Part shown: one piece after another, positions 1 through 64,000 of the stretch
Layout: each line of letters starts with the position of its first letter
Numbering within the stretch: position 1 is the first letter of the stretch
Source: Cloacibacillus evryensis DSM 19522
Lineage (GTDB): Bacteria; Synergistota; Synergistia; Synergistales; Synergistaceae
Assembly: GCF_000585335.1 (NCBI RefSeq)
Contig: NZ_KK073872.1
Location: 1,665,283 to 1,729,282, forward strand
Direction of reading: 5' to 3'
DNA: 64,000 nucleotides
Made by a program: the position numbers and the translations under genes
Notes under the pieces: model-generated
The model's database searches: none
What the model saw: only the letters and a program-made list of their open reading frames with translations
What the model was told of the DNA's origin: nothing

Positions 1-927
1 TACCGCTTTGATGGTGTGCATGCGGTTTTCCGCTTCGTCGAACTGTCTCGCGTGGCGCGACTCGAAGGCCTCTTCCGTGACTTCGTATCCTTTTACCGCC
101 GGCAGGCAGTGGAGGAAGATCACGTCGTCGTTGCCGGAGGCTTTTATGAGTTCCATGTTTACCTGGTAGGGCTGGAGTATCGCCTTGCGTTCGGCAAGCT
201 TCGCCTCTTCGCCCATCGAGGCCCAGACGTCGGTGTAGATGGCGTCGGCGTCTTTGACGGCGGCTTTCGGGTCGTCAGTGATGGTTATCGTCGCGCCGGA
301 TTCACACTCTTTTGCGATCTGCTCACACTCGGCGACGAGGGCCGGGTCGGGGAAGAGTTCTTTCGGCGAGCCGATGACGAAGTGCATGCCCATTTTCGCG
401 GCGCCGATCATCAGTGAGTTGGCGACGTTGTTGCGCCCGTCTCCGACGTAGACGAGTCTGACGCCCTTGAGGCGGCCGAAGTTCTCACGGATGGTGAGGA
501 AGTCGGCGAGGACCTGAGTCGGGTGGTAGTCGTCGGTGAGGCCGTTCCATACGGGAACGCCGGCGTATTTCGCGAGATCTTCCACGACTTTCTGGCTGAA
601 GCCGCGGAATTCGATGCCGTCAAACATGCGGCCGAGGACGCGCGCGGTGTCGGCGACGTCCTCTTTGTGGCCGAGCTGGATGTCGTTCTTTCCGAGGTAT
701 TCGGGGTGTCCGCCCTCGTCTATGGCGGCGACGGTAAAGGCGCAGCGTGTGCGTGTCGACGGCTTCTCGAAGATGAGCGCGACGTTCTTGCGTTCAAGAA
801 GGTTTCCTTTGATCCCGGCGCGTTTTTTGTTCTTAAGGTCCGCTGCGAGGTCAAGGAGGTAATTGATCTCTTCCGGCGTGTGGTGCTTAAGAGAGATGAG
901 ATGGCGGTTGCGAAGATTTACAGGCAT
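1..927 (-). CDS. arcB: Ornithine carbamoyltransferase, catabolic ArcB type (C-terminus beyond window)
   Basis: This enzyme interconverts ornithine plus carbamoyl phosphate with citrulline. Reading leftward from the ATG at 925-927, 309 codons are open to the window edge; the family is usually 310-340 residues, so only the extreme C-terminus is missing. The carbamoyl-phosphate motif STRTR lies at residues 57-61 and the ornithine/catalytic motif HCLP at about 273-276. A GGGAG ribosome binding site sits about 10 bases before the start. It lies 121 bp downstream of arginine deiminase on the same strand, so a catabolic role (citrulline phosphorolysis in the arginine deiminase pathway) is inferred; the family also contains the biosynthetic argF, which sequence alone does not exclude. 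Confidence 0.93.
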
Positions 928-1048
928 AGATGATTGCTCCCTTCAAGTTTGTTATTTATTTTTATTTTAGGCTATGTATTTTACTGCTTTTTAAAAATTT
1001 GTAAATAGCTTTTATAAATTTTTTTGATATCAACTATGTTTTATATTT

Positions 1049-2284
1049 CTATAGCGGCAGTCTGTTCAGCGGCATCGACATGCAGCGCGGGCCGCCGCGT
1101 CCCCTGCCGAGTTCAGGCCCCTCCAGCTCGAGGACTTCGATCCCGTTGTCTCTGAGTATTTTCGACGAATTTATATTGCGGTTGTAGGTGACTACCTTCC
1201 CGGGGGCGACCGCGAGGGTGTTGCAGCCGTCGTGCCACTGCTCGCGCGCCATTTCCGCCTTGTTGTGCGCCGTCATTTTGATGAGGCGCAGTTTATCGTA
1301 GCCGAGCGTCTCCGCCACCGCCCGCTGCCAGTCATCTTTCTGCTCGAGGCCGGTTATGCGGCCGTCTTCGCTGTAATCGAGCTGCCATACTTTCAGCGAT
1401 TCCAGGATCGGCGGATAGATGCAGAAAGCGTCGCGGTCAACCATCGTGAAGACGGTGTCGAGGTGCATGCAGTAGCGTTCCTTCGGTATTTCAAAGGCGA
1501 AGATGCGTTTTATCGGCGTGCGTGAGGCGAGGTTGCGTCCTATGCGCTGAACGGTGGTGGGGGCCGTGCGCTGCGAGACGCCGATGGCCATCGTATCGCC
1601 GGAGATGACCAGCAGGTCTCCCCCTTCGACTTTCTGCGGCCATACTTCGTCCGCGGCGTCTCCGAACAATATCTGCATTCCTTCAAATCTTGGATGGTAG
1701 TTTGTGATGTATTTCCAGTAAAGAGGTTCGATGCGGCGCGCCTCGAAGGTCATCTGTCCGATTATTATGCCGTTGGCGACGGTTATCGCCGGATCTCTTT
1801 GGAAGTAAAGGTTTGGGATGGGGTGGATGATGAAATCGCTTCCGTTTTCAACGGATGATACCAAGCTTAAATTGCATTTGCAGATGTCTCTGACCTCTTT
1901 TTTTGTGTAGCCTTCAATCAGATGATCCGCCAGTTCTTTCGACGGTATGTTCATCAGCTCCGTTATGAAGGCCTCGGAAAGTCGTCGGTCAAGGCATTCA
2001 AATTTGAATACGTCTTTGATGAGCTGCTCGCGTATTGGCGCGGCATCCACCACATCCGCGAGGCAGTCGCTGAAGTAGAGAACCTCTGTGCCGTCTTTTC
2101 TGAGTATCTCGGCAAAATTGTCGTGCTCTCTCTGGGCCTGAGCAAGCCAGAGAAGGTCGTCGAAGAGCAGTTCGTCCATGTTTTCGATGGTAAGCCTGTC
2201 GATCTCCTTGCCCGGCCTGTGGAGCATGACTTGTCGCAACGGTCCGGTTTCGGAGAATACACTGAATTGGCTCTTCTGGTTCAT
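1049..2284 (-). CDS. arcA: Arginine deiminase
   Basis: It hydrolyses arginine to citrulline and ammonia, the first step of the arginine deiminase pathway, in the cytoplasm. The 411-residue length is normal. Guanidino-group-modifying motifs are visible in order: FQRDP (about residue 160), EGGD (about 220), MHLDT (about 275), and the C-terminal nucleophile Cys401 in RCMSMP. It is followed by ornithine carbamoyltransferase; a carbamate kinase would complete ATP generation but is not in the window. A good sigma-70-type promoter lies upstream (2379-2407). An energy-yielding arginine fermentation fits an amino-acid-fermenting organism. Confidence 0.95.
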   Translation of the reverse strand: MNQKSQFSVFSETGPLRQVMLHRPGKEIDRLTIENMDELLFDDLLWLAQAQREHDNFAEILRKDGTEVLYFSDCLADVVDAAPIREQLIKDVFKFECLDRRLSEAFITELMNIPSKELADHLIEGYTKKEVRDICKCNLSLVSSVENGSDFIIHPIPNLYFQRDPAITVANGIIIGQMTFEARRIEPLYWKYITNYHPRFEGMQILFGDAADEVWPQKVEGGDLLVISGDTMAIGVSQRTAPTTVQRIGRNLASRTPIKRIFAFEIPKERYCMHLDTVFTMVDRDAFCIYPPILESLKVWQLDYSEDGRITGLEQKDDWQRAVAETLGYDKLRLIKMTAHNKAEMAREQWHDGCNTLAVAPGKVVTYNRNINSSKILRDNGIEVLELEGPELGRGRGGPRCMSMPLNRLPL

Positions 2285-2378
2285 TTTTACACCTCCTAAG
2301 TTTTTATCAAAACTTATGTTTCAATATACTTATTGCGCTGAGAAGGTAAAAAGTTTGAAATACCAACATTGCATAAAT

Positions 2379-2407
2379 ATCTTATATTTTTATATCAGAT
2401 TAGTCAA
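2379..2407 (-). promoter_or_regulatory. Promoter of arcA
   Basis: On the minus strand TTGACT (2402-2407) is followed after 17 bases by TAAGAT (2379-2384). The region is strongly AT-rich and sits about 95 bases before the arcA start. The arcA ribosome binding site (AGGAGG type) is just before the ATG. No operator was identified. Confidence 0.6.
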
Positions 2408-2452
2408 TATGTTTTTCTATAAAAAATAATGGAACCTCACGTTCGTTTAAGT

Positions 2453-3499
2453 TTAGTAAATTGTTATCTCTCTGCGGATGATCTCTTCAAAATCTTTCAT
2501 CTCGCCGCGGCAGACGAAGGCTCCTTTTTTAAAGACTATGAAGCCGTTGGGGCTGCCGGCGACGCCGAAGTCGGCGCTCGAGGCCTCCTTGGGGCCGTTG
2601 ACCTCGCAGCCCATCACGGCGATGGTCATGCCCCTGTTCGCCGTCGGCGGTATTATCGCGCGGAGTTTTTCAACGAGCGCGGCGACCTCGATGCGCCGGC
2701 GGCCGCAGGTCGGGCAGCTGACGAGCTGCCAGCCCCTGCTCCGCAGTCCGAGGGCCTGCAGGATGTTGTAGCCGGTCTCTACCTCTTCGACGCCAGGCGA
2801 GGTGAGGCTGACGCGGATGGTGTCTCCGATCCCCTGCGCGAGCATCAGCCCGATGCCGACTGCCCCCTTGACGATCCCGGAATTGCCGCATCCCGCTTCG
2901 GTGATGCCGATGTGGAGCGGATAGGGGTATCTGTTCGCGAGTATGGCGTTGGCACGCGCCGTCTCTTCCACGGATGATGATTTTGCCGAGATGATCATTT
3001 CCTCGAATTTATTTTTTGTGAGCAGCCTGAGCTGTTCTTCGACGGCGAGGACGAGCGCCGCTCCCCTGTCTCCCCCCGCGGCTTCCATCTGGGCGTTGTT
3101 GAGGGAGCCGCCGTTGGCACCGATGCGTATGACGGCTCCGGTATCTTTCGCGGCGGCAATGACCTCGGCGAGGCCTGCCGATCCGCTCATATTGCCGGGA
3201 TTTATTCTGATCGCCCGGCAGCCGGCCTTTAGCGCCGCCAGGGCGAGCCGGTGGTCGAAGTGGATGTCCGCCATGAGCGGCAGGGCACTTTTTTTGATCA
3301 GCTCCGCGAAGGAGGCGGCAAGCCGTTCGTCCGGCAGCGCCGCCCTCGCCAGTTCGCAGCCGGCGGCGGCGAGCTCTTCCGTCTCCGCCGCGCAGCCATC
3401 GATATCCGTGAGGCGCGTCTTCAGCATGCTTTCCACGCGCACCGGCGCGCCGCCTCCGATCCTCAGGCCTCCGATCGATACGCTTTTTCTGCTGCCCAT
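2453..3499 (-). CDS. ispG: 4-hydroxy-3-methylbut-2-en-1-yl diphosphate synthase (flavodoxin/ferredoxin)
   Basis: IspG (GcpE) is the 4Fe-4S enzyme that reduces methylerythritol cyclodiphosphate to HMBPP in the non-mevalonate isoprenoid pathway. The three cluster ligands are visible: Cys262 and Cys265 in CPTC and Cys298 in GCEVNGP. The TIM-barrel N-terminal part carries ADIHFDH and INPGN motifs. At 348 residues it is the usual bacterial length. It starts at ATG after an AGGAG site, 13 bp after rseP, and is last in a cluster uppS-cdsA-dxr-rseP-ispG, so it is probably cotranscribed with dxr, an earlier enzyme of the same pathway. Confidence 0.96.
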   Translation of the reverse strand: MGSRKSVSIGGLRIGGGAPVRVESMLKTRLTDIDGCAAETEELAAAGCELARAALPDERLAASFAELIKKSALPLMADIHFDHRLALAALKAGCRAIRINPGNMSGSAGLAEVIAAAKDTGAVIRIGANGGSLNNAQMEAAGGDRGAALVLAVEEQLRLLTKNKFEEMIISAKSSSVEETARANAILANRYPYPLHIGITEAGCGNSGIVKGAVGIGLMLAQGIGDTIRVSLTSPGVEEVETGYNILQALGLRSRGWQLVSCPTCGRRRIEVAALVEKLRAIIPPTANRGMTIAVMGCEVNGPKEASSADFGVAGSPNGFIVFKKGAFVCRGEMKDFEEIIRREITIY

Positions 3500-3512
3500 G
3501 ACGAATCAGCTC

Positions 3513-4559
3513 CTACTGTATAAGTCTGTATATGTCTTTGCCGGTGACGAGGAAGATCAGCGCGAGCAGGATGATGAAGCCGGCGTAATGGATCATCGTC
3601 TCCACTCTCTCCGGCACCTTACGGCGCGTCACCAGTTCCACGAGGATGAAGATTATCCTGCCTCCGTCAAGCGCCGGAAACGGCAGCAGGTTCAGCAGGC
3701 CGAGGTTGAGGTTTATCACGCCGAGGAAGGCGATGAAGGTCCAGAATCCCTCGCGGAAGGCGTCGCCCGCCATCGTCGCGATGCCCACCGGCCCCGTGAC
3801 GTCGGCCTTTATCTGCCCGGTGAGCGCCATCCAGAGGCCGCTCAGTATCTCCACGCTCATTTTCCATGAATAGGTGAAGGCCGTTCCCAGAGCTTTGAAG
3901 AGGGGATATTTCTCATGGGACGGCTGTACGCCGAGCAGGCGGCCGCCCGCCTCTTTATTGACCGGCACGTCGATCGCGAAGTGTTTCTCTTCGCCGCCGC
4001 GCTCCACGGTGATGTCGAAGCGATCGCCCCTTTTGTCTCTATCCTGAATGTTCTTCCTGATGTCGGCCCAGTTCTTGAGTTCCCTGCCGTCGATGCTCCT
4101 GATGATGTCGCCGCTCTTGAGCCCCGCGCTGTAGGCGGGGGTGTTTTCCATAATGTTGCCGAGCTTTGGCACCTCCATGTTGTATATGCCGTAGCCGCTT
4201 AGGTATGCCGCCGTCAGTATCCAGGCAAGTGCGATGTTGACCGAAGCGCCGGCGCCGATGATCAGGATGCGTTCCCACGGTTTTTTATTGGCCAGAGACC
4301 GTTTCGGGTCGTAGCCGGCCGGCTTTTCCTCGCCTTCCTCCCCCGCGTCCTCTCCCTCGAGCTTCACGAATCCCCCGATGGGAAAGGCGCGGAAGGAATA
4401 CTGCGTCTCTCCCTTCCGCCTGCTCCAGATCACAGGCCCCATGCCGAACGAGTATTCGTGTATCATGACGTCGCGGAAGCGGGCCGCCCAGTAGTGGCCG
4501 CCCTCGTGCGACATCACGCATATTCCTATCACTATCAGAAATGAAATGATGCTTATCAA
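3513..4559 (-). CDS. rseP: Site-2 zinc metalloprotease RseP/RasP
   Basis: An intramembrane zinc protease that cleaves anti-sigma factors or other membrane substrates within the bilayer. The metal-binding motif is HEGGH at residues 18-22 in the first membrane helix, one PDZ domain occupies roughly 125-200, and the second active-site motif LDG is at 297-299 in a C-terminal helix. At 348 residues it has a single PDZ, shorter than the two-PDZ Escherichia coli protein. The start is TTG directly after the dxr stop, supported by GGAGG nine bases upstream. Its place between dxr and ispG matches the common cdsA-dxr-rseP order. Confidence 0.93.
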   Translation of the reverse strand: MISIISFLIVIGICVMSHEGGHYWAARFRDVMIHEYSFGMGPVIWSRRKGETQYSFRAFPIGGFVKLEGEDAGEEGEEKPAGYDPKRSLANKKPWERILIIGAGASVNIALAWILTAAYLSGYGIYNMEVPKLGNIMENTPAYSAGLKSGDIIRSIDGRELKNWADIRKNIQDRDKRGDRFDITVERGGEEKHFAIDVPVNKEAGGRLLGVQPSHEKYPLFKALGTAFTYSWKMSVEILSGLWMALTGQIKADVTGPVGIATMAGDAFREGFWTFIAFLGVINLNLGLLNLLPFPALDGGRIIFILVELVTRRKVPERVETMIHYAGFIILLALIFLVTGKDIYRLIQ

Positions 4560-5717
4560 CTATCTGTTCCTCCGGTCTCTGCATATCTTGTCGGCCGTCT
4601 TTTCACCCTCTTCGACGAGGGCGACAGCCTCTTCGAGAGTCTTTGGCGGATTTCCGCCATAGCGCCCGAGCACCTCGGAGATGACCTCCGCGATGGCCCG
4701 GTAGGATATCTCATGGCCGAGAAAGTGTTTGACTGCGCTCTCGTCGGCTCCCACAAGCAGCGCCGGATAGGCGCCGCCGAGCCGTCCCGCCTCGCGCGCC
4801 AACGCGAAGCAGGGAAAAAGTTTTTCGTCTATTTCGCGAAAATCAAGCTCCCAACCAGCCGGTTCTATGGGAGGAAGGCCGTTTTCCGCAAGCGGCAGAC
4901 GCTTCGGCCAGGCGATGGCCGCGGCCGCCGGCAGCCTCATGTCCGCCTGTGATAGCAGCAGCTTCACCGTGCCGTCTATAAATTCCACCATTCCGTGTAC
5001 CTGCGAACGTGGATGGATGAGCGCGCCCACCTTTTCGGCGGGCAGGTCGAAGAGCTGCATCGCCTCTATACATTCTATACCCTTATTCATCAAAGTGGCG
5101 CTGTCGACCGTTATCTTCGGCCCCATCTTCCAGACGGGGTGCTTGAGCGCCGCCTCCGGCGTCACCCTTTCCATCTCTTCCGCGCCGTAATCTCTGAACG
5201 GGCCGCCGGAGGCGGTCAGCCAGACACGCGAGAGCTCATTTTTCGGAGCGTCGCGCAGACACTGCCAGAGGGCGCTGTGCTCGCTGTCCACGGGGCGAAG
5301 CTGATCGGCCCTTTTTACCAGCGGCATCACCCAAGGGCCGGCGACGACGATGCTCTCCTTGTTTGCGAGCGAGACGTCTATGCCGCGCGTAAGGGCCTTT
5401 TGCAGGGCCTCTATTGCCGCGACGCCCGACGAAGCGAATACGGCGTGGTCCACGGAGGGTTCTTCGACCATCGCCGCAAGCCCCTCTTTGCCGGTAAGGC
5501 AGAGGAATCCCTCCTCGCGCCAGTTTTTATCTTCCGGTTCGGTCAAGCAGAGTATCCCGGCGTTGTGCTTTCTGCCGAGCTCCGCCAGCTTCTTCGCGTT
5601 GCTCCGCGCTGAAAGCGCCCTTATCTCAAATATCCGCGGAAAACGCGCGCAAATATCAAGGACGGCGCCGCCGACGCTTCCGGTGGCCCCTGTTACCGCA
5701 AGCCTTATCTTTTCCAT
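4560..5717 (-). CDS. dxr: 1-deoxy-D-xylulose 5-phosphate reductoisomerase
   Basis: Dxr makes 2-C-methyl-D-erythritol 4-phosphate with NADPH, the first committed step of the MEP pathway. The N-terminal Rossmann motif is TGATGSVG (residues 9-16). Family signatures for metal and substrate binding are present (LANKES, PVDSEHSA, TASGGPFRD, NKGIE). At 385 residues it is full length. It follows cdsA by 4 bp and abuts rseP, so it is translated from a tight operon. Confidence 0.96.
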   Translation of the reverse strand: MEKIRLAVTGATGSVGGAVLDICARFPRIFEIRALSARSNAKKLAELGRKHNAGILCLTEPEDKNWREEGFLCLTGKEGLAAMVEEPSVDHAVFASSGVAAIEALQKALTRGIDVSLANKESIVVAGPWVMPLVKRADQLRPVDSEHSALWQCLRDAPKNELSRVWLTASGGPFRDYGAEEMERVTPEAALKHPVWKMGPKITVDSATLMNKGIECIEAMQLFDLPAEKVGALIHPRSQVHGMVEFIDGTVKLLLSQADMRLPAAAAIAWPKRLPLAENGLPPIEPAGWELDFREIDEKLFPCFALAREAGRLGGAYPALLVGADESAVKHFLGHEISYRAIAEVISEVLGRYGGNPPKTLEEAVALVEEGEKTADKICRDRRNR

Positions 5718-5721
5718 TTCT

Positions 5722-6573
5722 CTATCCTATCAGTTCAAATATGACAAACGCAAGCGTACCGTTGACGAGAATGCTGTCAAAGCGGTCGAGCAGCCCTCCG
5801 TGTCCGGGGATTATCGAGCCGGTATCCTTGACTCCGGCCTCGCGTTTGAGCACCGATTCGCCGAGGTCGCCGAGCTGTCCCGCTATTCCGCAGAGAAGCC
5901 CCATCAGCAGCAGCGGCATCGGCGGGAAGGAGAAGATCAGCGCGAGCAGGCCGCCGCACATGAAGCTGGCCGCCGCTCCGCCGAGAAAACCCTCCCATGT
6001 CTTGTGCGGGCTGACCTGGCTGCAGAGAAGGTTTCTTCCCAAGTGGCTGCCGACGAAGTAGGCCGCGACGTCACAGCTCCAGGTGCAGAAGAAGAGGGTG
6101 ATGAGGAACATCGCGCCCAGTTCCCGCGAGCGTATGAGGATCATGAACGACCACGGCAGCACGACGTAGGCGATGCCGGCCACTGTGGCCCCCATCGTCA
6201 CCAGCGCGTTGCTCTCCCCCGATACCTGACGCTTCAGCACCTCAAGAAAAAGCGCGATGAAGGCGATCGCCGAGATGGAACAGAGGATCGTCGCGATGCT
6301 CATGAGGCCGAAGGCCGTTCCGAGCAGGATAAAAAGCCCGGAGATCATGATCAGCACCGGCGAGGCGCTCAACCTGGACAGTTGAAGTTTGTGGAACTCC
6401 CAGAGCGAAAACATCGCGATAAGAATTACGATCGCGCTCCAGACGTGGCCTCCGAGCATGATGCCGCCGACCACCGCCAGTACGATGAATACGCTGCTGA
6501 ACGCGCGCAGTTGGAGATCGGGGCTAGAACGGAGGAATTCATTAAGCTTTTCCATAACGACGTTCTCTTTCAT
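5722..6573 (-). CDS. cdsA: Phosphatidate cytidylyltransferase
   Basis: CdsA makes CDP-diacylglycerol from phosphatidate and CTP, the branch point for phospholipids. It is a membrane protein with about eight hydrophobic segments, and the C-terminal CDS signature (KREAGVKDTGSIIPGHGG, then LDRFDS) is intact. The first ATG at 6573 overlaps the end of uppS by 32 bp; a second ATG at 6555 with GAGA upstream is also reasonable and still overlaps. Length about 277-283 residues is normal. Confidence 0.94.
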   Translation of the reverse strand: MKENVVMEKLNEFLRSSPDLQLRAFSSVFIVLAVVGGIMLGGHVWSAIVILIAMFSLWEFHKLQLSRLSASPVLIMISGLFILLGTAFGLMSIATILCSISAIAFIALFLEVLKRQVSGESNALVTMGATVAGIAYVVLPWSFMILIRSRELGAMFLITLFFCTWSCDVAAYFVGSHLGRNLLCSQVSPHKTWEGFLGGAAASFMCGGLLALIFSFPPMPLLLMGLLCGIAGQLGDLGESVLKREAGVKDTGSIIPGHGGLLDRFDSILVNGTLAFVIFELIG

Positions 6574-7231
6574 AATAGTCTTTCACAGCCTCCTCAAGGT
6601 CTTCTTTATTGAAATCGGGCCAGTATTTGTCCGTAAAATAGTATTCACTGTAAGAGCTTTGCCATAGCCAGAAGTTGCTGAGGCGCAGCTCGCCGCTTGT
6701 GCGGATGATGAGGTCCGGGTCCGGAACGTCCGGCAGGTACAGGTTCTCCCGCAGCATCTCTTCCGTAACCGGACTTTGTGGGTTTTGGGCAGTTATTTTA
6801 TTTATCGCGTCAATTATTTCTTTGCGTCCGCCATAGTTGAGGCAGATTATAAGCTGGCGTTCCTCGTATTGTTCCGTCTTTTCCTCGGCTCTGCGCAGTA
6901 TCTGCCGGATGTCTTCCGGCAGCGCCGCGAGATCGCCCGCGAAGCGCATACGGGTCTTTTCCCTGCACAGTTCGTTGAGTTTGGAGTTCATGTAGTAGCG
7001 AAAGAGCCCCATAAGTCCGAGGACCTCGCCTTTGGGACGCTTCCAGTTTTCCGTTGAGAAGGCATAAAGAGAGATGTATGGTATGTCGAGATCCTTTGCC
7101 GCGCGCACGGTGCGTTCTACCGCCCGCACGCCGGCATGGTGGCCCATCACGCGCGGCAGGTGCTTTGACTTCGCCCAGCGCCCGTTCCCATCCATTATTA
7201 TCGCCACATGCGCGAGTTTTTTCTTTTCCAT
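6542..7231 (-). CDS. uppS: Isoprenyl transferase (undecaprenyl diphosphate synthase)
   Basis: A cis-prenyltransferase that makes the C55 carrier lipid for peptidoglycan and other envelope polymers. The catalytic Asp14 lies in IIMDGNGRWAK near the N-terminus, followed by GHHAG, STENWKRP and the C-terminal RTSGELRLSNF motif. I chose the ATG at 7231 because the longer frame (TTG at 7252) runs into the uracil-DNA glycosylase gene; either start overlaps or nearly abuts its neighbours. It heads the lipid and isoprenoid cluster. Confidence 0.95.
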   Translation of the reverse strand: MEKKKLAHVAIIMDGNGRWAKSKHLPRVMGHHAGVRAVERTVRAAKDLDIPYISLYAFSTENWKRPKGEVLGLMGLFRYYMNSKLNELCREKTRMRFAGDLAALPEDIRQILRRAEEKTEQYEERQLIICLNYGGRKEIIDAINKITAQNPQSPVTEEMLRENLYLPDVPDPDLIIRTSGELRLSNFWLWQSSYSEYYFTDKYWPDFNKEDLEEAVKDYYERERRYGKA

Positions 7232-7244
7232 GTCGATCCCGGCT

Positions 7245-7907
7245 CTAGCCAAATTTGATGCCGCTGATGGAACCGGTGGCCTTGACGGCGTCCCACTGGC
7301 GTTTTACCTCCTGGATGTCGAGCCAGGTCAGGTGCTTGGGGCTGCCCTCCTTCGAGCTGGCGTTGCGCAGCAGGTAGCTCGGGTGGAACATCGGCATGAC
7401 TGCGGCCCCGCGCCACTCGAACCAGCGCCCGCGGAGCTTCGTTATGCCCTCGCTCGTCTGCAGTATCCAGCGCGCGGGCGTATTCCCCAGCAGCACGATC
7501 AGCGCCGGGTTTATCAGCATTATCTGTGTCTGCAGATGCTTGTCGCAGAGCACCGTCTCCGCCGGCGTCGGCACGCGGTTCTCCGGCGGCCTGCATTTTA
7601 CGATGTTGGTTATGTAGACCTCCCGGCGGCTGATCCCCGCCGCCGTCAGGATCTGAGTCAGGAGCTGCCCCGCCCTGCCGACGAAGGGGATCCCTTGTGT
7701 GTCTTCGTCTGCTCCCGGCCCTTCGCCGATGAACATCAGCCTGCTGTCCGGGTCGCCGTCGCCGAAGACGACCTTCGTCCGCGTTTCCGCGAGGGGGCAG
7801 GCGCGGCAGGCAAGCACGTTTGCCTTCGTCTCTTCCCAGAGCGTCTTCTTCATCGCCGCCCTCTCCTCGTCGTTCAGTTTAAGCAATATATCTTCGTTTT
7901 CCGTCAT
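7245..7907 (-). CDS. Uracil-DNA glycosylase, family 4 (4Fe-4S)
   Basis: Removes uracil from DNA in base-excision repair. Family-4 hallmarks are visible: Cys34 and Cys37 of CRACPL, the GEGPGADED water-activating motif at about 61-69, the conserved NIVKCRPPENR segment, and HPSYLLR near the C-terminus. A fourth cysteine after the KCRPP segment would complete the cluster. Length 220 residues is typical. Its ATG overlaps the stop of the upstream P-loop/Asp23 gene (ATGA), so the two are translationally coupled. Confidence 0.93.
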   Translation of the reverse strand: MTENEDILLKLNDEERAAMKKTLWEETKANVLACRACPLAETRTKVVFGDGDPDSRLMFIGEGPGADEDTQGIPFVGRAGQLLTQILTAAGISRREVYITNIVKCRPPENRVPTPAETVLCDKHLQTQIMLINPALIVLLGNTPARWILQTSEGITKLRGRWFEWRGAAVMPMFHPSYLLRNASSKEGSPKHLTWLDIQEVKRQWDAVKATGSISGIKFG

Positions 7908-8743
7908 ATCTGGACCTCCGCGATTATTACGTCTACAGTTTTTACATCGAGCCCGGTGAAATAACGCAGGCTTACCGCTATGCGCTCTTTTACCAGGTTC
8001 GCGATGCTGAGGAATTTTTTGTCCCCGAGCGTCACGGTGAGTTTCATTTCGATACGGAGGGATTCCTCCTCTTCGGGGCTCACCTTGACCTCGTTGACTT
8101 TGGCCACCTGCGTCGTGCGGCTGGCAATGAAAGAGGCAAGTTCCTCGATCGCCTCCGTTTCGATATGAACGTTGCCGTAGAAACTAAAGGGGGGACGCAC
8201 GATCGTCTTTTCCCCCTCGTGCTTGTCTTTGGATTTCCAGAATACGCGCAGCTGGCCGACTAGCTTGCCCGCGAAGTTTTTGCGCACCAGCACATGGGAG
8301 ACCGGTATTACGTGCTGCCCCTTGCTGAAACGTTCGCGGCGCGCCTTCACTATCTCCTCCGGCGTGGCGACGTCTTCTATATGTACTATCTGCTCCGGCG
8401 CCGGCAGGTTCAGCTTGCGCAGTATCCGCATCGCCATGTTGTCGGAGGTGGCGATGACCATTACAGAGCAGGGAGCGGCCGAGCGGAAGTAGTCGATGAC
8501 CTCTTTGCGGTGTTCGTCAAACTCGAAGATGGCGCGCCTGATGGCGCTGACCTGGTTCCTCTCCGCCTTGGCGCTTTTTCCGCAGACAATGCTGCCCTTG
8601 TGGATGACGAGCCCGTCGTCTATGATGTAATCGGCGTCGACCAGAGAGGCGACGAGCTGCGCCCTTTGGCTTTTGCCGGTGCCCGCCGCGCCCACAAAGG
8701 CGGACGTCTTTACATTCTCTATCAGCTGTCTGTCTTCGGCCAT
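7904..8743 (-). CDS. P-loop NTPase domain fused to an Asp23/Gls24-like domain
   Basis: The 279-residue protein opens with a clear Walker A motif, GAAGTGKS (residues 18-25), and a domain of about 150 residues that resembles a small nucleotide-binding or sensing ATPase. From about residue 170 the pattern of short beta strands plus the closing VNEVKV...V..VDVIIAEVQI segment resembles the Asp23/Gls24 (DUF322) alkaline-shock family, which in Firmicutes is a small envelope-associated protein. The start has a strong AAGGAGG site. It overlaps the uracil-DNA glycosylase gene by 4 bp and follows murA by about 20 bp. I do not know a described function; the Asp23 assignment is moderately sure, the P-loop is certain. 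Confidence 0.75.
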   Translation of the reverse strand: MAEDRQLIENVKTSAFVGAAGTGKSQRAQLVASLVDADYIIDDGLVIHKGSIVCGKSAKAERNQVSAIRRAIFEFDEHRKEVIDYFRSAAPCSVMVIATSDNMAMRILRKLNLPAPEQIVHIEDVATPEEIVKARRERFSKGQHVIPVSHVLVRKNFAGKLVGQLRVFWKSKDKHEGEKTIVRPPFSFYGNVHIETEAIEELASFIASRTTQVAKVNEVKVSPEEEESLRIEMKLTVTLGDKKFLSIANLVKERIAVSLRYFTGLDVKTVDVIIAEVQI

Positions 8744-8766
8744 CCGGCGCCCTCCTTCGTTCTCTT

Positions 8767-10047
8767 CTATTCCGTAAATTCTATCTCCGCGCCGAGAGCG
8801 CGCAGCTTCTCCACAAGCCCCTCGTAACCGCGCCAGACATGCTGGAGGTCGCAGATCGTCGTATCGTCCTCGGCGGCCAGCGCAAGCAGTATCAGCGCCG
8901 CTCCCGCGCGGAGGTTCGATGAGTGGACCTCCGCTCCGTTCAGCCTGCCGACGCCGGTGACGATCGCGATGTTGTCCTGCACCTCTATTTTTGCTCCCAT
9001 CTTTTTGAATTCGTTGATGTGGAGCAGGCGTGAGTCAAAGACGCTTTCATGGATGACGCTGGTACCGTTCGCGAGTGTGAGCACCGCCATAAGCTGTGGC
9101 TGCGTATCCGTCGGGAAGCCCGGGTAGGGCATGGTCTTTATCGTCACGCCTTTGAGCGGGGCTACCCACTTGGCCGTGATCTCGCTGCCAAAGACGTCGA
9201 TCTCGACGCCGGCCTCCCGCAGCTTGTTGAGTATCGCCTCCATATAATTGGGCGAGATCCCCCGTACCGTGACGCTGCCGTTCGTGATCACGCCGGCCAT
9301 CAGGTATGTCGCCGCCTCGATGCGGTCCGGGATTATCTCGCCGCTCGCCGAATGGAGCGAGCCTGCGCCGGTGACGCGGATCGTCTCGGTCCCGTCGCCC
9401 TTCACCGGGGCTCCCATGAGGCGCAGTATCTCCGCGAGGTTGACTATCTCGGGCTCTTTCGCGGCGTTTTCGATGAAGGTGGTGCCCTCCGCGAGCGCCG
9501 CCGCCATCATCAGGTTTTCCGTGGCGCCCACCGAAGGGAATTCCAGGGAGATCGTCGCCCCGCTAAGTTTGCCGGCGGTCGCCGTTACCGCGCCGCCTTT
9601 AAGTTCTATCTCGGCTCCCATTTTGGCAAGTCCCTTAAGGTGAAAATCAAGGGGCCTGCTGCCAAGCACGCAGCCTCCCGGCAGCGGCAGCAGCGCCCGT
9701 CCGCATCTGGCGACGAGAGGCCCGAGCACGAGCGAAGAGGCGCGCATTTTGCGCACCAGCTCGACGGGGGTCTCGCAATTGAGCTCATGAGGCACATCGA
9801 TCGTCATGCAGTGGTTATCGAAGGTCACCGCGGCCCCAAGGTGCCTGAGCAGGTCGCACATCGTGTGGATGTCGTATAGATCGGGGACTCCTTCCAGTTT
9901 CAGCGTCTGGCCTTTTAAAAGGATCGAAGCCGCCATCACAGGCAGAGCGGCGTTCTTGGCTCCCTGGACAGATATAGTCCCGCTGAGCCTTCTTCCGCCG
10001 CGTATGATCATTTTTTCTGCCAATTTTTTCAAACCATTAGTTTCCAT
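8767..10047 (-). CDS. murA: UDP-N-acetylglucosamine 1-carboxyvinyltransferase
   Basis: MurA transfers enolpyruvyl from PEP to UDP-GlcNAc, the first committed step of peptidoglycan synthesis. The substrate Lys-Asn pair is in GAKNAALP (31-32) and the PEP-binding, fosfomycin-reactive cysteine is Cys126 in PGGCVLGSRP. The 426-residue length includes an N-terminal extension of about 12 residues relative to the usual start; an internal ATG at 10011 is the alternative. The wecB stop and murA start touch (TAAATG), which couples their translation. Confidence 0.96.
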   Translation of the reverse strand: METNGLKKLAEKMIIRGGRRLSGTISVQGAKNAALPVMAASILLKGQTLKLEGVPDLYDIHTMCDLLRHLGAAVTFDNHCMTIDVPHELNCETPVELVRKMRASSLVLGPLVARCGRALLPLPGGCVLGSRPLDFHLKGLAKMGAEIELKGGAVTATAGKLSGATISLEFPSVGATENLMMAAALAEGTTFIENAAKEPEIVNLAEILRLMGAPVKGDGTETIRVTGAGSLHSASGEIIPDRIEAATYLMAGVITNGSVTVRGISPNYMEAILNKLREAGVEIDVFGSEITAKWVAPLKGVTIKTMPYPGFPTDTQPQLMAVLTLANGTSVIHESVFDSRLLHINEFKKMGAKIEVQDNIAIVTGVGRLNGAEVHSSNLRAGAALILLALAAEDDTTICDLQHVWRGYEGLVEKLRALGAEIEFTE

Positions 10048-11172
10048 TTAGTCCCGCAGACTCTCCTTTAGAGTATTTGCTATTTTGATTGAGGCCGTTC
10101 CGTCCCCGAAGGGCTGAGCCGCGCACTTCTTTTCTATCTTTGCGATCTCCTCCGGGCTGTCAAGCAGCCTGACGGCCGTATCGAGTATCTTTGCCCGGTC
10201 GACCCCTACCAGCAGCCCGCTGCCGTGCTCCACCGCCTCGGGGCGTTCCGTGACGTCCCTCAGTATCAGCACCGGTTTCTTGATCGCCGAGGCCTCTTCC
10301 TGGACGCCGCCGCTGTCGCTGAGGATGAACTTTGAGGCGTTCATCGCCCAGACAAAATCGGGATAGTCCAGCGGGTCGCAGAGAATGACCTTTTCCCTGC
10401 CGTCGAGGTATTTATGTATTATCTCACGGACCGCGGGATTTTTGTGCATCGGGATGACCATCCACAGTTCAGGGTGGCTTTCGATTATACCTACGAGCGC
10501 CCGGCAGATATCCTCAAGCGGCTTGCCCCACGATTCGCGGCGGTGAGCCGTGACCAGCACGAACGGCGCGCCCTCCGGCAGTGCCCTGAGCTCTTCGCAT
10601 TTGGGCTTAGTCTGCGCCGCGACGGTATAGAAGAGGGCGTCGATCACCGTATTGCCGGTGACGCTGATCCCGCTTTCGGGCACCCCCTCTCTTCTCAGGT
10701 TATCGGCGGCCAGCTCTGTCGGCGCGAAGCCCCAGGTCACGATCTTGTCGATCAGGACGCGGTTCATCTCTTCCGGGAAGGGCAGCCTCATGTTCCAGCT
10801 GCGCAGCCCCGCTTCGACGTGGCCGATCGGGATGTTGCGGTAAAAGGCGGCAAGCCCTGCCGCGAAGGTCGTCGTCGTGTCTCCGTGCACGAGTACGGCG
10901 GCGGGTTTGACTTCGTCGAAGTATTCCCCCGCGCCGGTGAGCACGGATGACGTTATGTAGTCGAGCGTCTGGCGTTCCTTCATTATATGCAGATTTCTGT
11001 CCGCCGTGAGGCTGAAGAAGTCAAGCACCTGGTCGAGCATGGCCGCGTGCTGCCCCGTCGCCAGTATCCTCACGTCAAAATATTCCTGTTTCATCAGCGC
11101 GATAACGACGGGAGCCATCTTGATTGCCTCGGGTCTCGTCCCGATAACGCATACGATCTTTTTCTTATCCAT
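10048..11172 (-). CDS. wecB: UDP-N-acetylglucosamine 2-epimerase, non-hydrolysing
   Basis: Interconverts UDP-GlcNAc and UDP-ManNAc for surface polysaccharide synthesis. Characteristic segments are GTRPEAIKMAPV at the N-terminus, HGDTTTT, GHVEAGLRS, the TAHRRES segment and DSGGVQEEA in the C-terminal half, giving a complete GT-B-like fold of 374 residues. The ATG follows AAGGAGG. It is flanked by a polyprenyl-phosphate sugar-1-phosphate transferase upstream and murA downstream, so one transcript supplies three UDP-GlcNAc users. Confidence 0.95.
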   Translation of the reverse strand: MDKKKIVCVIGTRPEAIKMAPVVIALMKQEYFDVRILATGQHAAMLDQVLDFFSLTADRNLHIMKERQTLDYITSSVLTGAGEYFDEVKPAAVLVHGDTTTTFAAGLAAFYRNIPIGHVEAGLRSWNMRLPFPEEMNRVLIDKIVTWGFAPTELAADNLRREGVPESGISVTGNTVIDALFYTVAAQTKPKCEELRALPEGAPFVLVTAHRRESWGKPLEDICRALVGIIESHPELWMVIPMHKNPAVREIIHKYLDGREKVILCDPLDYPDFVWAMNASKFILSDSGGVQEEASAIKKPVLILRDVTERPEAVEHGSGLLVGVDRAKILDTAVRLLDSPEEIAKIEKKCAAQPFGDGTASIKIANTLKESLRD

Positions 11173-11191
11173 TACGGCGCCTCCTTGTCTG

Positions 11192-12082
11192 TTAAAAGAA
11201 GTTGAATACCGGCAGCCCTATAAGGCGCATGCCAAGGGCGATGATGAGCGCGTGTGCCGATCCCATTACGATCAGCGTCGCCAGTTTCGGCAGGCCGAAG
11301 TCCTGCAGTTTATGGTGCGCGTGTCCCCTGTCCGGCTCAAAGGGCGACTTTTTGTGGAGTATCCTGCGCGTCATCGCGACCAGCGTGTCGATGACCGGCA
11401 CGCCGCCGAGGAAGAGCAGTATAATGGCAAGGTGTATGAAGCCGGTCCCGAAGATGTTCGGGAATATACTCCACGCGAGTTGTGCCGAGCAAATATATCC
11501 CAGCAGCGTGCTTCCGCCGTCGCCTAGGAATGTGCGCGGCTGCGGAAAGTTCCAAAGCAGGACGCCGAAGACCAGCCCGGCGAATGGCAGCCACACTCCC
11601 CTGCCGCCCGCGAGCAGCGCGCAGAGCGCGGTGATCAGCGTGATCGTGAGACATAGCCCGTCCATTCCGTCGATGAGGTTATAGGCGTTGGTGGCGCCCG
11701 CGATCCAGAATACGAACAGCGCCCGCTGCCAGAGCGGGACCGGCAGAGGGAAGATGACCCAGGCCGCGGCCAGCAGGTGGAATATCAGGCGCAGCAGCGG
11801 CGGCAGCGGGTGCATGTCGTCCATATATCCGACGATGAATATCACCGACGCCCCGGTGGCGATGTAAGGCACCTCGACTCCGGGGTTGCCGGTGAAGAGG
11901 GCCCACATGAGATAGCCGCTCCACAGCACAAGCCCCGCGCCGCGGGGCATGATGCTGTGATGTTTCTTTCTTCCCCCGGGGATGTCCAGCAGGCGGAACT
12001 TCTGCGCCAGCGCGATCGCGATAGGCGTTCCTACCAGTCCCCAGAGGAAGGTCAAGAGCGTGAACAGATATATTGAAAGCAA
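11192..12082 (-). CDS. Polyprenyl-phosphate HexNAc-1-phosphate transferase (MraY/WecA/TagO family)
   Basis: An integral membrane enzyme that loads a sugar phosphate on undecaprenyl phosphate. About nine hydrophobic segments are visible, with the family acidic motifs YMDDMHP, NAYNLIDGMDGL and FLGDGGSTLLG, and the C-terminal basic HAHHKL segment typical of WecA/TagO rather than MraY. At 296 residues it is slightly short. The start is TTG with AGGGATT upstream. Adjacency to wecB suggests it starts an O-antigen- or teichoic-acid-like surface glycan with GlcNAc-1-phosphate; the sugar is inferred. Confidence 0.88.
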   Translation of the reverse strand: MLSIYLFTLLTFLWGLVGTPIAIALAQKFRLLDIPGGRKKHHSIMPRGAGLVLWSGYLMWALFTGNPGVEVPYIATGASVIFIVGYMDDMHPLPPLLRLIFHLLAAAWVIFPLPVPLWQRALFVFWIAGATNAYNLIDGMDGLCLTITLITALCALLAGGRGVWLPFAGLVFGVLLWNFPQPRTFLGDGGSTLLGYICSAQLAWSIFPNIFGTGFIHLAIILLFLGGVPVIDTLVAMTRRILHKKSPFEPDRGHAHHKLQDFGLPKLATLIVMGSAHALIIALGMRLIGLPVFNFF

Positions 12083-12151
12083 ACTGAATCCCTTTCGTTA
12101 TTTTTTATTAACGGCCGCCGTCATATCGGAGATACGCGGAGGGCGCTTCTC

Positions 12152-13252
12152 TTATTTTGTGCCGAAGAGCCTGTCGCCCGCGTCTCCAAGTCCGGGCACG
12201 ATGTACCCGTGGTCGTTGAGGTGGCTGTCGACCGCCGCCGTATAGATATCGACGTCGGGGTGGGCCTCATGGAAGGCGGCGATGCCCTCGGGAGCCGCGA
12301 GCAGCGAGACCAGCGAGACCTTTTTGCCGCCTCTGTCCTTGATATGGCTGACGGCCGCCGCCGCCGAGCCGCCGGTGGCGAGCATCGGGTCCACGACGAA
12401 TATCTCGCGTTCCGAAATGTCACAGGGCAGCTTGCAGTAATAGTCGACGGGCTTGAGAGTCTCGGGGTCGCGGTAGAGGCCGATGTGCCCCACCTTGGCG
12501 TTGGGGACGAGCTTGAGTATGCCCTCTACCATGCCGAGCCCCGCGCGCAGTACCGGCACGATCGCGAGTTTTTTGCCCGAGAGGGTGAATACGCGCGTCT
12601 TCGCGACGGGGGTCTCTATCTCAGTCTCTTCGAGCGGCAGGTGGCGCGTGATCTCATAAACCATGAGCCCGGCGACCTCCTGTACAAGGTCGCGGAAATC
12701 TTTTGATGAAGTCTCTTTATTGCGCATGAGTCCCAGCTTATGGCGCACGAGCGGGTGGTCGATTACCACGGTCCTCCCGCCGCCCGCCGCGGCCTCGCGT
12801 GAGTTTGAGTTCTCGTTTTCGTAAGCGCTGATCTTTTCGAGCCGGAAGCAGTGCCGTCCGCCCTCGAACGGTTCGGCGAGCCAGGCTTTGACCATATCTT
12901 CGGCGACGTCGGCCCCGAGCACGCGCGCGCCGAGGACAAGGACGTTGGCGTCGTTGTGGCGGCGGCTCATGACCGCCGTGAAATGGTCGTGGCATAGCGC
13001 GGCGCGCACGCCCCTGACCTTGTTGGCGACGATGCTCATGCCGATGCCTGTCCCGCATACCAGTATCCCGCGTTCGGCTTTATGGCTCGCCACCGCGTCG
13101 GCGGCCTTGAATCCCCAGTCCGGGTAATCGACCCGCACGTCGCCGGAGGCCGTGCCGCAGTCCAGCACCTCGTGCCCCGCCTCCGTAAGCCTGTTCTTTA
13201 TCTCTTCTTTGAGCTTGTATCCCGCATGGTCCGAAGCTAGCGCTATCTTCAT
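12152..13252 (-). CDS. RpiB-Upp fusion: ribose-5-phosphate isomerase B and uracil phosphoribosyltransferase
   Basis: One 366-residue open frame holds two complete enzymes. Residues 1 to about 142 are RpiB: SDHAG at 7-11, catalytic Cys66 in [14 protein letters not shown] and [16 protein letters not shown] Ser/Asn/Gly-rich linker spans roughly 143-162. Residues about 163-366 are Upp: [16 protein letters not shown], the PRPP loop [10 protein letters not shown] (288-297), and the uracil-binding [12 protein letters not shown] end. The ATG follows GAGGAAT. The domains meet around ribose 5-phosphate metabolism: RpiB supplies ribose 5-phosphate, the precursor of PRPP, which Upp consumes. No stop or frameshift separates the parts, so it is a real fusion unless the assembly is wrong. 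Confidence 0.93.
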
Positions 13253-13280
13253 AATTTATCGATTCCTCCGTATAGGTTAT

Positions 13281-14216
13281 TTATTTTACAACCTTATGCA
13301 TTATCTCGCCGGCCAGAGTGTACGGATTGGCCCTTCTTGACGAAAGGTCTTCCATCACTTCGTCGCTCTTCCGCTCTTTCCATGCGTTCTCGACGAGCTG
13401 CGATATCTCGCCCCTCAATATCGCCTCGACCTCCATTTCAAGCTGCGACCAACGGCGGCGTTTGCCCTCCTCGCTGCTGCGGAGGTAGTCGCCGTGCCTT
13501 TTTATTATCTCCCGGACTTCGTCTACTCCGGTGTTTTTGTTGGAAGAGACGAGCGCCACCGGCGGTATCCATTCGCGTTCGCCGATCATCTTGAGCATCA
13601 CCTGAACGTCGGCGGCCACCTTGTCGGCCCCCTCCTTGTCGGCTTTGTTGACGACGAACACGTCGGCGATCTCCATGATGCCGGCTTTCATGATCTGAAC
13701 GTCGTCGCCCATGCCGGGGGTGAGGATGAGGCACACGGTGTCGGCGATCTTCACGATATCGACCTCCGACTGCCCGACGCCGACGGTCTCGATTATCACG
13801 ACGTCAAAGCCGCAGGCGTCGAGTATCAGAGCGCCTTCGTGCGTCCCGCGGCTGACGCCGCCAAGGTTGCCGCGCGAGCCCATACTGCGGATGAAGACGC
13901 CCTCTTCAATGGCGTGGTCCTGCATACGCAGGCGGTCTCCCAAAATCGCGCCGCCGGTGAAGGGGCTCGACGGGTCTATGGCGATCACGCCGACCTGCTT
14001 TCCTTCCGCTCTGAACTGCGCAATCAGACGGTTCACGAAGGTACTCTTACCTGCTCCCGGACTGCCCGTTATGCCAATCACCTGCGCCCCGCCGGTTTTA
14101 GGATATACGGTCTTCATTATCTCCTTCGAGGCGGGGGAATCCGCTTCGACAAGGCTGATAAGGCGTCCTATGGATCTCGTGTCTCCGGCTAACGCGCGTT
14201 CAAGTAGCTTATTCAT
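13281..14216 (-). CDS. meaB: Methylmalonyl-CoA mutase-associated GTPase MeaB (ArgK family)
   Basis: A G3E-family GTPase that protects and reactivates adenosylcobalamin-dependent mutases. Walker A is GSPGAGKST at about residues 51-59, followed by IAIDPSSPFTGGAILGDR, an ETVGVGQSEVD switch region and NKADKEGAD for guanine recognition. I prefer the ATG at 14216 (GGGAGAG upstream) over the GTG six bases earlier. No mutase gene is in the window. Length of about 311 residues is normal. Confidence 0.92.
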   Translation of the reverse strand: MNKLLERALAGDTRSIGRLISLVEADSPASKEIMKTVYPKTGGAQVIGITGSPGAGKSTFVNRLIAQFRAEGKQVGVIAIDPSSPFTGGAILGDRLRMQDHAIEEGVFIRSMGSRGNLGGVSRGTHEGALILDACGFDVVIIETVGVGQSEVDIVKIADTVCLILTPGMGDDVQIMKAGIMEIADVFVVNKADKEGADKVAADVQVMLKMIGEREWIPPVALVSSNKNTGVDEVREIIKRHGDYLRSSEEGKRRRWSQLEMEVEAILRGEISQLVENAWKERKSDEVMEDLSSRRANPYTLAGEIMHKVVK

Positions 14217-14298
14217 GGTCACAACTCTCCCTGTGTTTATTTTAAAAACGACGCAAGCGGGCGGAACATAATATATTTTTCTGCCGCGCTTGGTATGT

Positions 14299-14568
14299 TC
14301 ATTTGCTGAATAATATGTCTATACCGGCAAAACAGTATATGCCAAGCCCTATGGACGCGGCAAAGGTGAAGCCCAGCACCATCCGCAGATAGAGGACCCA
14401 CGTTGCGCTTCCAGGCCATTTCCCCGACTGGATATTCACGACCATGCGCGCGAGAAGAAGCGACACTCCGAATAAGCCGAGGGCTACAAAGGCCTGAATG
14501 TTTACCGATGGTACGTTTTTAAATAATTCAAACAAATCCCGCTTCACCCTTTCAGAAGACGTATACAA
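14299..14568 (-). CDS. Small membrane protein, unknown
   Basis: An 89-residue frame with two convincing hydrophobic helices (about 23-44 and 62-85) separated by a short polar loop and a basic N-terminus. I do not recognise the family. The first possible start is TTG at 14566-14568, immediately next to the T-run of the terminator of the upstream oxidoreductase gene; a GTG at 14547 is an alternative. It ends about 80 bp before meaB on the same strand. Amino-acid composition looks like a true membrane protein, but no ribosome binding site is strong, so existence is moderately sure. Confidence 0.45.
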   Translation of the reverse strand: MYTSSERVKRDLFELFKNVPSVNIQAFVALGLFGVSLLLARMVVNIQSGKWPGSATWVLYLRMVLGFTFAASIGLGIYCFAGIDILFSK

Positions 14569-14600
14569 TAAAAAAGAGAGGAAAACTTTTCCTCTCTAAA
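14569..14600 (-). terminator. Intrinsic terminator after the Gfo/Idh gene
   Basis: Minus-strand stem AGAGAGGAAAA/TTTTCCTCTCT (14575-14597), a nearly perfect hairpin, is followed by TTTTTTAT. It lies 41 bp after the stop of the oxidoreductase gene that ends at 14641. Confidence 0.85.
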
Positions 14601-14640
14601 TAATAACGCTTAATCCGCGGTATGTCATGGCCTCTTTTAT

Positions 14641-15612
14641 CTATATCGCCGAAAGAAGCGAATAATTCTGTGTCTTTTCCTCATGGATCTGACGCAGCGC
14701 GGCGACGCACACTTCAAGCGCGCGTTTGCCGTCTTTGATGCCTACCATCGGCTGAAGGCCTTCACGAATGCAGGAGATAAAGTGCTGAAGCTCCATCTTC
14801 AGCGGTTCGGTCTTAGGAAATACGGGGTGCTCCATCACCTCGACGATATTTCCCCCGCTCTGGCGCACGCAGCGCTGCACGGTGATGTCCTGCGTTTCAT
14901 AATTGACCGTCACAAAACGCTCGGCTTCCGTGATCTCCATCTGGCGCAGCCGTTTTTCGGAGACGCGGCTGACCAGTATCTGGGCCATCGCGCCGTTGGC
15001 GAAACGCATCTGCACAGAGGCGATGTCCTCATGGTCCGTGCGGATGCACTTGCCGATAGCGGATATCGAGACGAGATCAGAGTTTATCATCGAAAGGATG
15101 ATGTCGACATCGTGTATCATAAGGTCGAGCACCACCCCGACGTCGCTGATGCGCGGCGAGAAGGGGCCTATGCGCCGCGTCTGGATGAAATAGGGGTCCT
15201 TGATGAACTCGCGCGCGTGCTCCACGGCGCTGTTGAACCGCTCTATGTGGCCGACCTGAAGGATGACGTCTTTTTCCACCGCGAGGTGCAGCAGCTTCTC
15301 CGCCTCGTCTACGCTGGTGGTGACGGGCTTTTCAACAAGCACGTGCACGCCGTGTTCCATCGCGGTCTTTGCGATCTCATAGTGCATGCTTGTGGGAACG
15401 ACGATACTCACCGCGTCGGGGCGGGTCTCTTCGAGGAACATTTCAAAATCGTTGTATGCGCTTACACCAAGCGGTTCCGCTATCGTATGCGCGCGCTCGT
15501 CGTTTATATCGACCACGCCGACAAGCTGAGCCCCCAGTATCTCCGTATATACTCTCGCGTGGTGCATCCCCAGATGCCCGACGCCGATAACTCCAACCCG
15601 TATTGATTCCAT
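14641..15612 (-). CDS. Gfo/Idh/MocA-family NAD(P)-dependent oxidoreductase
   Basis: A Rossmann-fold sugar dehydrogenase. The nucleotide motif GVIGVGHLGMHHAR is at the N-terminus, VEKPV near residue 97, and GHIERFN follows, all standard for the family; a Gfo/Idh C-terminal sheet domain completes about 323 residues. I chose the ATG at 15612 with AGAGGTG upstream. It resembles UDP-GlcNAc 3-dehydrogenases (GnnA type), which oxidise the 3-position of UDP-GlcNAc for diamino lipid A, but the substrate cannot be settled here and no partner aminotransferase is in the window. It lies downstream of pgeF and folC and ends at a strong terminator. Confidence 0.82.
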   Translation of the reverse strand: MESIRVGVIGVGHLGMHHARVYTEILGAQLVGVVDINDERAHTIAEPLGVSAYNDFEMFLEETRPDAVSIVVPTSMHYEIAKTAMEHGVHVLVEKPVTTSVDEAEKLLHLAVEKDVILQVGHIERFNSAVEHAREFIKDPYFIQTRRIGPFSPRISDVGVVLDLMIHDVDIILSMINSDLVSISAIGKCIRTDHEDIASVQMRFANGAMAQILVSRVSEKRLRQMEITEAERFVTVNYETQDITVQRCVRQSGGNIVEVMEHPVFPKTEPLKMELQHFISCIREGLQPMVGIKDGKRALEVCVAALRQIHEEKTQNYSLLSAI

Positions 15613-15660
15613 AAATTTCACCTCTAGGAGAGTGGTATTAGCTCGTGCTTTCTATTATTC

Positions 15661-16440
15661 TCACGTTAAATTCCGATTTTTGGCCTCTCCGGCCAACAGG
15701 AATATCCTCTTTTTTTCGTCGCCCGCGCGGTATGAATAAAAATAATCATTATGACAACAGGTACAGCGATCATACATGTAAATTCTATCATAAATCAGGC
15801 CGGTTTCCAGAAGTTGGCTGACTATCTGGCCTTTGATGTCAAAGTTGAAGCAGCAGCCGCTCTCCGAAATATTCTCCGCAGAAAAACTTTTCAGCGCGAG
15901 CGCGGTGGTCGGGTCCTCCCTCCGCCGTGAATAACATTCCCTGCCGATGGCCGGCCCGATCCAGGCCCACATTTCTTCGGGACGCTGCGACGGACGCCGC
16001 GCGAGCGCCAGCCTTACGGCGTTCGCGGCGATGTTTTGCAGAGTGCCCCTGAAGCCGGAGTGCAGGATCGCCATCCAGGGGCTTCCAGCCGCGCCGGCGA
16101 TGACCACCGGCGTGCAGTCGGCAAAACGCAGGCTCGCAAGCGGGCGCGATCCCGCGGAGATAAAGACGCCGTCCGCCTCCGTTCTTTGCGGAAGAACCTC
16201 TTCCTCGCTTGCTTCGATAATCCGGACGCCATGAACCTGGTGCGGGGCTACGAGCGGCCTGCCGTGGTAAGTTTGGCCGAGTGAGCTCCAAACCGCCGCG
16301 GGGTCGCCCTCGGCGGCGTCGCCCAGCGGACCGCGCGCATAGAGTTTCGCGAAGAAGGTCTCTTCCAAAATAGAGGGCATTACCATCTCGATGATAATGC
16401 CGCTCTCGTCTTTCCCTGTTTTGAATCCTTTAAATTCCAT
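15661..16440 (-). CDS. pgeF: Purine nucleoside phosphorylase/laccase-domain protein PgeF (YfiH family)
   Basis: Members of this DUF152 family (YfiH, LACC1) are linked to peptidoglycan editing and show purine nucleoside phosphorylase or adenosine deaminase activity. Zinc-site segments are visible: HQVHG, the ADCTPVV cysteine motif and HSGFRGTL histidine motif, plus the CTCCHNDYFYSYRAG end. The ATG at 16440 has AAGGA upstream and overlaps the folC stop by 11 bp; a longer frame to 16467 is possible. Length about 259 residues is typical. Confidence 0.85.
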   Translation of the reverse strand: MEFKGFKTGKDESGIIIEMVMPSILEETFFAKLYARGPLGDAAEGDPAAVWSSLGQTYHGRPLVAPHQVHGVRIIEASEEEVLPQRTEADGVFISAGSRPLASLRFADCTPVVIAGAAGSPWMAILHSGFRGTLQNIAANAVRLALARRPSQRPEEMWAWIGPAIGRECYSRRREDPTTALALKSFSAENISESGCCFNFDIKGQIVSQLLETGLIYDRIYMYDRCTCCHNDYFYSYRAGDEKKRIFLLAGEAKNRNLT

Positions 16441-17731
16441 CTCTTCGTTCCTTGATATATCCGACAAGAAAGAGGCTGCCGCAGCATAACACCGGCGCGC
16501 CTTCTCCCGAGGCGGCGGCGATGGCTTTCAGCGGGTCCTTGAAGCTTCCGGCAGTCCTGAGAGAGGCGTCTGCCGCCTTCTCCGCCATCTCCTCCGCTCC
16601 AAGCGAACGCCCGCAGCCCGGGACTTCCGTGCAATAGAGGGTAACGTCCAGCCCCTGCAGGAAGGAGAGGGCGCTGCCGATCTCCTTATCCTTCATCATC
16701 GCGATGACGATGTTGATACGGCGCTCTCCCATCACGGTCCTCAGCGTTTCGGCGACGCGCCTCATGGCGTGCGGATTGTGCCCGCCGTCTACGATCACCA
16801 TAGGCTGTTCGGATATGACCTCCATGCGCCCTGGCCATACCGTTCCGGCAAGGCCCTCCCTGACGCTTCCGGCCGTTATCTTCGTAAAGCTTTGTCCGAG
16901 CAGGCGCGCGGCGGCGGCGGCAAGCGCCGCGTTGTCCGCCTGGAAGGTCCCCATCAGCGGAGTGCGGTATGTTTCTTCCCGGCCGTCTTCATCCTCAAGG
17001 GTGAAAACGGTGCCGGAAAGGGAAAATTCCGCCTCTTTGATACGATATTGGGAGGAGAATATATGCGGGAAGGCCCCGTGCAGCTTCGCCGCGACGATAA
17101 ACTGCGCGTCGAGAGCGGCCTCTCCGGCAAAGAGCGCGGGCGTTTCCCTGCGCATTATCGCGAACTTCTCGGCCGCCACCCTTTCAAGCGTCTCCCCCAG
17201 ATATTCCGTATGGTCGAGCCCGATCGGCACTATAAGGCTGAGCCTGACGTCGCCCAGGATGTTTGAGGCGTCGAGCCTGCCGCCCATACCGGCCTCAAAG
17301 ACCGCGATATCCGGCGATTCTTCGGCGAGTATCATGATCGCCGCCGCCGTTACCAGTTCGAAGTATGTGGGAAGGTTGCCATCAAAAAAGGGCGTCTTCT
17401 TTATTATATCGTCGAGCCTGGCGGCAGCCGCGAACCATTTTCCGGAGGCCGCCCGTTTATCGTCTATTACCAGGCGTTCGGAAAAATCGACAAGGTGCGG
17501 GCTTGTATATAGGGCAGTTTTATAGCCTGATTTCCGTAGTATCGAATAGAGGCTGGCCGCCGTCGAGCCCTTCCCGTTGGTGCCCGCGACGTGTACGGCG
17601 GGAAAATCATCCTGCGGCATCCCCGCCTCCCACAGCAGACGGGCGAGACGGGCAAGCCCCGGGCGGATGCCCGGACTTGCCATCTCCTGCAATCTATTTT
17701 CTAACTCTGAAAATTTTTCTTTTTCGTTCAT
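16430..17731 (-). CDS. folC: Folylpolyglutamate synthase / dihydrofolate synthase
   Basis: A Mur-ligase-like ATP-dependent enzyme that adds glutamate to folates. The P-loop GTNGKGST is at about residues 50-57, with TSPHLVDFSER just after, the omega-loop segment FEAGMGGRLDASN, GLDHTEYLG, and DGGHNPHA in the C-terminal domain. Length about 433 residues is normal. It begins a few bases after the valS stop (the ATG at 17731 is preferred over the adjacent TTG), so the two are probably cotranscribed. Confidence 0.94.
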   Translation of the reverse strand: MNEKEKFSELENRLQEMASPGIRPGLARLARLLWEAGMPQDDFPAVHVAGTNGKGSTAASLYSILRKSGYKTALYTSPHLVDFSERLVIDDKRAASGKWFAAAARLDDIIKKTPFFDGNLPTYFELVTAAAIMILAEESPDIAVFEAGMGGRLDASNILGDVRLSLIVPIGLDHTEYLGETLERVAAEKFAIMRRETPALFAGEAALDAQFIVAAKLHGAFPHIFSSQYRIKEAEFSLSGTVFTLEDEDGREETYRTPLMGTFQADNAALAAAAARLLGQSFTKITAGSVREGLAGTVWPGRMEVISEQPMVIVDGGHNPHAMRRVAETLRTVMGERRINIVIAMMKDKEIGSALSFLQGLDVTLYCTEVPGCGRSLGAEEMAEKAADASLRTAGSFKDPLKAIAAASGEGAPVLCCGSLFLVGYIKERRDGI

Positions 17732-17736
17732 CAAAA

Positions 17737-20403
17737 TCAGTTGGTCAGGCTCCTGAGGTTTTCCCTCAAACGCACCGCCTTTGTTTCGTTATCGGCGAGG
17801 TTGCCCTTTTCCTTGTCGATAACCTCGGCGGGCGCTCTTTCCACGAACTGTCTGTTCGCGAGCTTCGCCTTGCTCTTCTCGATATCCTTTTCAAGTTTCT
17901 CGATATCGTTCTTGAGGCGCTGTATCTCTTTGTCGACATCCAGCAGTTCGCCCACCGGCAGATATACCTGGACGTCGTCGAGTACGGAGGCAAGGCTTCT
18001 CTCCGGCTTGGCGGCCCCCTCTTCCGTGAAGGTGACCTGCTCCACCTTTGTGAGCAGCCGTATCTGCTTTTCGCACTCTCTTAGTAGCGCGAGCCTCTCT
18101 CCGCTGTGAACGGCGAACGTCACGCCGGGGATCGTCTGCTGCGGCGCGATGCGGGCCTCGGCTCTGAGGTTGCGGACCGCGCGGACGACGTCGCGTATGA
18201 AGTCCATGTCCGCGAGGACCTTTTCGTCTATGACCTCTACGCGCGGCGCCGGCCAGCCGCTGTGCTCGACGAGCCCGCTCCCGAAGGGGAAGGCGTGCCA
18301 GAGTTCCTCTGTTACGAAGGGAATTATCGGGTGCAGCAGCTTGATGACGTCTTCAAAGAGCGCGAGCATGACGGCCTGCGTCGTCCTGCGGCGCGGTTCG
18401 CCCTCATCCCCGCGCAGGGCGGGCTTTGAGAGTTCCAGATACCAGTCGCAGAGCTCGCCCCAGGTGAAGTCGTACATCAGGCGCGCGGCCTCGCCGAAGA
18501 AATAGCCGTCGAGCAGGCGCGTCATCTCCGCCGATACCTGCGATATGCGGTTGAGCATCCACTTATCGTGGAGCTGGAGCTCGTTTTCATCTATCTTTTG
18601 TCCGGCTTCCGCGTCTTCTAGGTTCATGAGCGCGAAACGGCTCGCGTTCCAGAGCTTGTTCATGAAAAGGCGGTATGTCGAGATACGGTCGGTGGAGAGG
18701 AAGATGTCGCGTCCCTGGACGGTGAGTGCGGCCAGCGTGAGGCGCAGAGCGTCCGCTCCGTAGTCCTTCACGATCGTCAGCGGATCGATGACGTTGCCGC
18801 GCGATTTGCTCATCTTCTGTCCCTTTTCGTCGCGCACGAGGGCATGGATATACACGTCATGGAACGGGACTTCGCCCTTCATCCCCTCGAGTCCGAACAT
18901 GATCATCCTCGCGACCCAGAAGAATATTATGTCGAACCCCGTCACCAGCACGGAGGTCGGATAGAACTTTTTCAGAGTCTCGGTATCGTCGGGCCATCCC
19001 ATCGTCGAGAAGGGCCAGAGGCCGCTCGAGAACCAGGTGTCGAGCACGTCCTCATCCTGACGGAGGCTGCCGTTCCCGCATTTCGGGCACTTGTGCGGCG
19101 CCGTCTCTTCGACGATTATCTCGCCGCACTCGTCGCAGTACCACGCGGGAATGCGGTGTCCCCACCAGAGCTGGCGTGAGATGCACCAGTCGCGGATGTT
19201 TTCCATCCACTGGTAATAGACGTTGGTCCACTGGTCGGGAACGAACTTGATCTTTCCGGCCTTTACCGAGGCGACTCCGGCGTCCGCGAGCGGGCGCGTG
19301 CGGACGAACCACTGCTCCGAAAGGTATGGTTCGATGACGGTGTGGCAGCGGTAGCAGTGTCCGACCGAATGCCGGAGGTCGGTGACGGAAAGCAGCACGC
19401 CCTCTTTTTCGAGGTCGGCAACGATCGCGGCGCGCGCCTCGAAGCGGTCCATGCCCTGGTATTTGCCGGAGTTCTCGTTCATTACGCCCTTGTCGTCGAT
19501 GACCTGTATCTGTTCAAGACCGTGGCGCTGTCCGACGAGGAAGTCGTTGGGATCATGGGCCGGAGTGATCTTGACGCAGCCGGTGCCGAATTCGGGGTCG
19601 ACCATGTTGTCCTCGATGACGGGGATGACGCGGTCCACGAGCGGAACGATCACCTTTTTGCCGACAAGGTGGCGGTTCTTCTCATCACGGGGGTGTATCG
19701 CGATGGCGCTGTCTCCGAGGATCGTCTCGGGGCGCGTCGTCATGACTATCACGCCGCCCTCTTCACCGTCGGCGAACTTATAGGAGACCTCGTAAAACTT
19801 GCCGTCCATCTCTTCGTGCTCGACCTCAAGGTCCGAAAGGGCGGTCTGGCAGCGCGGGCACCAGTTGATCAGGTACTTCCCGCGGTAAATGAGTCCCTTT
19901 TTATAAAGCTCCACAAATATTTTGCGCACCGCGCGTGAGAGCCCCTCGTCCATCGTGAAGCGTTCACGGTCCCAGTCGCACGAGGCGCCGAGTTTTTTAA
20001 GCTGATTTATGATGGTGCTGCCATACTGTTCTTTCCATTCCCAGACTTTTTTGACGAATTCGTCGCGTCCGAGGTCATGGCGGGATACGCCCTCTTTGGC
20101 AAGCGAACGTTCGACTACGTTTTGCGTGGCAATGCCGGCGTGGTCCGTGCCGGGCAGCCAGAGCACCTCGTATCCCTGCATCCTCTTCGTGCGGCAGAGA
20201 ATGTCCTGCAGCGTGTTATCGAGCGCGTGTCCGACGTGAAGCGAACCCGTCACGTTGGGCGGCGGTATGACGATTGAAAATGGCGGTTTCGGCGATGATG
20301 AATCTGCCTTAAAAAGCCCCTCCGCTATCCATTCCGCGTACCACTTGTCTTCGATCGGTACGGGATCATAGCTCTTGCCTAACTGCGTCTTCTCGGAATC
20401 CAT
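17737..20403 (-). CDS. valS: Valyl-tRNA synthetase
   Basis: Charges tRNA-Val. Class I signatures are present: HVGH near residue 52-55 (HIGH-type), KMSKSRGN at about residue 540, the large CP1 editing domain between them, zinc-like CPRC and CDEC...CPKC pairs, an anticodon-binding domain, and a C-terminal coiled coil with alternating Lys/Glu heptads over the last 70 residues. I start it at the ATG at 20403 because AGGAGG lies nine bases upstream; the longer frame begins at an upstream TTG overlapping that site. No T-box leader was recognised. Confidence 0.96.
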   Translation of the reverse strand: MDSEKTQLGKSYDPVPIEDKWYAEWIAEGLFKADSSSPKPPFSIVIPPPNVTGSLHVGHALDNTLQDILCRTKRMQGYEVLWLPGTDHAGIATQNVVERSLAKEGVSRHDLGRDEFVKKVWEWKEQYGSTIINQLKKLGASCDWDRERFTMDEGLSRAVRKIFVELYKKGLIYRGKYLINWCPRCQTALSDLEVEHEEMDGKFYEVSYKFADGEEGGVIVMTTRPETILGDSAIAIHPRDEKNRHLVGKKVIVPLVDRVIPVIEDNMVDPEFGTGCVKITPAHDPNDFLVGQRHGLEQIQVIDDKGVMNENSGKYQGMDRFEARAAIVADLEKEGVLLSVTDLRHSVGHCYRCHTVIEPYLSEQWFVRTRPLADAGVASVKAGKIKFVPDQWTNVYYQWMENIRDWCISRQLWWGHRIPAWYCDECGEIIVEETAPHKCPKCGNGSLRQDEDVLDTWFSSGLWPFSTMGWPDDTETLKKFYPTSVLVTGFDIIFFWVARMIMFGLEGMKGEVPFHDVYIHALVRDEKGQKMSKSRGNVIDPLTIVKDYGADALRLTLAALTVQGRDIFLSTDRISTYRLFMNKLWNASRFALMNLEDAEAGQKIDENELQLHDKWMLNRISQVSAEMTRLLDGYFFGEAARLMYDFTWGELCDWYLELSKPALRGDEGEPRRRTTQAVMLALFEDVIKLLHPIIPFVTEELWHAFPFGSGLVEHSGWPAPRVEVIDEKVLADMDFIRDVVRAVRNLRAEARIAPQQTIPGVTFAVHSGERLALLRECEKQIRLLTKVEQVTFTEEGAAKPERSLASVLDDVQVYLPVGELLDVDKEIQRLKNDIEKLEKDIEKSKAKLANRQFVERAPAEVIDKEKGNLADNETKAVRLRENLRSLTN

Positions 20404-20577
20404 TTCCGTTTTCCTCCTCAATAGGCCGGCCTGGTGGCGCGGCCAGTATCTATTCCCATCCCGTCAGTCCGGCCGTTCCGGCACCTCGTAGGATGGGGTA
20501 CCGATGATAACATGTGACGGAACGCCTGGCGTCCGGCACATCCGATCATCGGAATAGGCGTGGTTTTCTGCCCGCTT

Positions 20578-21198
20578 TTAGCGTGCCTCCTGCGCGTCGA
20601 GTTTTATCATCTCGGAGAGGACCTCTTCGATGCCGTCCCGCAGTTTCGCCATCTCGGCGTCGTTTACGCCGGAGGTGACGAAGGGGGGTAAAATGGAATC
20701 GATCCCCGCGCGCATTATTGTATTATACTGCCCCTTCCGCTTTCCCGGCGAGATCTTGTCTCCCTTGGTAAAGACCACGATGCGCGGCATCTCCATCCGG
20801 TCGAGCCAGCCGGTGAGCTCGTTGTCATTGGCGAGCGGGCCGTGGCGGAAGTCTATGAGGTGGACGACATAAGATATCGGCCGGTCCTGGCTGAAATAGT
20901 CGTCTATCAGCTTCCACCAGCTCCTGCGCTCGTCCATCCCGCGCGCAGCGTAGCCGTAGCCCGGCAGGTCGACGAGCGAGAATTTATGCGGCTCGGCGTC
21001 GACGTTATAAAAGTTTATGCTGCGTGTCTTGCCGGGCTTGGAGCTTACCTTGGCGATCTTCCTGCCGAGCAGCGCGTTGATCAGCGTCGACTTCCCCACG
21101 TTCGAGCGCCCGACGAAGACGATCTCGTGAGGGCCCGGCGGCGGCAGCTGCTGTTTGTTGAAGGCTGTGCAAAACAGCTCCGATTTCCATACGCTCAT
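20578..21198 (-). CDS. engB: Ribosome biogenesis GTP-binding protein YsxC/EngB
   Basis: A TRAFAC GTPase involved in assembly of the large ribosomal subunit. G1 is GRSNVGKST (30-38), G3 is DLPGYGYA, G4 is TKGD, and the G2 threonine lies in KPGKTRSINFY. Length 206 residues is typical. The start sits 2 bp after the lon stop with GGGGGGA as ribosome binding site, so it is coupled to lon, an arrangement seen in many bacteria. Confidence 0.95.
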   Translation of the reverse strand: MSVWKSELFCTAFNKQQLPPPGPHEIVFVGRSNVGKSTLINALLGRKIAKVSSKPGKTRSINFYNVDAEPHKFSLVDLPGYGYAARGMDERRSWWKLIDDYFSQDRPISYVVHLIDFRHGPLANDNELTGWLDRMEMPRIVVFTKGDKISPGKRKGQYNTIMRAGIDSILPPFVTSGVNDAEMAKLRDGIEEVLSEMIKLDAQEAR

Positions 21199-21200
21199 TT

Positions 21201-23528
21201 TTATCCCCCCGGCCTCAATGCAAGTTCAAATACCCTTGAAATATTTGAGACGTAATGCAGCTTCATCCCGTCCAGTACCCAGCCGCCGAGCTCCGTTGTG
21301 TCCGGCTTGTTTGCTTCGGGCAGTATTATTTCTTTTATGCCAAGTCTTTTTGCGGCTAATATCTTCTCGCGGATTCCGCCTATGGGCAGGACGCTTCCGT
21401 GCAGAGTCATTTCACCCGTCATGGCGTATCTGGTGTCGATCTCGCGTCCCGTGAGCGTCGAACAGAGCGACAGGGCGAGCGTTATCCCCGCGGAGGGGCC
21501 GTCTTTCGGCACCGCGCCGGCGGGGACGTGGATATGTATGTCCTTCTTGTTCCATTCAAAGCCTGCCAGCCCGTAATGTCCGGCACGGGATTTCAGGTAC
21601 GCGAGGGCGGTCGTCGCCGATTCCTGCATGATGTCGCCGAGGTTTCCGGTATATGTCACATTGCCGGTGCCCTCCATGACCGCAGATTCGATGAGGATGA
21701 CGTCTCCCCCCGTCTCTGTCCAGGCAAGGCCGATCGCCGTACCGACGGCGTTTTCCTTCGGCACCTTTGTGTTATGGAGCTTAGGGGGGCCGAGGATCTT
21801 CCTGATACGCTCCCTGGTGAGGGAGCCCTTTTCCTCCGTTTTATCTTCCGTCAGCTCGGCGGCGATCTTCCGAGCCGCCTTCGCGAGTTCGCGGTCAAGC
21901 GAGCGGACGCCCGCTTCCATCGTGTAGGATGAAATTATATCCTTGAGCGCCGCGTCGGAGATGACGAAGTCCTCTTTTTCGAGCCCGTGTTCCTTGATTA
22001 TCCTGGGGATCAGGTGGCGTTTGGCGATCTTCAATTTTTCCTCCAACACGTAGCCGGGGAGAGGAATGACCTCCATGCGGTCGAGAAGAGGCCTCGGTAT
22101 CGTAGAGGCGGAGTTCGCGGTGGTGATGAACATGACCTTGCTCAGATCGAAGGGGACCTCGAGGAAGTTGTCGGCAAAGTGCCAGTTCTGCTCTGGGTCG
22201 AGCACTTCGAGCAGCGCAGACGATGGGTCTCCGCGAAAATCAGAACCCAGTTTGTCGATCTCGTCCATTAAAATCAACGGGTTGTTCGCCCCGCACTGCT
22301 TTATCTTCTGGATGATGCGGCCCGGCAGCGCGCCGACATATGTACGCCTGTGGCCGCGTATTTCAGCCTCGTCGTGCATCCCGCCAAGCGATATGTTGAT
22401 GAATTTTCGTCCCATCGTGCGCGCGATCGAGCGGCCCAGTGAGGTCTTGCCGACGCCGGGAGGGCCGACGAAGCAGATCACCTGCGCGCGCATGCTTTTT
22501 CCCGCCCGCTTTTTGACGGCGAGGTATTCAAGGATGCGTTTTTTCACATCTTCGAGGCCATAGTGATCCTCTTCGAGGACCTTGCGCGCGTTGGCAAGTT
22601 CCAGGCAGTCCTCGGTGGAGCTGTTCCACGGCAGTTCGGCCAGGGTCTCGATATAGGTCCGCGCGACGGCGGCCTCCGGCGAGACGGGGGCAAGCTTGGT
22701 GAACCTTGATATCTCTTTATTGACGCGTTCCATGACGGATTCGGGCATCCCCGACGCGGCCGCGGCGGCGCGCAGTTCCTCCGCCTCGGAGGCGGGGCTG
22801 TCTTCTCCCAGCTCTTCGTTGATGACCTTAAGCTGCTCGCGCAGATAGTAGTTGTGCTGGTCCTTGTCTATCTCCGAGCGGACGCGGTCTTCCAGGTCCC
22901 GTTCCAGCCCCAGCAGCTCGTTTTCCGTTATCAGCATCTTTAGGAGCAGGCTAAGGCGGTCTTCCGTCACGGAGGTCTCTAATATTTTTTGTTTTTCGGT
23001 GATGTCGAGGTGGCTGTGCGAAGCCACTACGTCGCACAGCACGTCCGGCGCGTCTATATCCCTGACGGAACGCGCGATCTCCTCCGGCAGTTTCGGGTCG
23101 AGGTGGACGTTTTGTTCGAATTCCCGGAGGATGGAACGCATATGCGCGCGGGTCTCCAGCGAAGGGGTGCTTTTCTCCGTTTCCAACGGTTGGACTGAGG
23201 CCAGCATGAATGATTCGTTTGCCGCGAACTTCACCGCTTCGGCGCGGTAGCCGCCCTCGACGACGACTTTCAGCGAACCGTCCGGAAGGCGCACGTTCTG
23301 GAGTATTTTGCACACGGTCCCGACCTTGTACAACCCGTCGGGCTGCACCGTATCAGGATAAGGTTTTTTCTCCGCCGTGATGAAGACTATCCGGTCATGC
23401 TCCCCCGCCTCTTCGACGGCGCGCATCGAACGCGGCCGGCTGATGAAGAGCGGCGAGACGACGCCCGGAAAGACTATCATATCCCTCACGGGGATGATCG
23501 GGTATACAAGCTGCTTATTCTGCGCCAT
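21201..23528 (-). CDS. lon: ATP-dependent protease Lon
   Basis: A AAA+ protease of 775 residues: N-terminal substrate domain with [10 protein letters not shown], a coiled-coil region, Walker A GPPGVGKT, Walker B LILMDEID, sensor motifs, and the C-terminal S16 protease with the catalytic serine in KDGPSAGI and lysine in [12 protein letters not shown]. The open frame extends 34 codons upstream to 23630, but those residues lie inside clpX and have no family resemblance; the ATG at 23528 ([10 protein letters not shown]) overlaps the clpX end by 14 bp and is the true start. Confidence 0.96.
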
Positions 23529-24840
23529 GCGCCATGTCACCCGTCTCGACAAGCGGCTTTTCCGTCCCCTCGACCGCACCCTTTGTAACTGTGAGCGAGG
23601 CGACGTTGGAAGACTTGTTGGGGATCTCATATTGCAGATCCAGCATCAGCCTCTCAAGAATGGTCCTGAGCCCGCGTGCGCCGGTATTCAGCTTGGCGGC
23701 GCGCTCGGCGATCGTCCGCACGGCGTCGTCAGTGAACTCAAGGTCGATGTCCTCAAGGGCAAAGAGCTTCTTGTACTGCTTTAAAGGAGCATTCTTCGGC
23801 TCTTTGAGTATCCGGACGAGCGCGTCTTCGGAAAGCGACTCCAACGCCACGAGAACGGGGAGGCGTCCGATGAACTCGGGGATGAATCCGTACGAGCGCA
23901 GGTCATCCGGCTCAAGTTTCTTCAGGAGTTCGGCGCTGCTGCGCTTGCTCACATTTGAGCTGATCTCGCCGCCGAAACCAAGTTGTTTTTCGTTGGTGCG
24001 CTGCGATATTATCTTTTCCAGACCGTCGAATGCGCCGCCGCAGATAAAGAGGATGTTGCTGGTATCGATGGGTATCATCTCCTGGCTGGGATGCTTGCGG
24101 CCTCCCTTCGGCGGTATGTTCGCCACCGTGCCCTCTATTATCTTCAACAGCGCCTGCTGGACGCCCTCGCCCGAGACGTCGCGCGTTATCGACGTCGATT
24201 CGGACTTGCGCGCTATCTTGTCGATCTCATCGATATAGATGATGCCGCGCTCCGCCGCCTGGATGTCAAAATCGGCGGCCTGCAGCAGGCGCAGAAGGAT
24301 ATTTTCAACGTCTTCGCCCACATAGCCGGCTTCGGTCAGCGTCGTGGCGTCCGTCATCGCGAAGGGGACGTGCAGCATCTTGGCGAGAGTCTGCGCCAGC
24401 AGCGTTTTACCGCTGCCGGTGGGGCCGACGAGAAGGACGTTGCTCTTCGGCAGTTCCACATCGTCGTCGCCTACGGCAGGGTTCAGCAGCCTCTTATAGT
24501 GATTGTAGACGGCGACGGATAGCACCTTCTTCGCCTGCGCCTGACCAATGACATACTGGTCGAGAAACTCCTTTATCTCTGCCGGTTTGGGCAGTTTATC
24601 TATTGACGGAAGAGAAGTATAGTCAGGATTTTGCTTTTTCTGTGATTGCTCAGGCTCATCCGCTCCCAGGTGCTCGCCCCGCAGCAGTATGCTGCAGAGG
24701 TGGACGCAGTCGGAGCAGATAAAGACATTCGACTGCTGTCCAGCAAACAGCCTAGCAACGTCGTTCTGCGATTTGCCGCAGAACGAACAGCTGTTTTTCT
24801 TTTTTTCTTTGAATACATTCCCGTTTTTATTTTCATACAT
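23515..24840 (-). CDS. clpX: ClpXP protease ATP-binding subunit ClpX
   Basis: The AAA+ unfoldase partner of ClpP. The N-terminal C4 zinc domain is CSFCG...CSDCVHLC (about residues 18-50), followed by Walker A GPTGSGKT, Walker [11 protein letters not shown], the IGF-type ClpP-docking loop appearing here as LGF, and sensor 2 GARGLR. I start it at the ATG at 24840, which has GGGGAG about ten bases upstream, giving 441 residues; the longer frame has no support. A hairpin lies between it and clpP. Confidence 0.95.
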
Positions 24841-24861
24841 GCGAACTGGCTCCCCGCAACA

Positions 24862-24893
24862 AAATAAGGGGATCCCCCGATGGAATCCCCTCA
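24862..24893 (-). terminator. Hairpin between clpP and clpX, possible attenuator
   Basis: Minus-strand AGGGGAT and ATCCCCT form a seven-pair stem (24867-24891) followed by TATTTTG. It lies directly after the clpP stop and 27 bp before the clpX start. The T-run is short, so partial termination rather than a full stop is more likely. Confidence 0.5.
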
Positions 24894-24899
24894 TCAGAT

Positions 24900-25484
24900 T
24901 TAGCGTTTTTCAATTATCTTGTCGACGATTCCATATTTCAAAGCCTCTTCCGCTGACATGTAGTAGTCTCTGTCCGTGTCGGCTTCGATCTTGTCCAGCG
25001 GCTGGCGCGTGTGCTTTGCGAGTATCTCGTTGAGCTTCTCTCGCGTCTTTAGTATCTCCTTCGCGTGGATCTCGATATCCGAGGCCTGCCCCTGCATGCC
25101 GCCCATCGGCTGGTGGATCATTATCTTCGCGTTGGGCAGCGCGAGCCTCTTGCCGTCGGCTCCGGCGGTGAGGAGCACCGCTCCCATGCTCGCCGCCATC
25201 CCGAGGCAGATCGTCGAAACGTTGGGGCGTATATACTGCATAGTGTCGTATATCGCCAGCCCCGCCGAAACAGACCCTCCCGGGCTGTTTATGTATAGAG
25301 AGATGTCCTTGTCGGGGTCTTCGCTCTCAAGGAAGAGCATCTGCGCCACCACAAGGTTTGCAACAGTATCGTCTATCGCAGTCCCAAGGAATATTATCCT
25401 ATCCTTCAGGAGGCGGCTGTATATATCATAGGATCGCTCTCCTCTTCCGGACTGCTCTACAACTATAGGAATGTAGTAAGACAT
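24900..25484 (-). CDS. clpP: ATP-dependent Clp protease proteolytic subunit
   Basis: The serine peptidase of the ClpXP machine. Catalytic Ser99 lies in GMAASMG and His124 in IHQPMGG; the aspartate lies in the [13 protein letters not shown] segment. Length 194 residues is standard, and the short N-terminus suggests a minimal propeptide. The ATG follows AAAGGAGG. Order tig-clpP-clpX-lon is widely conserved and supports cotranscription. Confidence 0.97.
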
Positions 25485-25543
25485 TATAATATTCCTCCTT
25501 TTATTCTTTATTTTATCTTTCGTTTTACAAGGCCGGACAGAAG

Positions 25544-26902
25544 CTATTCGGCCTCTTTCTCGACCGTTTCCTCCGCTTTCTTCTCGGGGACTTCCGTGAC
25601 CTTGACGGCGGTCACGAGATAGTCGAGCGTCTTGCGGTTGCGGATCTTCTCGGCCATTTCAAAGAGCCTGTCCCTGTCACCGTAGACGTAATCCTGAAGT
25701 TTTTTCGGATCGATCCCGGACATGCGGGCGATCGAGGCGATCTCCTGCGTCAGTTCGTCGGGGGTCCACTCAATGTCGTTGGCCTCTGCCACCGCCTCAA
25801 GGACGAGGGCGCGCTTGACGATGTTCCTCGCGGCGGTTTCGAGCTCAGTATCATAGCCCTCTTTGCTCATGCCGCTCTTTTCAAAGAAATCGTCCATCGT
25901 CATGTTGTTCTCTCTCTTGATCCTCTCAGCCTGCTGTTTCTTGATCGAATCCTTCTGGCGGTCAACGAGCGTCTGCGGGATCTCGACCTCTACCAGCCCG
26001 GAGATCTTGTTCACGATCGTGTCTTTGAGGTTCTCTTTGCTCTGGTTCTCCGCCGCGGTCTGAAGCTGCTTCCTGATCTCTTCCTTGAAATCGTCAACTG
26101 TTTTGTGCTTCGACTGGGTGATCTCGGCAACGAGCTCGTCCGTCAGTTCAGGGGCGGTCTTCTTCATTATGCCGAGTATCTCTATCTCGTAGCGGCTCTT
26201 CACGGCATGGTCTTTCTTTGCCTCTTCGCCCTCGATCGGAAGCTCTATGGAGACGGAGTCTCCGGGGACCTTGCCTACGATGGCTTCGACCACTTCAGGG
26301 CGCATCGTATCGGCTCCGAGGAATATCTCCGTCTTCTGTCCCTCTTCCGCCTTCTTCTCGCTGCCGTCCTCGTAATAGACGAATGTATCATATTTGACCG
26401 AGGCGTAATCATCCTTCGTCAGCGGGCGGTCCTCATATGTGGGGACTACTTCGGCGCGGCTTTCGACGATGCGCTTCACCTGCTCCTCGACCATCTCGTC
26501 CGTCGTCTCATAGACCGTCTTTTCAACTTCTATCTCTTCAAGGTCCGGCAGATCGAACTGCGGAGTAACTTCAAACTTCACCGTGACCTCGAAGTCCTCG
26601 CCGTCTTTGATCTCTCCCGGTTTTACTTCTGGTTCGGTGATGAGCTTAAGCTCGTATTCCTCTATCATTTTATCGATCGCGTCGGGAATGAGGTTCTCGA
26701 TCGTCTCGGCGTATACGGATTCTTTAGGGAAATAAAGCTCGAGGGTCCGGCGCGGGATCTTTCCCTTGCGGAAGCCCTTTATATTGGCCTGTTTGGATAT
26801 CTTCTTATAAGTGCTTTCGACGGCTTTCGTCACCTCTTCGGCGGTGAACTGTGCCTTGGCCTCAACGAGGTTCTTTTCCTGCGAAAGTATTTCGGTCTTC
26901 AA
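25544..26902 (-). CDS. tig: Trigger factor
   Basis: A ribosome-bound chaperone with peptidyl-prolyl isomerase fold. The ribosome-docking signature FRKGKIPRR lies at about 42-50, a FKBP-like domain follows at roughly 160-245, and the helical C-terminal chaperone domain with many charged residues ends at residue 452. The start is TTG (AAAGGGG upstream), consistent with the absence of an earlier ATG. It is first in the tig-clpP-clpX-lon-engB series. Confidence 0.95.
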
Positions 26903-27212
26903 TTTATTTTTCCCCTTTCAAATTATTACAGCGCTCTATGTTTAACCATAGCATTTTACCATAACAAACTAATTTCCACACATAGATATTGTGGAAAATT
27001 TTCAAAATATGTGCCAATTCACTAAAAACGGCCTGAAGCCGCCGCGGCTTCCCGTATCGCCGGCATGGTTCCGCATCTGCCAGGAGATGTCAGAGTAATT
27101 CCGGCAAAAGCGCGGAGGCCGCTGATGTGCAACGCGCACAAATATATCACAGCGGGCTGAAGATGAAAAGCGGCATTTTTCCGGCGCCGTTTTGTCGGTC
27201 TTTCTTCCGGTA
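26903..27212. other. Intergenic region between tig and the symporter gene
   Basis: No gene is supported here. The part next to tig is AT-rich and carries its leader, including the inverted repeat CTATG-N6-CATAG at 26937-26952 and an extended -10-like TGGTAAAAT. The other part is the 3' region of the symporter gene, with a candidate terminator at 27023-27052. Frames reading through the region look like shadows. Confidence 0.6.
27023..27052 (-). terminator. Candidate terminator after the NSS symporter
   Basis: On the minus strand GAAGCC/GGCTTC (or the alternative CGGC/GCCG pairing) forms a GC-rich hairpin, then AGGCCG and TTTTTAG. It lies about 160 bp after the symporter stop, which is rather far, so the call is tentative. 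Confidence 0.4.
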
Positions 27213-28553
27213 TCAGCCGATCCCTCCGGGAATTACGATGCCGAGCACGAATACCAGCGCGGTCAGCACGCAGTATACATACTTGCTGAGCGGATATATC
27301 CAGGCCGGCAGCGGTTCGCGGCGTCCCTTCTGAAGCTCTTCGCAGACATATTTTTTGCCGAAGACCCAGAAAAACATGATGCCCGCCAGGCCAGCTCCGA
27401 GAGGGCATACATAGATGGATACGAAATCCATCCAGCCGCCGACGATACCCTGGATGCAGGTGGAGACAACTATGCCCGTGCCGGCGACGCAGAGGCAGCT
27501 CTGAAGGCGGCTTAGCCCGAGCTTTTCCTGCAGCGTCGCGATCGGCGTCTCGTAGAGGTTTATCAGCGAAGAGACGCCCGCGAATGTGACGGCGACAAAG
27601 AATATTATCACGATCAGCGGGCCGCCCGGCATACTTTTGAAAAGGTTGGGCAGCGCGACGAACATCAGTCCCGGGCCGCCTGAATTCAACTGCGCGCCGG
27701 TGGTGGCGATGGCGGGAATGATTACGAGCGCGGCAAGCATCGAGGCGATCGTGTCAAAGACGGCGACATTGCGCGCCGAATAAAGAACGTCCTCCTTATC
27801 GCTGAGATAAGAACCATAGATCAGAGTGCCGTTCCCGGCGACCGATAAAGAAAAGAAAGACTGCCCCATCGCGTATATCCAGGTCATCGGGTCACAGAGC
27901 CCTTTGGGATCGATGGTGAATATGTACCGATATCCGTTTGCGGCGCCGTCCTGAAAGAATACGTAAACTCCGAGGCCGACGAACAGCAGAAAGAAGAGCG
28001 GCATCATAATGCCGTTGGCCCTCTCGATCCCGCCGCCTATTCCCATGATGAGGATAAAAAAGGTCACGGCGACGGCTGCCAACTGCCATAGATTGTTGCC
28101 GAAGGCGACGGCCATGCCGCCGAACATCGCCCCGAACGCCTCGGGAGAGGCCGGGGCAAGAGTGGCGCCGCTGAACGCTCCAAAGGTGTATCTGAATATC
28201 CAGCCTACGACCACCGTATAACCGATCGCCAGGGCAAGCGATCCAAGCACGGGTATGATGCCGACGGCTTCTCCCGCCCTCCCGCTCCAACCGCGCGACT
28301 CGACCGCCTTTTTAAAGGCTCCCATCGGCCCGGAACGCGTACCGCGGCCAAAAGCCATCTCCCCCGTCACTCCCGAAGAGGCGATCAAAAAAACAAAGAT
28401 AAAATACGGGATAAGAAAAGTGCCTCCGCCATAGCGCGAAACGCGCTGCGGGAACATCCAGATGTTGCCCATACCGACCGCAGAGCCGATACACGCCAGA
28501 ATAAAGCCCCATTTGCTGATAAAACCATCCCGCGCCTTGCGTTCGTCTGCCAT
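27213..28553 (-). CDS. Sodium-dependent transporter, neurotransmitter:sodium symporter (NSS/SNF) family
   Basis: An inner-membrane symporter that imports amino acids or related amines with sodium. The diagnostic TM1 segment GSAVGMGNIWMFP, with the unwound GMGN region, is at the N-terminus, followed by GGGTFLIPY in TM2 and about eleven hydrophobic segments; bacterial members of 440-460 residues usually have eleven. The ATG at 28553 is preferred over the GTG two codons earlier. The substrate cannot be read from sequence. It suits an organism living on amino acids. Confidence 0.92.
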   Translation of the reverse strand: MADERKARDGFISKWGFILACIGSAVGMGNIWMFPQRVSRYGGGTFLIPYFIFVFLIASSGVTGEMAFGRGTRSGPMGAFKKAVESRGWSGRAGEAVGIIPVLGSLALAIGYTVVVGWIFRYTFGAFSGATLAPASPEAFGAMFGGMAVAFGNNLWQLAAVAVTFFILIMGIGGGIERANGIMMPLFFLLFVGLGVYVFFQDGAANGYRYIFTIDPKGLCDPMTWIYAMGQSFFSLSVAGNGTLIYGSYLSDKEDVLYSARNVAVFDTIASMLAALVIIPAIATTGAQLNSGGPGLMFVALPNLFKSMPGGPLIVIIFFVAVTFAGVSSLINLYETPIATLQEKLGLSRLQSCLCVAGTGIVVSTCIQGIVGGWMDFVSIYVCPLGAGLAGIMFFWVFGKKYVCEELQKGRREPLPAWIYPLSKYVYCVLTALVFVLGIVIPGGIG

Positions 28554-28725
28554 CAACACTCACCCCTGCTTAGATCATAGGTCTCCGACCTGTGGATTCG
28601 CCTATTATATTACCTATGGCGTCAATATTGAAACATAAAATTTCTCGCGGCAGAGGCGGCAAATATGTTAATTGAAATAATCAGGCTGTGCTCCGATTCC
28701 TGTGTTCCACAGAACGCCGGAATTA

Positions 28726-28768
28726 AAAAGAGGAAAAGCCAGGCGCTCTGCCCGGACTTTTCCTCTTG
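28726..28768 (-). terminator. Intrinsic terminator after the autotransporter gene
   Basis: Minus-strand AAGAGGAAAAG and CTTTTCCTCTT form a long stem around a GC-rich loop (28729-28768), followed by TTTAATT. It lies about 35 bp past the stop codon of the autotransporter. Confidence 0.8.
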
Positions 28769-28799
28769 TGACACTGAAAAACTCTGTTTCCTTTATGCT

Positions 28800-31313
28800 C
28801 TATATTTCAAAAGACAGCCCCGCGTAAACAGCTAACGGCTCGTGTGCGGCCTTACCGTTGCTGTGCTGCAGACGCAGGTGAATGTACTTGCCTTTCGCGC
28901 AGCCCCAGTTGCAGCCGACGCCGTAAACTCCGCGGGTCCCGCCGATGCTGGATTCATAGAGGCCTTCGCTCATAACGGAGCTTATCTTCGTATCCGAGTC
29001 GCGGACGACGGACGCGTCGCAGTATACATCCAGCAGGCCGCCGTTCTTAAGCTGCCACAGGCGTCCGAGCAAGAGGCCGCCGCGCAGCCTGACGTAGTCC
29101 GCCGAACCGATATTTACCGTTATGCCGCTGTTGGTGACAAAATCTGCGCCGGATACTCTGTTCCAGGAAAACTGCAGCTGCGGTTCCAAATACCAGCCGT
29201 CGCTTCCCGCGCCGCCGCTGAAAAGTATCTTTTTGCCGGCTTGCAGAGAGCCCCCCGTCCCGTTAGAGCCCCATTCACCATTAACGCTTCCGAGTCCGAG
29301 CACCCTGCGGCTGAAACCGTCGGGGTTCGTAACGTCGAGTTTTGATTCGTAGCGGTTGTATTTGGTCAGAGCGTTCAGATACAGCCCGCCGGAGCGGCGG
29401 TATACGCCGTAAAGTGCGGCGTAAGTGGATTTGAGCTCCTTTTTTCCGAACGGCACGTCGATATCGTCTTTACCGTACCCCGCCATCACGCCATACCAGA
29501 AAATAGCGCCGCGGTTTTCTATCCTGCGGTCATATCCGATCGCGGCCGTCTTGAATTTTCGCCGGTCGGACGCCCCCCGCAAACCGTCATAACCGAGGTC
29601 GACGCGGCTGAGCGCCGCCTCGGCCCAAAGGCCGCCTTTCCAGAGGCCGTCCCTGTATATTCCCATGCGTTTTGTCAGAGTGCCGGCTTCAGTGTGCCAC
29701 GTGTCATACATAAAAGCTGCCGCGGCGATCGCCTTTCCTGTCGGAGTCAGCCCGTCCTCGCCCATAAGCGACAACTTGTCTCCCCGTTTGAGATACCATT
29801 CGCTTCCGGAGGAGTCCGCCTCCTTTACCAGCGCATACTTCCAAGCGCCGGCGTGAATGTATTTGACTCCGGCTCTATTTTCGTCATGATCGGCAAGGTC
29901 AAAGAGGCCGCCGGTTCCGGCGGCGCGCACGAGCGCCGTTGAACGCACGGCCCCTGCGTTGGCCGCGTTATATACCGATATCGCGCTTGTACCGCCGGCG
30001 CTGCCGGTAATATCCAGCAGATCGCTTGCGCCCGTGCCGCCGATGCCGGTTTTCATCTTTAAAACGCTGCCGGGCGCGCCGCTGTACTTTATGGCAGTGA
30101 CTATCTTTTGCCCGCCGCTCGAGCCGAAATCTATGACGCCGGCGTTGTCGATGCTGTCAAAATGGTTCGCTGACGGCCATGCCGCCGCTTCGTTCGCTCC
30201 GGCGGTCCCCACGCTCCATGAAGAGGTTCCGTCTATGCTTAACGCGACGCCGCGCCGATCCGGCACCGAAACATCCATAGAGCCGTATACGCCGCCAGCC
30301 CAGCGGCAGCCCCCATTAAAGGCCAGATCCAGCCCGTCGTTCCCGGAGTAAAAGACGCTTCCTGAAAGCACTGACGACACGGCTTCAAACTTGCCGCCGT
30401 TCTTAACATCCAGCAACCTGCCGAAATCGCCTTTTTGCTTCATATTCCTCACCGTAACGCTGCCGCCGTCGATGGTGCAAATATTGGCGGACCGGCGGCC
30501 CGAGACCTCGATGCCGTCGACCTTGACAGATGAGCCTCCAGACGCGTGAAGCGCGGCGGCCCCGGCGCCATTCGCCGCAACCTTGATATTTTCCGCGCGC
30601 AGTTCGGATTTTTCCATAGCGCAGATGCCGTGGGAACGATCTCCCCCAGTCTCAATATCGCTGTCCGAAACATGCGCGAAAGAACGGTCGTTAGCGTATA
30701 CTCCGTGGGAGTTTTCTCCTTCGGTATATAATCTGCCGCCCATAACGTCCGCGGAAGAGGCGACGTCCGCAAAGACGGCATGTGAGCTGGCGCCCCTCGT
30801 GACGACCTCCGCCCCGTCAGCCTTGAGCCCGGAATAAGAGGCCGCGGCGGCTCCATAGGCTTCACCGCCATTTGTTGATATGCGGATGCCCCTGACACTC
30901 AGGCTTGAGCGGTTTGCGAAACACCCCATTCCCTTATTCCCTAAAGTATCTATCTCGGTGTCCGCGATCTCACAGGAGGAGTTGCCCATGATCATTACGC
31001 CGCGCCCCTCATCTTCCGTGCTGATATGGGAATTGAGCACTTTTATCACGTTGTGGTTGTCGCCCCACACGCCGGTCGCGTGTTCGCCGAACGTCTTTAT
31101 TTTGATGCCATTCAGCGTAAGATCCATAAATTGGCTGCAGTAAATCGCGTGCTCGTATGGGTTTTTCGTAGTTACGCTGTCGCCCGCGGACAAATCATTT
31201 GCCCCCGGGTACATTTGCGTACCAATATAATCCGCCGCGGGTGCCGCCTGCGCGCAGGCGGCCGCATAGATCATGGCTGTAATAAGTGACGTTAAAAAGC
31301 TTCTGTTTCTCAT
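28800..31313 (-). CDS. Autotransporter with beta-helical passenger and outer-membrane beta-barrel
   Basis: A type Va-like secreted surface protein. From the preferred ATG at 31313 (AAGGAG eleven bases upstream) a basic N-terminus and hydrophobic run ending at AQA-AP form a signal peptide. The passenger (about 30-300) has repeats of 22-25 residues with the pattern I-T-x-G..S-x-G..A, as in right-handed beta helices. The barrel spans about the last 270 residues with alternating aromatic strands and ends in LSFEI; the terminal residue is Ile rather than the usual Phe. The frame opens at 31334. It is divergent from an XRE regulator across a long AT-rich gap. The passenger's role is unknown; adhesion is a guess. 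Confidence 0.85.
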   Translation of the reverse strand: MRNRSFLTSLITAMIYAAACAQAAPAADYIGTQMYPGANDLSAGDSVTTKNPYEHAIYCSQFMDLTLNGIKIKTFGEHATGVWGDNHNVIKVLNSHISTEDEGRGVMIMGNSSCEIADTEIDTLGNKGMGCFANRSSLSVRGIRISTNGGEAYGAAAASYSGLKADGAEVVTRGASSHAVFADVASSADVMGGRLYTEGENSHGVYANDRSFAHVSDSDIETGGDRSHGICAMEKSELRAENIKVAANGAGAAALHASGGSSVKVDGIEVSGRRSANICTIDGGSVTVRNMKQKGDFGRLLDVKNGGKFEAVSSVLSGSVFYSGNDGLDLAFNGGCRWAGGVYGSMDVSVPDRRGVALSIDGTSSWSVGTAGANEAAAWPSANHFDSIDNAGVIDFGSSGGQKIVTAIKYSGAPGSVLKMKTGIGGTGASDLLDITGSAGGTSAISVYNAANAGAVRSTALVRAAGTGGLFDLADHDENRAGVKYIHAGAWKYALVKEADSSGSEWYLKRGDKLSLMGEDGLTPTGKAIAAAAFMYDTWHTEAGTLTKRMGIYRDGLWKGGLWAEAALSRVDLGYDGLRGASDRRKFKTAAIGYDRRIENRGAIFWYGVMAGYGKDDIDVPFGKKELKSTYAALYGVYRRSGGLYLNALTKYNRYESKLDVTNPDGFSRRVLGLGSVNGEWGSNGTGGSLQAGKKILFSGGAGSDGWYLEPQLQFSWNRVSGADFVTNSGITVNIGSADYVRLRGGLLLGRLWQLKNGGLLDVYCDASVVRDSDTKISSVMSEGLYESSIGGTRGVYGVGCNWGCAKGKYIHLRLQHSNGKAAHEPLAVYAGLSFEI

Positions 31314-31334
31314 TGGTCCGATATTCTCCTTCAT

Positions 31335-31979
31335 TATCCTTATTCATGTTAGTGGTTAGTTATAGCTAACATTTTTGAGATAAAAACTAGATATACATGC
31401 TCCATCACCTCTTTACCTGCACATCACGGGGAAATTTTGTTTCCTGAATTTTTACAGCTTGGTTATCATAAAAGGCAATGCAATTCGTCGCAAATCACAT
31501 TTTTTTCACTAAAATAGAAATCATTGCGCATTATTTCCTATAAATCAATAAATGACAGCTATATATTGATATTTACATATAGGAATGATTGTTCATACGG
31601 ATGCAAAATAAAAATTAATTTATAAGATACTTTTTTTATTTATACCATCCGGCAAACACCGGATTTCTAGCTGGTATAGCTGTATATCAGGCATATTACG
31701 GGACATTTTATTAAAAATAAAGATAGTTGCTATACATACTATTTTGTGATATTTTTATGATCAAGAAGATAATACTGGATATATGAATACGATATTATCT
31801 ATTACGGCCTGTTAAACATATGTGATTTGTAAGTTTTTTAGAAATTATACAGGAAGTTAAGATATATTTTGTTAAAAAATAAAGACCACAAAAATTGCTG
31901 TCAGGCATCGGCATTGATTGTGGGTATATGTTTTTAAAAAAATCACTTACATTTAATTATATATTTGAGGTTATTATTC
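31335..31979. other. Long AT-rich divergent intergenic region
   Basis: About 640 bp without a supported gene, far richer in A and T than the flanking genes. It lies between the autotransporter (leftward) and the XRE regulator (rightward) and so must hold both promoters, though none stands out. One GC-containing hairpin, ATCCGG-N6-CCGGAT with an outer ATACC/GGTAT pair, lies at 31643-31678 and could be part of a small RNA or an operator. Confidence 0.55.
31355..31370. promoter_or_regulatory. Inverted repeat upstream of the autotransporter, candidate operator
   Basis: GTTAG-TTATAG-CTAAC is a perfect 5-bp inverted repeat about 40 bp before the autotransporter start; an extra GTTAG copy lies just to its left. 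It could bind the divergently encoded XRE regulator, but nothing in the sequence proves it. Confidence 0.3.
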
Positions 31980-32708
31980 ATGACGCATATCAGCGCTGCC
32001 GTAGGGGAAAAGATCAGAGAGATACGAAAAAATAGGAGATATACGCTGCAGGATCTGGGGAAAATAGTTCACCGAAGCAAGGCTACTCTTTCAAAATATG
32101 AAAATGGTGAGATAGTGCTGGACATTGAAACATTGTTCGATATGGCAAGGGCGCTGCGGGTCTCCGTATTCAGCCTGCTGGATCTTCCGGTGGACGCGGA
32201 AACGGTATGTCCGCGGAAGGAAAATGATCATGCCTGTTGCTGCAAGGATATCTTTTCTTACCCGATACTTTACCTCTATTACTATAACGGCGAACACAAA
32301 TGCATCCGCCGCGGCGTTATTGAGACCGACATTGAAAACGGCAAGGCGAAATTTTACCTTGATACGGTATCCCTCAGCGATTATCGCCGATGCTGCCAGG
32401 TGTATGTGGGACAGGTCCGTTCGTATTCATTCTATACGCGTATGGTATTTAGAAATGAGATCACGCCGCCTGACATGATCACCATGGTATTCCCCTCCAT
32501 GCTCAACTGTCAGACTTTCCTGATCGGACAGGTCTTCGCCATGACGGTCGCAACGCAGCCTATCTGTGTAAAGGCCCTCGTGGCGAACCATGAAATGATC
32601 GAAGACCGGGAATTTAAGACCATGCTGCAGATAACGCCGCAGGAAATCAAGAATATAAAGCGATTGAATTATTTCGCTCTGGAAAGAGTGGCGGAAGTGA
32701 AGGTTTAG
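31980..32708 (+). CDS. XRE-family transcriptional regulator with an unknown C-terminal domain
   Basis: The first 65 residues are a lambda-repressor-like HTH (VGEKIREIRKNRRYTLQDLG, KATLSKYENGE). The remaining 175 residues, including a cysteine-rich CPRK...CCCKD stretch and a tyrosine-rich segment, match no family I recognise and may be a sensor or oligomerisation domain. I start it at the ATG at 31980, which has GAGG about nine bases upstream; the frame is open five codons further. It is divergent from the autotransporter, a typical position for a local regulator, and may be cotranscribed with the two following genes. Confidence 0.82.
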   Translation: MTHISAAVGEKIREIRKNRRYTLQDLGKIVHRSKATLSKYENGEIVLDIETLFDMARALRVSVFSLLDLPVDAETVCPRKENDHACCCKDIFSYPILYLYYYNGEHKCIRRGVIETDIENGKAKFYLDTVSLSDYRRCCQVYVGQVRSYSFYTRMVFRNEITPPDMITMVFPSMLNCQTFLIGQVFAMTVATQPICVKALVANHEMIEDREFKTMLQITPQEIKNIKRLNYFALERVAEVKV

Positions 32709-32807
32709 GATATCGCGGCAGGAAGGCCGCGTTTCAGGATGGAGGCTGCTATTGTTGAATATTGGAATCGTGGTATAAAGAATCAAAATAGACAAGGACC
32801 GTTTTCC

Positions 32808-33332
32808 ATGTGCGATTTCGTGTTTGAGCATAATTATGTGGTGAAGATCATGAGATGGGAATATCTCGGCAGATCTGTGACTTACGCCTTTATCCAGGAC
32901 GCACGGATTGAGCGCGCTTTTTCGGCGTACCCAAACTTAACGGTAAATTATAAAATCTTCCAGGGTATCAGAGCCGCGAAAAAATACATCGAAAAAAATC
33001 ATCCCGAGGCGTGGCGCGAAGCAACACATTATGACGTGCCGCCGGCAAAAGAACTGTCCGTTATCCGGTACAAAGATTACAGGACCGGACTCATGGAGAC
33101 AATGGCGGCCCTGTATGCGATAAGGACAGACGACCGGGGAAACAGGAGAAAAGTGTGGTTGGTTCGTACGGGTGACGGAGGCGTCAGACAGATCCTTTCG
33201 TATATGGTAAAATGGCGCAAATTGACGCCGGCCTCGCTTGCGGCCGTTTCCCAAACATCGCCAAAAGCAGAATTGCGGCGGGACGATGTTTTCATCAAAG
33301 AATTCAAACTTAAAAATCTTAAATGGAGCTGA
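32808..33332 (+). CDS. Unknown protein in an XRE/LuxR regulatory cassette
   Basis: A soluble, basic protein of about 174 residues (197 if the first ATG at 32739 is used). I prefer 32808, which has AAGGA upstream, over 32739, where the ribosome binding site is too close. No signal peptide, membrane segment or known motif is seen. The C-terminal quarter (FIKEFKLKNLKWS) is lysine-rich. It lies between an XRE regulator and a solo LuxR-type HTH protein with spacing of about 100 and 9 bp, so a regulatory accessory role is possible but unproven. Confidence 0.6.
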   Translation: MCDFVFEHNYVVKIMRWEYLGRSVTYAFIQDARIERAFSAYPNLTVNYKIFQGIRAAKKYIEKNHPEAWREATHYDVPPAKELSVIRYKDYRTGLMETMAALYAIRTDDRGNRRKVWLVRTGDGGVRQILSYMVKWRKLTPASLAAVSQTSPKAELRRDDVFIKEFKLKNLKWS

Positions 33333-33341
33333 AGAAAATCC

Positions 33342-33599
33342 ATGAGGCAAATCCGCCACGATTATTCGGTAAGTTTAAATGAAATAGAACTGTTGATCCT
33401 CGACAATCTGACACAGGGGCTCAGCAATAGGGAGATCGGAGAAAAAATAGGCGTGACAGATAAAGTCGTCAGCATTTATATCAAAAAGATATGCGAAAAG
33501 CGCGGCTACCGGAACCGGGTCGAGGCGGCTACGGAGAGGGTCAAAGAAATTATCAGCGAAAAGCTCAAAAAACAGGGAGTTTATGATATCGAGATATAA
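33342..33599 (+). CDS. Solo LuxR-type HTH protein
   Basis: An 85-residue protein that is little more than a GerE/LuxR DNA-binding domain: LNEIELLILDNLTQGLSNRE, IGEKIGVTDKVVSIYIKKIC, then a charged helix. It has no receiver or autoinducer domain, so it would either respond to a partner or act constitutively. It starts 9 bp after the preceding gene. A similar but damaged HTH remnant lies at 51.4-51.7 kb. Confidence 0.75.
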   Translation: MRQIRHDYSVSLNEIELLILDNLTQGLSNREIGEKIGVTDKVVSIYIKKICEKRGYRNRVEAATERVKEIISEKLKKQGVYDIEI

Positions 33600-33771
33600 C
33601 CCGGCCTCCAAAAGAAAAAATAATTTATCTTAGAGATATTATTATAAGATAGATGCCGCAGTTTCCCTCCCGCAAATGTTCGCCACAAGCTGCCAATGTT
33701 TTCATAAAATGACACTGCGCGTCCGCCCGGTTGCCTGACGCCACATTTGGCGTATTTTACAATATTTACTA

Positions 33772-33777
33772 TATAAT
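33772..33777 (+). promoter_or_regulatory. -10 element upstream of the GGDEF-EAL gene
   Basis: A perfect TATAAT lies in an AT-rich stretch 42 bp before the ATG; the only -35 candidate (TTGGCG) is 19 bp away, so the promoter is plausible but weak by consensus. Confidence 0.4.
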
Positions 33778-33818
33778 GTAAGAAGAAACGTATTCGTGCT
33801 TTTGGAGGATTGACTTTC

Positions 33819-36437
33819 ATGAAGAAAAGACTCTTGGAGGCAACCGTTATTGTTGGCTGTGCCATCCTGCTGGCTTTGTTTTCCCCGCGGACGGCGTTGG
33901 CCGGAGCGGAACGTGACTTCGTCCGTGTGGGGTGGTTCCTGAATGAGAGATATCAGGAATACGACGCGGACGGCAATCCTTACGGGTACAACTATGAATA
34001 TCTCATGGAGATAGCCAAGTATACAAACTGGAGATACAAATTTGTCAACGCCAGCCTGAACAGGTGCCTCGAAATGCTGAAAGAGGGACAGCTTGACATT
34101 GTAGGCTGTATGACCAATACGGACAAACGCCAGCGGCTCTATTCCTTCCCCGAGTTCGACTGCGGCAGTTCGTATATAACGATGTACGTGCGGACGGACA
34201 GCCCGCTGAAACCATATGATTTTGCGTCTTTTAACGGCCTGCGCGTAGGGTATCGCAAATCAGCCAGAAACGGGAACGTTTTCTTGCAGTTCGCGCGGGA
34301 AAAGGGCTTTAAATGCAAGCTCGTAATGTATGACCGGGAACCTGAACTACTGGCGGCCGTCGCACGCGGCGATGTCGACGCCGGCATCGGCGACAGCCTC
34401 TACCCCGGCCGCAGCCGCCGGATCATCGCAGTATTCTCCCCCTCTCTGCTTTACTTCGTAACTACAAAGGGCAATGAAAAGATCGTCTCCGGGCTCAATA
34501 TGGCAATAGGCACGATCCTGGCGAAAGACGATTTTTATGACAAGAAGCTTGCGGCAAAATATTTTGGCGACGGCGACTTCGATATTATCGGCCAGCTGCG
34601 CCGTCTGCCGGTCGCCCTGGTTTTGGATTTTTCCGCGATCCTCCTGGTCCTTCTGGCGGCTCTAGCCTGGTTCTGCATCAATAAAGCGAGGGCTCTGAAC
34701 ACTATCCGCAAGCTGCTCTACCACGACAGCCTGACGGGGATGTTCAACAAGTGCGGTTTTGAAAAACGCGCCGAAGAGATACTGTCACATGCCGGTACGC
34801 GACGCTACGCTGTAGTAGCTCTCGATATCGATGATTTTCGCATTTATAACGAACTTAACGGCGCTGCCGCGGGAAACGAACTTTTAAAAGCGGTGGGCGC
34901 CGCCGCCTCGGCGAAACTGTTCCGTGACGAGGCAGGCGCCAGATACGCGGCCGACAATTTTGTCTTTCTAATGCGCGCTGAAAATGAAAAAGAACTCACA
35001 GAGAGGATATTGGGGCTGAACAGACACTTTCGCGAGACGGCCAACGCAGGCACTATCGCGGTAAGCAACGGCGTCTACATCATCACAGACTCAAAAGTTT
35101 CGATACAATCCATGTATGATAGGGCAGTTTTTGCTCTTAAAATAACAGATAAGAACCGTGTGGATTCTGTCATGTTTTACGATGACTCTTTATATGCAGA
35201 TCAGAGCGAGGACGCGGCGCTGCTTATGGAGTCGGATGACGCATTCAAAAACGGCGAGTTCATGACGTACTATCAACCGAAATACGGCACGTCCGACGAA
35301 TGCCTAGTCGGCGCCGAGGCGCTTGTGCGCTGGAAAAAAAGTGACGGCACCCTTGTTTCCCCGGCCAGGTTCATCGAACTGTTTGAAAAAAACGGGCTGA
35401 TCTCAAAACTCGATTTCTACATATTCGATGAAGTTTGCCGGACGCTCTCTGCGCAGATCGAACGGGGAATAAAAGTCGTCCCCGTTTCGGTGAACTTTTC
35501 AAGAGCTCATCTCTTTGATCCCCTCTTTCCAGACAAAGCTTTGGCAATCAGGGAAAAATACGATGTTCCCAGCGGCCTGCTTGAGATCGAGCTTACGGAG
35601 TCCGCCTTTACGCTTGAGGCCGGAACCTTAACTGACGCTGTCAGCAAACTGCACGAATATGGTTTTCGCGTGGCCATAGATGATTTTGGCAGCGGCGATT
35701 CTTCATTGGGCACCTTAAAAGACATCAAAGCCGACACTTTGAAAATGGACATGCGGTTTATGGAAGGCTTTGAAAAGGGAGGACGTGTCGGCACGATCGT
35801 CACCTCCGTCCTGCGCATGGCAAGGTGGCTGGCGCTGCCGGTGGTGGTCGAAGGCGTCGAGACCAAGGAGCAGGCGGACTTCATCAAAAGTGTCGGCGGC
35901 GACGCCATCCAGGGCTATTACTACTCCAAACCACTGCCCTCCTGTGAATGGGAGGCTTTGCTGCTGAGCCCCGCGAGGGCGAAGTGCGGCTCAGGGGACG
36001 GCGTCGCCTTCAGCACGGAAGAGATAGATATACTTATGGGCGGCAATCGTTTGGTAAACCTGTTGCTGAGCAGCCTCTGTTCCGGGTTTGGCCTCTACGA
36101 ATATGTAGACGGGAAGCTTGGCATGCTGCGCGCGAGCGACGGATACCACCGCATAATGGGCGGCGGCAGGGAAAGATCATACTCCAATGACGTCATACAG
36201 AAGGTGCATGAGGAGGACCGTTCCATGTACATACAGTGCATAGAAGAAGCGATATCTACCGGCCGCCCCGTGAATGTCGAGTTCCGCCGCTATAACGATG
36301 ACGGCCGCCTTATGCATATAGAGGGCGTCATCCTAGGCATCAATAAAGACACCCGCGCGCCTATCGTGTGTATGACATTTCAGGAAATCACCGACGCGGA
36401 CCGCTCCCAGCGCAGGACGATCCACTATAAAGAATGA
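33819..36437 (+). CDS. Membrane sensor with periplasmic solute-binding domain, degenerate GGDEF, EAL and PAS-like domains
   Basis: A predicted cyclic-di-GMP phosphodiesterase of 872 residues. Order: signal peptide (1-30); SBP_bac_3-like periplasmic domain (about 33-260) for a small ligand such as an amino acid; one membrane helix near 270-290; a GGDEF-like domain (300-455) whose signature is ADNF instead of GGDEF, so synthesis is unlikely; an EAL domain (475-710) with intact EAL in AEALVRW, ESAFT, DDFGSGDSS and a GYYYSKP end; and a C-terminal PAS-like domain. Start ATG 33819 has GGAGG ten bases upstream. It is probably a nutrient-responsive regulator of cyclic-di-GMP, by inference from architecture. 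Confidence 0.88.
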   Translation: MKKRLLEATVIVGCAILLALFSPRTALAGAERDFVRVGWFLNERYQEYDADGNPYGYNYEYLMEIAKYTNWRYKFVNASLNRCLEMLKEGQLDIVGCMTNTDKRQRLYSFPEFDCGSSYITMYVRTDSPLKPYDFASFNGLRVGYRKSARNGNVFLQFAREKGFKCKLVMYDREPELLAAVARGDVDAGIGDSLYPGRSRRIIAVFSPSLLYFVTTKGNEKIVSGLNMAIGTILAKDDFYDKKLAAKYFGDGDFDIIGQLRRLPVALVLDFSAILLVLLAALAWFCINKARALNTIRKLLYHDSLTGMFNKCGFEKRAEEILSHAGTRRYAVVALDIDDFRIYNELNGAAAGNELLKAVGAAASAKLFRDEAGARYAADNFVFLMRAENEKELTERILGLNRHFRETANAGTIAVSNGVYIITDSKVSIQSMYDRAVFALKITDKNRVDSVMFYDDSLYADQSEDAALLMESDDAFKNGEFMTYYQPKYGTSDECLVGAEALVRWKKSDGTLVSPARFIELFEKNGLISKLDFYIFDEVCRTLSAQIERGIKVVPVSVNFSRAHLFDPLFPDKALAIREKYDVPSGLLEIELTESAFTLEAGTLTDAVSKLHEYGFRVAIDDFGSGDSSLGTLKDIKADTLKMDMRFMEGFEKGGRVGTIVTSVLRMARWLALPVVVEGVETKEQADFIKSVGGDAIQGYYYSKPLPSCEWEALLLSPARAKCGSGDGVAFSTEEIDILMGGNRLVNLLLSSLCSGFGLYEYVDGKLGMLRASDGYHRIMGGGRERSYSNDVIQKVHEEDRSMYIQCIEEAISTGRPVNVEFRRYNDDGRLMHIEGVILGINKDTRAPIVCMTFQEITDADRSQRRTIHYKE

Positions 36438-36454
36438 GGACTATTTCAAAAAAG

Positions 36455-36485
36455 ACAAAAACGAGGCCTCTTGAGAGGCCCCGCA
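36455..36485 (-). terminator. Intrinsic terminator of tRNA-Pro
   Basis: Minus-strand GGCCTCTCAAGAGGCC stem-loop (36465-36480) is followed by TCGTTTTTG. It is about 20 bp past the tRNA-Pro 3' end and also faces the end of the GGDEF-EAL gene. Confidence 0.75.
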
Positions 36486-36500
36486 AACTTTTGCTTTTAG

Positions 36501-36578
36501 TGGTCGGGATGGTCGGATTCGAACCGACGACCCCCTGCTCCCAAAGCAGGTGCGCTAACCAGGCTGCGCTACATCCCG
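36501..36578 (-). tRNA. tRNA-Pro (anticodon TGG)
   Basis: The minus strand gives a full cloverleaf: acceptor CGGGATG/CATCCCG, D arm AGCGCAGCCTGGTTAGCGC, anticodon stem CTGCT/AGCAG with loop TTTGGGA (anticodon TGG, reads CCA), T arm with TTCGAAT, and an encoded CCA end. An extended -10 (TGGTATAAT; TATAAT at 36590-36595) lies just upstream. Confidence 0.97.
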
Positions 36579-36589
36579 AATACGGAGAG

Positions 36590-36595
36590 ATTATA
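36590..36595 (-). promoter_or_regulatory. -10 element of tRNA-Pro
   Basis: Minus-strand TATAAT preceded by TGG, twelve bases before the tRNA 5' end; no good -35 box is seen, as is common for extended -10 promoters. Confidence 0.5.
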
Positions 36596-36634
36596 CCATG
36601 AGAATTGATAAATTAAAGGGATAAATTTATAATT

Positions 36635-37555
36635 TTATGCTCCTGCTTCCGGATCGACGCCGGATTTTACCTCCTGTATTTGAGCGATCAGAGTTGCGGC
36701 AAAAAGCACCGCGCAGCCGATCAGCTCCCGCCCTGAGAGGCGTTCTCCAAGGATAAGATAACCGAAAATCGCGGCGAAAAGCGCCTCCGCGCTGAGGATT
36801 ATACAGGTAGCCACAGGGCTGACGTCCCGCTGTGCCGCCATTTGCAGCGTATATGAAATGCCTGTACAGAAAAGGCCTGCATAGAATATCGGCGCCCACG
36901 AGGCAAACAGAGCTCCCCATTCGGGGGCTTCCAGCCAAAACATCGCCGCCGCGGAAAAGAGGGCCACGGTCCCAAATTGGATAGTCGATAGTTTTATCGT
37001 GTCATAATCTTTTGCGAAACGGTCACAAATCATTATATGGGCCGCCCAAAAAAGGGCGCTGGCTAGGATGAGGGCGTCTCCGATCTCTATTTTGAAATCT
37101 TCCTTTATCGAGAGCAGGTAGAGTCCCACTGTACTCAGGATAATGGCGCAGGCCGTAATCCTCGAGGGGATCTTTTTCATAAAAAGTCCGTAAATGGGAA
37201 CTATCACGATGTACATAGCCGTGATAAATGCGGCCTTGCCTGCCGTTGTGAACAGAAGTCCCACCTGCTGCAGTCCGGAGGCGGTAAATAGAGCGCCGCC
37301 ACAGAGTATCCCGCTTCTTAAACAACCCCGCCAGTCCGAGACGACGTCGGGTTTTGCGCATGTCTCCGCTTTTTTTCGCCTGTCCATGACAAGGGCAAAC
37401 GGCACAACAAAGAAGAGAGCGACCACATATCTTGCCGCACAGAATGTCAGAGGCCCGATAAGCTCCATTCCTAATACCTGCGCGACAAAAGAGGTGCCCC
37501 ATATGAGCGAAGCCGTTGAGAGCATCATTACAGAGAGCATACGACGGTTATTCAT
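36635..37555 (-). CDS. DMT-superfamily (EamA) transporter
   Basis: Ten hydrophobic helices in two EamA repeats (about 10-140 and 155-295), as in drug/metabolite exporters, with a Lys/Arg-rich cytoplasmic loop near residue 65. Length about 306 residues. The ATG at 37555 has GGGGA upstream and is preferred over the TTG four codons earlier. It likely exports an amino acid or metabolite; the substrate cannot be read from sequence. Confidence 0.88.
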   Translation of the reverse strand: MNNRRMLSVMMLSTASLIWGTSFVAQVLGMELIGPLTFCAARYVVALFFVVPFALVMDRRKKAETCAKPDVVSDWRGCLRSGILCGGALFTASGLQQVGLLFTTAGKAAFITAMYIVIVPIYGLFMKKIPSRITACAIILSTVGLYLLSIKEDFKIEIGDALILASALFWAAHIMICDRFAKDYDTIKLSTIQFGTVALFSAAAMFWLEAPEWGALFASWAPIFYAGLFCTGISYTLQMAAQRDVSPVATCIILSAEALFAAIFGYLILGERLSGRELIGCAVLFAATLIAQIQEVKSGVDPEAGA

Positions 37556-37628
37556 CGATATCCCCAACCATCTAAAAATTTATAAATACCGTCAAGCAGT
37601 CGGCACAGGGGAGATTATACATCATCCG

Positions 37629-39818
37629 TCAGTTATTTTCGACAATGTTTATTTCCGGCGGCGTCAGCCCGTAGAGACGGTATACCGCTTTATTCAGTTC
37701 CTTTTCCGTTTGCAGCGTTTCCGCATCTTTGCGCCCGTACTTCGTCGGCGGATTGAGTTCGTAGAGGCGTGACAGTTTTTCGCCGAAAGCAAAAATTTCC
37801 GTGCGGAGGCGCTGCTGTGCGGCGTTCGCGGGAATCATGCCCCTTATCGGCAGTTCTGCCAAAGTTGACGGGCGCATTTCAAAGTAGTCATTCAGGAGCG
37901 GCGCCGACACGGAACGGAAGACAAAACCCATCAGCCTGGAATTGAGCAGCGCGAGGAGGAAGTAGTCGTCGCTGTCGATAATGCAGCTTTTGTCGTTAGT
38001 ATAGGCGCGCCCGTGTTCCAGCACAGCGGAGATGCGCTTGCATATCACTGGCAGAATGATCTTAGGCCTTTTAAAGACATCATAATAGCGGCAGGGGCGT
38101 AATTCCCACCAATAGTCCCCGCTATCCCGCCGTTTAGAGGCCTTTTCCTCGTACAGCGCAAGATGCGAGGCCAGGCGCGGGTGATTCTGCGCGAACCACA
38201 GATAGCCGTCGGAGAGCTCACGTTTCCTGTCAGTGCAGCCCTTGGGCATAAATATGAGGTATTTTTTCACCGGCGGCAGATAATACCTCTTTATTTCACG
38301 TCCGGAATAAAACGGCACGATGAACTCCGCTGATGCCGGTTCTTCCGCAACTATCATCTCTGCCATCTCCGGGCCGATCACAAAAGCCTCGTTCAGTCCG
38401 GTAAGGATACCTCTGTATATTTTGTTATCAGTGCATTGCGAAAGGGGCGTACCTCTTTCGCGGATCTTCGCCACAAGCGCGGATATCTCACCATGCGGAA
38501 AGCTCCACGAGGCGGCGGAGAACTCGCAGCCGGCCAGCGGGCGCGCGCACTCTTCCGCGTATTCAGGCAGGGGCGTATCCTTGGGCCTTGCTGATGCATC
38601 GATAAACCTCACGCCGCCAGCCGGTTCTTTAAGGACAGAGACGACAGAGAGCGGCATCACCGTGCCCTTGAGCAGCGGGACCTTGCCAAGGTCCGCTATG
38701 ACGGTAGGATTGTGGTATTTGAAAAAATCACGCAGCCCCGCGCCGTAGTCGGACCTCATCCATTTGTTGGAGATCAGGAACACGGCGCTTCCAATGGCTG
38801 AAAGCATGGCAACGGCCTTCTCAACGTAATAACAGTAGATATCGGCGTTGAAGCGCGACGAGGAATAGCCGGCCAACAATTCCTTTATGGAAGAGAACTG
38901 TTCGCTGCGAAGATGCGGAGGATTCGTAATTATCAAGTCGAATTTTACATCGGTAAAGATATTATCTATTAAAACGCTGCCCCATACAAAATGGCTGTCA
39001 TATATACAAACATCGGGGTATTTCAGCTTAAGCTCGGCCTTAAGTATATCGAGGGCCGCAGCGCCGCAGTCGGTCACGAACAGGGAATTTTCGATGAACT
39101 CGCGCGCAAAGCGCTCCTCTGTGCGCGGCAGGTTCCCCGCGAAATACTTCCCAAGCCTCAGGCGCACCTCGACGAGCTTTTTCATGAAGGCCCCTACAAG
39201 TTCGCCTCCGGCTGCCGCGATGTCACAAAAACGTATCGAGGCGAGCGCGGCGTCGATCTTCTTCGCGTCGCGCTCGATGACCGTATCGTCGAAGATGATG
39301 CAGCGTTCGGAGAAATAGCCCTCAAGCGCCGCCGGAGCGAGACGACAGCTTTTATACAGGTAATTTTTTATAGCTTCGGTGGAAATATATTCAAGGATAT
39401 CCTCCGGGATCATTATTCCGCGTACCGCAGGAGATTCCGCAAACAAAGAAATGTAGCCCTTGCCGCCTGCGGAAGTCACGGCCGCAAAAACAGCGTCGGC
39501 GCCGCCTGTCTCCATATAATTCAGCAGAAACTTGACGCACTTTTTTTCAGAAGAGGAAAGCTGCATGCCGGGAACCAGCTTTATCTGGAGAAAATCTATT
39601 TTGCCCTGTCCGAGCGCGGGGGTATGGCGCCCCAGCAGGCGGTAGGAAGATATCGTGTTTTTGAATTCCTGAGGTATGTGGATGCCGGAACGTATCCATT
39701 TTTCCGCTGTGCTTATATTCGGGAACATAGTATCCATACCGCCGATGAATCTATCGGCGTCGAACTCTTCTTTTAGTAAAGCACGTTGAATGACGGATGA
39801 ATCGCCGCCTTTCAGCAT
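37629..39818 (-). CDS. Eco57I/TaqI-like DNA methylase-type protein with degenerate catalytic motifs
   Basis: A 729-residue protein with the layout of an Eco57I-type adenine methylase plus a TaqI-like target-recognition half. The SAM motif reads DIAAAGGELVGAF where active enzymes have a DPACGSGxF type, and motif IV is ITNPPH rather than NPPY/F/W. Downstream parts (GILTGLNEAFVI, YSGREIKRYY, SAPLLNDYF) match the family's recognition domain well. No separate endonuclease or specificity gene is adjacent, and I see no obvious nuclease motif in the N-terminal 200 residues. The ATG follows GGAGG. It may be a diverged solitary methylase or inactive relative. Confidence 0.8.
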   Translation of the reverse strand: MLKGGDSSVIQRALLKEEFDADRFIGGMDTMFPNISTAEKWIRSGIHIPQEFKNTISSYRLLGRHTPALGQGKIDFLQIKLVPGMQLSSSEKKCVKFLLNYMETGGADAVFAAVTSAGGKGYISLFAESPAVRGIMIPEDILEYISTEAIKNYLYKSCRLAPAALEGYFSERCIIFDDTVIERDAKKIDAALASIRFCDIAAAGGELVGAFMKKLVEVRLRLGKYFAGNLPRTEERFAREFIENSLFVTDCGAAALDILKAELKLKYPDVCIYDSHFVWGSVLIDNIFTDVKFDLIITNPPHLRSEQFSSIKELLAGYSSSRFNADIYCYYVEKAVAMLSAIGSAVFLISNKWMRSDYGAGLRDFFKYHNPTVIADLGKVPLLKGTVMPLSVVSVLKEPAGGVRFIDASARPKDTPLPEYAEECARPLAGCEFSAASWSFPHGEISALVAKIRERGTPLSQCTDNKIYRGILTGLNEAFVIGPEMAEMIVAEEPASAEFIVPFYSGREIKRYYLPPVKKYLIFMPKGCTDRKRELSDGYLWFAQNHPRLASHLALYEEKASKRRDSGDYWWELRPCRYYDVFKRPKIILPVICKRISAVLEHGRAYTNDKSCIIDSDDYFLLALLNSRLMGFVFRSVSAPLLNDYFEMRPSTLAELPIRGMIPANAAQQRLRTEIFAFGEKLSRLYELNPPTKYGRKDAETLQTEKELNKAVYRLYGLTPPEINIVENN

Positions 39819-40008
39819 CTACCCCACCTCCGACTATTTTATTCTTTAATAAACATATTTAAGTATAATGCATAAAAGAAGATAAAAACAGGGGCAGTGA
39901 CGCATGAAAGTCAGTCGCCCGCGCCAGCGGAGCCGAGCAGCCCAATGTTATCATTGAAAGGTTCGGTGCGCCTGCCCTGACGCCGCCCTGACAGGCATTA
40001 TATTTTTC

Positions 40009-40037
40009 TTGACAGTTTGGGTATCCGGTGATAATAT
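40009..40037 (+). promoter_or_regulatory. Promoter of the tRNA-Gly/tRNA-Ala pair
   Basis: Consensus TTGACA (40009-40014), 17-base spacer, then TAATAT (40032-40037), fifteen bases before the tRNA-Gly 5' end. Confidence 0.75.
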
Positions 40038-40051
40038 ATCTCGCGTTGCAA

Positions 40052-40127
40052 GCGGAAATAGCTCAGTTGGTAGAGCGATGGCCTTCCAAGCCGTAGGTCG
40101 CGGGTTCGAGTCCCGTTTTCCGCTCCA
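40052..40127 (+). tRNA. tRNA-Gly (anticodon TCC)
   Basis: Full cloverleaf: acceptor GCGGAAA/TTTCCGC, D arm GCTC/GAGC, anticodon stem ATGGC/GCCGT with loop CTTCCAA (anticodon TCC, reads GGA), T loop TTCGAGT, encoded CCA. Confidence 0.97.
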
Positions 40128-40150
40128 ATAGATTTACCCGCAGATTTGAT

Positions 40151-40225
40151 GGGGCTGTAGCTCAGCGGGAGAGCACTTCCCTCGCACGGAAGGGGTCGGG
40201 CGTTCAAATCGCCTCAGCTCCACCA
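40151..40225 (+). tRNA. tRNA-Ala (anticodon CGC)
   Basis: Acceptor GGGGCTG/CAGCTCC, D arm GCTC/GAGC, anticodon stem CTTCC/GGAAG with loop CTCGCAC (anticodon CGC, reads GCG), T loop TTCAAAT, encoded CCA. It follows tRNA-Gly by 23 bases, so the two share a transcript. Confidence 0.95.
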
Positions 40226-40240
40226 TTAAAAACAAGTGAT

Positions 40241-40281
40241 AGCAAGGCTTCGCAAAATGCGGGACCTTGCTTCTTTTTTGT
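40241..40281 (+). terminator. Intrinsic terminator of the tRNA pair
   Basis: AGCAAGG and CCTTGCT pair around an AT/GC loop, followed by TCTTTTTTG; it is sixteen bases past the tRNA-Ala CCA. Confidence 0.85.
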
Positions 40282-40436
40282 TGCAAATTTCTAAGTCCCA
40301 TATAAGTCCCAGACTACGGTAAGCCTCAAATCCAGCGCACATACCGCCCTGCCGGAAACAGGCTATTATTTCTGTGGGCGACGCTTGCAGTTCTTCGCGC
40401 GGTCATTGCGGCTGACGGCTCCGGCGGTTTTAGCCA

Positions 40437-40444
40437 TTTTTTAC
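40437..40444 (+). repeat. Target-site duplication, left flank of the IS66 element
   Basis: TTTTTTAC lies immediately left of the terminal GTAAGCG and recurs exactly at 45297-45304. IS66 elements make 8-bp duplications. Confidence 0.85.
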
Positions 40445-40454
40445 GTAAGCGTCA

Positions 40455-40461
40455 AACAGTC
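40455..40461 (+). repeat. Target-site duplication, left flank of IS21
   Basis: AACAGTC precedes the IS21 left end and recurs exactly at 43037-43043, a 7-bp duplication within the IS21 range. Confidence 0.8.
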
Positions 40462-40618
40462 TGAGTATTCCGCTCCTCAAAGCGCACCTAAAATCCTTCG
40501 CATGAGCCCAGTGTAATTATGCAAACGAGCCCAGCGTCACGGCGGCGAGCCCAGAGGTATTTCTGGTACCCTTGCGCAATACGCGTACTGCGTAAATAAC
40601 ACAAGGGAGGTCATTAAT

Positions 40619-42169
40619 ATGACCATGTACAGAGAGATACTTCGCCTTCACTTCGAAGGCGGGCTGAGCCAACGGGATATTGCCGCCAGCTGCCGCTGCG
40701 CCCACAGCACTGTCAAGCGGATCCTTGCAAGAGCCGCAGAGCTGGAGCTGGATTTTAACAAGATCAAAGAGCTCTCGGACAATTCGCTTGCAAGGATGAT
40801 CTATCCGCAGGCCATACTGCCGCGTATCCAGAAAGAACCGGATTACGCCTATATACATAAGGAGCTTGCCAGATCAGGCGTCACGCTTGCTCTGTTATGG
40901 AACGAGTATTGCGCGGCATGTCAGGAAAGCGGCGATATCCCGTATATGTATTCACAGTTCAGCAAGAATTATAAGGAATATGCGGCAGCGAACAGCACGT
41001 CTATGCATATCGCCCATAAGCCTGCCGAGGTCATGGAGGTCGACTGGGCCGGCACAAAGATTCTGCTTCGAGATGCCGTTGCCGGGAAAGAAATAAAAGC
41101 GTCTCTCTTCACAGCGTGCCTGCCATTTTCAGGTTATTGCTATGCCGAGGCATTCGCGGACGAGAAGCTGGATTCATGGCTCACAGCGCATATCCATGCG
41201 TATGCTTTCTTCGGAGGAACGGCTAAGATTCTCAGGCCGGACAACTTAAAGACCGGGGTCGTCAGGTCAGATAAGTATGACCCTGAAATCAACAGCGCTT
41301 ACAGAGAACTCGCTGAGCACTACGGTGCTTTTGTCTCTCCCGCAAAAGTACGCAAACCAAAAGACAAGCCCACCGTCGAGGGAACGGTCGGAGTGCTCAC
41401 CACTCATATCATAGCCGCCGTCAGAAACGTTGACTATCATTCATTAAAAGAACTTAACAAGGACATCTGTCTCAGATTCAGACAATTCAACGACAGGCCC
41501 TTTCAAAAGAAAGAGGGCTCACGCAGCCTCCTGTTCTCCGTTCAGGAGAGCCGGTATCTGAGTCCGCTGCCTGAATTCTGTTATCAGATAGCCCATTACA
41601 AGGATGCCGTCGTTCCGGCAAATTATCATATTCAGGCAGAGGGCGGGAAATACTACAGTGTGCCCTATGAGTGTATCAGAAGAAAAGTAACGGTAAGGAG
41701 CACCTCTTCTATGATAGAGGTATTCTGCGACGGAGAGCGGGTCGCCTGTCATATACGCAATCGGGGAGCTGAACGGTATGTCACGGACAGTTCTCATATG
41801 CCTGAGGCGCATAGACAGCTCTACGCCTGGAACAACGACAAGTTTCTTGAATGGGGCGCGGAGATAGGCGGCGGCACTCTCTCCGTGATACAGAAGATAC
41901 TTACCAGGAACGGACATAGCCTGCCGGGCTACAAATTCTGTATGGGGCTGGTATCGCTGAGTAAAAATTATGCCGCGCAGGATATAGAGAACGCCTGCAG
42001 GGCGCTTCTCGCCCTTTCTTCCGCCCCGAGCCTGAAATCTATGAAGCTCGCGCTCAGCGCTGTTACCGCGAAAAGAAACGCTGATGATGATTCGACACAG
42101 AATGATGGGCCTTCCGTTACAGGTTTCAGACGCGGCGCAGGCTACTACGAAGGCAAGAGCGATGATTAG
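40619..42169 (+). CDS. istA: IS21 transposase IstA
   Basis: A DDE recombinase of 516 residues. The N-terminal HTH is LSQRDIAASCRCAHSTVKRI; the catalytic core has VDWAG (first Asp), the RPDNLKTGV segment (second Asp) and PKDKPTVEG (Glu). The ATG follows AAGGGAGG. It overlaps the istB start by 8 bp, the normal istAB coupling, and looks intact. Confidence 0.95.
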   Translation: MTMYREILRLHFEGGLSQRDIAASCRCAHSTVKRILARAAELELDFNKIKELSDNSLARMIYPQAILPRIQKEPDYAYIHKELARSGVTLALLWNEYCAACQESGDIPYMYSQFSKNYKEYAAANSTSMHIAHKPAEVMEVDWAGTKILLRDAVAGKEIKASLFTACLPFSGYCYAEAFADEKLDSWLTAHIHAYAFFGGTAKILRPDNLKTGVVRSDKYDPEINSAYRELAEHYGAFVSPAKVRKPKDKPTVEGTVGVLTTHIIAAVRNVDYHSLKELNKDICLRFRQFNDRPFQKKEGSRSLLFSVQESRYLSPLPEFCYQIAHYKDAVVPANYHIQAEGGKYYSVPYECIRRKVTVRSTSSMIEVFCDGERVACHIRNRGAERYVTDSSHMPEAHRQLYAWNNDKFLEWGAEIGGGTLSVIQKILTRNGHSLPGYKFCMGLVSLSKNYAAQDIENACRALLALSSAPSLKSMKLALSAVTAKRNADDDSTQNDGPSVTGFRRGAGYYEGKSDD

Positions 42170-43030
42170 CCAGCAGACGATAAACCAGCTGCATGATATG
42201 CACCTCAGTTTCCTCGCCGGCGACATCAAGGAGCGACAGGCAGACGCTTCTTTCTGCGAACTCAGCTTCGACGAGCAGATAACCGTCATTGTGGACAGAG
42301 AGTGGCATAGGAGGCGCAGCAAGCGCATTACAGACCTTATAAGGGAGGGGCAGTTCTGCTACAACAGCGCTTCAGTGCTTGAGATAGACTATGCACAGGA
42401 GCGCGGACTGGTAAAAAGCAGATAAACGAACTTGCGGCCTGTTCTTATATTGAAAACGGACACAACATCATGATCATGGGAGCCACCGGAGTGGGGAAAA
42501 GTTATCTCGCATGCGCGCTGGGAACGGCGGCCTGCCGCAACCGCTATTCCTGCCGTTACACCCGAACGCCGGAACTGCTGGATCAGCTTGCGATGGCGGG
42601 GACCGATGGCTCTGTACGCCAAATTATACAGCAATACAGAAAACCCCGGCTCCTTATCCTGGACGAATGGCTTATAACCCGGATCAGCCATGGAGGACTT
42701 GAAGACATCTTTGAAATAATGGAGTGCCGCAGCACAGAACAGCGCTCGACCATATTCTGCAGTCAGATAGAGACCTCGGAATGGCTGGCTGCGCTCGGCA
42801 ATTCGTTGATGGCCGAAAGTTTAATGGACAGGATCATTCATTGTTCGTATAAAAATCGTGCTTCACGGCGACTCAATGAGGAAGAAAAAAGGATTGAAGT
42901 CTATTCAAGCCAGTACAGCCGAAATGAAATAACGCATCTCAATGAATGGGCTCGCCGTCGTTACGGTGGGCTCGTTTGCTACGGAACAGAATTTCATGAC
43001 CTGCGGAATGGTGGGCTCTTTGGAGCGTAG
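42162..43030 (+). pseudogene. istB: IS21 helper ATPase IstB, frameshifted
   Basis: The N-terminal 87 residues (42162-42425) and the AAA+ core (from about 42413, with Walker A GATGVGKS and Walker B LLILDEW) are in different frames. Restoring one A in the A5 run at 42413-42417 would join them as VKKQINEL. The change is a single-base loss in a homopolymer, so it is either a recent mutation or a sequencing error; no clear slippery heptamer supports programmed shifting. The stop lies inside the right terminal repeat. Confidence 0.85.
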
Positions 43031-43036
43031 TATCCA

Positions 43037-43043
43037 AACAGTC
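43037..43043 (+). repeat. Target-site duplication, right flank of IS21
   Basis: Second exact copy of AACAGTC, directly after the IS21 right end. From here the IS66 left inverted repeat resumes (AGCACCT). Confidence 0.8.
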
Positions 43044-43265
43044 AGCACCTCCCCTCAAAGCAGGAAGCCTGTTATCGTCATTTGTAGTGGAGGTATGGAG
43101 GTATGTGAAAGCTGCGATATGTAACCTGCGACAGGGTATGTGTCAGATAGGGGGGAGCTCATGTAAATTCTGCCGTACCTGTTTGTTGTTTTACGATCTG
43201 TCAGTACTCTTTTTCAGACGGCAGGCTTCCGGCAGTGTGTCGCTCCATGGCAGCAGCGTATGGTA

Positions 43266-44807
43266 TTATTCCGGCTTTATGTTGGGCATGGTCTCAAGTA
43301 TATGGTTCAGGTATTCAAAGAGTTTTAAGTTGTTTTCTTTGGCGGTCTCTATTATCGAGTAGATCACCGAGCTGCTTTTGCCCCTTTAGAGGAGCAGCAG
43401 AAGAGCCAGTTTTTTCTTCCTATGACGAATGGTTTTATGCTGCGTTCAGCACGGTTGTTGGAGATTTCTATTCTGCCGTCCATGTAGAAGGTCTCAAGGA
43501 ATATTCTCTGTTCAAGTGCGTAGTGCAGCGCTTTTCCCAGGGTGGATTGCGGCAGTGCGCGGGCGGATGCGGTCCACGCGAAGAAGGCGTCCGTTATCGG
43601 TTTGCTTTTTTGAAGGCGTTTCGCATGTCGTTCTTCGGGGGTGAGTTTTTCGTATTCTCTTTCAAGTGCAAAGAGTTTGTCGCAGTATTCAAGTCCGGTC
43701 TGCGAGAGAGAGTTTTTTCTTTCTACGGCAGGTATGGAGATAGTTCCTTCGTGGAACTTTCTTCTGGCGTGTGCCCAGCAGCCGCATCGGCGTATGGCGC
43801 TGTCGAGTTTGCCATAGCCGGAGTAGCCGTCCGTGTGGAGGCAGCCTTTAAAGCCGCTGAGGAATTTTTTAGGATGGACGCTTGACCTGGTCTCCTGATA
43901 TTCAAAGAGTACGATCGGGACGCTCGCCTCTTTACCTGTACGGTAGAGCCACATGTAGGAGTTTGTCCTTGAGGCTCTGCCGGGTTCTTTCAGGACTTGC
44001 ACTGTCGTTTCGTCCGCGTGGAGGATGTCCTCTTTCAGCATCTTTGTTCGCATTTCTTCGTATAACGGAAGCAGCCAGTCGGAGGCGCTTTTTATGAGCC
44101 AGTTTGACATGGTCTGACGGCTCAGAGAGAGCCCTTCGTTGAGCCATGAGGATTCCTGACGGTAGAGGGGGACTCCCATCGCGTATTTCTGTATCATAAT
44201 GTTCGCAATAGCTGAGGCGGAGGCCGCGCTTCCCTTTATCACGGGCTCCGGGATCGGGGCCTTGACGATCCCGACTTTGGTGTTTTCCCTCTCGCAGCGA
44301 CGGCAGGAATAGATGTCGCGGGCGTACTCGCGGATAAATACTTTGGCGGGGACTACTACAAGCTCCCTCCTTGTATTGCAGTTCATCACATGCATCGGAC
44401 CGCCGCATTCGGGGACAGATACGTTCCTCTTCCGGAAGAGTACATTCAACACGCTCAACCGGAAGCTCGTCAAAATTATCACGGGATACTGACGAACTCT
44501 CCCTTTTGCGTCTCCTGTACGTTATCTCTTCAACTTCCGGCTCCGCACGCTTGGGCTCAGACGTATTCTCCGCCTCGTCAAACAAAAGAAGCTGGAGCCC
44601 TTGACCCTCTGACTTCTCGCTGGACTGACCATACTGCCGGTGCTGGCTCAGACGAAAACGCTCCTCATACCACTTGACCAATGACGCAAGCTCCTCGTTC
44701 TTCTTCTGAAGATCGCGGTGTTCTTCCTCCAAATCGTGATACTTATTGCGTAACGCTTCAAGGGACCGAACAAGATTTTCCATACCTGCAATTATAAATG
44801 ATGACAC
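43266..44807 (-). pseudogene. tnpC: IS66 transposase TnpC with two frameshifts
   Basis: The protein is spread over three frames. The N-terminal coiled-coil and zinc region (from 44807 or the ATG at 44783) shifts at a CCCC run (44412-44415), where three C would read CPECGGPMH. The DDE part continues in the next frame (ILHADETTVQ, HTDGYSGYG, NNRAERSIKP) to a stop at 43364. Sequence downstream in the third frame gives SSVIYSIIETAKENN, the normal C-terminus, so a second single-base change lies near 43370-43377. As written it cannot make transposase. Confidence 0.88.
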
Positions 44808-44820
44808 AGCATAAATCCAG

Positions 44821-45207
44821 TCATATCAAGGACTTGCAATTCCGACTATTATCCTGGACCGACGCTGCGGGAAACACTTCACTCATGCTGAGCTTACGCC
44901 TCAGCTTCGTTCCGGCAAACAGACAGGAAAACTCCTCGCCGGTGACACTTATCCTCTTCCCATACCCATCCGGGGGCCACGGGAACGTACCACGCTCAAG
45001 ACGCTTTTGATAAAGCCAAAAACCGTCCCCATCCCATTCGATTATCTTCACGCGATTGCGGCTCTTGTTGCAGAAAATAAACATGGCGGATCCAAAAGAA
45101 ACACAGGCAAATCTCAGATTTGCGATAGCAGCGAGGCCATCCAACCCCTTACGCATATCAGTGGCGCCGCAGACCAGATATATCTCCTTGCCGGAACACT
45201 CCAACAT
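44821..45207 (-). CDS. tnpB: IS66 accessory protein TnpB
   Basis: A 128-residue IS66 Orf2 protein with the family pattern VCGATDMRKGLDGLAAI near the N-terminus and FCNKSRNRVKIIEWDGDGFW in the middle. The ATG has GGGAGG upstream. It precedes tnpC, as in other IS66 elements. There is no tnpA upstream, which resembles the subgroup lacking it. Confidence 0.92.
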   Translation of the reverse strand: MLECSGKEIYLVCGATDMRKGLDGLAAIANLRFACVSFGSAMFIFCNKSRNRVKIIEWDGDGFWLYQKRLERGTFPWPPDGYGKRISVTGEEFSCLFAGTKLRRKLSMSEVFPAASVQDNSRNCKSLI

Positions 45208-45296
45208 AACAAAACTCCTCCCTGGTTAATGGATTACAGGGAAGAGTTTAATGCTCTGGGTGGGGGCGGTATAGGTACTGGACATTTGACGCTTAC

Positions 45297-45304
45297 TTTT
45301 TTAC
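45297..45304 (+). repeat. Target-site duplication, right flank of the IS66 element
   Basis: Second exact copy of TTTTTTAC, immediately right of the terminal CGCTTAC. It lies about 115 bp before the mprF start. Confidence 0.85.
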
Positions 45305-45419
45305 GGCCTTTCCTCTATAAAATTAAGCAGTATCTGCCGTGCGCATTTTTTGCCTGGAATGTACACTAAGATAAATGAGGCCGTGCGGTCTCTTGAAGAG
45401 GGAGAAGAAAAGCCTGGAA

Positions 45420-47951
45420 ATGGATAAAACGTTAAAAAAAGTCAAAAGATTATTACCCTTTGTAGGGGCGGCACTTTTTGCCGTCGCGATATATACGCTG
45501 CACACGGAACTTTCGCATATGTCTTTCCACGATCTGCAGGAGGCGTTTGCCCTGATACCGCTTTCGGGAGTATTCTTCGGGCTGCTTGCCGCCTGCGCAA
45601 ATTATATTCTGCTGTCGTTCAATGATATGTATTCCGCTTGGGAGATCGGCGTTAAACTCCCGCATCTCAAGGTAGGCGTCATCTCCTTCGTAAGCAACGC
45701 CATCGGCTTCAACCTCGGCGCTTCAGCCATTTCCGGCGGCGCCGTCAGGTACCGTTTGTATTCCGCGCTTGGATTGGACGGCACACAGGTGGGACACATC
45801 GTGGCGCTGAACCAGCTGTCAATGATTTTCGGGCCATGCCTGGCCGGCGCATTGGCTTTTTTCTTCTCCCCCGACACTATGTTTTCACATTTCGGCTGGC
45901 CTCAGTACGCAAGATATCTCATCGCGGCCGGCTGCGCGCTTGTGCCGGCTGCTGTCCTCTGCGCCGGCGAAGCCTCCGCCAGAGGGCATGTCTTTCGTAT
46001 CCGGGATATAAAGATATCGGTCCCGCGCCCGCGCGATCTTCTGTTCAAATTCATGATAGGCTTTTTTGACATAACTACGGCCGCTCTTGTTCTCTATGCC
46101 GTGCTTCCAAACCACGGCGTGCCGATCCTTATTTTTATCTCCGCCTTTGTGGTCTCCATGATGGCCGGAACTTTAAGCCAGGTTCCGGGAGGGCTCGGCG
46201 TCTTTGACGTTACCTTGATGATGCTCCTCTCCCCCTTTTACCATCATGCCGACATGTTCAGCGCGATCCTTCTCTTCCGGTTCATCTATTACATAATCCC
46301 CTTTGTCTGCGCAACGGTGATTTTATTCGCAGTAGAGCTGAGCGGCAAGCTCTCCCGCTACTTTGGCAAGCTGGAGTTCTTCCTCCCCGACGCGGCGGCA
46401 GTCTGGACATTTATGGCCGGTACCTGGCTGCTTCTTTCAACGGCCGCTCCGATCGTCAGCGGTGGCTGGAGCAGACTGGGGGCGCTGCTTCCTTTGCCTC
46501 TTTTCGAGGCGTCTCACTTTATCAAAAGCCTTACTGGCACTTTTCTTCTGTTTTTGGCCTGGGGGCTGGCGAAACGGCTTAAATCCGCGTGGGCGATAAC
46601 GCTGCTGACGCTTTTTGCGTCGCTGCTCTTTTCGCTGCCGAACGACATTACACCCTTCAGGGATTCCTTCTTTCTGCTGCTTTTGGTGGTCCTTCTCTTT
46701 TCACGCCGCAGTTTTTACCGGCTGTCCTTTTTTTCAGCGCCAAATTTGAAGTGGAGCCTTGCCATCGCCGCCGCTGCCGCCGCCGTTATCTGGTGGGGGT
46801 TTTTCGCCTACCGGCATGTGGAATACGCAAACGACCTTTGGTGGACCTTTACCTTTGATTCCGCCGCCCCCCGCTTCCTGCGTGCCGCCGCTGGAATGTC
46901 TTTCACGGCGCTCTTGATATTCCTCTTTCTATGGCTGCGTCCATCAGCCCCCGTTGCCGCCCGCCCTTCGCGGGCTGAAATAAAAGAGCTCGTAGCCGGC
47001 TCTTACGCTGCGGATGCCGCCCTCGCGCTGTTGGGCGACAAAAAATTTTTTATGGCGCGTGATAGAAGATCGGCAGTCATGTATTCTCCCGCAGGCTCTT
47101 TTTGGATCTCGATGGGAGACCCGATCGGCAAGAAAGACGGCATCCCCGAGCTCATATGGGATTTCTGCGAAGAGGCGGACAGACGCGGCGCGGGCGTCGC
47201 TTTTTACGAGACCGGCGGGGAATGGCTTGACATTTACCGTGACGCCGGGTTTGACGCCGCGCCGATCGGGGAGGATGCGCGCGTCGATATTTCCGCCGTC
47301 ACAGAGACACTGGAGGGGGCGGGATTGCGGAAACTTCGCAGTATAAAAAAGCACATGGATGGAGAGGGGCTCAGCTTCAGCATTATTGACGGAGATAGGC
47401 GCGACAGGATGTTGCCTAAGCTGCGCGGAATATCGAACGAATGGCTGAAAACAGTGCACGGCACGGAAAAAGGTTTTTCCCTCGGTTTCTTCGAGGAGGA
47501 TTATCTGAAAAATTTTCCTGTGGCCGTCGCCGTTAAGGAGGGCGAACCACTTGCTTTCTGTAATTTATGGCTTGGCGGCGGAGATGAATTTTCCGTCGAC
47601 CTGATGAGGTACACGGCCAGCGCCCCCCGCGACATCATGACCTGGCTCTTCATAGAGGCCATGATCTGGGGACGCGCCCACGGGTACAGATATTTTCGCC
47701 TTGGAATGGCCCCGCTCTCAAACCTCGACCCGCGGAATTCGCTTTGGGAACGTATGGGAAACTTTATTTACCAGCATGGAGAACATTTTTATAATTTTAA
47801 GGGGCTGCGCCAATACAAGGAAAAGTTTCAGCCCGAATGGCAGAAGCGGTATATAATTTATAAAGACAGGGCGGCCCTGCCCTTGCTGGCCTCGCAGCTG
47901 GTACGCTTAATATCCAAAAAACACGCGGCGGGAGACGGGCAGTCCGGATAA
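45420..47951 (+). CDS. mprF: Bifunctional phosphatidylglycerol lysyltransferase/flippase MprF
   Basis: Adds an amino acid (usually Lys or Ala) from tRNA to phosphatidylglycerol and moves the product outward, lowering negative surface charge. The N-terminal 500 residues hold about fourteen hydrophobic helices of the flippase (UPF0104), with NQLSMIFGP and VPGGLGVFDVTLM conserved segments. The C-terminal DUF2156 domain (about 550-835) carries the LRSIKKHMDGEGLSF-type, FRLGMAPLSN and YNFKGLRQYKEKFQPEW segments. I prefer the ATG at 45420 over 45375. It is 30 bp before rqcH. The IS66 element lies just upstream and may affect its transcription. Confidence 0.92.
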   Translation: MDKTLKKVKRLLPFVGAALFAVAIYTLHTELSHMSFHDLQEAFALIPLSGVFFGLLAACANYILLSFNDMYSAWEIGVKLPHLKVGVISFVSNAIGFNLGASAISGGAVRYRLYSALGLDGTQVGHIVALNQLSMIFGPCLAGALAFFFSPDTMFSHFGWPQYARYLIAAGCALVPAAVLCAGEASARGHVFRIRDIKISVPRPRDLLFKFMIGFFDITTAALVLYAVLPNHGVPILIFISAFVVSMMAGTLSQVPGGLGVFDVTLMMLLSPFYHHADMFSAILLFRFIYYIIPFVCATVILFAVELSGKLSRYFGKLEFFLPDAAAVWTFMAGTWLLLSTAAPIVSGGWSRLGALLPLPLFEASHFIKSLTGTFLLFLAWGLAKRLKSAWAITLLTLFASLLFSLPNDITPFRDSFFLLLLVVLLFSRRSFYRLSFFSAPNLKWSLAIAAAAAAVIWWGFFAYRHVEYANDLWWTFTFDSAAPRFLRAAAGMSFTALLIFLFLWLRPSAPVAARPSRAEIKELVAGSYAADAALALLGDKKFFMARDRRSAVMYSPAGSFWISMGDPIGKKDGIPELIWDFCEEADRRGAGVAFYETGGEWLDIYRDAGFDAAPIGEDARVDISAVTETLEGAGLRKLRSIKKHMDGEGLSFSIIDGDRRDRMLPKLRGISNEWLKTVHGTEKGFSLGFFEEDYLKNFPVAVAVKEGEPLAFCNLWLGGGDEFSVDLMRYTASAPRDIMTWLFIEAMIWGRAHGYRYFRLGMAPLSNLDPRNSLWERMGNFIYQHGEHFYNFKGLRQYKEKFQPEWQKRYIIYKDRAALPLLASQLVRLISKKHAAGDGQSG

Positions 47952-47980
47952 ATATGTAGCCGCACAATGGAGGAATCGAT

Positions 47981-49654
47981 TTGTCGTTCGGACCGGAACT
48001 GATATGGATTTGGAGCAAGGAACTTGAGCGCTGCCGAGGCAGACGCGCGCAGAGGGTCGACGGCGGCAATAATTCCGTTGTGATCTCTTTCGGTGCGGCG
48101 TCGGACATGCTTTTGTCATGGGGCGCGCAGAACTGCGGCGCGGCGCTGATTTCGCAAAAGGAAAAGAAATCCTTCCTCTCCTCCGTGTCGCAAACGCCGC
48201 CTATCACAAACGCGCTGCGGAGCCACCTGACCGGGGCGGAGCTTTCTCTCGTTGAGCAGCTCCGCCGTGACCGTATTCTTAAGCTCACCTTCACCAAAAC
48301 GGTCGGAGCAGGATTCTCGGTCACAAGATGTCTTATAATTGAGATAATGGAACGTTTTAGTAATATACTGCTTGTCGATGAGGACGGAAACATAATTGAG
48401 ACCGCGAAGCATATCCACCCCGCCGACAACAGCTACCGGACGGTGCTTCCCGGACTCCCCTACCATCTGCCGCCGGCTTTTGACGGGACGTCCCTTGAAG
48501 AATGGCTTGCCTCGCCGGACAAATCCTCCATACAAAAGATCGCGGGCTTTGGCAAACCACTGCTCAAGCTCCTTTCCGGGGCTGAACTTGACAAGGCCGT
48601 CTCTATATTGGGCAGCTTCTATGGCGGTAAAAGTCCCTCCGGTTTTGTCCCGCAGAAAATAGGCCGCTATGTCACCTCGCTACCGGAGCTGCTGCCTGAG
48701 GCCGAAGCCTTGGAAGATGAGGATACCGGAAGGATGATAGCGCTGGCTCCCCTGCGTGACGCCGCCTTCGAGTCACGCAGGAAACATGCCGTTCGGCTCA
48801 TCGAAAAAGAGATCACGCGGCGGGAGCGGCAGGCTGAGGATATAGAAAGGCTTCTTTCCGACGATAGGAGCGGTTTATACCGGCAGTACGGCGAGCTGAT
48901 CGTCGCTAACCTCTGGCAGGTACGACATAACGTTGAGGAGACGGAGCTTAACGGCTATGACGACTCGGGAAAAGAGATATCGCTCAAGGTGCCGCTGGAC
49001 CCAAGGCTCTCGCCTTCCCAGAACGCGGCGCGGTACTTCGCAAAATACAAAAAAATAACGGCGGCGCAGGAACGCGCTTCGGCGCTGCTCGCCACTGTGA
49101 AAGAAGAACTTGATGATCAGCGCGAGGCGCTCGCGCTCGCGTGGTCAATAAGCGACGCGGAATCCCTTTTAATGCTTGAAGAAGAGCTCGGAACCGCCAA
49201 GGTCCCGGCGCAAAAGAGAGGCGCAAAGAAAAAGTCGCCGCCCCTGCCGCCTCACCGGCGCTTTGAATTTGACAGGGCGCTCGTCTTTGCCGGACTTTCC
49301 TCAAAGGGCAACCGGTATGTCACCTTCAAGCTCGCCCTCCCCGACGACCTCTGGTTTCACGCTCAGGGGGTGCCGGGATCGCACGTCATATTAAGGCCCC
49401 TGTCCACGCTCGCCGAGGACGAACTGAACGCGTTCAAGGACTTCTGCGCCTCGCTCGCGGCATATTACAGCAAGGCGCGGGAGTCGTCGCGCCAGCGCGT
49501 CGATTATACGCGGAGAAGGTATGTCAGCCCGATACGCGGCGGGGAGGCCAACGTCACCTACAAGGAATTTTCCACCGTTGCCGGCGACCCGCTGCTGTGG
49601 CAAAGGTGGAAGGAGCTTAACTCCCTCCCAGAAAGCGGACAAACCGCTCCTTAG
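47981..49654 (+). CDS. rqcH: RqcH/Rqc2-like NFACT protein, ribosome-associated quality control
   Basis: Member of the NFACT (fibronectin-binding A) family, which binds 50S subunits with stalled nascent chains and recruits tRNA-Ala for C-terminal tailing. Residues 1-230 are the NFACT-N domain, with the Asp-Arg pair in RRDRILKL; a coiled coil spans about 265-400; and the NFACT-R domain has DLWFHAQGVPGSHVILR near residue 455. The start is TTG at 47981 with GGAGG nine bases upstream. At 557 residues it is normal. A partial copy of its NFACT-R coding region lies at 51.8 kb. It follows mprF closely and ends at a bidirectional terminator. Confidence 0.9.
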   Translation: MSFGPELIWIWSKELERCRGRRAQRVDGGNNSVVISFGAASDMLLSWGAQNCGAALISQKEKKSFLSSVSQTPPITNALRSHLTGAELSLVEQLRRDRILKLTFTKTVGAGFSVTRCLIIEIMERFSNILLVDEDGNIIETAKHIHPADNSYRTVLPGLPYHLPPAFDGTSLEEWLASPDKSSIQKIAGFGKPLLKLLSGAELDKAVSILGSFYGGKSPSGFVPQKIGRYVTSLPELLPEAEALEDEDTGRMIALAPLRDAAFESRRKHAVRLIEKEITRRERQAEDIERLLSDDRSGLYRQYGELIVANLWQVRHNVEETELNGYDDSGKEISLKVPLDPRLSPSQNAARYFAKYKKITAAQERASALLATVKEELDDQREALALAWSISDAESLLMLEEELGTAKVPAQKRGAKKKSPPLPPHRRFEFDRALVFAGLSSKGNRYVTFKLALPDDLWFHAQGVPGSHVILRPLSTLAEDELNAFKDFCASLAAYYSKARESSRQRVDYTRRRYVSPIRGGEANVTYKEFSTVAGDPLLWQRWKELNSLPESGQTAP

Positions 49655-49715
49655 GGCCTGTCCGCGCCGCCGCCTGAACTGAAAGCTGACTTTGTCGGCG
49701 AAAAAGAAAATAAAG

Positions 49716-49760
49716 AAGGCCGGGCGCGCGAGGTAAAGTTATCTTCGCGCGCCCGGCCTT
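49716..49760. terminator. Bidirectional intrinsic terminator
   Basis: AAGGCCGGGCGCGCGA and its inverted copy TCGCGCGCCCGGCCTT form a 16-bp stem. It has a T-rich tail on both strands (CTTTCC on plus, TTCTTTATTTTC on minus) and separates the convergent rqcH and Synergist-CTERM genes. Confidence 0.92.
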
Positions 49761-49786
49761 TCCGTCGAGAGAAAGCTTCCCTGGCG

Positions 49787-51364
49787 TTATCCCCTTTTCT
49801 TCATTACTGCCGCCGCGCCGGGTAGCGCCGCGAAAATCAGCAGCGCGAACCAGCCCGCGTTGCAGCCGCCGCCGGAACCGCCGTCAGGCTTGTCATACAC
49901 CATGATCTTAAAAGTCTCTCCCGTCCCGCTCACCTTAACGCCGTTTTTATCCACGGCGTATAGGGTCATCGTCAGGTCTTTACCGGCATATTCGTCTGGA
50001 ATGACAAAGTCGTGTTTGAATTCATAGACCGCCGCATATTCATCCCATTTTTCTCCATCGTAATGTCTGACAAGCGCGATATCAACGTCACGGCTCAACA
50101 CGATCTCGTCGTTCAGCGTCAAATCATAGTGGAGTTTGCTGGTAAAGTTCTGGACGTTATATGTGTCAATATCATTACTTAACACTCTCCCCTTGGTCAC
50201 ATCGCTCTGTATTGGTTTTGTCACGCCAAAAACAGAGAGCGTTTTGCCCGGAACTATATAAACGCCGTTTGCAGCAATGTCGAGAAACACTTGTTTGTCG
50301 TGCGACGCAGGATAATATTTATTTTCTTCTACCGCGATCCCCTTCTCAACGACTTCGGCCCTTGTCAAAGCCAGTGCGTCTCCCTGCGCGAATTCTACTA
50401 TTTTCCCCTCTATCGTTTTACCCGCGTATGTTACTGACGGTTCGCCAATGTCATAGTGATAATAGTGTATGCGTGGGGAATTAATATTACCGATAGCGGC
50501 AAGATAGCCGATTTCGACTTTCTGCGTAGCGCAGCGATTATTATCCACGTTATACAATATCGTATGCACATTGCCATCTTTATATTCGATGGAATCATTA
50601 GCCCTCCAATGGCCTACAATTTCATAATAAATATACTTCCCATCGCTGTCCTTAGCCAATGGCCAGTATCCAGGGAAATAATCCAGATAAATCCTGTAAT
50701 TATTCTTATTCGCAAACGCGGTGTATTTAGCTTGATGATCGGCCGGCGAGAAGCGCGTAAGCATCTTGTCCGCAACGACTCCCACCGTCAGCTTCGCATC
50801 GGCGCTGGCGATATCGGCGTCGCCGGAAACGGCGGAAACTACGATACGATACTCACCAGCCACAATATCCCCGCTAAGCGTATCGGGGTTAACATCAAAA
50901 GACGTTGTGCATCCGCCGAAAATGACCGCGGAAAATGTTTTTTCTGTTACAGCCACTTTATTGCCTTGATCGTAGAAGCTATCAGGATCATCAGGTTTAA
51001 AAATCAAATCGGGCGGCGGGTTTTTAGCCAGCAAATCACGACTATTTGCCTGATAATCAAACCAATAACCTTTGTTTGGGTAGTCCATACTGACGGCGGC
51101 AACAGAGGTTATGCCATTGCCATCTATGCCAACGCTCTCTGTGCTGCGCACGATAGTGTTGGCCGCGTCGTAAATATCGATACGAATGTCAAACGACACA
51201 GGTGCGCCAGCGCGATCTATTTCTCCCAGAACATAAAAATCCCGTGTGGGAGCGATCGGCATTTGCTGCGGATATAAAATTTTTAACGACAACGCCTCCG
51301 CCGTGTTGGAGAGCAGACATGCCGAAATAAACACGGCCGCCGCAAAACGATAAATTTTTCGCAT
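49787..51364 (-). CDS. Secreted protein with Synergist-CTERM sorting signal
   Basis: An extracytoplasmic protein of about 525 residues. A signal peptide opens it (MRKIYRFAAA, cleavage near AEA-L), and the C-terminus has GGSGGGCNAG, a 20-residue hydrophobic run and MKKRG, the layout of the Synergist-CTERM signal thought to guide processing and anchoring in this phylum. The middle is rich in beta-like segments with no enzyme motif I recognise. The start at 51364 is preferred (GGGGCAG upstream); an ATG at 51379 directly follows the stop of the LuxR remnant. Surface attachment is inferred from the signal. Confidence 0.85.
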   Translation of the reverse strand: MRKIYRFAAAVFISACLLSNTAEALSLKILYPQQMPIAPTRDFYVLGEIDRAGAPVSFDIRIDIYDAANTIVRSTESVGIDGNGITSVAAVSMDYPNKGYWFDYQANSRDLLAKNPPPDLIFKPDDPDSFYDQGNKVAVTEKTFSAVIFGGCTTSFDVNPDTLSGDIVAGEYRIVVSAVSGDADIASADAKLTVGVVADKMLTRFSPADHQAKYTAFANKNNYRIYLDYFPGYWPLAKDSDGKYIYYEIVGHWRANDSIEYKDGNVHTILYNVDNNRCATQKVEIGYLAAIGNINSPRIHYYHYDIGEPSVTYAGKTIEGKIVEFAQGDALALTRAEVVEKGIAVEENKYYPASHDKQVFLDIAANGVYIVPGKTLSVFGVTKPIQSDVTKGRVLSNDIDTYNVQNFTSKLHYDLTLNDEIVLSRDVDIALVRHYDGEKWDEYAAVYEFKHDFVIPDEYAGKDLTMTLYAVDKNGVKVSGTGETFKIMVYDKPDGGSGGGCNAGWFALLIFAALPGAAAVMKKRG

Positions 51365-51379
51365 CAAAAACTGCCCCAT

Positions 51380-51805
51380 TCATATAAAATAAATACAATA
51401 GGCTGTGGGTATCCTCTGTGGCTGACGAACAACGCGCACCGTACCGTCGGAGATGCCGAGCAGTTCGGCGATTTGTTTCGTCGTGAGCCCCTGCTTTATC
51501 AGCAGCGATATCTGGCGCTCCCGCCGCGTCAAAGAGGCGCTGATGGAGCTGACCGACTCTTTGATCTTCGCCATTCCCGCGCGCATCCGCGAGCAGAGCT
51601 CCAACAGCCTGTCCATCGCTTCCTGTTCTTCGTCACCGCGTTTTTCCCGCGCCAGCCGCAGCAACGTTTCCATTGCCTCGGGTGCCCCATTTAAAGGGCA
51701 GCGAGAGCAGCCGGAAATAATCGCCGAGGCTTTGCGGCATCTCTTTCAACGTTCAGCCTCGCCAGCCTTTCATGAAAAAATATCGAAAAACCAGTATGCA
51801 TATTA
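51380..51805 (-). pseudogene. Degraded LuxR-type HTH remnant
   Basis: The frame at 51380-51673 has a good LuxR/GerE start (SLTRRERQISLLIKQGLTTK, QIAELLGISDGTVRVV), but the recognition helix then breaks into unrelated RQPQRIPTAYC and runs to a stop. Upstream, coding-like stretches lie in other frames, which suggests earlier indels. I read it as the remains of a larger regulator. An intact 97-residue gene is the alternative, but the damaged HTH end speaks against it. Confidence 0.55.
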
Positions 51806-51873
51806 TGCGGCGCTTTGAATTTGGCAGGGCGTCCGTCTTTACCGGATTTTCCTCAAAGGACAGCCGATATGCT
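51806..51873 (+). pseudogene. Stray fragment of the rqcH NFACT-R coding region
   Basis: About 65 bp closely match rqcH positions 49256-49324, roughly 85 percent identical by eye, and encode RRFEFGRASVFTGFSSKD against RRFEFDRALVFAGLSSKG. It has no start or flanking homology and ends right at the stop codon of the REC-GGDEF gene. It records a past rearrangement or partial duplication. Confidence 0.75.
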
Positions 51874-54082
51874 ACATATCCTCCGCATAGAACGCATATT
51901 GGTTTTTCCCGTTCCGTTTGGCCTCGTAAAGCGCCTTGTCGGCCCGAGAATAGAGCTCGTCGAAGGCCGCCTCGCCTGTGCGGGTCTCGGCGATGCCGAC
52001 GCTCATGCGGACGGGGTAATCGTCCGCCGCACCGATCCGCGCGCCGGATAAACTCCGCTGCAGCTTCAACGCCATGCTTTCCAGTTCGTCCCGTCCCTCC
52101 ACGTCCTTTAAAAATACGACGAACTCATCGCCGCCCATGCGCCCGACGATATCGGTTTTCCCAAACAACGCCTTGAGCGCGTCCGCGATGAAGCATATCG
52201 CCCGATCGCCCTGCGGATGCCCCATGGAGTCGTTTATCGTCTTGAGGCCGTCAATATCGGCGATCATCATCGCGCAGGGGACGCCGCCTTCGCCGTCCAG
52301 CCTCTTACGGATCAGCGTCTCTGCAGTCAGCTTGTTGTAAACGCCGGTCATGCCGTCTGTTTCGGCCCGCCGCTGCATCTGCATTTCCTTTTCGGTGATC
52401 GGGATATAGGTCACATAGATAGCGGTCTTATCTTTGCCGAGTTCCATTACCCGGCCTGTCAGATGGAACGGGAGATACCCGCCCGAGCCGTCCATGATGC
52501 GGACATCGCAGACGCCGTCCTTATTCCCGGTCAGCGCCGTCTGGATTTCCTCCTTCAGCTTTTCTACATCGTCGGGGTGGACGAGCTCGAATACGGAGAC
52601 ATCTCTCATCTCGCCGATCTCGCGCTTCAGAAAAGCCCGGTACAGCTTGTTGAGATAGGTGGCGTGGGTGACGTTTCCGGCAATCTCATAAATACCGGCG
52701 CCGCAGGGCAGGTTTTCCAAAAGATCACGCCGCTGCCTCTCAGCCCTGTCCATTTCCGTGGCATCGGTATAGTAGCCGCTGAGATGCAGGCCGTCCGAGT
52801 CCTCCGTCACGCGGTAGAAAGCCTGTATTGGCGTGTAGCCGCCGCAGCCGTTGGCGAAGCGGAGACGCAGGGATACCGTCGTCCGGGCGGCGATGGCCTT
52901 GTTCAAAACGGAGCTGGCCAAATACAGATCGTCCGGATGCACGCCAGCGTAAGCGTCTGCGGCGTACAGCGCTACGGCCTGTTCGTGCGTCATTCCGCAC
53001 ATGCGGCAGAATTCGTCGTTCACGAACTCTGCCACGACGCCGGTTTTTGTGATGCACATCTTTATATAGCCGCCGGGCATATCCTGAATCATCTGCGTCA
53101 GCGTCCGGGCGTTTTCGGCAAGCCGCGCCTCATAGTCGCGCCTAGTGAGCATGACGGCGATGTAGTCGCCCAACGCCAGAAGACGGTCAAGCTGCGTCAT
53201 CTGCCGTTTGGGGTCGTCCACGCCCAGTATCCCAAATACTTTTCCGTCCCGGCAAAGCGGCACCGCGAACAGGGAGCTAACGCCCTGCACAAGTAAAATG
53301 TCGCGCTCCTCCGCGCGGCTTTCATCCAGCTCGTTTACGTCCATGATGGCGATATAATTCCGATGTTCAAAGACTCTGTGCCAATAATCCAACAGGTGCA
53401 GGGGAACTGTCTGAAGATTGTCCTTTTCCTCCGTCACGCCCTCGGCGCAGACCTCGTAGGTGTTGACGGCGATAGACTTTTCGCGGTCAATCTCAAAAAT
53501 ATACGCGCGTGCTCCGTCAAAATACTCCATGAGCTTTCGCAGAGTGCCGTCGATGCCCGTCCTTGTATCCGTCTGTGCCAGCAGGTCGTGGGCTACGTCG
53601 CTCAAAATGAGAAGCTGCTCGACCGTCGCTCGCCGTTCTTTCTCCAGCTCCCTCGTATATAGTCCGTCAGGCTTATCCTTCTGTATCGCGTTGACAATGG
53701 AGACGGTTTCCCGCAGGGCGATATTGTTGCGCAGCGTATGAGCGACGATATCCGGGTGACATGGTTTGGTCACAAAATCGCTGGCTCCCAGCGACAGCGC
53801 CTTGACGCGGGAGCTTTCGTCCTCCAAATCGGTCACGACAATGACAGGGAGCTGCGAGAGCAGGACGTCCTCCCGACAGAGGCGCAGCACCTCGCAGCCG
53901 TCCATTTCAGGCATAAGGATATCCAGCAACACCGCCGAGATGCCTTCCGGATCCTGACGCAGCAGCTCCAAGGCGGCTTTACCGCTCCCCGCTTCAAGGA
54001 TCGTATAGTCCGTTTGCAGTATCGCCCGGAGCTTCTGCCGGTTCATTCTGTCGTCGTCAACGATGAGGACCTTTCGCACCAT
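51872..54082 (-). CDS. Response regulator with GAF, PAS and GGDEF domains (diguanylate cyclase)
   Basis: Predicted to make cyclic-di-GMP under receiver control. Order: REC domain (about 1-118) with DDD acidic pair, phospho-Asp in LLDILMPEMDG and TKP lysine; a GAF-like domain (about 170-315); two PAS/PAC domains (about 325-440 and 450-570); and a C-terminal GGDEF domain with intact MGGDEF. The RxxD inhibitory site is absent (GKTD precedes the signature), so product inhibition may be weak. Start ATG at 54082 has AAGGAG upstream; the frame opens seven codons earlier. No partner kinase is adjacent. Confidence 0.9.
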   Translation of the reverse strand: MVRKVLIVDDDRMNRQKLRAILQTDYTILEAGSGKAALELLRQDPEGISAVLLDILMPEMDGCEVLRLCREDVLLSQLPVIVVTDLEDESSRVKALSLGASDFVTKPCHPDIVAHTLRNNIALRETVSIVNAIQKDKPDGLYTRELEKERRATVEQLLILSDVAHDLLAQTDTRTGIDGTLRKLMEYFDGARAYIFEIDREKSIAVNTYEVCAEGVTEEKDNLQTVPLHLLDYWHRVFEHRNYIAIMDVNELDESRAEERDILLVQGVSSLFAVPLCRDGKVFGILGVDDPKRQMTQLDRLLALGDYIAVMLTRRDYEARLAENARTLTQMIQDMPGGYIKMCITKTGVVAEFVNDEFCRMCGMTHEQAVALYAADAYAGVHPDDLYLASSVLNKAIAARTTVSLRLRFANGCGGYTPIQAFYRVTEDSDGLHLSGYYTDATEMDRAERQRRDLLENLPCGAGIYEIAGNVTHATYLNKLYRAFLKREIGEMRDVSVFELVHPDDVEKLKEEIQTALTGNKDGVCDVRIMDGSGGYLPFHLTGRVMELGKDKTAIYVTYIPITEKEMQMQRRAETDGMTGVYNKLTAETLIRKRLDGEGGVPCAMMIADIDGLKTINDSMGHPQGDRAICFIADALKALFGKTDIVGRMGGDEFVVFLKDVEGRDELESMALKLQRSLSGARIGAADDYPVRMSVGIAETRTGEAAFDELYSRADKALYEAKRNGKNQYAFYAEDM

Positions 54083-54313
54083 GCTTTTTGTCTCCTTCGC
54101 CATCTATTCCGGTTGAGGATCTGTTGCTGGTTTCACTGTGGCAAAAATACCATAACTCGATTAAAAAATCTAGAGTCTAAAACTCTTATTAATTGCCAAG
54201 TTTCAACAAGACTCCAAAAGCAATACCTCATTGCAGCGTTGTGAGCGCAGTGTCTATGATTATTCGGAGCGGGCGGCGGTCATGTGCTTATGGGACGTGA
54301 ATATATATTATGC

Positions 54314-55213
54314 TTAACGCGGGCTTCGTATTGCCCGCAGGAAGCCGCTCAGCTCGGGCGGGAGAGGCCGGGTGAAGAACATATCATCGCCGGTGCGGGG
54401 ATGTTTGAAACCCAATTTCCATGAATGGAGGAATATCCGCTCCGGACCGAAGGGCGATCTTCTGGAGGGCGCGTAGAGCCGGTCGCCGACAAGCGGACAC
54501 CTGACCGCCTGCATGTGGACCCGGATCTGGTGCGTACGGCCGCTGTGCAGCGTGCATTTTACGAGCGAATAGTCGTTCACGCTCCAGAGCCTTTCGTAAT
54601 CCGTCCAGGCCTCCCTGCCGTCCTCTACGCAGGCCATGCGCAGACGGTTGTACGGGTCGCGGTCGATCGGGTATTTGACGGAACCGCGGAGGGCGGGCGT
54701 CTGGCCGTAGCAGAGGGCAAGGTACTCTTTTCTTATCCGGCGCGCTTTGAAATCGCGGAAGAGCCCCTCCTGGGCGAGCCCGTTGCGCGCCACCACCATC
54801 AGCCCCGAGGTCGTCGCGTCAAGCCGGTGGACGATCCCCGGACGTCTGACGCCGTTCAGCGTTCCGAGATCAGGGTAGCGAAAGAGCAGGCCGTGAACGA
54901 GAGTGCCGCTCCAGTGTCCCGGCGCGGGGTGCACCACCAGCCCCGCCGGTTTGTCGACGACGATCACGTCGGCGTCATCATAGACCGTCTCAAAGGCAAC
55001 GTCCTGCGGCTCCAGGTCCAGCGTCTCCGCCGGAGGTATTTCCACTTCAATCAAATCGCCTACAGCGACCTTCACCGACGGTTTGACGCGGCGCTCGGGC
55101 ACAAGCGAGGCGTGTCCCTCTTTTATCAGCTTCTGCGCATAACCGCGGCTCACGCCAAGAAGCCGGGAGACGGCGAAGTCTAGGCGATGGGCATCCAACT
55201 CCGCCCCGATCAT
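54314..55213 (-). CDS. rluD: RluA/RluD-family pseudouridine synthase
   Basis: Modifies uridines in ribosomal RNA (RluD type) or other RNA. The N-terminal S4 domain covers residues 1-60, and the catalytic aspartate is Asp132 in HRLDATTSGL; DKPAGLVVHP and GRTHQIRVHM are also intact. The frame is open far upstream, inside ileS, but family homology begins at the ATG at 55213, giving 299 residues. It follows ileS by 76 bp and probably shares its transcript. The target position is inferred only from family. Confidence 0.9.
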   Translation of the reverse strand: MIGAELDAHRLDFAVSRLLGVSRGYAQKLIKEGHASLVPERRVKPSVKVAVGDLIEVEIPPAETLDLEPQDVAFETVYDDADVIVVDKPAGLVVHPAPGHWSGTLVHGLLFRYPDLGTLNGVRRPGIVHRLDATTSGLMVVARNGLAQEGLFRDFKARRIRKEYLALCYGQTPALRGSVKYPIDRDPYNRLRMACVEDGREAWTDYERLWSVNDYSLVKCTLHSGRTHQIRVHMQAVRCPLVGDRLYAPSRRSPFGPERIFLHSWKLGFKHPRTGDDMFFTRPLPPELSGFLRAIRSPR

Positions 55214-55289
55214 GAATCTCTGCGCGGCAGAAGAAGAGGGGGGGGCGAGCAGCCCTTCCCCCTCTTCGTTTATATTTTCCCGAATGAAA

Positions 55290-58073
55290 TTATTGTTTGC
55301 TGAGCACATCGCGGCAGCGGTCGCAAAGCCCCTTCTCCGCCACTTCCGGACGCCTTTTCCAGCACCGGGGGCACTTTTCCGCCGCGGATCTGTTGACGCC
55401 GACGCGCAGTCCCGTAGTCTCGTCGTCGTAGACGATACCGGCCTCTTTGACTTCATCCACGACTTTGCAGGAGGAGACGATGAGGATGTTTTCCCACGTC
55501 TCGTCGTCGATCTTGCCGGCGAGAGATTTGTAGTAGTCGCTGAGTTTGATCTGCACGTCTGCGTCGAGCGGATGGCCGATGACGCCCTTGCCGCGCGCCG
55601 ATTCCAGGCCGCGCAGCACGCCTTGGCGCGCAAGCATCAGCATATCCCACTCCTCTTCCACCGCGGGGTCGATGCCGTCGGCGAGGCCGCGAGGCCAGTC
55701 CGCGAGCAGGACGCTCTGCGGCAGCGACGGGTCCATTTCCCGCATTTTCTGCCAGATCTCTTCCGCCGTGAAGGAGAGGACGGAGGACATCATCTGCGTC
55801 ACCGCCTGCAGTACCTGCCACATAACGGTGCGGATCGAGCGGCGGCTCATGGCGTCTTTGGCGTCCGCATAAAGTTTGTCCTTGCTGACGTCGATGTAGA
55901 ACGACGAAAGCTCGTTGTCGCAGAACTGGTGGATGAGCGTCATCGGCTGATGGAATTCGTATTCGTCGAATCCCGTCGTCACGCGCGTCCGCAGGCGCTC
56001 GAGCTTCAGCATGATGTACTGGTCGACCGGGGCGAGCTCCTCATGCGGCAGGATGTCCGTCGCGGGATCAAAACCGTCGAGGTTCGCGAGCAGGAAGCGC
56101 GCCGTGTTGCGTATCCGTCTGTATGACTCGATAAGGTTGCGGAATATCTCTTCCGATATGCGCACGTCTCCGCGGTAATCGGAGGAGGCGACCCAGAGGC
56201 GGAGGATGTCCGCGCCGTTTTTGTCGATTATTTTTTCCGGCTTCATGACGTTGCCGAGGGATTTTGACATTTTCTGTCCGTCAGGCCCCATGATAAAGCC
56301 GTGGGTAAGGACGATCTTGTAAGGGGCCGCGCCGCGCGTCGCCACGCTGTTGAGCAGCGACGTCTGGAACCAGCCGCGGTGCTGGTCGCTTCCCTCAAGG
56401 TACATGTCGGCGGGCCAGCTGAGGTCTTCCCAGTTGTCGAGGACCGCCGAGTGGCTCGAACCTGAGTCGAACCAGACATCCATGATATCTGATTCTTTAC
56501 GAAGATGACGGCTGCCGCACTTCGGGCAGACCGCAAGGTCGCCGACGAGCTCTTCCGGCGTCATTTTCCACCAGCAGTTGCTGCCGTGTTCGCGGATCTT
56601 GTCCGCCACGCGGCGCACACGGTCTCCCGTGAGTATGACTTCGCCGCAGTCTTCGCAGTAGAAGGCCGGGATGGGTACGCCCCATGTACGCTGGCGGCTG
56701 ATGCACCAGTCGGAACGGTCGCGCACCATGTTCGTGATGCGGTCTTTGCCCCAGTCGGGCACCCACTGGACTTCGTCGATATGCTTGAGCGCCTCGTCAC
56801 GGAAATCGGCGACGGAGACGAACCACTGGTCCGTGGCGCGGAAGATGACGGGCTTTTTGCAGCGCCAGCAGTGCGGGTAGGAGTGGGTTATTTTGAGTTT
56901 GCCGAGCAGGCGTTTCGATTCTCCGAGGAGCTCAAAGACCTTTTTTTCTCCCTCCGCGAGCGACATGCCTCCGAAAATGGGCGTGTCTTTATAGTAATGT
57001 CCGGTCTCGTCGACCGGATTGTAGATATCGATGCCGTAGCGCACGCCTGTCTCATAGTCTTCCGTACCGTGGCCGGGCGCGGTATGCACGCAGCCGGTGC
57101 CGGAGTCGAGCGTTACGTAATCCGCCAGTACGAATGGCGTGGCGCGGTCATAGAACGGGTGCTGAGCGAGCGAGTTTTCGAGCCTCGCCCCCTTGCAGGA
57201 GAGGATCGGTTCGCCAAAATCGAGCTGCGTAGCCTTTTCCACTTCGGCTTTGAGCCCCTGCGCGATGAGGTATATTTTGTCTCCGACCTGATAGAAGCCA
57301 TAATCATAGCGCGGATGAACGGCGACCGCCATCGAGGCGGGAAGGGTCCAGGGCGTGGTGGTCCAGATGATGACGTCGACATCCTTCCCCGCAAGCTCGG
57401 GGAATATTTTTGCCGCGTCGGTGTAATTGTAAGCGACGAATATCGACGGTGAGGTCTCGTCGGCGTATTCGATCTCCGCCGCCGCGAGCGCCGTCTGGCA
57501 GTCGGTGCACCAGTAAATGGCCTTGCGTCCCTTGTAGACAAGGCCCTTGTCGATCATTTCGGCGAACCCTTCTATCTGTGTCGCTTCGTAGGCCGGAACG
57601 AGGGTCATATATGGATGGTCCCAGTCTCCGATGACGCCTAGGCGCTTGAACTGCCCCGTCTGGATATCGGCGAAGGTGCGCGCGTAAGCGGCACATTTTT
57701 CACGCAGCTCGATGGGGTCGATCTCATCCTTGTTGAGGCTCTGTTCCTTGAGCACTTTCAGTTCGGTGGGAAGGCCGTGCGTGTCGTAGCCGGGCACATA
57801 AGGGGCAAAATAGCCGCGCTGCCACTTATATTTAACGACGAAGTCCTTTAATATTTTGTTTGTCGCCGTACCGATATGGATGCTGGCGTTCGCATAGGGA
57901 GGCCCGTCGTGCAAGATGAAGGAGGGCTTGTCCTTATTTTTTTTCTTGAGCTCATTGTAAACATCGATATCGTACCAGAATTTCAGAAATTCCGGCTCAC
58001 GCTGTGACAGATTGGCACGCATGGGAAAATCGGTTTTGGGGAGAAACAGGGTATCCTTATAATCGTTCGCCAT
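55290..58073 (-). CDS. ileS: Isoleucyl-tRNA synthetase
   Basis: Charges tRNA-Ile and edits mis-charged valine. HIGH-type HIGT is at 66-69, KMSKSLGN near 595, the CP1 editing domain between them, and the C-terminal zinc site CPRC...CDRC at about 900-920. Length 927 is the bacterial type. The ATG has GGAGG upstream. A good promoter and a leader hairpin lie just upstream. No T-box was recognised. Confidence 0.97.
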   Translation of the reverse strand: MANDYKDTLFLPKTDFPMRANLSQREPEFLKFWYDIDVYNELKKKNKDKPSFILHDGPPYANASIHIGTATNKILKDFVVKYKWQRGYFAPYVPGYDTHGLPTELKVLKEQSLNKDEIDPIELREKCAAYARTFADIQTGQFKRLGVIGDWDHPYMTLVPAYEATQIEGFAEMIDKGLVYKGRKAIYWCTDCQTALAAAEIEYADETSPSIFVAYNYTDAAKIFPELAGKDVDVIIWTTTPWTLPASMAVAVHPRYDYGFYQVGDKIYLIAQGLKAEVEKATQLDFGEPILSCKGARLENSLAQHPFYDRATPFVLADYVTLDSGTGCVHTAPGHGTEDYETGVRYGIDIYNPVDETGHYYKDTPIFGGMSLAEGEKKVFELLGESKRLLGKLKITHSYPHCWRCKKPVIFRATDQWFVSVADFRDEALKHIDEVQWVPDWGKDRITNMVRDRSDWCISRQRTWGVPIPAFYCEDCGEVILTGDRVRRVADKIREHGSNCWWKMTPEELVGDLAVCPKCGSRHLRKESDIMDVWFDSGSSHSAVLDNWEDLSWPADMYLEGSDQHRGWFQTSLLNSVATRGAAPYKIVLTHGFIMGPDGQKMSKSLGNVMKPEKIIDKNGADILRLWVASSDYRGDVRISEEIFRNLIESYRRIRNTARFLLANLDGFDPATDILPHEELAPVDQYIMLKLERLRTRVTTGFDEYEFHQPMTLIHQFCDNELSSFYIDVSKDKLYADAKDAMSRRSIRTVMWQVLQAVTQMMSSVLSFTAEEIWQKMREMDPSLPQSVLLADWPRGLADGIDPAVEEEWDMLMLARQGVLRGLESARGKGVIGHPLDADVQIKLSDYYKSLAGKIDDETWENILIVSSCKVVDEVKEAGIVYDDETTGLRVGVNRSAAEKCPRCWKRRPEVAEKGLCDRCRDVLSKQ

Positions 58074-58098
58074 TTAGATGACCTCCATATAAACTGAA

Positions 58099-58120
58099 TG
58101 GAATTCCGTGGAGAATTCCA
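58099..58120 (-). promoter_or_regulatory. Leader hairpin of ileS
   Basis: TGGAATTC-N6-GAATTCCA is a perfect 8-bp inverted repeat in the transcribed ileS leader, 25 bp before the start. It could be a protein site or an RNA hairpin; no specifier or T-box motif accompanies it. Confidence 0.4.
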
Positions 58121-58137
58121 TAATGTGCAACTTGTGT

Positions 58138-58167
58138 ATTATAGCAGAAAAGCGGAATTTGGCACAA
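58138..58167 (-). promoter_or_regulatory. Promoter of ileS
   Basis: Minus-strand TTGTGC (58162-58167), 18-base spacer, then TATAAT (58138-58143) with an extended TGC. It predicts transcription starting about 58 bases before the ileS ATG. Confidence 0.65.
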
Positions 58168-58254
58168 CGCGCGCCGCGCCGGGCGCATAAGCCTTCAGCC
58201 GGCCGGGAGTGACGGGCAGGCGATAAAAAATGCCAAAGAAGGGCACTTCTGGGA

Positions 58255-58260
58255 TATAAT
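58255..58260 (+). promoter_or_regulatory. -10 element of dgkA
   Basis: TATAAT preceded by TGGGA, 38 bp before the dgkA start. No clear -35 box. Confidence 0.45.
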
Positions 58261-58297
58261 TATGGGCAAATCAATATTTCAGATTGGGTGACTTAGC

Positions 58298-58654
58298 GTG
58301 GAACAGTGGAAGAACAAAGGACTTTTTGCAAAAACTCTCTATTCGCTGAACGGCCTCCGCACAGCATTCGTGACGGAGAAGGCCATCCGCCACGAGACTT
58401 TAGGCGTGGCCGCGGCAGTCACGCTCGCGCTCTTCATGGGGCGCGGCTGGGAAGATATTTTCTGCGTCCTCCTGGCCTCACTGTTCCCCATGACGGTAGA
58501 ACTGATAAACACGGCGGTCGAAAGGATCATCGATACGCACTTCGGCCCCGCTTTCAGGGAAGAGGTGCGTATACAGAAGGATACTCTTTCGGCCGCCGTG
58601 TTTTTGAGCCTTATTATCGGCTACGGCCTCTGTATAAAAATTATTTTCTTTTGA
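58298..58654 (+). CDS. dgkA: Diacylglycerol kinase, DgkA type
   Basis: Phosphorylates diacylglycerol to phosphatidate at the inner membrane, recycling lipid released from envelope glycan synthesis. Three hydrophobic helices and the family signature ELINTAVERIID are visible; at 118 residues it is the usual small size. The start is GTG at 58298 with GGGTGA upstream. It is divergent from ileS and stands alone. Confidence 0.9.
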   Translation: MEQWKNKGLFAKTLYSLNGLRTAFVTEKAIRHETLGVAAAVTLALFMGRGWEDIFCVLLASLFPMTVELINTAVERIIDTHFGPAFREEVRIQKDTLSAAVFLSLIIGYGLCIKIIFF

Positions 58655-58660
58655 TCCGTT

Positions 58661-60817
58661 CTAGCGGCGGCCGGGGATAAGGATCGAGAAGCCATCCTCT
58701 TCGTCGCCGTCGCCTTCACCCTCCGGAGGCAATACCTCCGCATCTTCGTCGTCGTCAGCCGCGTCGCTTTCCTCCGACTTGGAGGCGATGATCTCCGCCA
58801 ATTCGTCGTCGCTGATGATCTCCGGCGAGAGGCCGCTCTTTATTTTGATAAACTTGCGCAGCACGCCCTCGATGTAGTAGTTGGTATCGGCGATCACCAT
58901 CGCGCCCTCTTTTATGCGCTCGGCTTTGATCTCGCTGACAAAGCGGTCCTCGAGAAGGTCTCCGGGGGTAAACGACTCTTTATCTCCCTTTTTGGGAGGC
59001 CGCGCGCCGCGCCCGGGAGCGGGTTTTTTCTCCTCTGTTTTATCTCCCTTGACGCCCGTGGCCTCGCTGATCTTTTCCTTGTCTTTATCGGTCGTCGTCT
59101 TGGCTTTTTTCTTTTTCAGCGCGTCCTTCTCCGGGCCGCTGAGTTCCACTATTATCTGGTTGTTGGTCTCTTTTGTCTTCAGCTCGGCAAGCAATTCGCT
59201 GAAGGTAGTTATCGCGCGCGTTCCCGTCAGCAGCGGCTCCTGCGACGGTTCTTCGATGCCGCCGCCGCGCGCCGTTACCTCGCAGAAGGAGACGGCGTTC
59301 TCCGGAACGGTCAGCTCAAAACTCTTTACCAGCGGGGCCTTTCTCCACGGACGGAAGGTGACGTCGACCTTCAGCTTATCCCCGGGTTTGTAGAAATCTT
59401 TCTCATCGGCGATCTCGATCTTTTCGATAAATACTACCCGCGGCGTCTTTGTCACCTCTACGTCGACCTGTACGCCGTAAGGGCTGATTTCGCGGAAGGG
59501 GTTCAGCGACATCGCCTTGCCCATCGCCTCGATCTCCTTCTGGAGAGATTTGACGACGTCCTTTTCGGAGTAGAATATGTTGCGGCGCGTCCACGCCGGC
59601 GAGAGGTTGCCGCCGGAGACCGAATAGGATACGAGCGCCGTGCCGGAGCCGCGCTGAGCCCAAAGGCTGTCGATCACCCCCAAGATGCCGGTCGTGCCGA
59701 CCTCAGGTCCGACGTAGGGATCGGATACGGTCTGAAAACGCTTTGTTTCGCTCTCTTTGGTCTCGATGTTGCGGAAGTTCACCGTATAGCTGGAGGCGGC
59801 GGCGAGCTGTCCGAGGCGTCCGCCGATCGCCTCCGGGCGGTCCTGCGTCACGAGCCCGGTTATTTTATTGAGATAGCCGAGCTTGAAGGAGCTTTCCAGG
59901 CCGGGGATTATTTTGATGATGCTGGCGTCCATCATCGCGTAGGAGACGCTGCCGCGGTTGAACATCGGGTGGGCGAAGGCGACGAAGCGTCCGTCTTTTG
60001 AAACGGCGGTCAATGTTCCGATGCCTCCGGCCACGAAATCGCCCCAGGCAAGCGCGGCTCCCATCGCCGCGCCGGGCTTCGGTTCCCACTTCAGGTTGAC
60101 GGGGCTGCCTCCCGCGGCGGATGATCCCAGCGGGATGACGCGAAGGCCGAGCTTTTCTTCAAGGCGTTTCGCGTAGCGGTCGCTGATCCCGTCCACCGTC
60201 AGCGGCATCATCTTTTTTTCAAGTTTTTCCCCCGACACTATTATCTGTGAATTGTCGGCAGAAAGCGCCTCCGCGCCGCCGGGAACCGGGGCCTGGTCAG
60301 GCGAAACGGCCTTATCGTCGGATGCGGGCTCGGTCTTTTTATCGGCGCTTGCCGGCTGCTCCGCCGCCACCTCCGGAATATCGAACCATGGCAGTTTTTC
60401 CGGCCAATCCATGGCCTTCGTCATCTCCTCTATCGGAGTTACGAGGCCGAGGTTGTTATCGGCGAAGGACCATCCATAACCGATCGCACCGATGAGCTTC
60501 CCGTCGACATAGACGGGAGAGCCGCTCATGCCGGAGGCGATCCCGCCGTTTTCGCGCACATATTTATCTTCCACCCGAATAAGGATCAGGTTTTTAGGGT
60601 TCGTCTTCCGCGGAACTATCCCCAACACCGTGACCTTGAAGGGCGTTATCGCTGTGCCGGAGAGCACCGTTCTCGCGTAGCCGGTCATCCCGGGCTTTAT
60701 CCGCGAAAGAGGCATCACCGGATCGGCTGGCACAAACCTGTCGGCAGCCCCCGCCGCGCCGGTGATAATGGCGGCTGCGGCGGCGGCCAACGCAATAATT
60801 GTCGTGATTTTTTTCAT
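58661..60817 (-). CDS. S55 (SpoIVB-like) peptidase domain protein, secreted
   Basis: A 718-residue exported protein: signal peptide 1-25, then a SpoIVB-like S55 region with the nucleophile segment GMSGSPVY (96-103), followed by GKLIGAIGYGWSF and, later, AFAHPMFNRGSVSYAMMDA. The second half includes a Lys-rich low-complexity stretch near 570-615 and ends in a strongly acidic tail of Glu/Asp runs. I do not see the histidine that would complete the SpoIVB catalytic pair with certainty, so activity is unproven. It is 17 bp after prfB. In sporulators SpoIVB starts sigma-K signalling; this diderm shows no sporulation genes here. Confidence 0.82.
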   Translation of the reverse strand: MKKITTIIALAAAAAAIITGAAGAADRFVPADPVMPLSRIKPGMTGYARTVLSGTAITPFKVTVLGIVPRKTNPKNLILIRVEDKYVRENGGIASGMSGSPVYVDGKLIGAIGYGWSFADNNLGLVTPIEEMTKAMDWPEKLPWFDIPEVAAEQPASADKKTEPASDDKAVSPDQAPVPGGAEALSADNSQIIVSGEKLEKKMMPLTVDGISDRYAKRLEEKLGLRVIPLGSSAAGGSPVNLKWEPKPGAAMGAALAWGDFVAGGIGTLTAVSKDGRFVAFAHPMFNRGSVSYAMMDASIIKIIPGLESSFKLGYLNKITGLVTQDRPEAIGGRLGQLAAASSYTVNFRNIETKESETKRFQTVSDPYVGPEVGTTGILGVIDSLWAQRGSGTALVSYSVSGGNLSPAWTRRNIFYSEKDVVKSLQKEIEAMGKAMSLNPFREISPYGVQVDVEVTKTPRVVFIEKIEIADEKDFYKPGDKLKVDVTFRPWRKAPLVKSFELTVPENAVSFCEVTARGGGIEEPSQEPLLTGTRAITTFSELLAELKTKETNNQIIVELSGPEKDALKKKKAKTTTDKDKEKISEATGVKGDKTEEKKPAPGRGARPPKKGDKESFTPGDLLEDRFVSEIKAERIKEGAMVIADTNYYIEGVLRKFIKIKSGLSPEIISDDELAEIIASKSEESDAADDDEDAEVLPPEGEGDGDEEDGFSILIPGRR

Positions 60818-60834
60818 TTTATCCTCCGCTTACG

Positions 60835-61939
60835 CTATTTATCATTCTTAAGGAATCTCAGATAGGACATGATCAGCTCGTCAAGCGATCCGTCGAGCAC
60901 CGCCTGGACGTTTCCGATCTCACAGCCGGAGCGATGGTCTTTCACAAGCTGAAAAGGCTGCAGCGTGTACGATCGTATCTGGCTGCCCCAGGCAATGCTC
61001 CGTTTTTCGCCCTGGATGCTGTCAAGCTGCTCCTGCCGTTCGCGCAGTGTGCGCTCGAACAGTTTTGAACGCAGCACCTGCATGGCGGTCGCCCTGTTCA
61101 TGTGCTGAGAGCGCTCTGTCTGACAGCTGACGATGATGCCAGAGGGGACGTGCGTAATGCGCACCGCGGAGTCGGTCATATTGACATACTGACCACCGGC
61201 GCCGCTGGAGCGGAAGGTGTCCATCTTCAGGTCTTCGGGACGGATCTCGATCTCAACGCTTTCCGGCAGGACCGGCATTACCTCTACGGAGGCAAAGCTT
61301 GTATGGCGGCGTTTTGCCGAATCGAACGGCGATATGCGCACCAGGCGATGAACGCCCTGTTCCCCCTTGAGGTAGCCGTAGGCGTAATCTCCGGATATCG
61401 ATATGGTCACGCTCTTTATACCGGCCTCCTGATCGCGCAGTTCGTCTATCAGCTTCACCGTATAGCGGTGATCCTCGGCCCAACGCATATACATACGATA
61501 GAGCATCTGCGCCCAGTCCTGCGAATCAAGTCCCCCGGCGCCCGCGTGCACGGTCATGATGGCGTCGCCGGCATCATACTCTCCGTCCAGCAGCACCAGT
61601 ATCTGATATTCTTCTATGGTCCGCGCAAGCTCCTCAGAGCGCGAGTAGAATTCTTTCTCAAGCTCCCGGTCGTCCGCCTCGGCCAATATCTCGGCTATCG
61701 CCTCGATCTCCTCAAACTCGCCCCTCATCTGCGCGACCTTGTCAAGGCGCGTCTGACAGCGTGAAAATTCCCGCGATACCTCCTGGGCTTCGGGCGACCC
61801 CCAGAAATCCTCTTTTTCCGTTACCTCATGCAGTTCTTTTAGTTTTGCCTCGATGGAAGGCAGGTCAAAGACTTTCACGCAGTTCATCAAACGATGAACG
61901 CAGGTCCGTCATGACGGTCGATATGGGAAGTACTACCAT
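60835..61939 (-). CDS. prfB: Peptide chain release factor 2, programmed +1 frameshift
   Basis: Releases nascent peptides at UGA and UAA codons. Translation starts at ATG 61937-61939 (AGGAGGGG upstream), runs 24 codons to an in-frame TGA, and must shift +1 at CTTTGAC to enter the main frame, giving about 367 residues. The main frame has the SPF tripeptide in ISPFDSAKR and the catalytic GGQ in SGAGGQYVN. A start inside the main frame at 61890 is possible only if the leader is ignored. Autoregulation by RF2 level is established for the family. Confidence 0.95.
61864..61870 (-). other. prfB +1 frameshift site
   Basis: Minus-strand CTTTGAC, with the TGA stop at 61865-61867 of the short leader frame. 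The canonical site has a strong internal Shine-Dalgarno just upstream; here GTGAAAG is at best a weak one. Confidence 0.9.
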
Positions 61940-62038
61940 CAATAACCCCTCCTGAAAATACGAATCAACTTTTATTATAACCGCAAAAGGACAAAATCGT
62001 ATATAATTTTGGAGAAGTCGACCAAGGGAAGTGGCAAA

Positions 62039-63067
62039 ATGATAAAACCAAACGAAGAGGCCAACAGCCGCGCGCAGGTGTTTGAGACGCTGATGGAGAA
62101 CCCGGGCGCGATAGTATCCAGCTCGCTGTTGACGCAGAGGCTCTCCTCCTCACGTCAGGCTGTATTCAAGGCCGTCTGCTCCCTCAAGGACGAGGGCGTC
62201 CCCATTGAATCGATACCACAAAAGGGCTACCGTCTGGAAAGCATCGACGAACTTCAGAAGCTGAGCCCTACGATGATTGAGTTTTTCCTCCGAGATAATC
62301 CTCTTTTCAACAGGTGTATCTATATGCGAGAAACGGACTCCACCCAAAAGGTGATAAAGAAGCTCGCGATGCAGGAGGCCGAAGCCGGTATCGTGGCGCT
62401 GACTGAACGCCAGAGCGAAGGCCGGGGCCGGCGCGGAAGAAGCTGGCAGAGCCCCGACGAGAAAAATCTGATGTTCTCCATGCTCCTGCGGCCGACGCTG
62501 AAACCGGGCGAGGTACAACTGCTTAATTTAGCCGCCGGTCTTGCCGTCAAAGAGACGCTCGGCGAGCTCTGCGGCATCTCCTCGGAGCTGAAATGGCCCA
62601 ACGACATCCTCTGCCGCGGCAAAAAGCTTTGCGGCATTTTAAGCGAGGCCGCGGGCGAGCCGGACCGGATATATTACGCCGTCACCGGCATCGGCATCAA
62701 CGTCAACATGGGGCCTCCTGATATTCCCGAAGAGATAGCCGGCGTCGCCACTTCCGTCCTTATCGAAGGCGGCCGGCGGTTCGCAAGGTGGAAATTGCTG
62801 GTGGATTTTCTGGCCCGCTTCGCGGCGCTGATGGAACTGCTCTCCTCCCGCGGAGGCGCGGTGAAGCTGCTCTCGCTTTACAGGCGCGGCTGTGATACGA
62901 TAGGAAGAGAGATCCGTGTCGTGCAGGACGAGGAAATCTTCAACGGCAGGGCGACCGGCATCACGCCGGAGGGAGCTCTCGTCGTGCATACAAGTGACGG
63001 AGAAAAAATATTTGCCGCGGCGGATGTACATCATCTGCGCATGGCGGAGGGAGTGAACGGCGGATGA
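62039..63067 (+). CDS. birA: Biotin protein ligase / biotin operon repressor BirA
   Basis: Activates biotin as biotinyl-AMP and attaches it to carboxyl carrier proteins. An N-terminal winged HTH (about 10-60, SSSRQAVFKAV) indicates a bifunctional repressor, followed by the ligase motif GRGRRGRSW, KWPNDI and the GIGINVN segment. I chose the ATG at 62039 (AGGGAAG upstream) over a TTG at 62009. It overlaps the selD start by 4 bp (ATGA). Confidence 0.93.
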   Translation: MIKPNEEANSRAQVFETLMENPGAIVSSSLLTQRLSSSRQAVFKAVCSLKDEGVPIESIPQKGYRLESIDELQKLSPTMIEFFLRDNPLFNRCIYMRETDSTQKVIKKLAMQEAEAGIVALTERQSEGRGRRGRSWQSPDEKNLMFSMLLRPTLKPGEVQLLNLAAGLAVKETLGELCGISSELKWPNDILCRGKKLCGILSEAAGEPDRIYYAVTGIGINVNMGPPDIPEEIAGVATSVLIEGGRRFARWKLLVDFLARFAALMELLSSRGGAVKLLSLYRRGCDTIGREIRVVQDEEIFNGRATGITPEGALVVHTSDGEKIFAAADVHHLRMAEGVNGG

Positions 63068-64000
63068 GGCTTACGGAACGCGCCCGCACAAGCGGCTGAG
63101 CAGCAAAGATAGCTCCGGCGGAGCTTGACAGGATATTAAAAGACCTTCCGGTCTTCCGTTCCGATGATCTGCTCGCCTCATGGAATCACGGAGAGGATGC
63201 GGCGCTCTGGAAGATAACGGACGAGCGGATCGGGATATTGACGATCGACTTCATTACGCCTGTGGTAGACGATCCTAAAAAATTCGGCGAAATCGCGGCG
63301 GCGAATTCGCTCAGCGACGTATACGCGATGGGCGGCAGGCCGATAATAGCGCTCAACGTGGTCTGTTTCCCTACCTCCTGCGAGCCGATCTCCGTGCTTC
63401 AGGAGATCCTTGAGGGCGGCGCCCGGAAGGTAATAGAGGCGCGGACCATGCTGGCCGGAGGCCACAGCGTGCAGGACGAGGAGCCGAAGTACGGGCTCGT
63501 CGTCTTTGGCGAGGTAGAAAGCGACGAAATGTGGACCGTCGGCAGCGCGAAGGAGGGCGATTCGCTCATCCTCACAAAACCGATCGGCACGGGAATCGCC
63601 GTGACGGCGATCAAGGCGGGGCTGTTTTCGCCCGAAAATATCGAGGCGGCGGAATTGAATATGGCCAAGCTCAACGCGGTGCCGCCGCTGCTGCCCAAAA
63701 AGCTGCGCAGGGCAGTGACGTCCTGTACGGACCTGACGGGTTTCGGGCTGGCGAGTCACGCGCTGGACCTCGCCTCCGAGGGGACGTCGCTTACGATAGA
63801 CTGCGCCAAGATCCCGCTGCTCCCCGGGATATCCGAAATGGCGGAGATGGGACTGATACCGGCGGGAGCCTATGAAAACAGGAAGTATGCCGGCGCGCGC
63901 GTGATAAATAATTCCCCGCTGGGGCGCTTCGCCGAGGACATAGCCTTTGATCCGCAGACCTCAGGCGGTCTGCTGATTACGGCAGACAGGCGCAGCGCCG
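63064..64000 (+). CDS. selD: Selenide, water dikinase, selenocysteine-containing (C-terminus beyond window)
   Basis: Makes selenophosphate from selenide and ATP, the donor for selenocysteine and 2-selenouridine. The ATG at 63064 overlaps the birA stop. Codon 12 is TGA, in the position of the catalytic cysteine (TSG-U-AAKIAP), and the frame then continues with family motifs DFITPVVDDP, AAANSLSDVYAMGG and LAGGHSVQD to the window edge. A stem-loop right after the TGA fits a SECIS. Reading TGA as a stop would leave an 11-residue peptide, so recoding to Sec is almost certain. Confidence 0.95.
63097..63125 (+). promoter_or_regulatory. Bacterial SECIS element in selD
   Basis: Eleven bases after the in-frame TGA (63097-63099) lies AGCTCC-GGC-GGAGCT (63111-63125), a perfect 6-bp stem with G residues in the loop. 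Position and size fit bacterial SECIS elements recognised by SelB. Confidence 0.75.

Follow-up and report, generated by a model that had tools for sequence, protein, structure and literature searches.

The window analysed in this study, a stretch of 64,000 nucleotides from Cloacibacillus evryensis DSM 19522, carries a gene, hereafter Q, which the original prediction, made from the letters alone, took to encode a P-loop NTPase fused to an Asp23-like envelope-stress domain. The question raised by this locus is whether the fusion is real and, if so, which cellular process it serves. The description of the locus was correct: Q lies 23 bp behind murA, and its stop codon overlaps the start of a uracil-DNA glycosylase (UDG) gene by 4 bp (ATGA), to which the strand (minus) has to be added (Table 1).

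Table 1. Features of the Q locus in the window, and gene orders that bring Q near mmd or mcm genes
Feature or gene order	Position in window	Strand	Evidence	Locus or lineage
Q (P-loop NTPase-Asp23 fusion), whole gene, 279 aa	7904..8743	-	ORF (ATG at 8743, stop at 7904-7906) and orthologues	
P-loop domain, residues ~10-146	8306..8716	-	AlphaFold2 confidence mostly ~90 or above; conserved residues	
Walker A GAAGTGKS, residues 18-25	8669..8692	-	family alignment	
Conserved linker, residues 147-189 (P147, F157, G159, RPPFSFY 183-189)	8177..8305	-	relative entropy	
Asp23 domain, residues ~190-279, α-β-β-α-β	7907..8176	-	PF03780, profile-profile comparison, model	
Shine-Dalgarno-like AAGGAGG, 7 bp 5′ of the Q ATG	8751..8757	-	sequence	
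Family-4 uracil-DNA glycosylase (UDG)	7245..7907	-	TIGR00758 E=8e-60	
Gene directly upstream of Q, presumably murA (family knowledge and context)	8767..10047	-	EPSP_synthase PF00275 E=6.6e-102	
meaB (methylmalonyl-CoA mutase-associated GTPase)	13281..14222	-	PF03308 E=4.7e-93	
Q-mmdA-OAD_gamma-biotin carrier-OAD_beta				Bacillota L202, L240
mmdA-carrier-kinase-Q				L250
Q facing oadA-like-carrier-mmdA-mcm operon				L212
mcm near Q, on the opposite strand				L252, L260
prfB-Q-mmdA-biotin carrier				one Atribacterota clade; 4-bp overlaps in L277, L282
Q-mcm-B12-meaB-epimerase-mmdA				another Atribacterota clade
mcm-meaB-mmdA-biotin carrier-OAD_beta-rpiB/upp-wecA-wecB-murA-Q-UDG-uppS		one strand		Synergistota families f5, f6, f7, f11; some members missing in some loci

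Architecture and distribution of Q

The Walker A motif noticed at first is kept across phyla: each of G18, G21, T22, G23, K24 and S25 is present in 85 of the 86 aligned family members, and the pattern that defines the P-loop NTPase superfamily, GxxxxGK[ST] at the β1-α1 junction, is found in 85/86 members, the AlphaFold2 model showing strand 11-17, a loop and helix 24-34. Since the surroundings of the motif are kept as well, it is not a chance motif. The N-terminal domain of about 150 residues that had been predicted around it is borne out by conservation and by AlphaFold2, which gave two confident domains for Q, 11-141 and 196-278. Besides Walker A, the residues D42-D43-G44, S57-A58-K59, T99-S100-x-x-M103 and R138 are conserved, and the modelled chain passes from β1, the P-loop and α1 through a strand ending at the invariant D42-D43, a β-hairpin, G55 and S57-A58-K59 to helices, a strand (92-98) ending at T99-S100 and further α/β elements.

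This fold is like that of small P-loop kinases, a catalytic role is conceivable for the conserved DDG, SAK and TS motifs, and the pattern around D-D-G and S-A-K is MiaA-like. Q might accordingly act as a stand-alone kinase or transferase whose substrate is a small molecule or RNA, the Asp23 domain being no more than an oligomerisation module, but we regard this as quite improbable. Cytidylate kinase and MiaA share with Q the Walker A motif and the first β-α unit; once Walker A was removed, MiaA and cytidylate kinase scored 16.3 and 14.9, within the shuffle null (maxima 17.8 and 21.0), and the kinship was rejected because all the signal had come from Walker A. No Pfam or NCBIfam kinase family was matched at its cut-off, and beyond Walker A the domain matched none of the families tested by Pfam, NCBIfam, PDB sequence searches and profile comparisons, the PDB sequence searches returning generic Walker A matches only. 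The top Foldseek match, the Era GTPase (E~1e-5 to 1e-6), which carries a P-loop plus a KH domain in an analogous two-domain layout, was judged to be spurious on a TM-score of 0.2, an rmsd of ~21 Å and a different domain packing; the Era/TRAFAC motifs DxxG (G3) and NKxD (G4) are absent among the conserved columns of Q. PADLOC matched Q to GajA, a resemblance of the kind that P-loops give in general. As for MiaA (PF01715) itself, 29 of the 31 genomes searched have it and two Atribacterota genomes (G192 and G193) gave no match, for which incompleteness is a possible reason.

Mean relative entropy is 2.66 bits in the linker, about the same as in the P-loop domain (2.53) and much higher than in the Asp23 domain (1.59). 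The linker was left unplaced by AlphaFold2 (about 147-190, confidence <50), and was still disordered in a second run with rows from Clostridia, Negativicutes and Atribacterota. That it is conserved yet unplaced suggests that it may fold on a partner.

The C-terminal ~90 residues are homologous to the Asp23/Gls24 family (PF03780, DUF322; YqhY, YloU and S. aureus Asp23), in agreement with the original prediction. The Pfam match covers residues 202-277 with E=2.1e-6 and, at 28.6 bits, just passes the cut-off of 28; PF03780 matches were found in 39/39 Q orthologues at E<=1 (best E=8e-11), some of them scoring below the cut-off. When the C-terminal columns were compared with stand-alone Asp23 proteins, the profile-profile score was 72.8 over 92 aligned columns, against 11.7±2.2 (maximum 17.6) after column shuffling; this comparison carries the homology back to about residue 187, and the full Q-family profile also detects stand-alone Asp23 genes, mostly at profile positions ~186-276. 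To this family Q adds the P-loop domain and the conserved linker, and it is devoid of the ~15-residue loop PASPGLMANLRLGRKT of the stand-alone Asp23 members of Synergistota, which are also present in most Synergistota genomes checked. That Asp23 proteins usually stand alone and that such a fusion is rare was a fair point, and the P-loop-Asp23 fusion is real.

The phylogenetic spread, checked as had been proposed, covers three phyla. Among Synergistota, 177 of 188 genomes carry Q, nearly always in single copy, and so do all those of good quality (116/116). Q was also detected in 42/50 Atribacterota genomes (one Q being split) and in ~175/398 Bacillota genomes, many of them Clostridia, the last number being counted by eye at E<1e-60, with a clear gap between Q and the next matches at ~1e-11. 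The N-terminal domain was not seen apart from Asp23 in the sampled genomes, the matches listed for Q-less genomes being to the Asp23 region only, and neither Pfam nor NCBIfam holds a family spanning the whole of Q. Q thus represents one conserved full-length two-domain family, unnamed in the libraries searched, and not a known single family.

Neighbourhoods outside the decarboxylase link

The sensing of nucleotide or envelope state had been proposed from the position of Q between murA and the glycosylase gene. The order murA-Q-UDG-uppS is indeed nearly universal in Synergistota loci, and in S. aureus the stand-alone Asp23 associates with the membrane via AmaP, forms filaments and is linked to envelope homeostasis (PMC6954212). 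This order is, however, specific to Synergistota, which leaves the proposal weak, and these neighbours are part of a long housekeeping array; in other lineages Q is found in orders such as rny-ymdB-PHP-Q or next to nfnAB-like genes, and because its neighbours differ by lineage the murA/UDG context says little on the function of Q. The glycosylase is moreover an enzyme of DNA repair that is not known to act in the envelope, and an envelope or nucleotide-state sensor coupled to both peptidoglycan precursor synthesis (murA) and DNA repair (UDG) is in our judgement very unlikely.

A regulator of membrane lipid or isoprenoid synthesis, acting on phospholipid or fatty-acid synthesis, could be suspected from the genes uppS-cdsA-dxr-rseP-ispG downstream in the window, and from one Clostridia clade with the order Q-cmk-plsC (median gap 12.5 bp). 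Such an activity has been reported for B. subtilis YqhY, a stand-alone Asp23 protein encoded with the accBC operon, which is reported to control acetyl-CoA carboxylase (ACCase) and whose deletion selects suppressors in ACCase subunits (PMC5437119). The lipid genes are nevertheless essential in nearly all bacteria, so that the distribution of Q cannot follow theirs, and the plsC link is restricted to the one clade, making this role rather unlikely for Q. In some Clostridia (L077, L085, L099 and L131) the gene behind Q encodes ~430 aa with an N-terminal cytidylate kinase, apparently fused to a plsC-like acyltransferase; relatives carry cmk and plsC as separate genes.

Linkage and co-occurrence with mmdA

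The association that recurs across phyla, and a better lead than murA and the glycosylase, is that with the biotin-dependent methylmalonyl-CoA decarboxylase. In the 80 Bacillota and Atribacterota neighbourhoods of Q that were fetched, unrelated arrangements repeatedly include a carboxyltransferase of the MmdA type, whose best NCBIfam match (TIGR01117) stays under the strict cut-off of that family, together with other genes of its operon; overall, about seven arrangements place Q beside mmd/mcm genes (Table 1). The subunits OAD_beta, which is the Na+-pump subunit, and OAD_gamma were assigned by Pfam. An mmdA gene lies <=7 kb from Q in 7/60 Q-positive Bacillota genomes, in 4 arrangements, against 0.5 expected; with only independent Bacillota arrangements counted P is ~0.002, for a linkage picked out post hoc from many neighbour families, the 7-kb distance and the family being chosen afterwards. 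The majority of Q genes are not adjacent to mmd genes. When all neighbour families were ranked by parsimony, mmdA came out near the top outside one Clostridia clade, together with an abundant ABC ATPase; within that clade, flicker of gain and loss confounds the ranking.

In Synergistota, coordinate comparison placed the mcm/mmd operon upstream of Q, and on its strand, in 16/61 genomes, at a distance of 5-8 kb in families f5, f6, f7 and f11. This array is probably ancestral, because f11 comes from a different taxonomic order of the phylum. In the genome of the window the mcm-mmd operon is located elsewhere (L373), ~0.75 Mb from Q; of these genes the window retains meaB only, which adjoins an oxidoreductase gene. 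Since meaB is retained in the arrays of L366-L369, L371 and L375, the window meaB has likely stayed behind from the ancestral mcm-meaB-mmd array (compare L366-L369 and L371). MeaB/ArgK GTPase (PF03308) resembles Q in having a P-loop and in being encoded close to genes of the methylmalonyl-CoA pathway, but Q gave no MeaB match and MeaB is a separate gene within the same arrays.

Two further observations concern this region and this genome. A gene at 12152-13252 (-) of the window encodes a fusion of RpiB (ribose-5-phosphate isomerase B) with uracil phosphoribosyltransferase (PF02502 + PF14681), matches to which adjoin wecA in the Synergistota arrays examined. The genome also carries a second, more divergent MmdA homologue (L374, G000:C1:2200945-2202474), with 51% identity to the query, near which pump or carrier subunits were not detected.

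As the hypothesis was drawn from linkage before co-occurrence was tested, the latter provides a semi-independent check. The mmdA gene is present in 59/60 Q-positive versus 12/60 Q-negative Bacillota genomes (Fisher p=1e-20 without phylogeny), i.e., also in ~20% of the Q-negative group, and in 59/61 Synergistota genomes. On an rpoB tree of 80 genomes, in a test resting on 9 independent pairs differing in Q, mmdA followed Q in ~6.8 of the 9 and ran counter to it in ~0 (median p=0.016), indicating that Q presence tracks mmdA across the phylogeny. The mcm gene was a weaker correlate (31/40 versus 9/40, median p=0.0625), and 9 Q-positive genomes have mmdA without mcm.

Both Q and mmdA mark fermentative anaerobes, and their tie might then reflect a shared lifestyle only (anaerobic amino-acid or succinate fermentation), Q itself serving an unrelated housekeeping function. 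The universal presence of Q in good Synergistota genomes and the large number of Q genes unlinked to mmd fit such a view, but the repeated physical linkage and the better correlation with mmdA than with mcm do not, and we hold it to be unlikely.

Possible role of Q and its meaning

The architecture, homology, conservation, mmdA co-occurrence and genomic linkage of Q are established. We tentatively propose, as the most likely reading although somewhat less than evenly probable, that Q assists, as an accessory factor, or regulates biotin-dependent acyl-CoA (de)carboxylases whose carboxyltransferase is of the MmdA type, foremost the Na+-pumping methylmalonyl-CoA decarboxylase. The genomic tie of mmd with Q parallels that of accBC with yqhY, in that an Asp23 protein goes with a biotin-dependent carboxylase. 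By analogy with YqhY-ACCase and with S. aureus Asp23, the Asp23 domain and the linker would make contact at the membrane with either the decarboxylase or its carrier. Through putative nucleotide binding, the P-loop domain would switch this interaction by its nucleotide state, which may serve assembly or gating by energy status in one direction or the other.

The P-loop and Asp23 domains are of known kinds; none of the libraries searched has a name for the family that joins them, and in the literature searched we found no paper on an Asp23-P-loop fusion or on Asp23 with methylmalonyl-CoA decarboxylase. A wider reading, which we consider doubtful, is that Q founds a family of nucleotide-switched regulators of Na+-pumping biotin decarboxylases, and that Asp23 is generally a control module for biotin-dependent acyl-CoA carboxylases, as in accBC-yqhY and mmd-Q. 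The Asp23 family is widespread and reported to be highly expressed, without a settled molecular function. A deeply conserved P-loop-Asp23 fusion whose link with a biotin-dependent decarboxylase spans three phyla offers a concrete hypothesis for it, which joins the YqhY-ACCase result, and Q is an unannotated core protein of every good-quality Synergistota genome.

Follow-up and report, generated by a model that had tools for sequence, protein, structure and literature searches.

A predicted selenocysteine-containing SelD in Cloacibacillus evryensis and two registers of its SECIS hairpin across Synergistota

The selD locus

The window analysed here, a stretch of 64,000 nucleotides (C1:1665283-1729282) from the 3.49 Mb single-contig genome of Cloacibacillus evryensis DSM 19522, ends within a gene for selenide, water dikinase (selenophosphate synthetase, selD; 63064..64000, forward strand). 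The window holds 312 codons of selD, and the stop codon lies 95 bases beyond the window end, giving a whole protein of 343 amino acids (L023:1347-2378). Ahead of selD on the same strand lies a gene for a birA-type biotin protein ligase (62039..63067; domains BPL_LplA_LipB, BPL_C and HTH_11), whose stop codon overlaps the selD ATG (63064) as ATGA, and translation of the two genes may be coupled there. A birA-type homologue is present in the available flank of 35 of 76 selD loci, a count that includes the window's own locus and duplicates.

The selD frame contains a TGA at codon 12 (63097..63099, forward strand), a putative selenocysteine (Sec) of the active site, and is open up to the window end when this TGA is read as Sec. 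The predicted N-terminal peptide is MRLTERARTSG-U-AAKIAPAELDRIL. The protein has AIRS and AIRS_C domains and matches the curated SelD model TIGR00476 at 323.7 bits (cut-off 125) over residues 2-310, that is, across the TGA, so that SelD homology continues past this codon as an earlier note on this DNA had claimed. The best match among solved structures is 2YYE (E = 2.9e-59), and E. coli SelD (3U0O; E = 2.8e-53) is homologous over residues 1-306. In these alignments residue 12 corresponds to Cys17 of the E. coli protein and to the Cys of the SGCAAK motif found in 2YYE and 2ZOD, and the E. coli counterpart of Lys15 (63106..63108, forward strand) is Lys20. We take Cys17 and Lys20 to be the catalytic residues of the E. 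coli enzyme, and the alignment with Cys17 bears out the note's placing of the TGA at the catalytic Cys/Sec position. The two crystal structures are presumably those of Aquifex aeolicus SelD with its natural Sec replaced by Cys. U12 and K15 thus form the N-terminal U/C-x-x-K motif of SelD, and UxxK is described as the Sec motif of SelD in passages of PMC9312934. Under translation table 11 the mechanical open reading frame (ORF) in the selD frame opens only at TTG 63238, and a standard gene caller would therefore truncate selD, just as the note had foreseen.

Selenocysteine machinery and other selenoproteins

If codon 12 is decoded as Sec, the genome should hold selA, selB and selC, as the earlier note had predicted, and all three are indeed present: selA (566.9 bits, cut-off 267.9) adjoins selB (386.1 bits, cut-off 242.25), and selC encodes a tRNA-Sec with anticodon tca (UCA; 76.2 bits, gathering threshold 47). 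Further selenoprotein genes, which it had considered possible and for which it had named glycine reductase as an example, are also found. GrdA contains a single internal TGA, in CFVUTAAG, and seven of eight GRDB domain matches have an in-frame Sec motif (GrdB-type genes and GrdA at L054-L062, e.g. C1:2397230-2400069 and 2648279-2652460); the eighth (C1:1306996-1307499) is partial and on inspection has no Sec motif of its own. The formate dehydrogenase alpha gene fdhA (C1:3221482-3223476, L197) likewise has one internal TGA, in NNVDHCAHLUHSATVAG, which by its motif we take to be the Sec site of this enzyme, and FdhA is thus a probable further selenoprotein. One genome therefore combines selA, selB, selC and selD with other selenoprotein genes, the combination that defines the Sec-decoding trait. 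Six of the seven GrdB-type genes have a hairpin with a GGN triloop at nt 22; the GrdB-type gene L060 lacks a triloop hairpin, and its motif, TUGTSSRGG, is unusual.

The same gene content bears on the possibility that a change of the code or a suppressor causes UGA at codon 12 to be read as Trp, Cys or another residue other than Sec. Although readthrough of this sort has been proposed for insect SPS1 in part of PMC4561486, TGA also serves as the ordinary stop of 9 of the 37 ORFs of at least 600 bases in the window (largely non-overlapping), and the genome has the full Sec machinery together with further Sec-family genes that contain an internal TGA. We therefore consider a residue other than Sec highly unlikely at codon 12.

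A SelD protein search found no second SelD in this genome. Another AIRS-family match was rejected as a backup (E = 9.8e-5, 25% identity over residues 3-190), because at 73.8 bits it falls below the SelD cut-off of 125 and its best model, HypE, scores 83.9 bits against a cut-off of 251.6, which marks it as a related protein of another kind.

Codon 12 across Synergistota

We collected 127 Synergistota selD loci from a homologue search (30), a phylum search (6), further stretches (87) and a second homologue search (4). Twelve loci of that second search are from Synergistota, of which eight are repeats and the other four are identical over 60 bases to later loci. The codon equivalent to codon 12 is TGA in 121 of the 127 loci and TGC in six, and the 118 distinct 60-mers around the site comprise 112 with TGA and six with TGC. 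Within an overlapping wider set of 71 loci, drawn from both homologue searches, the site could be aligned in 70 (68 TGA and 2 TGC; 8 of the 70 are repeats). By genome, the phylum search gave a SelD match at E ≤ 1e-40 in 123 of 185 genomes, 115 with Sec, six with Cys and two with fragments lacking the site; no genome matched at this threshold has both a Sec-SelD and a Cys-SelD.

These comparisons also bear on the possibility that the TGA is a true stop, ending an 11-residue leader peptide, and that SelD starts internally, for example at TTG 63238, where the table-11 ORF does open. Such a start would delete the catalytic residue and its Lys, however, and homology to relatives and to solved SelDs is unbroken from residue 1-2 on, with the residues around codon 12 conserved throughout the phylum, so an internal start appears extremely unlikely. 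The chance that codon 12 arose through faulty sequencing or assembly, or through a nonsense point mutation of TGC or TGT, is practically negligible. TGA and TGC do differ by a single base, and six of the 127 loci encode Cys, but TGA stands at the equivalent codon in 121 of 127 loci from 115 genomes, which rules out sequencing error, and the hairpin described below accompanies the TGA forms and is absent from the six Cys forms. The comparison with other Synergistota that the earlier note had proposed thus favours Sec, and the case that it had named as damaging, relatives with a sense codon together with evidence of an assembly error, did not arise: the six TGC relatives are only 40-44% identical and we saw no sign of error.

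Across the phylum, selB was found in 108 of the 115 Sec-SelD genomes, in one of the six Cys-SelD genomes and in both fragment genomes, and the seven Sec-SelD genomes without selB at threshold are all 55-86% complete. In a further 17 genomes selB is present but no SelD match reaches E ≤ 1e-40; eight are more than 90% complete (G005, G011, G041, G050, G075, G146, G177 and G179) and nine less so, a pattern that might reflect either assembly gaps or a diverged SelD; 45 genomes have neither. In the one Cys-SelD genome with selB, the Cys-type SelD gene adjoins it (G169:C297:4753-7875), and no selB was found in the other five.

The SECIS hairpin

Downstream of the TGA, folding and comparative pairing identify a SECIS hairpin, AGCUCC-GGC-GGAGCU (63111..63125, forward strand). 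Its stem (63111-63116 with 63120-63125) has 6 bp, four of them G-C, and starts 11 bases past the TGA, its GGC loop lies 17 nt from the UGA, and its energy is −7.9 kcal/mol. These values agree with all four bSECIS criteria as printed in section 5 of PMC13188914 (a loop of 3-9 nt with G in its first two positions, an upper stem of 4-16 bp, a UGA-loop distance of 16-37 nt and a minimum free energy ≤ −7.5 kcal/mol). The 6-bp, GC-rich stem-loop eleven bases past the TGA that the earlier note had pointed out is therefore present, but on its own it does not rise above chance (z = −0.23; 67 of 200 shuffles fold equally well or better), and we dropped lone-sequence folding as proof of the hairpin. An Rfam search of 6 kb around selD at a permissive threshold gave two sub-gathering matches, both outside the SECIS.

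Conservation provides stronger evidence. An energy ≤ −5 is reached at 100 of the 112 distinct Sec sites, where synonymous redrawing of the codons would lead one to expect 3.4. Among 32 longer loci it is reached at the site in 31 versus 18 of 8576 same-phase positions downstream in the same genes. The sequences behind both comparisons are related, so that the counts are not independent trials. These results indicate that base pairing is kept beyond what the codons require. Under strict pairing, and counting the UGA as nucleotides 1-3, the loop occupies nt 21-23 (the proximal register, as in the window) in 91 of the 112 Sec sites, nt 24-26 (the distal register) in 15 and neither position in six; with mismatches allowed, 92 sites are proximal, 17 distal and three neither. 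Three divergent Sec sites (L185, L189 and L195) have a hairpin in neither register; of these, L185 comes from genome G023, where it is a second Sec-SelD. None of the six Cys sites has the hairpin, whether pairing is strict or mismatches are allowed, but these sites are a weak control because they belong to distant SelDs (40-44% identity).

Over all rows of the alignment, 91.9% of cells in the proximal stem are paired, a level reached by none of 500 shuffles. Both sides change at only one proximal pair, columns 17/27 (G-C 65, G-U 18, C-G 9, other 19), and measures that count both-sides pairs and pair types are no higher than in the shuffles, 486 of 500 of which attain the same values. Distal pairing covers 97.5% of cells in the 17 distal rows, a percentage that is partly circular because the rows were chosen by pairing, versus 68.6% for proximal pairing, the latter without any both-sides change. 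Two of the distal pairs change on both sides in these rows, as happens in 15 of 500 shuffles, whereas none of the 500 attains the four cells with such changes. Counted over all 112 rows the distal structure gives no signal relative to the shuffles, because those rows mix the registers; the signal is present on the 17 distal rows.

Two registers of the selD hairpin

Across Synergistota the selD SECIS thus occurs in two registers that are exactly one codon apart, hairpin pairing placing the shift at loci L033-L042, L045, L069, L086, L107, L174, L181 and L186. Two residues vary with the pairing (window numbering): position 17 is Gly, Ala or Ser and position 20 is Asp or Glu. The C-G form of columns 17/27 corresponds to the window's clade, with GCU (Ala17) and GAG (Glu20), whereas most other selD sites combine GGU (Gly) with an Asp codon, GAC or GAU. 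Where a relative has Glu at position 20 and Gly or Ser at position 17, the 17/27 pair is impossible, and pairing is found one codon further on instead.

To order these states we used a tree of 46 SelD proteins (40 from Synergistota and a Bacillota outgroup of six) from which residues up to 26 were excluded. The nine Ala-Glu rows form one clade (100/99) within a 20-row clade (100/99) whose other members are Gly-Glu or Ser-Glu, and the tree requires five state changes in all. Given this nesting, the ancestors of the window's lineage were most likely distal, and a change to Ala17 would have brought the hairpin back to the proximal register.

GrdB-type hairpins do not follow this pattern. A GGN triloop starts at nt 22 in 34 of 37 GrdB-type loci (30 plus the seven of the window's own genome), among them all 14 that come from genomes whose SelD hairpin is distal, and the register shift therefore looks particular to selD. 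Taken together, we think it likely that selD has two registers tracked by residues 17 and 20, with a return from distal to proximal in the window's lineage while the GrdB hairpins of the genomes covered stayed in position, that the RNA signal sets some of the residues adjacent to the Sec, and that SelB tolerates a shift of 3 nt.

Predicted function and relation to known systems

We conclude with near certainty that the window gene encodes a selenocysteine-containing SelD with a SECIS hairpin. A ribosome translating selD would meet the UGA at codon 12, where SelB carrying Sec-tRNA(Sec) is predicted to bind the GGC-loop hairpin 17 nt downstream, so that Sec would be inserted in place of a release-factor stop. 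Sec12 and Lys15 would then act as the catalytic pair in the conversion of selenide, with ATP, to selenophosphate, and SelA would use this product to make Sec-tRNA(Sec). Failing Sec, translation of selD would end after 11 residues. Because Sec is needed at codon 12 and selenophosphate is needed for Sec, SelD would be required for its own synthesis. If the cell has only this SelD and no Cys form to fall back on, one might conjecture that Sec decoding, once lost, could not easily be resumed. Reading codon 12 as Sec corrects the annotation of a gene that callers would truncate, and it speaks for a selenium pathway that depends on itself throughout an anaerobic phylum. E. coli SelD, in contrast, has Cys where the window SelD has Sec and is therefore independent of Sec decoding.

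Sec-containing SelD, its SECIS and the selenoprotein-rich Synergistetes are already described in passages of PMC4561486, PMC9312934 and PMC5029168. According to the published passages, 19% of SelD genes in reference prokaryotes contain Sec, always at the same position, the bacterial SECIS of Sec-SelD was recovered by RNAz, and the Synergistetes are a selenoprotein-rich phylum in which Sec use is possible in 13 of 14 organisms (PMC5029168). The window gene resembles the bacterial Sec-SelD/SPS of PMC4561486 and PMC9312934 in the enzyme, the Sec position, the UxxK motif and a SECIS directly downstream within the coding region, and differs from them in nothing of kind; the one-codon shift of the hairpin goes unmentioned in the main-text passages of these two papers. 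Searches of open-access papers likewise turned up no register shift of the selD SECIS. The Sec-containing kind of selD is thus well known, and the register shift is the fresher part and worth following. The sites in the two registers are naturally occurring variants of the SECIS of a single gene and would be useful for judging how strictly SelB depends on the UGA-loop distance.

The main text of PMC10838667, on Cloacibacillus porcorum MFA1, does not contain the word selD; it reports eight grdB genes as predicted selenoproteins, the Sec insertion genes with tRNA-Sec, and an absolute selenium requirement, and its eight grdB compare with the eight GRDB matches, seven with a Sec motif, in the window's genome. 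Four unannotated records of a phage collection also match SelD, at 35-44% identity.
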